Both the position numbers and the translations under genes were made by a program. Shown here piece by piece: positions 1-38,978 of a stretch of DNA of 38,978 nt; positions within the stretch are counted from its first letter, which is position 1, and each line of letters opens with the position of its first letter. Below the pieces are notes generated by a model, which saw only the letters and a list, made by a program, of their open reading frames with translations, had not been told where the DNA came from and made no database searches. The stretch is from the NCBI GenBank assembly GCA_013360695.1, contig JABWBC010000017.1:1-38978 (forward strand), read 5' to 3'. Origin of the DNA: Phycisphaerales bacterium (GTDB lineage Bacteria > Planctomycetota > Phycisphaerae > Phycisphaerales > UBA1924).

Positions 1-1779
1 ATCGATCGCGGGCTGACGTTCGACGTCGCCCTGCCCGATGCGCAGGTCGAGCGGGCCCCGGACGCGCGCAACGCCGCGCGCCGCGCCGCCATGACGCGCC
101 AGGTCCAGGTCTTTGGCCTGGAGAACACCGATCTTCTTTACGACGGCGCGTCCAACAAAGGCTATCTCATCGCGGTCCCCATCCTGGGCGCGATGTCGGG
201 CGAAAACGCCGCAGGCCCCGTAGCGGCGGTGGTCACGCTGCTGACCGACGGCCGCTCGCGCCAGGCGCTGCAGACCACGCTCGCGCTGCTCGAAGTGCTT
301 GCGGGCTACGTGCACACGCACGCCGCGATGCAGCAACTGCGACGCACGCGCTCCGCCAGCGCGTCGCTTGATCTGGCCTCTCGCCTCATCTCTTCGATCA
401 ACCAGGCGCCGTCGTTCAAGGGCGCGACGCTCCAGCTCGTCAACGATCTCTCGCGCCAGCTCGCGGCCGAGCGCGTCGCGTTTGCGTGGGTCGACGGCTG
501 GAGCGCCCGCGGCGATTCCCAGCCCGGGCGTCTGCGCTCGCACGTGCTGGCGATCACCGACACGGAAAACGTGGACCGTCGGATGATCGCGGTGCAGAAA
601 CTCGAAGCCGCGATGGACGAGTGCCTCGACCAGGAGCAGCCGATCTTGTACCCGCCGCCGCCCGCGCAGGGCGCCGGCGCTGACGTGCTTCTCTCGCAGG
701 CGGTGGTTCACGCCCACCGCGAGCTCGCCGCGGCCGACGCACGCTTGAAAGTCACGTCGCTCCCGATCCGGGTCGATGATCGGGTGATCGGCGTGGTGAC
801 GATCGAGACGACCCAGGCGGGCACCGTTGAGCTCTCAACGCTCGAACTGCTCCAGGCCGCGATGGACCTGGTCGCGCCGGTGCTCCGCGTGCGTTACAAC
901 GACGATCGCTGGCTCCACCAGCGCGCCTACGACTCGATGCTCAAGGCCGGGGCATGGCTCGTGGGCCCCAAGCACACGCTGTGGAAGCTCGCGGGCATCG
1001 CGATCGTGGTCGTGACACTGTGCGCGATCTTCATCCGCATCCCCTACCGCGTCGGCGCGCCAATGAGCCTCGAGCCGCGCGAGCCAAGGACCATCAGCGT
1101 TCCCTTCGACGGAGTTCTGCGCGCGCTCGGGCCGGGCATCGAGCCCGGCGCGACGGTCGCCGCGGGCGACGTGCTGGCGGAAATGGACACGACGGAGCTG
1201 GTGCTGAACAGCCTGGACGCGCAAGCCCAGTTGACCGAGGCTTCCAAGCGCGCCGACGAGGCGCTCAAGAAGAACGAGCTGGCCGAGGCCCAGCAGGCCC
1301 AGGCCAAGGCCGACCAGGCCAAGGCCAAGCTCGATCTCTACACCGACCGCATGTCGCGGGCCAAGCTCCGCTCACCCATCGCGGGCAAAGTCATCGCCGG
1401 TGACGTGAAGGACCGCGTCGGTTCCACCGTCCAGATCGGCCAGGCGATCTTCCAGATCGCCGACCTCTCCGACATGGTCGTGACCATCAAGGTCGACGAC
1501 CGCGACATCTCCTTCATCAAGGAGGGCATGACCGGCGAGTTCACGACCAAGGCCGATCCCGCCCGTGAGTTCCCGTTCGTCGTCGAGAAGATCGTGCCGC
1601 TCTCCCAGGCCAAGGACGGCACAAACTCGTTCGTCATCCGCGCCAAGCTCCAGCAGGCCGCCGCGTGGTTCCGCCCGGGCATGGAGGGCATCGCCAAGTT
1701 CAACACCGAGAAGCGCTCGCTGGCGTGGATCGCGGGGCGACGCGTCGTCGACCAGCTGCGCTTGTGGCTGTGGTGGTGA
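1..1779 (+). CDS. GAF-domain HlyD-family membrane adaptor (5' truncated by window)
   Basis: The reading frame is open from base 1, so the true start lies upstream and the ATG at 91 is probably internal. The N-terminal half (about nt 370-900) reads as a GAF-like domain. One membrane segment follows (about nt 988-1041). The rest is a classical membrane-fusion-protein layout: a lipoyl-like half (VPFDGVLRALGPGIEPG...), a short Lys/Ala/Gln-rich coiled-coil hairpin (nt 1230-1350), the returning lipoyl half (LRSPIAGKVIAGDVKDRVGS) and a beta-barrel region. HlyD adaptors bridge an inner-membrane pump to the outer envelope. A cytoplasmic GAF sensor on the same chain is unusual and suggests (inference) ligand-controlled export. 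It lies 164 bp before a PqqD-M50-HlyD protein, then a SecA-like ATPase, all on one strand. HlyD assignment is secure; GAF is likely. Confidence 0.85.
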   Translation: MDRGLTFDVALPDAQVERAPDARNAARRAAMTRQVQVFGLENTDLLYDGASNKGYLIAVPILGAMSGENAAGPVAAVVTLLTDGRSRQALQTTLALLEVLAGYVHTHAAMQQLRRTRSASASLDLASRLISSINQAPSFKGATLQLVNDLSRQLAAERVAFAWVDGWSARGDSQPGRLRSHVLAITDTENVDRRMIAVQKLEAAMDECLDQEQPILYPPPPAQGAGADVLLSQAVVHAHRELAAADARLKVTSLPIRVDDRVIGVVTIETTQAGTVELSTLELLQAAMDLVAPVLRVRYNDDRWLHQRAYDSMLKAGAWLVGPKHTLWKLAGIAIVVVTLCAIFIRIPYRVGAPMSLEPREPRTISVPFDGVLRALGPGIEPGATVAAGDVLAEMDTTELVLNSLDAQAQLTEASKRADEALKKNELAEAQQAQAKADQAKAKLDLYTDRMSRAKLRSPIAGKVIAGDVKDRVGSTVQIGQAIFQIADLSDMVVTIKVDDRDISFIKEGMTGEFTTKADPAREFPFVVEKIVPLSQAKDGTNSFVIRAKLQQAAAWFRPGMEGIAKFNTEKRSLAWIAGRRVVDQLRLWLWW

Positions 1780-1943
1780 GGCGCCACAGCACATGAGCGC
1801 GGCAGCGCAGAATCACACGGCACATGAGAAGAGAAGCCTGAGCCGATCCCAATCCACCGCACGATGACACGAGCCCCAATCACCGAATCTCCGTCACGAC
1901 TCCTCCATGTGGCTCCGTGCCTTGTGGAATGTGAATCCAACGC

Positions 1944-4127
1944 ATGACCGCCGAACGCCCGACATTCTCGCCCTTCTGGCACCGCGTCCGCGCCATGACG
2001 CCGCGCCTCCGCCCGCAGGTGCAGATCACCCGCCAGCACTACCGCGGCATGCGCTGGCATGTCGCCCACGACCCCACCACCAACCAGTTCTTCCGCCTCT
2101 CACCCATCGCCAACGAATTCGTCGGCCTGCTCGACGGCACGCGCACCGTCGAACAAACCTGGGAGCTTGTTCTCTCCCGGTACGGCGATCACGCGCCCAC
2201 CCAGAACGAGATCATCAGTCTCCTCAGCCAGCTCTACAACTCCAACCTCCTCCGGGTCGACCACTCGCCCGAGACCGAGCAGCTCCTGGGCCGCGGCAAG
2301 GAACGCACGAAGAAAAAGGTCCAGCAGCAGGCCATCGGCCTGATGTACTTCCGCGTCAAGCTCTTCAACCCCGATCGCGCCCTGGCCTGGCTCGAACCGA
2401 TCCTGCGCCCGATCCTTAATCCCGTCGGCCTCATCGCCTGGCTCGTGCTCCTCATCGCGGCGCTCGCCACCGTCCTGCCCCACTGGGGCGAGCTGGTCAA
2501 CGGCTTCGGCTCCGCCGTCGCGCCGTCCAACTGGGGCTGGATCATGGCCGTCTTCGTGGTAACCAAGATCATCCACGAAACCGGGCACGGCGTGATCTGC
2601 CGTCGCTTCGGGGGGCAGGTGCCCGAGATGGGCGTGATGATGCTCGTGCTCCTCCCCTCGCCTTACGTCGACGCCTCCGCCTGCTGGGCCTTCGAGAGCA
2701 AGTACCGGCGCATGGCCGTCGGCGCGGGCGGCATGATCTTCGAGCTCTTCGTCGCCTCCGTCGCCGCCTTCGTCTGGACCGCCACCCGCGATACCGGCGG
2801 CCTGACCCACCAGCTCGCCTACAACGCCATGCTCACCTCCGGCGTCTCCACCGTCCTCTTCAACGCCAACCCGCTCATGCGATTCGACGGCTACTACATC
2901 CTCTCCGACCTGCTCGAAGTGCCCAACCTCATGATGCGCTCCACGGGCATGCTCAATCACCTCGCCCAGCGATACATCTACCGCATCAAAAACGCTACGC
3001 CCCCAAGCTCCGTCCCCGGCGAACAGGCGATCCTCATCGTCTATGGCATCGGCGCCCTGATCTACCGCCTCTTCCTCTTCGTCTCGATCACCCTCTACAT
3101 CATGGGCCAGCTCTTTGCGATCGGCCTGATCCTCGCCGTGTGGACCGCCTCCATGTGGTTCATCCTCCCCGTCGGCAAGTTCGTCCACTGGCTCGCCACC
3201 AGCCCCCAGCTCGCCGAGTTTCGCCCACGCGCCATCGCCACAAGCCTCGCCCTCCTTGTCGCTGGCACACTGCTCGTCGGCGCCATCCCCATGCCCGACC
3301 ATCGCACCGCGGGCGGCGTCATCGAGAGCGACCAGACCACCAGCCTCTTCTTCGGCGCCGACGGCTTTGTCACTAAAGTCCACGCGCGCCCCGGAGACTT
3401 CGTCAAACAGGGCGAGCCCATCATCACCTGCGAGAGCCCCGAGCTCGTCGCGCAGCTCCAACTCGCCGACGCCATGCTCGCCGAAGCCCGCTCGACGGAG
3501 CAGCAGGCCGTCGCCAAAAACGAGACCGCCGGCGCCCAGGTCGCCCGCGGACGCGTCGAGGCGATCCAGGCCCAGATCACCCAGGCCCGCCAGCGGGCCG
3601 AACGACTCATCGTCCGCGCTCCATTCGACGGCGTGGTCGTCGGCAACGACCCCGCCAACTTTGTCGGTTCCTATATGAAGGAAGGCAAGGACGCCTGCCA
3701 GTTCGTCAACCCCGCCAACCTCCGTGTCGCCGCCTCGCTCACCCAGTCCGAGGCCTCGTGGCTCTTCGAACTCCCCCACGACCAGTATTCCGTCGAGATG
3801 CGCACTCTCTCGCAGATCGATCGCTTCATCGAGGGCGCCAACATCCGCATCGTCGACGCCGGCCAGCGAGAGCTCCGCCACCAAGCGCTCGCCTATTCTG
3901 GCGGCGGCACGATCGAGACCGAGCAGCAGACCGACCAGCGTTCCGCGCCCCAGGCCAAGCAGCATCTGTGGTGGGTCTATGTCGACGCCAAGGACGCCTC
4001 CCAGCTCGTCGGCGGCAGCGCTCCCGGCGAACGCGTGCGCCTCCGCTTCACGCTCCCGAGCAAGCCTTGGCTGACCCAGTGGGTTGACCGCCTGCAGAAG
4101 GCGATCCAGGGACGAGTCACGATCTGA
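1944..4127 (+). CDS. PqqD-M50 intramembrane metalloprotease with C-terminal HlyD/lipoyl domain
   Basis: This is a 727-residue fusion. Residues about 20-105 resemble PqqD, the domain that captures leader peptides of ribosomally made peptides. The central multi-pass membrane part carries the M50 zinc site HETGH (residues 211-215) and the second M50 motif NPLMRFDGYY (309-318, Asp315 as the likely third ligand). After further membrane helices (last near 430-450) comes a biotin/lipoyl-HlyD module (FVTKVHARPGDFVKQGEP onward) with a coiled-coil hairpin and a returning lipoyl strand (RAPFDGVVVG). The family is usually named peptide zinc metalloprotease or site-2 protease. Known relatives such as YydH act in export or processing of modified peptides. 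The likely role here (inference) is to recognise, cut and hand over a peptide or protein at the inner membrane together with the flanking HlyD and SecA-like proteins. No precursor peptide or radical-SAM enzyme is visible in the window. Confidence 0.88.
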   Translation: MTAERPTFSPFWHRVRAMTPRLRPQVQITRQHYRGMRWHVAHDPTTNQFFRLSPIANEFVGLLDGTRTVEQTWELVLSRYGDHAPTQNEIISLLSQLYNSNLLRVDHSPETEQLLGRGKERTKKKVQQQAIGLMYFRVKLFNPDRALAWLEPILRPILNPVGLIAWLVLLIAALATVLPHWGELVNGFGSAVAPSNWGWIMAVFVVTKIIHETGHGVICRRFGGQVPEMGVMMLVLLPSPYVDASACWAFESKYRRMAVGAGGMIFELFVASVAAFVWTATRDTGGLTHQLAYNAMLTSGVSTVLFNANPLMRFDGYYILSDLLEVPNLMMRSTGMLNHLAQRYIYRIKNATPPSSVPGEQAILIVYGIGALIYRLFLFVSITLYIMGQLFAIGLILAVWTASMWFILPVGKFVHWLATSPQLAEFRPRAIATSLALLVAGTLLVGAIPMPDHRTAGGVIESDQTTSLFFGADGFVTKVHARPGDFVKQGEPIITCESPELVAQLQLADAMLAEARSTEQQAVAKNETAGAQVARGRVEAIQAQITQARQRAERLIVRAPFDGVVVGNDPANFVGSYMKEGKDACQFVNPANLRVAASLTQSEASWLFELPHDQYSVEMRTLSQIDRFIEGANIRIVDAGQRELRHQALAYSGGGTIETEQQTDQRSAPQAKQHLWWVYVDAKDASQLVGGSAPGERVRLRFTLPSKPWLTQWVDRLQKAIQGRVTI

Positions 4128-4240
4128 GAAACACACCATTGAACAGCAGGACGCCCCTTCGCAACCAGTCGAAGCGCTCACACAGGAACGAAGCCACCAA
4201 CCCGATGACGCCTGCCCCTTGCCACGTTTTCCTCCCTTCC

Positions 4241-4280
4241 CTTTGGCCCTTTGGCCATTTGGCCATTTGACCATTCGGCC
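4241..4280. repeat. 8-bp degenerate tandem repeat, 5 copies
   Basis: Five consecutive 8-mers: CTTTGGCC, CTTTGGCC, ATTTGGCC, ATTTGACC, ATTCGGCC. The array ends 8 nt before the ATG of the SecA-like gene, so it occupies the place of its ribosome-binding region. No Shine-Dalgarno sequence is seen there. The rest of the 161-nt gap (4128-4288) shows no gene. Confidence 0.85.
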
Positions 4281-4288
4281 AGATCCCC

Positions 4289-6286
4289 ATGTCCCAAGCC
4301 CTCACCCGCTACCACGCCCTCTTCGAATCGCTCCGCTCGCGGCGCGTGAAGCCCAAGGTGCCGTCGGGCGTCGACATGGCTTTCGGGCGCGTGCTCATGC
4401 GCGCCAAGAACCGCCGCATCAACATCCCCTGGCTCCGCGACCAGGCCCAGCAGATCGACCTGCTTGCTCCCGAGATCCGCAATTGTTCCGACGGCGTGCT
4501 CGACGAACACATCACCCGCGCCCGTGAGCTCTTCGTCCGCGGGCGCGCCGACGAAGAGTCCGTCCGCCGCGCCCTCGCGTTCACGCGCGAGGCCGCCCGG
4601 CGCATCACCGGCGAAGAGCCCTACGTGGTGCAGCTCATGGGTGCGATGGCCCTCTACCACGGACGCATCATCGAGATGCTCACCGGTGAGGGAAAGACGC
4701 TCACCGGCTCCATCGCCGCCCCGCTGCTCGCCTGGCGATACCGACGCCTCCACATCCTCACGGTCAACGACTACCTCGCCGCACGCGACGCGCAGTCCCG
4801 CGGCCAGCTCTACCGGCGCTGCCTCTGCGACGTCGGCGCGATCGTCCAGGAAACCGAGGAACACGAACGCTTCGAGATCTACGCCAAGCCCATCGTCTAC
4901 GGCACGCCAAAGCAGATCACCGCCGACTGGCTGCGCGACCAGATCCGCATGGGCCCCGTCAACACGCCTTGGACCGGACGCCAATCGCTCATGGCGGGCG
5001 GACGCTCGGGCGGCCCGATGATCCCCGGCCTTCACGCGGCGATGGTCGACGAGTGCGATGCCGTCCTGATCGACGAGGGCGTCGTCCCGCTCATCATCGC
5101 ACGCTCGCGCCGCGAGCACGACATGGCCCAGGTCTACCGCGACGCCGCCCGCATCGCCGCCAAGCTCGACGAAGGCCCCGACTATTCCATCGAGCACGTC
5201 TACCGCCGCTCCGAACTCAAACGCCGCGGCCAGCACCGCGCCCGCCAGATGTTCGACGAACTCCCCGACTCCATCTGGCGCGCCACTCGCCGCGCCGAAG
5301 AACTCGTCCGCCAGGCCCTCGTCGCCCGCCACTGCTACACCAATGGCCGCCAATACCAGATCGTCGACGGCAAGGTGATGATCGTCGACGAATACACCGG
5401 GCGATTCCTCGCCGATCGCTCGTGGGAGCACGGCCTGCACCAGGCCGTCGAAGCCAAGGAGGGCCTCGACGTCACCGCCGACCGCGAGACCCTCGCTCGC
5501 ATGAGCTTCCAGCGCTTCTTCCGCAGCTACCCGTTCCTGTGCGGCATGACGGGCACCGCGGCCGACGCGACCGGCGAGATGGAGTCGGTCTACTCGCGCC
5601 CCGTCATCGTCGTGCCGACCAACCGCCCCGTGATCCGCGAGCAGTGGCCGATGCGCGTCTTCCGCACGCAGGAGTCCAAGTGGCGAGCCATCGCCGAGAG
5701 CGTCGCGGAACTGCACGCCAAGGGCCGCCCCGTGCTCGTGGGCACACGCTCCGTCGCCGCGTCGGAGCTCATCTCGCGCCTGCTCGAATCGATCGGCCTG
5801 CCCCATCGCGTGCTCAACGCCAACTTCGACAAGGACGAGGCCGAACTCATCGCCGCCGCCGGCTACGGGCGCGAGCACGGACGTGAGGCCTCCATCACCG
5901 TCGCCACCAACATGGCCGGGCGCGGCACCGACATCAAGCCCGACGACGCCGCCAAGAAGGCCGGCGGCCTGCACGTCATCCTCACCGAACTCCACGGCGC
6001 CAAGCGCATCGACCGCCAGTTCATCGGGCGATCGGGCCGCCAGGGCGACCCCGGCTCGGCCCAGATCTTCGTCTCGCTCGAGGACGAACTCGTCCGCTTC
6101 CACACGCCGCGACTCGCTCGCCTCGTCTCTCGCCGCGTCGCCGCCACCGACGACGAACTCCCGACGTCCTCCCACGCCTGGCTCTTCCGCCTCGCGCAAA
6201 GCCGCTCCGAGAAACGCGACCGCATCAACCGCGCGTCGGTGCTTCGCCAGGACGACTGGATGGACAAGTACCTGCCGGGGCACTGA
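4289..6286 (+). CDS. Shortened SecA-like ATPase (SecA paralogue)
   Basis: 665 residues with the SecA DEAD motor: Walker A GEGKT (133-137), VNDYLAARDAQ (motif Ia), Walker B as DECD (254-257; DEVD in housekeeping SecA), LIDEGVVPLII (LIDEARTPLII in SecA), GMTGTA (419-424), TNMAGRGTDI (540-549) and QFIGRSGRQGD (577-587). The chain stops only about 78 residues after the last motif. Most of the helical scaffold, the helical wing and the zinc-binding tail of a normal ~850-900-residue SecA are therefore absent. The preprotein-crosslinking region between the motor halves is present (residues about 265-360). Housekeeping SecA drives polypeptides through SecYEG. This copy probably serves a dedicated substrate with the upstream M50 and HlyD proteins (inference from synteny). 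The last codons lie in a 31-bp repeat found again at 7726-7756. Confidence 0.9.
   Translation: MSQALTRYHALFESLRSRRVKPKVPSGVDMAFGRVLMRAKNRRINIPWLRDQAQQIDLLAPEIRNCSDGVLDEHITRARELFVRGRADEESVRRALAFTREAARRITGEEPYVVQLMGAMALYHGRIIEMLTGEGKTLTGSIAAPLLAWRYRRLHILTVNDYLAARDAQSRGQLYRRCLCDVGAIVQETEEHERFEIYAKPIVYGTPKQITADWLRDQIRMGPVNTPWTGRQSLMAGGRSGGPMIPGLHAAMVDECDAVLIDEGVVPLIIARSRREHDMAQVYRDAARIAAKLDEGPDYSIEHVYRRSELKRRGQHRARQMFDELPDSIWRATRRAEELVRQALVARHCYTNGRQYQIVDGKVMIVDEYTGRFLADRSWEHGLHQAVEAKEGLDVTADRETLARMSFQRFFRSYPFLCGMTGTAADATGEMESVYSRPVIVVPTNRPVIREQWPMRVFRTQESKWRAIAESVAELHAKGRPVLVGTRSVAASELISRLLESIGLPHRVLNANFDKDEAELIAAAGYGREHGREASITVATNMAGRGTDIKPDDAAKKAGGLHVILTELHGAKRIDRQFIGRSGRQGDPGSAQIFVSLEDELVRFHTPRLARLVSRRVAATDDELPTSSHAWLFRLAQSRSEKRDRINRASVLRQDDWMDKYLPGH
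6256..6286 (+). repeat. 31-bp direct repeat, left copy
   Basis: Exact copy of 7726-7756. Here it encodes the C-terminal WMDKYLPGH and stop codon of the SecA-like protein. The two copies are 1470 bp apart and bracket the FGE-fold gene. Confidence 0.95.
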
Positions 6287-6449
6287 ATTCCGTCCACGAG
6301 AATCGGCCCGAACCGAAAGCCCTCGATTTCGCAACCACGATGTTGCCTGCATGCCGATGGCCAAGCTTCGCAACCAGAAGCCGTCGGCAGGCCCTCTCCT
6401 CCCCGACTCCTATGATCGTCATCGCGCCGTCAGCGCCAGGAGACCACAT

Positions 6450-7649
6450 GTGACATCGATTACGATGACGTCGATTCTGGCGACCTTCGCGTGGTCATGC
6501 TTGCAACCGCCCTCGGAAAACCCCGACCGCCACGCCACAATCTACAATCTGACCGACCACCCCGCGGAATTGTGGGCCGATGCTCGATACCTCGGTCAGG
6601 TTCCCGCGAAGGCATCCAGCAGGGCCGTGGTTACGAACCGAGAACTCAGGACGGCCAACGAGCAGACCTCCCGAGGAGTATCAATCACCATCTGCTCTCG
6701 CTCCGACGATTCCATAGCAATCAATAGCCTCGTTATCCCCACCACGTCCCATCAATCCATCGATGTGGTGTGGGGAGGCGTTGATCGCCCGGAAGATAGC
6801 ATCGTGGCGGATATCGACGCCTCACGCGCCGCGACGCTCGACGATCTCGCTGCGCAGCGCTGGACGTCGCTCGCCGGGTTGCAACTCGGCCAGCCGTCAC
6901 GGTTCTCCGATACCCTAATAGGAAGACGACACCACGACCTTGCCGTCGTCGGACAGGTGCTCTCCGCCACTTCCGGCGGGACCAGCTTGGTCAGCACCTC
7001 GTTTGGCACCCTCCTCCGCCGCATACCCAAGGGCTCCTTCTCGACCGGAACCTCGTACTTTGGCGCACGCGGAAGTGTGAGCCTCACCCGCGATTACTAC
7101 ATGTCCGTCACGGAGGTCACACGCGGTCAACTCGCCTTTCTCAATGGTCAACCGACGCCAAGCTCCGCTGACATCGACCTCCCGGCCTCCGGGATTACCT
7201 GGCAAGAAGCAACCGATGCGTGCGAGCTGATGGGCGGGATTGGCACATGGATCTTTCGACTGCCGACCGAGGCCCAGTGGGAGTTCGCGTGCCAGTCGGG
7301 CAAACTCCGCCGATTCTCACCCGATTCTGTCACGCCGCACCAGGCCATGTGGTGCTCAACCAATTCCGGCGGACGCATGCACCGCGTCGCGACCCGTCTC
7401 CCCAATGACTTTGGCATTTTCGACATGCACGGCAACGTCCGCGAATGGTGCCGCGACTGGTGGAGCCCCAAACCTCCAAACGGGCCTGACCCGACAGGCC
7501 CACAATCGGGGACCGAGCGCGTCCGCCGCGGCGGCGCATATGACACGCCCATGGAGTGGTGCGGCACCGGCTTCCGCGACGCCGGAATTCCGGACCTCGC
7601 TCAATCTTGGCAGGGCTTTCGTGTAGTCCTGGAACTTGCACAAAAGTAG
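6450..7649 (+). CDS. FGE/SUMF1-fold (formylglycine-generating-enzyme-like) exported protein
   Basis: 399 residues from a GTG start chosen because AGGAG (6438-6442) sits 7 nt upstream. An ATG at 6465 is the alternative. The N-terminus has a short hydrophobic stretch (SILATFAWSC), a poor lipoprotein-type signal. Residues about 30-190 are unassigned and include a weakly PEGA-like piece (AELWADARYLGQVP). The C-terminal half is a clear FGE-sulfatase domain: IPKGSF, VTEVTRGQLAFL, RLPTEAQWEFAC, DMHGNVREWCRDWW, RRGGAY, GFRVVL. The cysteine pair of true formylglycine-generating enzymes is not intact after RRGGAY, so catalysis is doubtful. Many bacterial members only bind or scaffold. The gene is visibly lower in GC than its flanks and lies inside the 31-bp direct repeat, which suggests insertion. 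The frame is open further upstream into the SecA-like gene, but that part is noncoding. Confidence 0.75.
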   Translation: MTSITMTSILATFAWSCLQPPSENPDRHATIYNLTDHPAELWADARYLGQVPAKASSRAVVTNRELRTANEQTSRGVSITICSRSDDSIAINSLVIPTTSHQSIDVVWGGVDRPEDSIVADIDASRAATLDDLAAQRWTSLAGLQLGQPSRFSDTLIGRRHHDLAVVGQVLSATSGGTSLVSTSFGTLLRRIPKGSFSTGTSYFGARGSVSLTRDYYMSVTEVTRGQLAFLNGQPTPSSADIDLPASGITWQEATDACELMGGIGTWIFRLPTEAQWEFACQSGKLRRFSPDSVTPHQAMWCSTNSGGRMHRVATRLPNDFGIFDMHGNVREWCRDWWSPKPPNGPDPTGPQSGTERVRRGGAYDTPMEWCGTGFRDAGIPDLAQSWQGFRVVLELAQK

Positions 7650-7703
7650 CGGTTGGTTTCTTCGGCAAGGTCCGATCCGCCTCCCATCCGCTCGCGATGT
7701 TTG

Positions 7704-8579
7704 TCACATCCCGCCCTCACCCGCCCTGGATGGACAAGTACCTGCCGGGGCACTGATCACCCTGCCGCACTCCGGACACACGCCCGACCCGATCCCGCGA
7801 AGGTCGTAGCCGCAGCCGCGGCACACGTACTCGGGCCACGTCTTCCGCCGCGACCGCCAGCCCCACGCCGCCAGCATCGAACACAGCACGCCATTGACGC
7901 CGATCGTGTACGCGACCATCCAGTCAAACGAGAGCTGCGTGAACCGGATATGCCCGGTCGGCACGATGAGCACCAACGCAGCCATCATCATCGCCAACGC
8001 CAACCGCCACGATCGCGTCGCCGTCCACACAACGCCGATCACGGGCAGATAACTCAGCACCGCGTTCATCGCGAAGACGCCGTTGACCCACGGCGCCGTG
8101 GGCAGCATCCCGCCGAATGTGAACTTCGCGGGCATCATCGCCGCGCACGCCTTCCACCAGCACCAGGGCAAGACCGCGCACAGCAGCGCCAGCGCCGCGT
8201 ACGTCGCGCCGCGCCAGCGGATGGGAGCGACATGCAGCGCGATCAGCATCCAGCACAGCGTGATCGGCCCGGCCGCACGAAGCTCCGCCCCGAATCGCAG
8301 CGCGGGCAAGAGCTCGCCCGCGAACCACGCCTGCACGCCCCAACCCAGCGGCATGATGAATCTCTGAATCTCAAAGCGCAGGTCCACGCCCCGCGCCATC
8401 GCGATGAGCATCGCACCCAGAACGAACAGCGCGATCCAACCCCGCCACGACCATCCCCACAGCCGCGGCAGCGCCCCGCAGATTTGAACTTCACGCGTCA
8501 CACGTGCCTGCAGCGTAATCGATTCGCGCGACCGTCGCTGCCTCGCGCCGCCATCGCCTTCGTCCGGCCGATTTCGCAC
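7704..8579 (-). CDS. Multi-pass membrane protein with C-terminal zinc ribbon (CGYDLRG type)
   Basis: About 291 residues from a GTG, with several hydrophobic helices between residues about 40 and 240. A C-terminal four-cysteine ribbon follows: C253-x2-C256-GYDLRG...C268-PE-C271. This ribbon with the GYDLRG signature is a hallmark I associate with planctomycete, especially Phycisphaerae, membrane proteins of unknown function. The extreme C-terminus (ISAPAGTCPSRAGEGGM) is translated from the reverse strand of the right 31-bp repeat, so this tail may be a by-product of the rearrangement. It converges on the FGE-fold gene, with a 54-nt gap. The start is uncertain; a GTG about 26 codons downstream is possible. 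Confidence 0.65.
   Translation of the reverse strand: MRNRPDEGDGGARQRRSRESITLQARVTREVQICGALPRLWGWSWRGWIALFVLGAMLIAMARGVDLRFEIQRFIMPLGWGVQAWFAGELLPALRFGAELRAAGPITLCWMLIALHVAPIRWRGATYAALALLCAVLPWCWWKACAAMMPAKFTFGGMLPTAPWVNGVFAMNAVLSYLPVIGVVWTATRSWRLALAMMMAALVLIVPTGHIRFTQLSFDWMVAYTIGVNGVLCSMLAAWGWRSRRKTWPEYVCRGCGYDLRGIGSGVCPECGRVISAPAGTCPSRAGEGGM
7726..7756 (+). repeat. 31-bp direct repeat, right copy
   Basis: Identical to 6256-6286. Here it overlaps the antisense 3' end of the zinc-ribbon membrane-protein gene. No inverted repeats or transposase are seen at either junction. Confidence 0.95.
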
Positions 8580-8655
8580 ACAGGCGCCGCCGACCAGTCA
8601 CCGCTCACGCCGCCACAACCTCACTCACCGATTCAGCCACTCGACCACCTGCCAA

Positions 8656-8687
8656 CTTCCTCACTCCGTGACTTCGTGACTTCTTCC
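8656..8687. repeat. 8-bp degenerate tandem repeat, 4 copies
   Basis: Consecutive 8-mers CTTCCTCA, CTCCGTGA, CTTCGTGA, CTTCTTCC, placed directly after the stop codon of the Bax inhibitor-like gene. The unit resembles the reverse complement of the 8-mer inside rarA (25895-25934). The surrounding gap 8580-8688 holds no gene. Confidence 0.7.
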
Positions 8688-8688
8688 C

Positions 8689-9471
8689 CTACTTCCTCAG
8701 CTTGCTCAAGAGCCGCAGGAACTCGATGTACAGCCAGACCAGCGTCACCAGCAGCGCATACGACCCGTACCACTCCATCGCCTTGGGCGCCCCGCGCTCC
8801 ACGCCCTCCTCGATATGGTGGAAATCGAGCAGCAGATTCGCCGCCGCCAGGATCACCACGAACACGCTGAAACCGATGCCGATCGGCCCGGCCGAGTGGA
8901 TGAACCCAAGCCCGCTCATCCCCGGGATCAGGCTCAGCACCATGTTGATCAGGTACGCCAGCATCACCCCCACCGTTGCGACCACGATCACGTTCCGAAC
9001 CATCGCGTTGGGCTTCAGGAACCCCGCGGCATACCCCGTCAGCATCGCCGCCATCGTCCCGAACGTCATCGCCACCGCGTTGAACACCCCCGCCTCGCCG
9101 ATCGCCTTGCCCGCACGCAGCCCGCTGTTGGCCGCGACATACGTAATCAGCCCGAGAAACAACCCCTCGCACACCGCGTACGGGATCGCCAGGAATCGGG
9201 CGGCCATGGGCTTGAACGCCATCACGATCCCCAGCACCAGCCCCGCGAGCATCCCGCCCAGACCGCCGATCGTCGCCAATTGCTTGGTCGCCGGGTCGCG
9301 CATCATCGCATAGCTCGCCCCCGTCGCCAGCACGCAGAACGACAGCGTGACGGCCGCTTTGATCGCCGTGCCCCGCACCGTCATCGTGGCCGACGCCGAC
9401 GCACGCGGCGCCAGGTCGCGCATCGCACCCTCGAAGACGCCCTCACGAAACGCGGGATTGCCCGTCCTCAT
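8689..9471 (-). CDS. Bax inhibitor-1/YccA-family membrane protein
   Basis: 260 residues with about seven membrane helices. The N-terminus MRTGNPAF and the later FNAVAMTFGTMAAML and LLDFHHIEEGVERGAPKAMEW stretches match the bacterial Bax inhibitor-1-like branch (Pfam BaxI_1). The conserved C-terminal acidic/His segment is present. Eukaryotic and bacterial relatives are pH-sensitive calcium-leak channels; the substrate here is unknown. The ATG at 9471 is preferred over the in-frame ATG at 9486 because AGGAG (9478-9482 on this strand) is 6 nt before the former. The gene follows rpoC on the same strand but is separated from it by a terminator, so it is probably transcribed alone. Confidence 0.85.
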   Translation of the reverse strand: MRTGNPAFREGVFEGAMRDLAPRASASATMTVRGTAIKAAVTLSFCVLATGASYAMMRDPATKQLATIGGLGGMLAGLVLGIVMAFKPMAARFLAIPYAVCEGLFLGLITYVAANSGLRAGKAIGEAGVFNAVAMTFGTMAAMLTGYAAGFLKPNAMVRNVIVVATVGVMLAYLINMVLSLIPGMSGLGFIHSAGPIGIGFSVFVVILAAANLLLDFHHIEEGVERGAPKAMEWYGSYALLVTLVWLYIEFLRLLSKLRK

Positions 9472-9539
9472 GCGAAACTCCTGCATCCAAGGTGCGATCC
9501 GCCGTTGCCCGGCACGCCGGCGCTAAACATCACCTCACC

Positions 9540-9545
9540 ATCATA
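9540..9545 (-). promoter_or_regulatory. Candidate -10 box of the Bax inhibitor-like gene
   Basis: TATGAT on the minus strand, about 70 nt upstream of the gene, in an AT-rich patch of an otherwise GC-rich gap. No convincing -35 partner was seen. The rest of the 305-nt gap 9472-9776 contains only this and the rpoC terminator. Confidence 0.3.
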
Positions 9546-9710
9546 TCAAACTCAAACCCCTCTTGAAAATTGCGTCGCCGCTCAACCGACGCGCGTACGG
9601 CCTCCCCGACTCGCTCTCCTTGCCGCACAATTCCGCCGCGCGATCACCCGGCCGCTCCTTCCACTTCGCTTCGTCAACTCGTTCCTTGGCCACGACACCA
9701 CTCTCCCAAG

Positions 9711-9738
9711 AAAAAAGGCCGAGCTTTCGCCCGGCCTT
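9711..9738 (-). terminator. Rho-independent terminator after rpoC
   Basis: On the minus strand: AAGGCCG, a 10-nt loop (9722-9731), CGGCCTT and a run of Ts. It lies 39 nt downstream of the rpoC stop codon. Confidence 0.85.
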
Positions 9739-9776
9739 CGTAAATCTCTCTTTCGATCACCCGGTCAGTTCGCCCA

Positions 9777-14159
<4,383 letters not shown>

Positions 14160-14282
14160 TAGAAACCGCTCCGGTTCGAGATGGCCGGCGCGCCTCGGGG
14201 ACCCGCGCCGGGATTGTCATTCCGCCTTACCCGCCGCCCGGACGGGCGAAGAATCGCCCGCCGCACGGCCCGCCGTTCCGAC

Positions 14283-18077
<3,795 letters not shown>

Positions 18078-18207
18078 CGATGTCCTCACGATGGAGTACA
18101 AGGCCGCGTTGTCACGCGCCCCGGAAGAGCCAAATGCTCCAGCATCAGCATGTGGTGGAAGTCAATGCCCGCCCCTGTCGCACCGACCACACAGTCAGGA
18201 ATCGCGC

Positions 18208-18236
18208 AGTGTATCCACCTCGCGCACACCGGACAA
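18208..18236 (-). promoter_or_regulatory. Candidate rpoB promoter
   Basis: On the minus strand: TTGTCC (-35), a 17-nt spacer and TACACT (-10), placed between the rplL terminator and rpoB. It would give a leader of about 120 nt. The same -35 hexamer and spacer are seen before rplK. Nothing else was recognised in the 337-nt gap 18078-18414. Confidence 0.45.
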
Positions 18237-18257
18237 ATTGGGTCCGCCACACGAAGA

Positions 18258-18292
18258 TCAAAAAAAGAGGCCCGCCCAATGACGGGCCTCTT
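18258..18292 (-). terminator. Rho-independent terminator after rplL
   Basis: A 10-bp stem (AAGAGGCCCG / CGGGCCTCTT, 18265-18274 with 18283-18292), an 8-nt loop and a T tract on the minus strand. It lies about 120 nt past the rplL stop and before the rpoB promoter candidate. Confidence 0.85.
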
Positions 18293-18414
18293 CTGTGTTC
18301 CAACATTCTCAGGCCAGAATCACACACTCGATTCGGGAGTTCCCTGGGCGGCGGTCAGACCGCGTCGGGTTCCGATCGGGCGGGTGCTCCGACCGACGAC
18401 GGTTTGAACGGCGA

Positions 18415-18798
18415 TCAGGCCAGTTCGATGGTCGCGCCGGCCTCTTCGAGGCTCTTCTTGAGCTTCTCGGCCTCGGCCTTGTCCAGGCCCTGCTTGACCG
18501 GCTTGCCCGGGGCGTCGACGAAGGCCTTGGCCTCGGCCAGACCCAGGCCGGTGACCTCGCGGACCGCCTTGATGACGCCGATCTTCTTGGCCGCGTCGAC
18601 GGCCTTGAGGACCACGTCGAAGCTGGACTTCTCTTCGGCCTTGGCCGCGCCGCCCGCGGCAGGAGCCGCCATCATGACCGCGCCACCGGCGGCGGCCTCG
18701 ATGCCGTACTTGTCCTTCATGTACTTGCCGAGCTCGACCGCGTCCTTAAGGGAGAGACCCGCCAGAGCGTCGCCGAGCTGATCAACCGTCATCGACAT
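18415..18798 (-). CDS. rplL: 50S ribosomal protein L7/L12
   Basis: 127 residues, the normal size. It has an N-terminal dimerisation domain (to residue ~36), an Ala/Gly-rich hinge and the C-terminal factor-binding domain ([34 protein letters not shown]). L7/L12 is the multi-copy stalk protein that recruits translation GTPases and docks on L10. GGAAGGTG just before the ATG is a good ribosome-binding site. In most bacteria rplL directly follows rplJ. Here about 2.6 kb with another gene separates them, and rplL has its own promoter-like site and terminator. Confidence 0.97.
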
Positions 18799-18928
18799 GA
18801 TTCACCTTCCATTGCCGGGCGGAGCGCCCGAGCGAGTACCCCCACCCCAGTGGAACCGGAACGCCCGGTCTTTTAATCCGTGCTGCCCGCAACGGGGCAA
18901 GCGGACCAGTGGAGTCAGCAGGGTCGGA

Positions 18929-18957
18929 ATGATTGGCCGACCGCGCGGTGCGATCAA
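18929..18957 (-). promoter_or_regulatory. Candidate rplL promoter
   Basis: On the minus strand: TTGATC, a 17-nt spacer and AATCAT, upstream of rplL and downstream of the terminator of the secreted-protein gene. It would give a leader of about 120 nt. Match quality is moderate; the main support is position. Confidence 0.35.
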
Positions 18958-18981
18958 GGGTCCGAACAAAGGCAGATCAAG

Positions 18982-19018
18982 CAAAAAGAAGCAGGCCGGC
19001 TCGCGGGAGCCGGCCTGC
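18982..19018 (-). terminator. Rho-independent terminator after the beta-helix/dockerin gene
   Basis: A perfect 11-bp stem (GCAGGCCGGCT with AGCCGGCCTGC), a 6-nt loop and a T-rich tail on the minus strand. It begins 31 nt after the stop codon. Confidence 0.9.
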
Positions 19019-19048
19019 ACTGGGAGCGTAATTCAGCACGGACGGGGC

Positions 19049-21136
19049 TTAGCAGCCGGACTCGAAGGCGGAGGCGAACATGTCGTAGTCGTCGCCGTTG
19101 ACGAAGCCGTCGTTATTGAGGTCGGCGGCGATGTTGCCGGCCTCGAAGGCGTCGGCGAAGGCGTCGTAGTCGTCGCCGTTGACGAAGCCGTCGTTATTGA
19201 AGTCGGCGACGCAGGGGGCGTACTGGAACTCGAAGGCGCCGCGGTCAATGACGGGGGCGGGGCCGACGCCGGTGTCGCTGACAAAGGCCACGTCGATGCG
19301 GCGGGCGTTGCCGTCGATGTCCTGGCTCCACGTCTCGGCGTAGTTGAGGTCGGCGTCGAAGTCCCAGGGGTCCGTGGGGACGAGGTTGTTGTTGCCGGCG
19401 TCGATGGCGGGCGAGGTGGACTGGAGACGGAAGTTGTCGTCGAAGGTGCCGGGGATGTTGTCAACGCCGTTGATGTCGATGAATTTTGGATCGGGGCTCA
19501 GGCCCTGGATGGTGGTGGAGAGGGCGGTGTAGAAGGAGCCGTGGAAGTTGACGGCGTAGACCTGTGACTCGTCGGTGGTGTTGGGCGCGCCGTCGGAGTT
19601 GCCCCAGAAGATGGAGTTGGTGATGGCGGCGTCGGTGCCGGTGCTGACGTAGAGGCCGCCGGCGGTGCCGGAGGGGGCGTTGTTGTTGGCGAAGGTGGAC
19701 ATGCGAACGGTCATGCCGACGCCGGAGTCGCCCGCACAGGCGATGGCGCCGCCGTCGCCGCTGGAGGCGAGGTTGCCGTTGAAGACGCAGCCTTCGGCGG
19801 ATCCGGCTGCGAAGAGGATCTTGACGGCGCCGCCGGAGCCGGTGCAGTGGTTATCGATGAACTCGGTGTTGGCGAACTGGACATCGCCGGCGGTGTGGTG
19901 ATAGAGCGCTCCTCCCTCGCCGTTGGTCCAGTTGTCGTAGAAGAGGCAGTCGACGAACTTGGGGAACTTGCCGGTGGAGTGGACGGCGCCGCCGTCGAGG
20001 CTGGCGAAGTTGGAGAGGAACTTGACGTTGCGGCAGACGACGGAGCTGTTGACGGCGGACATGCCGCCGCCGCGGGCGTCGTCGCCCGAGCCGCTGGCGT
20101 AGCCGCGGGCGATGGAGAAGCCATCGATGAGCGTGTCGCCGAGGGTGTTGTCGGCGTCGACGACGTGGTAGGAGTTGTCGGTCTGGGCCGAGCCGCCGAT
20201 CGCGCCGCTCATGGCGGTGATGAAGGCCCATGGGTTGGTGCGCTGGGAGAGTGAGGTTTCGGAGCCGGCGAATCCGCCGTACAGCTTGATGCCGCTGGGA
20301 ATGACGAATGAAGCGGTGCGCGAGGTTCCGCTGGTGGGGTAGTAGAAACCTTGGGCGGTCCAGATCTCGACATAGGCGCCACCGATGTTCTTGGCGGCGA
20401 CGAGGGGGATCTGGAGGTCGGTATAGGCGGTGGCCCAGCTGGTGCCGTCGGACGCGCCGGAGGCGTTGTCGTTGACGTAGAAGCGGAGACGATTGCTGTC
20501 GATCTTGCGGAGCTGGAAGCCGCCGACGTGGGCGGTGCCAAAGGGGGAGTCGGCGACCTTGACGGTGATGGAGCCGCCGGCGGAAACAGTAATGACGTGG
20601 ATGGCGTGGGTGATGCCGGGGATGAGCTTGCTGCTGGCCATCGCGCCGCCGACGTACTGATAGGAGCTGGAGGTGCCGGTGACGGTCACGCCGCTCTGGT
20701 TGGCGGAGTCGCCGGGAAGATCGGCGTAGGTGAAGACGGCGTAGGTGCCGGCGGCGAGGTTGTTGAAGCTGTAGGTGAGGGTGCCGAAGCTGGTCAGGCC
20801 CTGATAGTCGAGCATGAGCTTGGCGGCCTCGCCGGAAACACCCGCGTCGGCGGCGGCGGAGAACGTGCCGCTGGTGTCGCGGGTGAAGGTCGCGGCGGAG
20901 TTGACGCCCGAGAGGTCCTTGAGCGTCGAGGTGGTGGCGGAGCTGGCGGTGATGGAGTTCCAGAAGCCGGGCTGAGCGGCGGCGCCGGCGAAGCTGTTGG
21001 CGGGAACGCCCGCGCCGTTGCCGCTGGTGTTGTTGAGGTCGACGTTGAAGCTCTGGCCCATCGCCTGGCCGCAGAGGAGCAGGAGGGTGGAAGCGAGTGA
21101 GGGCAGAGTGATGGCGCGAGACTTTGCGAGAGCCAT
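19049..21136 (-). CDS. Secreted right-handed beta-helix protein with C-terminal dockerin-like module
   Basis: 695 residues from an ATG with AAGGA 7 nt upstream. It has a signal peptide (hydrophobic LASTLLLLCGQAMG, likely cut before QS). The N-terminal third is a beta-rich domain of unknown type. The middle (residues about 270-600) has repeats in the style GGAVHSTG, GGALYHHTAG, GGAVKILFA, GGAIACAG, GGLYVSTG, typical of parallel beta-helix/Pmp-like adhesins. Residues 642-695 hold two EF-hand-like dockerin repeats (NNDGFVNGDDYD) bracketed by Cys642 and the terminal Cys695. Dockerin-like repeats bind calcium; in planctomycetes they probably act in surface attachment (inference). The gene interrupts the rplJ-rplL order and has its own terminator, so it is probably an insertion. 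The substrate or ligand is unknown. Confidence 0.85.
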   Translation of the reverse strand: MALAKSRAITLPSLASTLLLLCGQAMGQSFNVDLNNTSGNGAGVPANSFAGAAAQPGFWNSITASSATTSTLKDLSGVNSAATFTRDTSGTFSAAADAGVSGEAAKLMLDYQGLTSFGTLTYSFNNLAAGTYAVFTYADLPGDSANQSGVTVTGTSSSYQYVGGAMASSKLIPGITHAIHVITVSAGGSITVKVADSPFGTAHVGGFQLRKIDSNRLRFYVNDNASGASDGTSWATAYTDLQIPLVAAKNIGGAYVEIWTAQGFYYPTSGTSRTASFVIPSGIKLYGGFAGSETSLSQRTNPWAFITAMSGAIGGSAQTDNSYHVVDADNTLGDTLIDGFSIARGYASGSGDDARGGGMSAVNSSVVCRNVKFLSNFASLDGGAVHSTGKFPKFVDCLFYDNWTNGEGGALYHHTAGDVQFANTEFIDNHCTGSGGAVKILFAAGSAEGCVFNGNLASSGDGGAIACAGDSGVGMTVRMSTFANNNAPSGTAGGLYVSTGTDAAITNSIFWGNSDGAPNTTDESQVYAVNFHGSFYTALSTTIQGLSPDPKFIDINGVDNIPGTFDDNFRLQSTSPAIDAGNNNLVPTDPWDFDADLNYAETWSQDIDGNARRIDVAFVSDTGVGPAPVIDRGAFEFQYAPCVADFNNDGFVNGDDYDAFADAFEAGNIAADLNNDGFVNGDDYDMFASAFESGC
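19082..19200 (-). repeat. Two 38-bp identical direct repeats in dockerin-like coding sequence
   Basis: 19082-19119 and 19163-19200 are identical and lie 81 bp apart, that is 27 codons, one dockerin-like unit. This points to duplication of a single repeat unit within the gene. Confidence 0.9.
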
Positions 21137-21329
21137 GGGGTGGTCCTTTCCGTGTGTCGTGTGTGGGCCCGGGGCGGAGTGCGTCGCCGCCGCGAGCGTT
21201 AAGTGTCGTCGCAACCCAGTGCGTCGCGGCGGGCCTGAGACGCTCACGGGGTGATCAAAATTTTTGGCGGAGTGGGCGAGAAATCAGGACTTGGAGCTTC
21301 TGTTTATCCTCGCCCGCGGTGTGCGGACC

Positions 21330-21371
21330 AAAAAAACAGGGGTCGCGGCCGGTGGAACCCGGTGCGACCCC
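21330..21371 (-). terminator. Rho-independent terminator after rplJ
   Basis: An outer stem GGGGTCGC / GCGACCCC (21339-21346 with 21364-21371), then a T tract on the minus strand, 34 nt past the rplJ stop. It cuts rplJ off from rplL. The remaining gap up to 21137 shows no recognised promoter. Confidence 0.75.
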
Positions 21372-21404
21372 CGTTGAAAGGGCATGAACTTCAGGTACGA
21401 GAAC

Positions 21405-21977
21405 TCAGCCGACCTTGGCGCCAACCGGGGCGATCGCCTCGCCCTTTTCGAGCTTGGTCTCGATCGCCTTGATGATGCCGGCGATGTTCGAGCCCGGGCC
21501 CTTGATCTGGCCCATGAGCTTCTTGGCGGGGCTGACGACGAGGGTGACCACGTTGGCCACGGCCTCTTCGCGGGTCGGGAGCTTGCTCAGCTCCTCAACG
21601 CCGGCCTTGCCCGAGTAGAGCTGCCCGTCGAGGACGGCGCCCTTGAGCTCGATTCCGGGGAATTTGGCGATGAGGGCGACGACCTCGCGAGCGCACTCAA
21701 CGACGGAAGACCCGCCGAAGACCAGGGCGCTGGGCCCGGTGAGGAGGTCGGCCAGGGGCGCCAGGGCGGTGCCGGCGAAGTTCTTGCGGGCCAGCGAGTT
21801 TCGGATCACGCTGACCTTGATCTTCTTCTTGGCAAGACCCAGACGGACCTTGGTGTTGTCCGTGCCCTTGAGGGCGCGGACGCTGATGAGCATCGCCTCG
21901 CGCACCTTGCTGGTCGCGGGGTCGGTGAGACGCGACGTGTAGTCGCGCATGATGGCCTGCTTGACAGTCTTGGACAT
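21405..21977 (-). CDS. rplJ: 50S ribosomal protein L10
   Basis: 190 residues. It has the L10 core (VIRNSLARKNF, FGGSSVVECAREV, GVEELSKLPTREE) and a C-terminal helix that anchors L7/L12 dimers (SNIAGIIKAIETKLE). It is the base of the ribosomal stalk. It starts 8 nt after the rplA stop, so there is no room for the L10-binding leader that regulates rplJL in enterobacteria. It is followed by a terminator, so L7/L12 is not cotranscribed unless the stop is leaky. Confidence 0.97.
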   Translation of the reverse strand: MSKTVKQAIMRDYTSRLTDPATSKVREAMLISVRALKGTDNTKVRLGLAKKKIKVSVIRNSLARKNFAGTALAPLADLLTGPSALVFGGSSVVECAREVVALIAKFPGIELKGAVLDGQLYSGKAGVEELSKLPTREEAVANVVTLVVSPAKKLMGQIKGPGSNIAGIIKAIETKLEKGEAIAPVGAKVG

Positions 21978-21985
21978 GGTTCACC

Positions 21986-22687
21986 TCACTCCGCGGCGAC
22001 AGCCTGGACGTACTTGATCTGAACACCGGGGGTCATGGCGCCGCTGATCGTGATCTTCTTGATGTACAGCCCCTTGGCGGTCGCGGGGCGAACCTTCTCG
22101 ATGGCGTGGATGAAGTGCTCGAGGTTGGCGACCAGGTCGCCCTCCGGGAAGCTCATCTTGCCGATGACCGCGTGGACGTTGCCGCCCTTGTCGGCGCGGT
22201 ACTCGACCTTGCCGGCCGAGTATTCCTTCACCGCCTCGGGCACGTTGGTGGTCACGGTGCCGGCCTTGGGCGAGGGCATCAGGCCCTTGGGGCCCAGGAC
22301 CTTACCGAGCTTGGAGACGACGCGCATCATGTCGGGCGACGCGATCGCGACGTCGAAATCCATCCAGCCCTTCTCGATCTCGGCGACGAGCTCTTCGGCG
22401 CCGGCCTTGATCGCGCCCGCGGCCAAGGCCTTGGGCGCCACGTCGCTCTGGCAGAACGCCACGACGCGCTTGGTCTTGCCGATGCCCTTGGGGAGCGAGA
22501 GAGCGCCGCGGAGGGCCTGGTCGGCCTGCGCGGTGTCGATGCCCAGGTGCATGCAGATGTTCACGGTCTGGTCGAACTTGGGAGCCTTGAACTTCTTCAG
22601 GGCGGCCACCGCCTCGGCGGCGGAGAGCGCGTCATTGGGCTTCAGCGACGCGTTGGCCTTGGCCCGCTTGGTGATTCTCACTGGCAT
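21986..22687 (-). CDS. rplA: 50S ribosomal protein L1
   Basis: 233 residues, the usual length. L1 signatures include LPKGIGKTKRV, GWMDFDVAIASPDMMRVVSKLGKVLGPKGLMPSPKAG (in parts) and the closing GLYIKKITISGAMTPGVQ. It forms the mobile L1 stalk at the tRNA exit site and in many bacteria represses its own operon by binding the L11 leader. It starts 4 nt after the rplK stop, so translation is probably coupled. Confidence 0.97.
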   Translation of the reverse strand: MPVRITKRAKANASLKPNDALSAAEAVAALKKFKAPKFDQTVNICMHLGIDTAQADQALRGALSLPKGIGKTKRVVAFCQSDVAPKALAAGAIKAGAEELVAEIEKGWMDFDVAIASPDMMRVVSKLGKVLGPKGLMPSPKAGTVTTNVPEAVKEYSAGKVEYRADKGGNVHAVIGKMSFPEGDLVANLEHFIHAIEKVRPATAKGLYIKKITISGAMTPGVQIKYVQAVAAE

Positions 22688-22691
22688 GCCT

Positions 22692-23120
22692 TCAGCCCTC
22701 CACCGTCACGCCCATCGAGCGCGCGGTCCCTTCGATCACCCGCATGGCGGCCTCGATGCTCGCGGAGTTCAGGTCCGCGGCCTTGGCCTCCGCGATCTTC
22801 CTGACCTGGTCGCGCGTGATCTTGCCCACCTTGTTCTTGTTGGGAACGCCCGAGCCCTTCTCCGCCTTGGCGGCCTCCTTGATGAGGACGCTCGCGGGCG
22901 AGCTCTTGATTTCGAAGTCGAACGAGCGATCGCTGTACACCGTGACGATGCACCCGACCACCTTGCCCTTGACGTTCTGCGTCGCGGCGTTGAACTTCTG
23001 GATGAACTGGCCGGGGTTCACGCCCTTGGAACCAAGGACCGGACCCAGCGGCGGCGCCGGAGTGGCAGCGCCACCCGTTGCCATGATCTTGAATACCTGT
23101 GTGACTTCTTTCTTGCCCAT
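22692..23120 (-). CDS. rplK: 50S ribosomal protein L11
   Basis: 142 residues from the ATG at 23120, which has GGAGG/GGAG 4-9 nt upstream. Upstream in-frame sequence overlaps the aldehyde dehydrogenase and is not coding for L11. Diagnostic segments are PAPPLGPVLGSKGVNPGQFI and the C-terminal IEGTARSMGV. L11 binds the GTPase-associated centre of 23S rRNA. It is the first gene of rplK-rplA-rplJ. The usual upstream nusG and secE are replaced by an aldehyde dehydrogenase gene. The 215-nt leader region carries a promoter-like site and several hairpins. Confidence 0.97.
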   Translation of the reverse strand: MGKKEVTQVFKIMATGGAATPAPPLGPVLGSKGVNPGQFIQKFNAATQNVKGKVVGCIVTVYSDRSFDFEIKSSPASVLIKEAAKAEKGSGVPNKNKVGKITRDQVRKIAEAKAADLNSASIEAAMRVIEGTARSMGVTVEG

Positions 23121-23142
23121 TGGTCTCCACCTCCCACCGGCC

Positions 23143-23241
23143 CCGAGGCCTGCCTCGGAAGACTCGCCCAGGGTTTCGAGGGCGAGCCAGCTCGGTGGTG
23201 CTTTCGGCTCCAACTTTTCGCCTGACCCAGACGAGGTCAGG
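23143..23241 (-). promoter_or_regulatory. Structured 5' leader of rplK (three hairpins)
   Basis: Within the predicted leader three stems can be read: CCTGACC/GGTCAGG at 23221-23241, CTCGCCC/GGGCGAG at 23163-23186, and CCGAGG/CCTCGG at 23143-23158. A competing pairing GAGCC/GGCTC (23184-23188 with 23206-23210) overlaps the second stem. This could be a regulatory leader, for example for L1 feedback. None of the three has a T tract, so they are not terminators of the upstream gene. Confidence 0.45.
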
Positions 23242-23247
23242 GCTGAG

Positions 23248-23276
23248 AGCATAGGCCCAAGTCCCGATCGGGACAA
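23248..23276 (-). promoter_or_regulatory. Candidate rplK promoter with a perfect palindrome over -35/spacer
   Basis: On the minus strand: TTGTCC, a 17-nt spacer and TATGCT. A 14-bp perfect palindrome, GTCCCGATCGGGAC (23261-23274), overlaps the -35 and spacer, where a repressor would block polymerase. The expected transcript starts near 23241, giving a leader of about 120 nt. Confidence 0.45.
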
Positions 23277-23335
23277 CGCGGCAACTGCCTGCCACGCCTG
23301 ATCAGGACCCGCGTCATCGCATACCAGACAGAATC

Positions 23336-25093
23336 CTATTTTTTCGCCCTCGCGGAATTGGTCGCGTCGGCCTTCTCCGCGTCCTTTCCGGGCTGCTCCT
23401 TCGCGTGTAGGGGCTTGGCGGGCTCGATCCAAACGCCGTCGACGCGGCGGCGGACCTGGGGCAGGTTTTCCTCGCGGAGCTCGGGAGGGAGAAGGGTGCT
23501 CGGGGCGTTCTGGTAGCTGATGGGGCGGCACCAGCGCTCGATCGCGTGGTGTCCGACCGCGGTGGTGTGGGGCTGGTTGGTGGCGGGGAACGGCCCGCCG
23601 TGGACCATGCCCGCGCACACCTCGACGCCGGTCGGCACGCCATTGAACACGATGCGCCCGGCGCGGAGTTCGAGGGTCGCGAGCAACTGGCCGGCGATGG
23701 CGGCGTCGGCGGCGCCGGCGAAGATCGAGGCCGTCAGGCTTCCCTGGATCATCGACGCGGCGGCCACGAGCTGGTCTTCGTTCTCGCACACGACGAGGAC
23801 AGCGGCCGGGCCGAAGCACTCTTCCAGGAGCGTCGGGCTGGTCTTGAAGGACTCGAAGCTGGTGCGGAAGAGGGTGGCGGAACAACGGATGGGGAACTTG
23901 GTCTCGGCCTGGTGGTCGGTGCCCTGGGCGCGGTGCCCGGGCTCGGGTGACCCGCCGCGGATCTGCACGCCTGGGGCGGCGGCGATCTCGCTTGTGCGCT
24001 TGATGTAGGAGGCGCGGATGCGCCGGCTGAGCATGGTCTGGGGGGCGAGCTGGTTCATCTGCTCCGTGATGGCGCGGGTGGCGGTCTCCAGGCCGTCGCT
24101 GCGGACGCCGAAGATGAGGCCCGGGCAAGTGCACATCTGCCCGCTGGAGTTGGTGATGGAGGCGGCGAGCTTCTCGCCGATCGAGGCGCCCTGACTCTCG
24201 AGCGCGTTTGGCAGGAGGAAGACGGGGTTGACGCTGCCCATCTCGGCGAACACGGGGATCGGATCGGGGCGCGACGAGCCCTCACGGGCCAGCGCCATGC
24301 CACCCGCGGGCGAGCCGGTGAAGCCGACGGCACGCACGCAGGGGTGGCGAACGAGCTCGATGCCCACAGCGGTCTCGCGCTGTGCGCCGGCGTGAAGGAA
24401 CGAGAAGACGCCCGCGGGGAGCTTGGACTGCGCAGCGGCGGCCGCGATCGCGTGCGCGACCAGTTCGCCTGTGCCGGGATGCGAGGGATGTCCCTTGACA
24501 ATCACGGGGCAGCCAGCGGCCAGGGCCGACGCGGTATCGCCGCCCGCCGTGCTGTAGGCCAACGGGAAGTTGCTCGCGCCGAAGACCGCGACCGGGCCGA
24601 GCGGACGGAGCATTCGCCGCACATCGGGCTTGGGGAGCGGGCGACGGTTGGCGTCGCCGTGGTCGATTGCGGCGTTGACCCACGAACCTTCGCGCAGCAC
24701 GCTCGCGAAGAGCTTGAGCTGGTTGACCGTGCGGTCGCGCTCGCTCACGAGGCGCGCGGGCGCGAGGCCGGTTTCCGTGGTTGCGACCGCGATCAGGTCG
24801 TCGCCCAGCGCGACGATGTTCTCGGCGCACTTCTCAAGGAACGCGGCGCGAGCGGATGCGGGGCGGTTGCGATAGTCAAAGAACGCCTCCCACGCGGCAC
24901 GGCACGCGGCCTCGACATCGGCGGCGCCGGCGGCGAAATACGGCGTCGGGATGTCCTCGCCCGAATTGGGCGACACGGCGCGGAACTCGTCGGGCGTCTT
25001 CTTGGCCATCGCGCCGGCGATCAGCGAAAGGCCGGTCGGGGAGCGCCGAAGCGCGGGCGGCGAAGGAGCTGCGGGTGTGACGGGCTTGGCCAT
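23336..25093 (-). CDS. Aldehyde dehydrogenase, 2-ketoglutarate semialdehyde (2,5-dioxovalerate) type
   Basis: 585 residues from an ATG with GGAG 5 nt upstream. It is an ALDH-superfamily oxidoreductase: cofactor region FGASNFPLAYSTAGGDTASA, catalytic base Glu284 in FAEMGSVNP, nucleophile Cys321 in GQMCTCPG, and a C-terminal VPTGVEVCAGMVHGGPFPAT. The EMGSxNP and PGL signatures fit the NADP-dependent ketoglutarate-semialdehyde branch, which ends oxidative pentose/uronate degradation. No other gene of that pathway is nearby. Extra segments are an Ala/Pro-rich N-terminal extension of ~30 residues and a Lys/Glu/Ala-rich tail after WIEPAKPL. It is divergent from rarA (94-nt gap) and upstream of rplK in the same direction. 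Confidence 0.85.
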   Translation of the reverse strand: MAKPVTPAAPSPPALRRSPTGLSLIAGAMAKKTPDEFRAVSPNSGEDIPTPYFAAGAADVEAACRAAWEAFFDYRNRPASARAAFLEKCAENIVALGDDLIAVATTETGLAPARLVSERDRTVNQLKLFASVLREGSWVNAAIDHGDANRRPLPKPDVRRMLRPLGPVAVFGASNFPLAYSTAGGDTASALAAGCPVIVKGHPSHPGTGELVAHAIAAAAAQSKLPAGVFSFLHAGAQRETAVGIELVRHPCVRAVGFTGSPAGGMALAREGSSRPDPIPVFAEMGSVNPVFLLPNALESQGASIGEKLAASITNSSGQMCTCPGLIFGVRSDGLETATRAITEQMNQLAPQTMLSRRIRASYIKRTSEIAAAPGVQIRGGSPEPGHRAQGTDHQAETKFPIRCSATLFRTSFESFKTSPTLLEECFGPAAVLVVCENEDQLVAAASMIQGSLTASIFAGAADAAIAGQLLATLELRAGRIVFNGVPTGVEVCAGMVHGGPFPATNQPHTTAVGHHAIERWCRPISYQNAPSTLLPPELREENLPQVRRRVDGVWIEPAKPLHAKEQPGKDAEKADATNSARAKK

Positions 25094-25187
25094 GGGGGCT
25101 CCAGCAGGCGGGAAGAGGGCCTGCGCTGGTGATTCAGATCGGCGCGCCGGAATGCGCGGCACCACACAGTACCCCTATTCTCCTGCG

Positions 25188-26648
25188 ATGAGCGACCTGT
25201 GGGCCCAATCTCGGAAACGGGCGCGGGCGGCGGCGATGCCGCTGGCCCTGCGGATGCGCCCGCGATCGCTCGACGAATTCGAGGGGCAGGAGCACATCCT
25301 GGGGGAGGGCAAACTCCTGAGGCGCATGCTCGCCGCGGGGACGATCACCTCGCTCATCCTGCACGGCCCGCCCGGCACGGGCAAGACCACGCTCGCGGAG
25401 CTCATCGCCAAGCACACCAAGCGCCACTTTGAGCAGGAGAACGCGTCGTCGGTGGGCGTGAAGCGCATCCGCGAGATCATCGACCAGGCGACCAGCCGCC
25501 TCGAGCATGCCGGCACGCGGACCATGCTCTTCCTCGACGAAATCCACCGCTTCACGCGCTCGCAGCAGGACGTGCTTCTGGCGGACGTGGAGCGCGGCGT
25601 GATCACGCTGATCGGCGCGACCACGGAGAACCCGCTGTTCAGCGTCAACTCGGCGTTGGTGAGCCGCAGCACACTCTTTGCCCTGCGCCCGCTCGACCCC
25701 GAACGGATCAAGGCGATCGTGCGCCGGGCGGCGAAAGACCCCGAACGCGGCTTCGGTACGCGGGCGATCGATCTGCGCGAGGAAGCGCTGGACGTGTGGG
25801 CGATCAAGTGCGATGGCGACGCACGCCGGGCCCTCACGGCGCTCGAGGTCGCGGTGCTGAGCAGTCTGGAGAGACGGAGCGCGGAAGACGACCAGAGACG
25901 AAGAGACGCAGAGACGAAGAGACGAAGTGACAAGCCAGAAGAAAAGAGCGAAGAAGGTGGCGCGCCGAGCGTGATCGTGATTGATCGCGCGGTGGCGGAG
26001 GACTCGATCCAGCAGAAGGCCGCGGTGTACGACGGCACGGGCGACGAGCACTACGACCTTGCCTCGGCGATGATCAAGAGCGTGCGCGGGAGCGATCCCG
26101 ACGCCGCGGTGTATTGGATCGCGCGGATGCTGGAGGGCGGCGAGGACCCGCGCTTCATCGCGCGGCGGCTGGCGATCCTGGCGAGCGAGGACATCGGCAA
26201 TGCCGACCCGCGCGCGATCATGGTGGCGGCGTCGGCGTGGGAGCTTGTGGAGCGGATCGGGATGCCCGAGGCGCGGATCACGCTTTCGCAGGCCGCGATC
26301 TACCTGGCGCTGGCGCCCAAGAGCAACGCCTCGTACATGGCGATCGACGAGGCGATGGCGGATGTGCGCGAGGGTCGGACGATCCCCGTGCCCATGCACA
26401 TCAAGGACGGCAACGTTCGCAAGGTGCAGGAGCTCTCCCCGGGCGGGCAGCGCGGCGATCGGTACGACTACGCCCACGACCACTCCGACGGCGTGGGGCG
26501 ACAGGACTACCTGGGAGTCGAGAAGACCTATTACAGGCCGAGCGTGCACGGGCTGGAGGCGCAGCTGGCGGCGCGCCTCAAGGAGATCAAGGCGTTGCGG
26601 GCCGAAACGCGCCGGGAATCCGGGCCGCGCGAGGGCGGGCAAACTTGA
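25188..26648 (+). CDS. rarA: Replication-associated recombination protein A (RarA/MgsA AAA+ ATPase)
   Basis: 486 residues. RarA is a clamp-loader-like AAA+ ATPase that acts at stalled replication forks and interacts with SSB. Visible features: LRMRPRSLDEFEGQEHILG, Walker A GPPGTGKTT (60-68), Walker B FLDEIHRF (115-122), sensor 1 IGATTENPLFSVN, arginine finger area ALVSRS, then IKSVRGSDPDAAVYWIARML and IASEDIGNADP-like tetramerisation sequence. A 30-residue, highly charged insertion (about 229-260) interrupts the usual loop after ALEVA and is encoded by an 8-bp tandem repeat. The start ATG (MSDLWAQSRKRARA) is preferred; longer in-frame extensions overlap the divergent dehydrogenase. Confidence 0.93.
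   Translation: MSDLWAQSRKRARAAAMPLALRMRPRSLDEFEGQEHILGEGKLLRRMLAAGTITSLILHGPPGTGKTTLAELIAKHTKRHFEQENASSVGVKRIREIIDQATSRLEHAGTRTMLFLDEIHRFTRSQQDVLLADVERGVITLIGATTENPLFSVNSALVSRSTLFALRPLDPERIKAIVRRAAKDPERGFGTRAIDLREEALDVWAIKCDGDARRALTALEVAVLSSLERRSAEDDQRRRDAETKRRSDKPEEKSEEGGAPSVIVIDRAVAEDSIQQKAAVYDGTGDEHYDLASAMIKSVRGSDPDAAVYWIARMLEGGEDPRFIARRLAILASEDIGNADPRAIMVAASAWELVERIGMPEARITLSQAAIYLALAPKSNASYMAIDEAMADVREGRTIPVPMHIKDGNVRKVQELSPGGQRGDRYDYAHDHSDGVGRQDYLGVEKTYYRPSVHGLEAQLAARLKEIKALRAETRRESGPREGGQT
25895..25934 (+). repeat. 8-bp tandem repeat inside rarA
   Basis: GAGACGAA, GAGACGCA, GAGACGAA, GAGACGAA, then the degenerate GTGACAAG. The unit is not a multiple of three, so gain or loss of one copy would frameshift rarA. 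Confidence 0.9.
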
Positions 26649-26776
26649 CGCCCGGCGCGGGGAATGGTCGATCTATTTCAGTTGCGCCGCGCGCGATTCG
26701 CGGGGTGCGACTCGGGCGGTGCACCCAGGTGTGACGGCCGGGGACTTTTCGGGCGATTGAGCGGCGGGAGTGACGG

Positions 26777-27397
26777 TTGCGGGTGAGCGATCTTGCGGAA
26801 ACCAAGCGAGCGATGCGGCGAACGCTCACGCGGTCGCTGGAGGCGTTGTCGCCCGACGAGGTGGCGGCGATGTCGGCGCGCCTGTGCCAGCGCGTGCTGT
26901 CGTCGGAGTTTGTTCGTGCCGCCAGGGTCGTGATGGTGTTCGCCCCGATGGCGGGCGAGACGGACGTGACGCCGATCATCGAGCGGGCGCTGGAGAGTGG
27001 GCAGGTGGCGGTGCTTCCCTGGATCGACTGGGAGAAGCGCGAGCTGGTCGCGCGGCGCGTGACGCGGTATCCGGATGATCTGGAGACGACGCGGGGCGGC
27101 CTGCGCCAGCCCAAGCCAACGTGCGCCGAGGTCGAGGTCGGCTCGATCGACCTGGTGATCACGCCGGGCCTTGGATTTGACGGCTATGGCGGGCGGCTGG
27201 GGCGCGGCGGCGGGTTCTATGATCGGTTCTTCGCGACGCCCGGGCTGACGGCGGCCCGGGTGGGCGTGGCGTTCGACGCGCAGATCGTCGATCGCGTGCC
27301 GCGCGACGAGCGCGATGCGCTCGTGGACGCGGTGATCACGCCGACGCGAACGATCGTCGCGGATGTGTCCGGGTCGTCGGACACGCCGACGGGCTGA
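26777..27397 (+). CDS. 5-formyltetrahydrofolate cyclo-ligase
   Basis: 206 residues. It converts 5-formyl-THF to 5,10-methenyl-THF with ATP in one-carbon metabolism. The family fingerprint GYGGRLGRGGGFYDR near residue 137 and the N-terminal KRAMRRTLTRSL are present. Start choice: GGGAG (26766-26770) is 6 nt before a TTG at 26777, while the in-frame GTG at 26783 is 12 nt away, so the TTG is preferred. It lies 128 nt after rarA on the same strand and 87 nt before the L,D-transpeptidase gene. The rarA gap shows no clear promoter or terminator. Confidence 0.92.
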   Translation: MRVSDLAETKRAMRRTLTRSLEALSPDEVAAMSARLCQRVLSSEFVRAARVVMVFAPMAGETDVTPIIERALESGQVAVLPWIDWEKRELVARRVTRYPDDLETTRGGLRQPKPTCAEVEVGSIDLVITPGLGFDGYGGRLGRGGGFYDRFFATPGLTAARVGVAFDAQIVDRVPRDERDALVDAVITPTRTIVADVSGSSDTPTG

Positions 27398-27484
27398 ACG
27401 AAGCGGGGCGAAGGAACGCTCCGAGGAACAGAACGGCGCCGGCCCGGGCAGGGCGCGGGCGCGAGCAACACGGAAGGTTCGGAC

Positions 27485-28765
27485 ATGGCACTTCCATCTC
27501 AGATCGAGCACTCGGTGGGGAGCACGCACAGCTTTGCCGCCAAGCGTCGTCAGCGGAACACGGGTCTGATCGTCGCGGCGCTGGTCGTCGTGGCGGCGGG
27601 CGGGACCTATGCGGTGTGGAGTTTCAAGAAGACGCCGACTCCAGCGCAGGCGGGGACGGAAACCGGTGGAACGGTCACGCCGCCTCCAATCACGCCGCCC
27701 GAGAAGAAGAACGAGTTCGTGAAGGGCGACGCGGGGATTCCGAGCGAGCCGGTGCGCTCGAACGAAACGCCGGGTGTGGGCGAGCCTCCGCCGAGCGTGC
27801 CCTCGCTCTCGATGACGGGCGATCCCAAGCCGCAGGCAAACGCGCCCGACGGCACCAAGCCCAACCCCGTGAACGTCGCGAATCCGCAGGCGAACCCGGA
27901 GGTCAAGCCCACGGACAAGGACGCGCCCAACACCAGCACCACGCCGACAACGCCGACGAGCACACTCACGCCCAGCATCTCGGGCTCCGCGGTCTCCGAG
28001 TGGATCAGCGAGGGAGACCGCAAGTACGCGAGCGGCGACCTTCTCGCGGCCCGCGGCCTGTTCAGCAAGGCGCTCGCCGACTCGCGCAGCGTCGCGAGCG
28101 ATCGCGACTCGCTCCGCGACAAGCTGTCGAAGATCAGCGATGAACTCGTTTTCTCCAACAAGGTGGTCGCGGGCGACCCGTTGACCGAGACGTACACCGT
28201 CGCGGCGGGCGACAGCCTGATCAGGATCGCGCGCAAGCGCGACCTGGCGACCGACTGGCGCTTGATCCAGAGGATCAACGGCCTGAAGGATCCCGGCGCG
28301 CTGAAGGTGGGCCAGAAGCTCAAGCTGGTGCGCGGGCCGTTCCACGCGGTCGTGAGCAAGTCCGCGTATCGCCTCGATCTCTACACCGGATCGCCCGACG
28401 ACCAGGAAACATGGACGTTTGTGAAGTCGTTCAAGGTCGGGTTGGGCACGGACAACGGCACGCCGACGGGCACGTTCGTCGTCAAGCCCGCCAGCAAGCT
28501 GGTCAATCCGCATTGGACCAACCCCAAGACCGGCGAGCACTTCGACGACGACGACCCCAAGAACCCGATCGGCGAGTTCTGGATGGGCATCGAGGGCGTG
28601 GGCGCGTCGGCGGTCCACAAGGGCTTCGGGCTGCACGGCACGATCGAGCCCGATTCGATCGGCCAGCAGAAGTCCATGGGCTGCGTGCGACTGGGAGACC
28701 AGGACATCGCGCTGATCTATGAACTCCTTTGCGAGAAGATCAGCGTGGTGAAGATCGAGCCGTAG
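27485..28765 (+). CDS. LysM-containing L,D-transpeptidase (YkuD family)
   Basis: 426 residues. One N-terminal membrane anchor (GLIVAALVVVAAGGTYAVW, about 27-45) leads to a long Pro/Thr/Asn/Lys-rich linker (50-165). A short helical repeat-like region follows (WISEGDRKYASGDLLAARG), then a LysM peptidoglycan-binding domain (about 236-282) and a YkuD catalytic domain (288-426) with His384 in LHGT and Cys400 in SMGCVRL. It would make 3-3 peptidoglycan crosslinks or attach proteins to the wall from the periplasmic face. It fits the current view that planctomycetes have peptidoglycan. All catalytic residues are present, so activity is expected. Confidence 0.93.
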   Translation: MALPSQIEHSVGSTHSFAAKRRQRNTGLIVAALVVVAAGGTYAVWSFKKTPTPAQAGTETGGTVTPPPITPPEKKNEFVKGDAGIPSEPVRSNETPGVGEPPPSVPSLSMTGDPKPQANAPDGTKPNPVNVANPQANPEVKPTDKDAPNTSTTPTTPTSTLTPSISGSAVSEWISEGDRKYASGDLLAARGLFSKALADSRSVASDRDSLRDKLSKISDELVFSNKVVAGDPLTETYTVAAGDSLIRIARKRDLATDWRLIQRINGLKDPGALKVGQKLKLVRGPFHAVVSKSAYRLDLYTGSPDDQETWTFVKSFKVGLGTDNGTPTGTFVVKPASKLVNPHWTNPKTGEHFDDDDPKNPIGEFWMGIEGVGASAVHKGFGLHGTIEPDSIGQQKSMGCVRLGDQDIALIYELLCEKISVVKIEP

Positions 28766-28804
28766 CATCGCGGCAAGACCCGAAACGCACGGCGGGCGCG
28801 GGTG

Positions 28805-29851
28805 TCAGTTGATCGCGCCCTGGATCGCTTCCTCGAATCGGCGTGCGATGCGCCGGTAGCATTTGTCGTTGACGTGCAGCTCGTTGACCCAGTCGGCGTC
28901 GCGCACCTCGCCGCGCAGGTCGACGTGGTGGAAGCGCCCCGGGTAGTCGCTTTCCAGGCCGGCGAGCATTTCGTTGAACATGTCGATCAGCGTGCGCATG
29001 GTCTGGCTCGCTTCGCGGCGTCCCCACTGCTTCTCGTCGAAATAGGGCCTCAACCACGGGCCGGCGATGCGCCAGATGAGGAGGTTGACGGAGCGCCCGT
29101 CTGGGACGGGGTAGGCGTAGCCGTGCGCCAGCACGGGCGTGGTGATGTTGGCGCCTTGAAACGCGTCGAGCAGGTGCTCGTAGGCGCGGCGCACGTTCTC
29201 GTTGAAGACCTGCTCGGCGTAATCGAGACGCAGCGGCGGGAGGCCCGATTGCGCGTGGTTGAGGAAGGGACGCAGCTCGGGCCCCGCGACGTCGTTGCCG
29301 CCGCCGGAAAAGAGGAAGGCGCGCGGGTGATGGTGTTCGATCGTGCGGATGAGGAAATCGGTGGGCTTGGTGGGCGCGGCGGGCTCGCCGTAGATCATGT
29401 TCTCGAGCGTGTCGCCGTAGTGGCTGAACTGTTGCACGCTGTATCCATGATCGACGTGCATCCAATTGAGGATGTCGACGCCGGGCGGATAGTCGAACCA
29501 CGAATCGCCCTCGGCGACGATGATTGGACGGTGGGTCGGCTCGCCGGTGTCGTCGTAGCCGAGCGTGCGAGCGCGGGGCGAGGGGACCGCGGGGGGCGAG
29601 GCCCACGACGACGCCTTGCACGAGAGCTTGATGTCACGCACGGCCTCGGGCGAGAGAAGGCCGCCGGTAAACGCGAACGCGCCGGACGACTCTCGCGCGG
29701 CCGCGGAGCGTGTGCTCGCACGCTTCGGAGGCTCGCCGGAAGCGGGCCTGGCGGGCGAGGGCTTCACGCGCGGGGGCCGGGCGGGCCCGCGGGGCGATGA
29801 TCGTTTCTTCGCGACTCTGCGACCGGCTCGGCGCGATGACTTCTTGGCCAT
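28805..29851 (-). CDS. SGNH/GDSL-type hydrolase with basic N-terminal tail
   Basis: 348 residues. Block I EGDSWFDYP has the nucleophile Ser117. Block III reads GGGNDVAG (Asn186, Asp187). Block V is DWVNELHVND, with His326 and Asn in the position three before it. This variant (NELH) is known from a bacterial branch of SGNH hydrolases. The family cleaves esters of lipids or sugars; the substrate cannot be read. Residues 1-55 are a Lys/Arg/Pro/Ala-rich, probably disordered stretch resembling histone-H1-like tails, with no signal peptide. It converges with the L,D-transpeptidase gene (39-nt gap). Confidence 0.82.
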   Translation of the reverse strand: MAKKSSRRAGRRVAKKRSSPRGPARPPRVKPSPARPASGEPPKRASTRSAAARESSGAFAFTGGLLSPEAVRDIKLSCKASSWASPPAVPSPRARTLGYDDTGEPTHRPIIVAEGDSWFDYPPGVDILNWMHVDHGYSVQQFSHYGDTLENMIYGEPAAPTKPTDFLIRTIEHHHPRAFLFSGGGNDVAGPELRPFLNHAQSGLPPLRLDYAEQVFNENVRRAYEHLLDAFQGANITTPVLAHGYAYPVPDGRSVNLLIWRIAGPWLRPYFDEKQWGRREASQTMRTLIDMFNEMLAGLESDYPGRFHHVDLRGEVRDADWVNELHVNDKCYRRIARRFEEAIQGAIN

Positions 29852-29903
29852 GAGAGACTCCTTGCCGCACAGCTTATCTCGATGTCGTATTTCTTACAGG
29901 CGG

Positions 29904-30845
29904 TTACAATCGCTCGGTCGGCAGAGCGGGCGCCCTGGCCGAGCACGTCGCGGCCGAGAGGAGCATCGCGGCGAACTCCGTGCCGCGCGGCACGTTTCGA
30001 TACGAGAATCGCGCCACCGGAGTCTCTCCCCCGGGGCTCTCGCCGTCTTCCACCGAGCGCGTGAGGTAGATCGCGCGGCCGGCCGCCTCGATCGTGACGC
30101 GCAGCACGCGAAGATCGTGCGACTCGCTCACCGAGAAGCTGCGCCCGAGAAACCCCGCGCGCATCACCTCCAGTCTGCCCGGCGAGACGCGGAAATACAC
30201 CGGCAGGCACGCGGCCCAGAGGATCGCCAGGCCTCCCGCGATCCCCATCATTTCAAGCGAGGCGATGTGCGTTCGAAACCCGCTCGCCATCTGCCACGCA
30301 AACCACCCCGCCCACAACGCCGTCACAAGCACCCAGAACCACACGAACGTGCGCTTGCGGGGCGCGACGGCGAAGAACGCGAAGTAGACCGCGGGGTCAA
30401 AGCCGCTGTCGCGCCCGGGATCAAACGCGGCGTGGAGCGGCCCGAGCGCGTTGACATCGCCGATCGCGCGGACGCGATAGCGAGGATCGGTTTCGATGTT
30501 GGGCGCGCCGAACGTCGGGCGCGGCCGCCCCCAGCCCCTGATCTTGCGCAGGCCGAGCAGCATCGCGATCGCGGCCGACACCCCGGAGATCGTCCACGCC
30601 GACCACGGGCGGAAGCCAAGACGCGGCAGGACAAGCTGCCCGATCGAGACGATCGCGGCCGTCATGCCCATCAGCATCCAGATCGGGAGCTGGGCCATCG
30701 CGTCGTGGACGTTGGACTTGTCGGAAAGGAACGCCTTGAAGGGCGAGACGCCCTTGGCCGCCCAGTGAATGGTGCGATCGAAGTCCGGCAGCGCGTCGTT
30801 GAGCGGATCGAGCGGCCCGGGCGGGATGGGATCGGGGAAGGTCAC
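29904..30845 (-). CDS. Four-helix membrane protein with PH-like C-terminal domain, function unknown
   Basis: 313 residues. Predicted helices lie at about 53-73, 82-99, 167-187 and 198-218. After the last helix the sequence PVYFRVSPGRLEVMRAGFLG...SHDLRVLRVTIEA resembles the beta-rich bacterial PH-like (bPH/DUF304) pattern of membrane proteins; this is a weak resemblance. The N-terminus is Pro/Asp-rich and soluble. The gene lies 52 nt beyond the SGNH hydrolase start on the same strand, so the two may form an operon with this gene first. I do not recognise a specific function. Confidence 0.7.
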   Translation of the reverse strand: MTFPDPIPPGPLDPLNDALPDFDRTIHWAAKGVSPFKAFLSDKSNVHDAMAQLPIWMLMGMTAAIVSIGQLVLPRLGFRPWSAWTISGVSAAIAMLLGLRKIRGWGRPRPTFGAPNIETDPRYRVRAIGDVNALGPLHAAFDPGRDSGFDPAVYFAFFAVAPRKRTFVWFWVLVTALWAGWFAWQMASGFRTHIASLEMMGIAGGLAILWAACLPVYFRVSPGRLEVMRAGFLGRSFSVSESHDLRVLRVTIEAAGRAIYLTRSVEDGESPGGETPVARFSYRNVPRGTEFAAMLLSAATCSARAPALPTERL

Positions 30846-30891
30846 GCGGTGGACATTCTACAGTTACGTCGGCCAGGTTGGCCCGCGCACG

Positions 30892-30917
30892 AAAAACCCG
30901 AGGCGGGGCCTCGGGTT
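30892..30917 (-). terminator. Rho-independent terminator after the dockerin-protein gene
   Basis: A 10-bp perfect stem (30895-30904 with 30908-30917: AACCCGAGGC with GCCTCGGGTT), a 3-nt loop and a run of Ts on the minus strand, 29 nt past the stop codon. Confidence 0.9.
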
Positions 30918-30945
30918 GGCGCTAGCGAGCGACAGCGATGAAGTC

Positions 30946-32670
30946 TCAGCAATTGCCGCCCAGGTCGAAGTCTTCAACGAAGTCGTCGTAGTCGGCGCCG
31001 TTGACGAAGCCGTCGAGGTTGTAGTCGGCCAAGGACAGCCCGTTGTCGAAGAACCAGACAAAGAGATCATAGTCGTCGGCGTTGACGAAACCGTCATAGT
31101 TGACATCTGCCAGACACCACCATCCCAGGTGCTCGCAGGAATCGATACAGCCGTTGTTGTCACGGTCGAACGGGTGAACCCCATCGACGACGACCGCCAG
31201 ATCGACGGAGTCCGAGGTGTAGTTGAGATTGCAGTCCGCGTCGACGTTGAAATAGTACATGGAATCGCTCACGTCGGGGGCGCTGGCCGCCGTCGTCTGG
31301 GCGCACTTCAGTCGTCCGGCCACGGGCGAAATCCGATACTCACCCGGCATGAACGCCGCCTCTCCGCTTCCGCCGTGGATTTCAACTTCTCTCGACGTAG
31401 ACGCCGCTGTGCTTTCCACGTTGATGTAGAAGTGATGGCTGATGTCGATCCAGCTTGATCCGATGTTGTATTCGATGCGCACCGGGCGCGTGGTATCCGG
31501 TACGGCGAACACCGGGCCATAGAAGCGAAGTCGAATGTTCGCATTCGGATGTTGGCCGTTGAATCTCTGATTGAGGGCCGAGTCGAAGAGAGTGGGGCCG
31601 GGCGAGCCGCTGCTGACCGGCGAGCAGTCGTTCACGTAGAGGTGATACGGCACGAGTCCGACCGCTCCACCGCCAAGATACGAACTGGCAACATCGTAGT
31701 ACGGCGCGCCGTGGGAGGTAGGGCTGAGCGTGATCCCGTCGACCTTTACATCGCCGACCCATCCGAAGCTCGAGTTCGACGCATTCAGAATCACGCTGCC
31801 CGCGAGCCCATGCGCAGGCCCTACCGACAAAACGGCCCCCAACGGCAGGTTGTTCCCCGTCCTGAAGACGCGGCCCGCCGCAATCGTCCCGCCGATCTCA
31901 ACTTCGGGTAAGAGCTCGCTGTAGTTGTGAATCTGCCCGGCAATGAGAACATCTGCATCGAGATCGCCCTCGATCCAGAATCGCTGGTATATCTGTTGCT
32001 GGTTGAAGGCGCTGAGTTCGCTGGCGCTAAGAGTTCCCTTGAAGTCGCCGCGCGTGTGAAACGTGCCGATCCAGTGGCCCGGCTCCGTGTTCGCGTCGAC
32101 GGTCGCGTAGATGTTCTGGGCTTCGAGCACGTACAGATTGTCTCGTACGTTGATGGTCGAATGTGCCTGTGGCGCACCAATGTCTCCATCAACTGTAAGG
32201 CGAAGCAGCGTACCAGCGGAGATGTCAATGTCACCAAAGATGCTTCCGAGCACGTGCGTGTTGTCCAGCGAGCTCTGCCCGATCGCCGCGTGCGCTGGTA
32301 GAACAATTGAGCCCGTCACATTGCCGTCGATCGTTGTGGCTAAAATCGAATTCACGACAAGGTCACCCACGTTGCCAGACGATCGGAGGTCAAGGATTAC
32401 AACCGGTCCGGCGCTACCGCGGGCGACCAGATCGATCGACCCAGCTTTGGTACTCGATCTGTCGCTACCAATCCAGACCTTTGCCTGATTCGTAGTGTTC
32501 GCATTGATTAGAATAGTATCAAACTCGTCGTTGTTGTCGCACTTGATCCAGAATGTTGTTGGACCTTGCGCGTAGTTTGCATTGCACGTAACAGTCCAAC
32601 GTCCAGTCGTTGGCGACTGGGTCACTGTCGCCGACGTGGTTTGGGAGCTTTGGTCGAACTCGACCGTCAC
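30946..32670 (-). CDS. Dockerin-tailed secreted protein body, cut off from its signal peptide by an in-frame TGA
   Basis: 574 residues if read from the GTG at 32670, which gives a product with no signal peptide. A signal-peptide-coding ATG lies 24 codons upstream in the same frame, with a single TGA (32677-32679) between them, so the intact gene would span 30946-32742. The body is beta-rich with repeated short motifs (VGDLVVN, IDGNVTGSIVL, GSIFGDIDIS, TVDGDIGA) suggestive of a beta-helix or beta-sheet stack. The C-terminus has two EF-hand-like dockerin repeats (NYDGFVNADDYD, NLDGFVNGADYD) bracketed by Cys (31114-31116) and a terminal Cys. GC is lower than in neighbouring genes. It is likely a secreted surface protein and may be a recent pseudogene. 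Confidence 0.75.
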   Translation of the reverse strand: MTVEFDQSSQTTSATVTQSPTTGRWTVTCNANYAQGPTTFWIKCDNNDEFDTILINANTTNQAKVWIGSDRSSTKAGSIDLVARGSAGPVVILDLRSSGNVGDLVVNSILATTIDGNVTGSIVLPAHAAIGQSSLDNTHVLGSIFGDIDISAGTLLRLTVDGDIGAPQAHSTINVRDNLYVLEAQNIYATVDANTEPGHWIGTFHTRGDFKGTLSASELSAFNQQQIYQRFWIEGDLDADVLIAGQIHNYSELLPEVEIGGTIAAGRVFRTGNNLPLGAVLSVGPAHGLAGSVILNASNSSFGWVGDVKVDGITLSPTSHGAPYYDVASSYLGGGAVGLVPYHLYVNDCSPVSSGSPGPTLFDSALNQRFNGQHPNANIRLRFYGPVFAVPDTTRPVRIEYNIGSSWIDISHHFYINVESTAASTSREVEIHGGSGEAAFMPGEYRISPVAGRLKCAQTTAASAPDVSDSMYYFNVDADCNLNYTSDSVDLAVVVDGVHPFDRDNNGCIDSCEHLGWWCLADVNYDGFVNADDYDLFVWFFDNGLSLADYNLDGFVNGADYDDFVEDFDLGGNC

Positions 32671-32676
32671 GGTACT

Positions 32677-32734
32677 TCAAGCCAAGCCGGGCATGATCGC
32701 GAGCGTGATTCCGAAGAGATAGCGAGAGATGCAA

Positions 32735-32742
<8 letters not shown>
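32677..32742 (-). other. Signal-peptide mini-ORF in frame with the downstream dockerin protein
   Basis: ATG at 32742, preceded by AAGGAG with 8-nt spacing, encodes 21 residues with a typical signal core (YLFGITLAIMPGLA), then TGA. The frame resumes immediately as S-T-V-T-V-E-F of the secreted protein. The ATG overlaps the last 8 nt of the upstream FGE-fold gene, indicating translational coupling. Confidence 0.85.
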
Positions 32743-36720
<3,978 letters not shown>

Positions 36721-36727
36721 GTAGCCA

Positions 36728-37633
36728 GTGACGACACAGTCGACCGAGACGAGAAGGTCTCCCGAGGTTCTCTACAAGTACCTTTCGCCCGAAGGCGTGC
36801 GTGCGGTGCTGGGACTCCGGCGATTACGATTTCGCGCTCCCCGAGATTTCAACGATCCGTGCGATGGGCAGCTCGATCCGTTGCATCGCCTTTACACATT
36901 CGAAGCAGCATCCGCTCGGGAGAACGAGATCCGTTCCATCCTTTCTCACGGTACCCCGCTGCGACCTGGAGCCAACCCCAGAATGAGCGCGTTCTATGAA
37001 AAGCTCACAATGCTCATCGATGAACTGCCCAGGGATCTACGAGATGCTCAAATCGCCAATGCTGCAAAGGAAATCGTTGAACAAAACGACCTTCGACAGA
37101 CTGGACGTAACATCATCGATTCAATCAATGCCAATCGGATACTGTGCCTGTCGGAATTGGCGACATCCATGCTCATGTGGAGCCATTACGCGTCAGGCCA
37201 TCGCGGCGCGGTGCTGGGTTTCGAGCCTCGGACGCTGATTGCCTCCACCAAAGCGTTGCTTTGGCCGGTGGAGTACAAGAACGAGACGCCCGACGTCATC
37301 GACTGGGCCCACTATAATATCTGTATGGTACACGGGGTTCAACCAAATCCGCCAAGTACCGAGAATGCTCGCAAGCTCGTTCTCACCAAGTCCAGAGAGT
37401 GGGAATACGAGAAGGAATGGCGTGGCGCCATATCCGCCGGTCCATCTGCCACAACTTCTCACCGAGACGTTGAATACTCCGGGAACTGTCTCGTTGAACT
37501 TGTTCGAGGCATTCGTACCAACGACGATGACTTCGAGATCTGGCAGTCTGTCGCGCAAGAGATCAGCCCGAGTATTCGCATTCGGACTGCAGTTCTCGAT
37601 GTCCCGACTTTTTCAATCACGATCCAAGACTAG
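36728..37633 (+). CDS. DUF2971-type protein
   Basis: 301 residues from a GTG 7 nt after gyrB. DUF2971 traits: LYKYLSPEGVRAVLGLRRLR, FNDPCDGQLD, ILCLSELATSMLMWSHYASGHRGAVLGFE, and a C-terminal WEYEKEWRGAI. The family is soluble, its function is unsettled, and it is scattered across bacteria, often in accessory regions. Base composition is clearly lower in GC than gyrB, which suggests horizontal acquisition. Its position makes readthrough from the gyrB promoter likely. No signal peptide or membrane helix is seen. Confidence 0.8.
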   Translation: MTTQSTETRRSPEVLYKYLSPEGVRAVLGLRRLRFRAPRDFNDPCDGQLDPLHRLYTFEAASARENEIRSILSHGTPLRPGANPRMSAFYEKLTMLIDELPRDLRDAQIANAAKEIVEQNDLRQTGRNIIDSINANRILCLSELATSMLMWSHYASGHRGAVLGFEPRTLIASTKALLWPVEYKNETPDVIDWAHYNICMVHGVQPNPPSTENARKLVLTKSREWEYEKEWRGAISAGPSATTSHRDVEYSGNCLVELVRGIRTNDDDFEIWQSVAQEISPSIRIRTAVLDVPTFSITIQD

Positions 37634-37663
37634 AGATCCCCGACCGGGCGACAAAACGGATCA

Positions 37664-37849
37664 CTACTCCTCAACCTCGCTGAACGCCCCCTTGGCCGCC
37701 TCCTGATCGACGTACTTCTGGAAGTCGCTCATCTTGTACGAGATGAAGCAGAAGGCGTGGTGGATCGCGAGCCACTCGAGGTCGCTCTTGTCCTCGCCCA
37801 GGTCCTTGCGCATCCGGTTCAGTTCCGCCAGCAGCGTTTCGGCTTTCAT
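37664..37849 (-). CDS. Small conserved-looking protein, function unknown
   Basis: 61 residues, mainly helical and amphipathic, with a central AIHHAFCFISYKMSDF and an acidic end. Codon use is like that of the host genes (GC-rich third positions), unlike the adjacent DUF2971 gene, so it is probably real. It converges with that gene (30-nt gap). I do not recognise the family. The 128-nt gap up to the permease stop holds nothing obvious. Confidence 0.55.
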   Translation of the reverse strand: MKAETLLAELNRMRKDLGEDKSDLEWLAIHHAFCFISYKMSDFQKYVDQEAAKGAFSEVEE

Positions 37850-37977
37850 GGGGGATCGTAGGGTTCGGCCGGCGCCGCTCTCCAGGCCGCGACGCTGCTC
37901 CTGGGCGGCGTGTCATCCCCGTTGACTGCGCGCCGGTCTCCGTCCAGCACCCGATGGCCACGCGGTCGATGGCTGAC

Positions 37978-38877
37978 TCACGCTTCCGCGCGAGCGCCCG
38001 AACCGCCCACACTCTCTCGCGTCATTGCCGTCAGCCTCGAGAGCGCGTACATCACGGTCATCGCGCCGACGATGCACGCGCCGGGGGGCCAATCGAGCTC
38101 CATGCTCGCGACCAGCCCCAGCACCAGCGCCACGAGCGATGAGCCGACGCTGATCGCGACCACGTGCGAGAGCCTGCGCGAGAGCGCGAGCGCCGTCGCG
38201 CCGGGGAGCACAAGCACCGCGGTCGCCAGGATCACGCCCGCCAGCTTCATCGCCGTCACGATCGAGAGGCAGAGCAGCACCATCAGCACAATCCGCGGCG
38301 AGCGCGGCGGGACGCCGAACGCCGGGGCGCTGGTCTCATCGAACGCCCAGAAGATCAGTTTGCGACGCTCCCACCACAGCACAACGAGGATCACCAGCGA
38401 GACAATGACCGCGACGATCGCGTCGGACCAGCCGACGCTGAGGATCGCGCCGAAGAGGACCGATTCCCAGCCGGGCCCCTGCGAGCCCTGGCGCTTGAAG
38501 GCCGCGTGCATGAGGATCGCGCCGAGCGTCATCGACGCGACCAGCACGATGCCGATCGCGGTGTCGGCCGACATGCCGCGCTTGGCGCTCATGGCGGCGA
38601 CGATCATCGCGGCCGCGAGGCAGAAGGCCAGGATGATCGAGAACTGCCCCACCGCCTCGCCCGCGGAGAGCGACGCGCCCGTGAGCCCGAGGACCGCGGC
38701 GACGCCCATGCCGCCGAACGCCGCGTGACTGACGCCCTGGCCGATGAAACTCATGCGCTTGAGCACGACGAGCACCGCCAGGCACGAGCAAACGACGGCG
38801 ATGGCCAAGCCCGTCACGATGCCGGGCAGGAACAGCCCTCGCATCACCGGATCAGCGAGATACTCAAGCGTTCGCAC
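37978..38877 (-). CDS. ABC-3 family metal (Zn/Mn) transporter permease
   Basis: 299 residues with about eight to nine membrane helices. The ABC-3 signature MSFIGQGVSHAAFGG, the DTAIGIVLVASM helix and the LKLAGVILATAVLVLPGATA-like stretch place it with ZnuB/MntB/TroC permeases, which import zinc or manganese with an ATPase and a periplasmic binding protein. The GTG start has AAGGAGG 6 nt upstream. It overlaps the 3' end of the upstream gene by 14 bp, a normal coupling in such operons. Metal specificity cannot be read. Confidence 0.92.
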   Translation of the reverse strand: MRTLEYLADPVMRGLFLPGIVTGLAIAVVCSCLAVLVVLKRMSFIGQGVSHAAFGGMGVAAVLGLTGASLSAGEAVGQFSIILAFCLAAAMIVAAMSAKRGMSADTAIGIVLVASMTLGAILMHAAFKRQGSQGPGWESVLFGAILSVGWSDAIVAVIVSLVILVVLWWERRKLIFWAFDETSAPAFGVPPRSPRIVLMVLLCLSIVTAMKLAGVILATAVLVLPGATALALSRRLSHVVAISVGSSLVALVLGLVASMELDWPPGACIVGAMTVMYALSRLTAMTRESVGGSGARAEA

Positions 38878-38978
38878 GCGGAGCCTCCTTGTGATCGGGC
38901 GCGGCGGGCGGCGACGCGTCGGTGCCCGTCGGGTTGGCGGCGCTTGCGGGCCTGGCGCTGCTGGCGGGGTTGGCGCTC
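38864..38978 (-). CDS. 3' end of upstream gene, probably the ABC transporter ATPase (truncated by window)
   Basis: The frame is open from the right edge to a TGA at 38864-38866. It encodes an Ala/Pro/Ser-rich tail ending DHKEAPRANA and overlaps the permease start by 14 bp. The ATPase identity is inferred only from operon habit; no ATPase motif is visible in this short piece. Confidence 0.5.
   Translation of the reverse strand, partial: SANPASSARPASAANPTGTDASPPAAPDHKEAPRANA

Follow-up and report, generated by a model that had tools for sequence, protein, structure and literature searches.

A short SecA, a PqqD-M50-HlyD protein and HlyD adaptors as parts of a candidate export system for giant LEPR-tagged proteins

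Closest described systems

In 2015, Kamneva, Poudel and Ward reported in silico a module in which a SecA_DEAD protein without SecA_SW is accompanied by M50-HlyD, HlyD and GAF-HlyD proteins and sometimes by an OEP, with a spread over Planctomycetes, Verrucomicrobia, Proteobacteria, Nitrospirae and Chlorobi; the SecA was proposed as the ATPase and the M50 protein as the membrane pore, and the available part of that paper gives neither a substrate nor a signal (PMC4452313). In Methylorubrum extorquens AM1, the operon corresponds to META1p2402-2399 (PMC4452313). The locus analyzed here has the same composition: a second SecA_DEAD protein without SecA_SW lies beside M50/HlyD and GAF/HlyD proteins, and an extra HlyD adaptor is found in relatives. 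A sequence-only reading of this DNA had called the system undescribed, which the 2015 report contradicts. Relative to the available part of that report, our additions are the PqqD domain, DUF3467, the conservation of the protease motifs and the giant LEPR-XLL proteins.

Other known systems share individual components with the locus. Type I secretion (HlyB-HlyD-TolC, and LapBCE for giant adhesins) likewise uses HlyD-type adaptors, a TolC-type channel and giant RTX proteins. The operon described here differs in that it has a SecA-type motor and no conserved, dedicated ABC gene encoded with the adaptor, in that its candidate signal is N-terminal rather than C-terminal, and in that a protease is fused to an adaptor. 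In daptide maturation, a leader with the motif ELExMEAP is cleaved off by an intramembrane peptidase that depends on an RRE (PMC10036551). This peptidase, MpaP/DapP, likewise joins a PqqD/RRE-like domain at its N-terminus to an M50 site-2 protease (NF041824; PMC10036551) and, judged by its sequence, is the nearest characterized relative of the PqqD-M50 part of our protein, which differs from it in carrying an additional HlyD arm and in its association with giant rather than short precursors. The leaders may be alike as well, with a hydrophobic-E-x-hydrophobic-E pattern followed by an aliphatic stretch, though the register between ELExMEAP and LEPR is short and was matched by eye. Finally, SecA2 accessory translocases resemble the short SecA in being a second SecA of the genome with motor and cross-linking domains (TIGR03714, 419 bits); the short SecA falls below every SecA2 cut-off, has lost the wing/scaffold end and is encoded with adaptors and an M50 protein.

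Three genes at the edge of a Phycisphaerales contig

The window, meaning the whole stretch of 38,978 nucleotides that was analyzed, is a complete contig (G000:C207) of a Phycisphaerales bacterium, so that nothing upstream of base 1 is readable in this genome. A Pfam profile search identified GAF-HlyD, PqqD-M50-HlyD and short SecA genes, all on the + strand; these matches, together with intact zinc-protease motifs, bear out the trio that had been read from the letters. The gene 3' of the SecA gene encodes an FGE-sulfatase domain and is not conserved beside the cassette.

The GAF-HlyD adaptor (gene A, 1..1779, +) is cut at its 5' end by the contig edge. Its frame is open at base 1, and its same-genus homologue (L083:3345-5411) has 688 aa, from which we estimate that about 96 residues are missing. 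The protein matches GAF (PF01590, 25 bits; ~436-876, +) and HlyD_D23/HlyD_3 (63/57 bits; HlyD arm ~1060-1719, +), and its one hydrophobic segment, at residues 325-353, corresponds to a TM helix at ~973-1059 (+). GAF was detected in 16 of 17 diverse homologues.

The PqqD-M50-HlyD protein (gene B, 1944..4127, +) places a candidate leader-reading domain, an intramembrane zinc protease and a periplasmic adaptor arm in a single chain. Its PqqD/RRE-like domain (residues 39-103; 2058..2252, +) matches PF05402 with 30 bits and is modeled as three strands followed by helices. The M50 match itself, at 18.7 bits, is under the Pfam cut-off, yet both catalytic motifs are present: HETGH (residues 211-215; 2574..2588, +), whose H-E-x-x-H is invariant in an alignment of homologues, and NANPLMRFDG (residues 307-316; 2862..2891, +), recognized from sequence and the homologue alignment. 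Across phyla, 112 of 113 homologues retain both motifs, and the PqqD domain was matched in 20 of 23. The top NCBIfam model is NF041824, the daptide intramembrane metalloprotease, with 170 bits over residues 20-405, below its cut-off of 300 bits. The adaptor arm (3288..4106, +) matches HlyD in Pfam (42 bits) and the folds of MacA, AcrA and EmrA. An AlphaFold model of the whole chain (mean pLDDT 84) returned only adaptor folds in a fold search (MacA/AcrA, Z about 15), a result with no bearing on the protease and PqqD parts.

The short SecA (gene C, 4289..6286, +) contains both motor domains and the cross-linking domain (SecA_DEAD 263 bits, PP_bind 82 bits, P-loop_SecA 173 bits). Walker A GEGKT (4685..4699, +) and the helicase motif GRGTD (5918..5932, +) are invariant in the alignment of SecA homologues, as is D-E-x-D within the Walker B or DEAD-type motif DECD (5048..5059, +). 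The protein can be aligned to Bacillus subtilis SecA only over residues 23-601, and its last helix (6164..6271, +), placed by this alignment and by the model, corresponds to the beginning of the SecA scaffold helix, at which point the protein stops. All 21 aligned homologues end in the same way, at about B. subtilis residue 601-606. Absent are the wing domain, most of the scaffold including the two-helix finger, and the C-tail. The truncation noticed earlier is therefore real, while its extent, given as most of the C-terminal half, was overstated, as about 240 of 841 residues are absent. Its structure model (mean pLDDT 88) fits substrate-engaged SecA best (6itc/5eul, TMq 0.80-0.81). We also considered whether this gene is the only secA of the genome and rejected this, as a canonical secA is separately present at G000:C25.

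Conservation of the cassette and its giant neighbors

We found the three families adjacent to one another in related genomes. At 66 of 80 named loci, distributed over Planctomycetota, Verrucomicrobiota, Lentisphaerae, Nitrospirota, Chlorobi, Omnitrophota, Proteobacteria and Desulfobacterota, the short SecA and M50 genes are next to each other, as they are on 12 of the 13 plasmids that carry the M50 gene. Among 61 relatives, the M50 gene and the short SecA are jointly present in 50 and jointly absent in 11. This conserved order and co-inheritance across several phyla supports the joint function in export and maturation that had been suggested from synteny. Counting against the export route proposed below, the M50 gene of distant Planctomycetota often has no adjoining SecA, with a clear SecA at 5 of 20 sampled loci; the counts of short SecA in a 294-genome sample of the phylum are lower bounds.

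The cassette is completed by a third HlyD adaptor, often with DUF3467 and TolC. The third adaptor, found at L083:2332-3384 in the same-genus relative and at most loci, would sit upstream of base 1 and is thus not visible in the window. An outer-membrane channel had also been anticipated there; about 18 of the 80 loci have an OEP/TolC gene next to them, and each of the 61 relatives encodes OEP proteins. Among the recurrent neighbor families of the cassette we found no conserved ABC gene, no SecY2 and no daptide tailoring enzymes. Small precursor peptides, expected upstream in the sequence-only reading, did not emerge either: only the DUF3467 family recurs among short ORFs beside the cassettes, and the precursors that do accompany the cassettes are giants bearing LEPR-XLL at the N-terminus.

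These cassettes often adjoin giant frames of about 3,500-14,400 codons. In several genomes, a giant RTX frame of 3,558-14,390 codons abuts the cassette, as in Thioclava (12,896 codons), Sulfuritalea (14,390), Desulfoluna (9,014) and Pseudomonas (8,684), and a 13,628-codon RTX frame lies about 8 kb from it in Methylobacterium; all five of these giants have LEPR-XLL at the N-terminus. On four plasmids, a giant of 8,847-12,918 aa is encoded directly upstream of the cassette, with LEPR at residues 23-53. The LEPR-XLL domain (NCBIfam NF012209) is an N-terminal motif of giant repetitive proteins, for example of a Vibrio protein of about 8000 aa with RTX and serralysin domains (PMC10868602); the literature we found names the domain without a function, whereas here it is tied to a dedicated export cassette.

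To quantify this association, we compared genomes with and without the cassette. LEPR matches over the cut-off were present in 40 of 50 cassette-positive and 0 of 11 cassette-negative relatives (Fisher p=8e-7). In the phylum sample, 33 of 35 LEPR genomes were M50-positive, as opposed to 34 of 259 LEPR-negative genomes (Fisher p=1e-22). Since the Fisher tests take no account of relatedness between genomes, we also ran a within-family permutation, which gave p<=1e-5. The exceptions count against our main explanation: 10 of the 50 relatives with the cassette yield no LEPR match above the cut-off, a count made with a model of only 24 positions that leaves matches below the curated cut-off uncounted, and 2 of the 35 LEPR genomes have no M50 gene. 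Also counting against it, in the Phycisphaerales genome itself we found only a single and modest LEPR match (18.7 bits), reading LEPRQML, in a 1,356-codon frame on another contig (G000:C199).

The candidate signal has the consensus F-E-x-L-E-P-R-[LIV]-L-L-S-[AG]-D near the start of the protein. It generally follows a basic stretch, and a hydrophobic core is generally absent. Some giants also have a C-terminal stretch in common. When cassette neighbors were scanned for the RTX nonapeptide pattern, those of Proteobacteria and Desulfobacterota contained it and none near Planctomycetota cassettes did, so we rejected RTX as a general signal. The LEPR giants as candidate substrate, and their motif as candidate signal, appear to be new for this cassette.

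A proposed export route and its alternatives

We propose, with a probability of about two in three, that the trio forms part of a self-contained system which exports giant LEPR-tagged surface proteins of up to about 14,000 amino acids and employs a short SecA, a leader-reading M50 protein and HlyD/TolC steps. The physical steps that we infer from the observed gene content, gene order, motif integrity, co-occurrence and adjacency to LEPR giants would be as follows. A very large precursor, without a Sec signal peptide, would carry an N-terminal leader that ends in F-E-x-L-E-P-R, with an aliphatic stretch after it. Through its cytoplasmic PqqD/RRE domain, the M50 protein would bind this leader, as RRE domains do with leaders in peptide natural products, and the short SecA, which has kept its ATP-driven clamp and lost the parts that work on SecYEG, would feed the chain into the membrane. 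The M50 site would then cleave off the leader by a cut that probably falls at LEPR or immediately behind it. The M50 protein, the GAF protein and the third adaptor would each contribute an HlyD arm that joins a TolC-type channel, through which the chain would exit the cell. GAF may serve as a gate or sensor and DUF3467 as an accessory. This mechanism is drawn by homology, as the daptide peptidase model is the best match of the PqqD-M50 region and the RRE-dependent peptidase of daptides removes a leader. Counting against it, the structure model shows neither a complex nor a pore.

Giants could instead enter the envelope through the Sec machinery, with the short SecA as a SecA2-type motor that drives them through SecYEG and with the M50, HlyD and TolC components coming into play only after this step, on the periplasmic side. 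The short SecA has an intact clamp and two intact motor domains, the model fits SecY-engaged SecA best, and a tree in the available part of the Kamneva paper places these SecAs next to actinobacterial SecA2 (PMC4452313). We nonetheless regard this as unlikely, given that every aligned family member lacks the SecYEG-acting wing domain, two-helix finger and C-tail, that LEPR N-termini generally have no hydrophobic Sec core, and that SecY2 is not among the recurrent neighbor families. The 2015 model, in which the M50 protein is only a membrane pore in place of the ABC membrane part and protease activity is irrelevant, would account for a multi-TM protein fused to an adaptor in a module without a conserved ABC gene; the retention of both zinc-protease motifs in nearly all homologues and of the putative leader-binding PqqD domain in most makes it improbable.

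Type I systems count giant RTX proteins among their classical substrates, and an ABC transporter is encoded close to a few cassette loci, both of which weigh against our main explanation. An ABC transporter encoded elsewhere might export the giants while the cassette acts at the surface, in their retention or release, and the HlyD and TolC parts would fit such an arrangement. However, no LssB-type giant-adhesin ABC transporter scored over the cut-off in the 61 relatives, where most hits were without the N-terminal part, the conserved motif is N-terminal, and the Methylosinus operon has TolC and SecA and no ABC gene; we find this account distinctly improbable. That the cassette matures and exports a small peptide (a RiPP or bacteriocin), with an indirect tie to LEPR giants, is suggested by the resemblance of the PqqD-M50 part to the daptide peptidase and is very improbable indeed, as the recurrent neighbors include neither daptide tailoring enzymes nor a small precursor family and LEPR giants lie inside the operon itself. 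Returning to the proposed export system, we suggest only tentatively, and at less than even odds, that it is a separate pathway, neither Sec nor type I, in which an RRE-M50 protein within the conduit reads and cuts the F-E-x-L-E-P-R leader, akin to those of peptide natural products, of megadalton proteins and a stripped SecA pushes the chain without SecYEG or an ABC transporter.

With 8,000-14,000 residues, such proteins rank among the largest known, often with no known route out of the cell. For this giant class, the LEPR-XLL tag is a candidate export signal, tied to a concrete, widespread and barely studied operon of 5-7 genes that ordinary Alphaproteobacteria carry on plasmids. The module, for which the 2015 description named no substrate, thereby becomes directly testable. 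If the proposal is true, SecA would have been reused without its translocon-specific parts, and leader recognition of the RiPP type would operate on giant proteins.

Three genes at the left end of the contig

The host genome is 3.84 Mb and 89% complete, and the window is one entire contig of it. The three genes that the sequence-only reading had described at its left end are confirmed: they share a strand, are spaced by about 160 bases, and encode a GAF-HlyD protein that the contig edge truncates, a PqqD-M50-HlyD protein, and a short SecA that stops at the start of the scaffold helix. A canonical secA sits on a different contig of this genome (C25). Structure models support the three-gene reading: the short SecA model (mean pLDDT 88) best fits substrate-engaged SecA (TMq 0.80-0.81) and terminates early in the scaffold helix. 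In the M50 protein model (mean pLDDT 84), a domain of three strands plus helices comes N-terminal to the membrane part, with a MacA/AcrA-like adaptor C-terminal to it. Immediately 3' of short SecA is an FGE-sulfatase domain gene (window:6384-7649, + strand; PF03781, 93 bits), a gene that is not a conserved neighbor of the cassette in related genomes.

The same reading had called these genes undescribed, which does not hold because Kamneva, Poudel and Ward reported the association in 2015 (PMC4452313). They introduce the name secondary SecA_DEAD domain proteins, note the absence of the wing-scaffold domain, propose SecA as the ATPase and M50 as the pore, and describe the wider biological role as “completely unknown.” The sole later mention found in the literature comes from work on co-occurrence methods.

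Conservation and variants of the cassette

Our survey covered regions of 20 kb taken from relatives and 80 named loci found by scanning GTDB genomes. The genes recur in one order: DUF3467 in many cases, a third HlyD adaptor placed before or after, GAF-HlyD, PqqD-M50-HlyD, and short SecA, joined by an outer-membrane factor gene in about 18 of the 80 loci. For the window, this third adaptor falls beyond base 1; it is visible in a same-genus genome (L083:2332-3384). M50 adjoins short SecA in 66/80 loci, and at least 7 of the other 14 run out at a contig edge; among 61 relatives, 50 carry both genes and 11 neither. M50 often lacks a neighboring SecA in more distant Planctomycetota (a clear one in 5/20 sampled loci). 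Among the matches listed, many distant genomes with an unpaired M50 carry a short SecA elsewhere, and M50 was found in 39 of 40 short-SecA genomes of the phylum sample.

Several proteobacterial cassettes include a SapC-family gene (L150:7815-8633, PF07277; L182:8122-8871; NZ_CP085155.1:319530-320351). Name searches miss the module because public records label short SecA “prepilin peptidase” (NZ_AP022333.1:174172-176088, NZ_CP085155.1:317513-319537) or, elsewhere, “DEAD/DEAH box helicase.” A second short-SecA subfamily (~627 aa, 32-33% identical; L097:8267-10147, L098:8777-10657, L099:8800-10683) lies away from the M50 gene in one Phycisphaerales family, in a conserved cluster with LptD-like, ArgJ, class V aminotransferase, weak HlyD, SQHop-cyclase-like, and PQQ genes. 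Four regions (L092, L093, L094, L096) hold a divergent M50-HlyD cassette (~23-26% identical) that includes HlyD2 and, in most of them, DUF3467; it has no adjoining SecA, and short SecA is found elsewhere in those genomes.

LEPR-XLL giants as candidate substrates

Counting the N-terminal LEPR-XLL motif only above its model's cut-off, we found it in 40/50 cassette-positive and 0/11 cassette-negative relatives (p = 8e-7), and across 294 genomes of the phylum M50 was present in 33/35 LEPR genomes versus 34/259 others (p = 1e-22). These Fisher tests count kin genomes as independent; shuffling LEPR and M50 within families gave p <= 1e-5, and in eleven families LEPR was confined to M50 carriers. Beyond Planctomycetota, LEPR exceeded the cut-off in 26/33 cassette genomes versus 1/14 control genomes, the one being Deinobacterium chartae.

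The position immediately upstream of the cassette is often taken by a giant frame in Proteobacteria and Desulfobacterota. Measured stop to stop, frames with RTX repeats span 12,896 codons in Thioclava pacifica, 14,390 in Sulfuritalea, 9,014 in Desulfoluna, 8,684 in Pseudomonas MMS21, and 3,558 in a Desulfobulbaceae genome, where the LEPR search gave no match; the 13,628-codon frame of Methylobacterium brachythecii starts about 8 kb from the cassette, beside a SapC-like gene. Several giants start with FExLEPR[LIV]LLS[AG]D, which corresponds to the NCBIfam LEPR-XLL domain. Four plasmids with annotation by others carry giants of 8,847, 10,603, 12,918, and 10,518 aa immediately upstream of the cassette, all with the motif at residues 23-53 and two labeled LEPR-XLL. 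The Methylosinus plasmid has the full set (giant, DUF3467, GAF-HlyD, PqqD/M50, short SecA as “prepilin peptidase,” HlyD, TolC), with no ABC gene in it. Within Phycisphaerales, one genome has a 7,503-codon LEPR frame beside the cassette, and another has a 6,793-codon LEPR frame beside a second-type cassette. In the genome of the window, a single LEPR protein scores above the cut-off, on a different contig (C199, 1,356-codon frame, LEPRQML). The giants examined are acidic with at most six cysteines, a composition that suits unfolded export.

C-termini of Desulfobacterota giants (L164, L171, L177, L151, L180) share an A-G-[LF]-[VA]-G-W-like stretch followed by basic residues and often by W-R-W, possibly an anchor or second processing site. 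Two cassette-adjoining RTX giants (L150:1-7797, L169:2-8728) end in a matrixin/serralysin-like stretch (HExxHxxG), preceded in one by a P-domain. A Vibrio LEPR protein of ~8000 aa is reported to end similarly (PMC10868602).

Proposed leader recognition and a type I-like export route

Across several phyla, 112/113 homologues keep both HExxH and the second M50 motif, and a match to the PqqD domain was obtained in 20/23, which argues that selection acts on predicted cleavage and leader recognition and that M50 is not merely a pore. The best curated match of the PqqD-M50 region is the daptide intramembrane metalloprotease. Daptide leaders, with the conserved motif ELExMEAP, are removed by an RRE-dependent intramembrane peptidase, and oxidative decarboxylation, which goes through the RRE of another enzyme, MpaB, is lost when L(-7) or M(-4) is changed (PMC10036551). 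Aligned by eye, FExLEPR falls in register with ELExMEAP (hydrophobic, E, x, hydrophobic, E, P/A, aliphatic stretch); the likeness is suggestive only, and from it a cut at or just after LEPR is predicted. The 60-residue stretch ahead of LEPR is mostly basic and in almost every case has no hydrophobic core, unlike a Sec signal.

No LssB-type ABC transporter scored above cut-off in the 61 relatives, and outer-membrane factors occur in all 61. Our best reading is that the cassette exports LEPR-XLL giants as a type I-like system. Type I secretion uses an ABC motor, whereas here, going by the genes, short SecA would substitute for it, and the RRE-M50-HlyD protein would read the leader and probably cut it. 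The joint export and maturation role that the sequence-only reading had proposed is partly supported; within our own reading, inner-membrane passage and the cleavage site are the least certain steps. The module is already known, though uncharacterised, and the arguments on substrate, signal, and protease appear to be new in the literature searched (few subscription papers and no preprints).

Follow-up and report, generated by a model that had tools for sequence, protein, structure and literature searches.

Why does the gene for a secreted dockerin-type protein in an uncultured planctomycete carry an in-frame TGA where its signal peptide gives way to the mature protein? The gene lies on the minus strand of the window, by which we mean the whole 38,978-nucleotide stretch analyzed here, contig C207 of the MAG G000 (3.84 Mb, 228 contigs, 89% completeness, 4% contamination) of a Phycisphaerales bacterium. 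The original prediction offered three readings of the stop: a very recent nonsense mutation, a sequencing error, or programmed readthrough that makes export of the protein conditional. The present study suggests that the TGA is probably a recent single-base nonsense mutation in the gene for a dispensable secreted dockerin-type protein.

Read 5′ to 3′, a Shine-Dalgarno-like stretch, GAGAAGGAGAAGG (32747–32759), is followed by a 4-base spacer, CATC, the ATG start codon (32742–32740), a 21-residue signal peptide (32680–32742), and the premature TGA (32679–32677). Past the TGA, the same frame remains open for 576 codons, from AGT at 32676 to TGC at 30949, and closes with a natural TGA (30948–30946), the mature part with its terminator thus occupying 30946–32676. 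The first possible in-frame restart codon, a GTG (32670–32668), lies six bases past the stop, lacks a clear Shine-Dalgarno sequence, and would yield a product of 574 residues. The order of ribosome-binding site, ATG, signal core, TGA, and continuing frame was therefore described correctly at the outset, and the intact 574-residue continuation with its terminator was reproduced from the GTG. Two elements of that description require refinement. The TGA falls exactly between the signal and the mature part if cleavage occurs after GLA, which would put the stop codon at +1, where the orthologues have Trp. Moreover, the Shine-Dalgarno-like sequence is present, and the same bases double as the C-terminal Arg codons (AGA-AGG-AGA-AGG, RRRR) of the gene upstream.

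The C-terminal domain of the interrupted protein (30958–31119, query residues 520–573) is dockerin-like, with two Ca-loop-like repeats, DVNYDGFVNADDYDLF and DYNLDGFVNGADYDDF, and it matches about 130 other places in the same 3.8-Mb genome. Its match to NCBIfam dockerin_GC (NF041540) lies below the curated cut-off (13.3 bits vs. 29, E 0.081), and membership in the GC-type dockerin family is not claimed here. An alignment-free structure prediction of the mature part gave no usable information (mean pLDDT 35). The window also contains another dockerin-type gene (19052–21247), which is intact both here and in the related genome G002, at 84.5% identity.

The interrupted gene is the second gene of a two-gene unit, its start overlapping the end of the gene before it (32735–33754, minus strand), whose stop codon, TAG (32737–32735), sits within the start of the dockerin-type gene in ATGTGTAG. 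The upstream gene matches Pfam PF03781 (FGE-sulfatase domain), and its product begins with a signal peptide and ends in a tail (VVPSSG...) that by eye is PEP-CTERM-like. Units of this kind recur in the genus, an FGE-sulfatase-domain gene being followed by a secreted dockerin-type gene that overlaps or nearly abuts it, and the FGE member often has a PEP-CTERM-like tail; they were seen at window positions 32735–33754 and at loci L051, L052, L053, L076, L077, L078, and L082. A literature search for dockerin together with PEP-CTERM found no papers.

The two closest genomes with the locus, G002 and G003, are Phycisphaerales MAGs (isolates SJ353 and SJ514) that belong to other species of the same genus, and a scan of GTDB 220 returned only the same two. 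Contig C60 of G002 shares synteny with window positions 18438–38907, while contig C281 of G003 contains the FGE gene and, of the dockerin-type gene, the 5′ third. Both share with the window the FGE gene, which is intact in all three species, the ATGTGTAG overlap with its ATG, an identical GAGAAGGAGAAGG, and the signal peptide, which is identical in amino acid sequence in G003 and similar in G002. At the position of the stop, the codon in both orthologues is TGG (Trp). Between 32770 and 32626, the stop base is the sole difference between the window and G003 in 143 nt, and 172 differences are found in 1,500 positions of the wider region. Together, these observations make Trp, at +1 after the signal, the most likely ancestral codon, from which the TGA would have arisen by one G-to-A transition on the window lineage. 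Identity between window positions 32120–33760 and the G003 locus (L052) is strongly mosaic, ranging from 55% to 100% in 100-nt bins, and the identical runs exceed chance length, a combination that suggests recombination between species of the genus.

The signal peptide itself is an ancestral part of the gene. In intact FGE-paired paralogues of the genus (MRLTSFHIASLSCISIASVCMA-STVVKEY, MKTTIACASISFACSGIALA-DIPIKEY, and MPQNKCVPSLLLLVAFVNTAFA-SIKVEF) the signal stands in frame directly before the mature part, and the same is true of seven distant family homologues. Because every intact homologue examined has its signal directly in frame, the GTG is, as judged from these sequences, not the ancestral start. 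Orthologues starting at the GTG with no signal peptide, which would have spoken against the original prediction, were not found among the orthologues and distant homologues, and it warned correctly that a gene model begun at the GTG would leave out the signal peptide.

The reading as a recent nonsense mutation thus gains from the TGG codon in both congeners and from the stop base being the one difference to G003 across the surrounding stretch. The change would be a G to A at the third position of the Trp codon, the first residue past the signal peptide. Translation from the ATG would then end after 21 residues, and full-length protein would be made only in traces, through natural misreading of UGA; alternatively, restart at the GTG would give the signal-less form of the protein. 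What is seen directly is that relatives have a sense codon here, that the in-frame signal is ancestral, and that lesions occur elsewhere in the family; we infer that this population truly has the allele, in fixed form, and that it causes loss of function. The intactness of the remaining frame does not favor this reading, since a very young mutation, an error, and a tolerated stop would all leave it so. As to the position of the stop, 131 of the 598 codons are one substitution away from a stop codon, a transition being enough in 32 cases, and the Trp codon offers two of the 43 possible stop-making transitions, so that a stop falling just where the signal ends is only mildly coincidental, and was noticed post hoc.

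The gene would be dispensable, since sister species hold independently broken copies. In the G002 orthologue, codon 34 is a TAG, one nucleotide is deleted near codon 183, and a further TAG stands near codon 498; in the G003 orthologue, homology is lost past ∼183 mature residues. Across four genomes of the genus, five of the eight members of the FGE-linked family are interrupted (the window gene, G002:C60, G003:C281, G002:C22, and G002:C33) and three are intact (G001:C222, G003:C196, and G003:C162), although faulty assembly may account for some of these breaks. Pairwise dN/dS for the broken gene is 0.21–0.24 in the window's comparisons vs. 0.14–0.16 for the FGE gene, figures that are pairwise averages and give no date for the mutation. 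Values this low show that selection acted on the protein until recently, and the losses look recent. One could go further and propose that the second gene of the pair is switched off repeatedly (five of eight) because its loss is favored or cycles within populations, with a little exported or cytoplasmic protein still being made through leftover misreading of UGA or through restart at the GTG, the stop thereby serving as a crude switch; we regard this extension as highly improbable.

The main rival to a nonsense mutation is that the TGA reflects a minority strain variant or a one-base error of the assembly or consensus, and that the gene in the population is whole, with Trp at this codon. The sequencing error named in the original prediction is thus an unlikely but appreciable alternative. 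It would fit a source that is a fragmented and incomplete MAG, a frame that is otherwise intact, and the isolation of the one differing base in a stretch otherwise identical to G003. However, consensus substitution errors are generally rare, in the 20 kb of synteny no further premature stop was found in G000 among genes that are clearly shared, and, with the gene independently broken in both sister species, a real loss is unsurprising. Far less probable is a functional role for the frame past the stop, in which ribosomes ending at the TGA would restart at the GTG and produce a 574-residue cytoplasmic protein that serves some separate function. Ribosomes are known to restart at start codons very near a stop, and the GTG lies within that range; however, it has no Shine-Dalgarno-like sequence, the intact homologues are all predicted to be exported, and one would expect a protein of the dockerin type to act outside the cytoplasm.

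Programmed readthrough, with Trp or Sec inserted at the UGA and export made conditional, is the least probable of these alternatives, and this part of the original prediction gained no support: the stop is not conserved, recoding signals were not found, and the genome has the standard code and tRNA set. The ancestral residue is in readthrough's favor, in that natural misreading of UGA by tRNA-Trp would restore Trp, as is the otherwise intact frame. Yet the two sister species lack the stop, and a stop shared by orthologues whose coding sequence is conserved both before and after it, as programmed readthrough would lead one to expect, was not found. Neither was a stimulating RNA element downstream: the 93 nt around and past the stop fold no better than shuffled sequences (z −0.31), and no Rfam family matches there. 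The arrangement of signal, stop, and mature part is also absent from the 60 other dockerin genes examined in the source genome, of which a crude signal detector called a signal in 55, one lying at a contig edge and four being uncalled, including one (L153) that visibly has a signal. Altered tRNA-Trp, of the suppressor type or with a 4-bp anticodon stem, has been connected with UGA readthrough (PMC13092985). The only tRNA-Trp found among 43 tRNA matches in the source genome has the anticodon CCA, a 5-bp anticodon stem, A9, and G24, and shows none of the readthrough-promoting changes named in that work. A change of the genetic code that reassigns UGA to Trp was rejected, since RF2 with its SPF motif is present alongside RF1, TGA terminates 45 of the 59 resolvable dockerin genes sampled, and the tRNA-Trp(CCA) is of normal shape. 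A selenoprotein was likewise rejected, since no tRNA-Sec scored over the cut-off in the genome and relatives have Trp at the codon.

Outside annotation, a recent nonsense mutation in this gene would have small significance. The entry for the gene should show a reading frame broken by a single stop, with the signal peptide upstream of it, and not a cytoplasmic protein beginning at the GTG. The repeated breakage across sister species, in turn, offers a modest example, open to checking, of parallel gene decay among surface proteins of uncultured Planctomycetota. Among known systems, the locus resembles UGA readthrough by tRNA-Trp (PMC13092985) in that UGA replaces a Trp codon and misreading would restore the ancestral residue, but here a canonical tRNA-Trp is the only one found, and more of the examined dockerin genes end in TGA than in any other stop codon. 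With GC-type dockerin and PEP-CTERM surface proteins, the product shares a C-terminal double Ca-loop repeat, a signal peptide, and a partner with a PEP-CTERM-like tail, while its dockerin_GC match, as noted, is subthreshold. In contrast, it departs from bacterial nonsense-mutation pseudogenes and null alleles in position alone, the stop falling at the first codon past a signal peptide. In all else it is like them: orthologues have a sense codon at the position of the stop, one substitution has turned that conserved codon into a stop, the remaining frame is intact, and the gene is broken at other places in its relatives.
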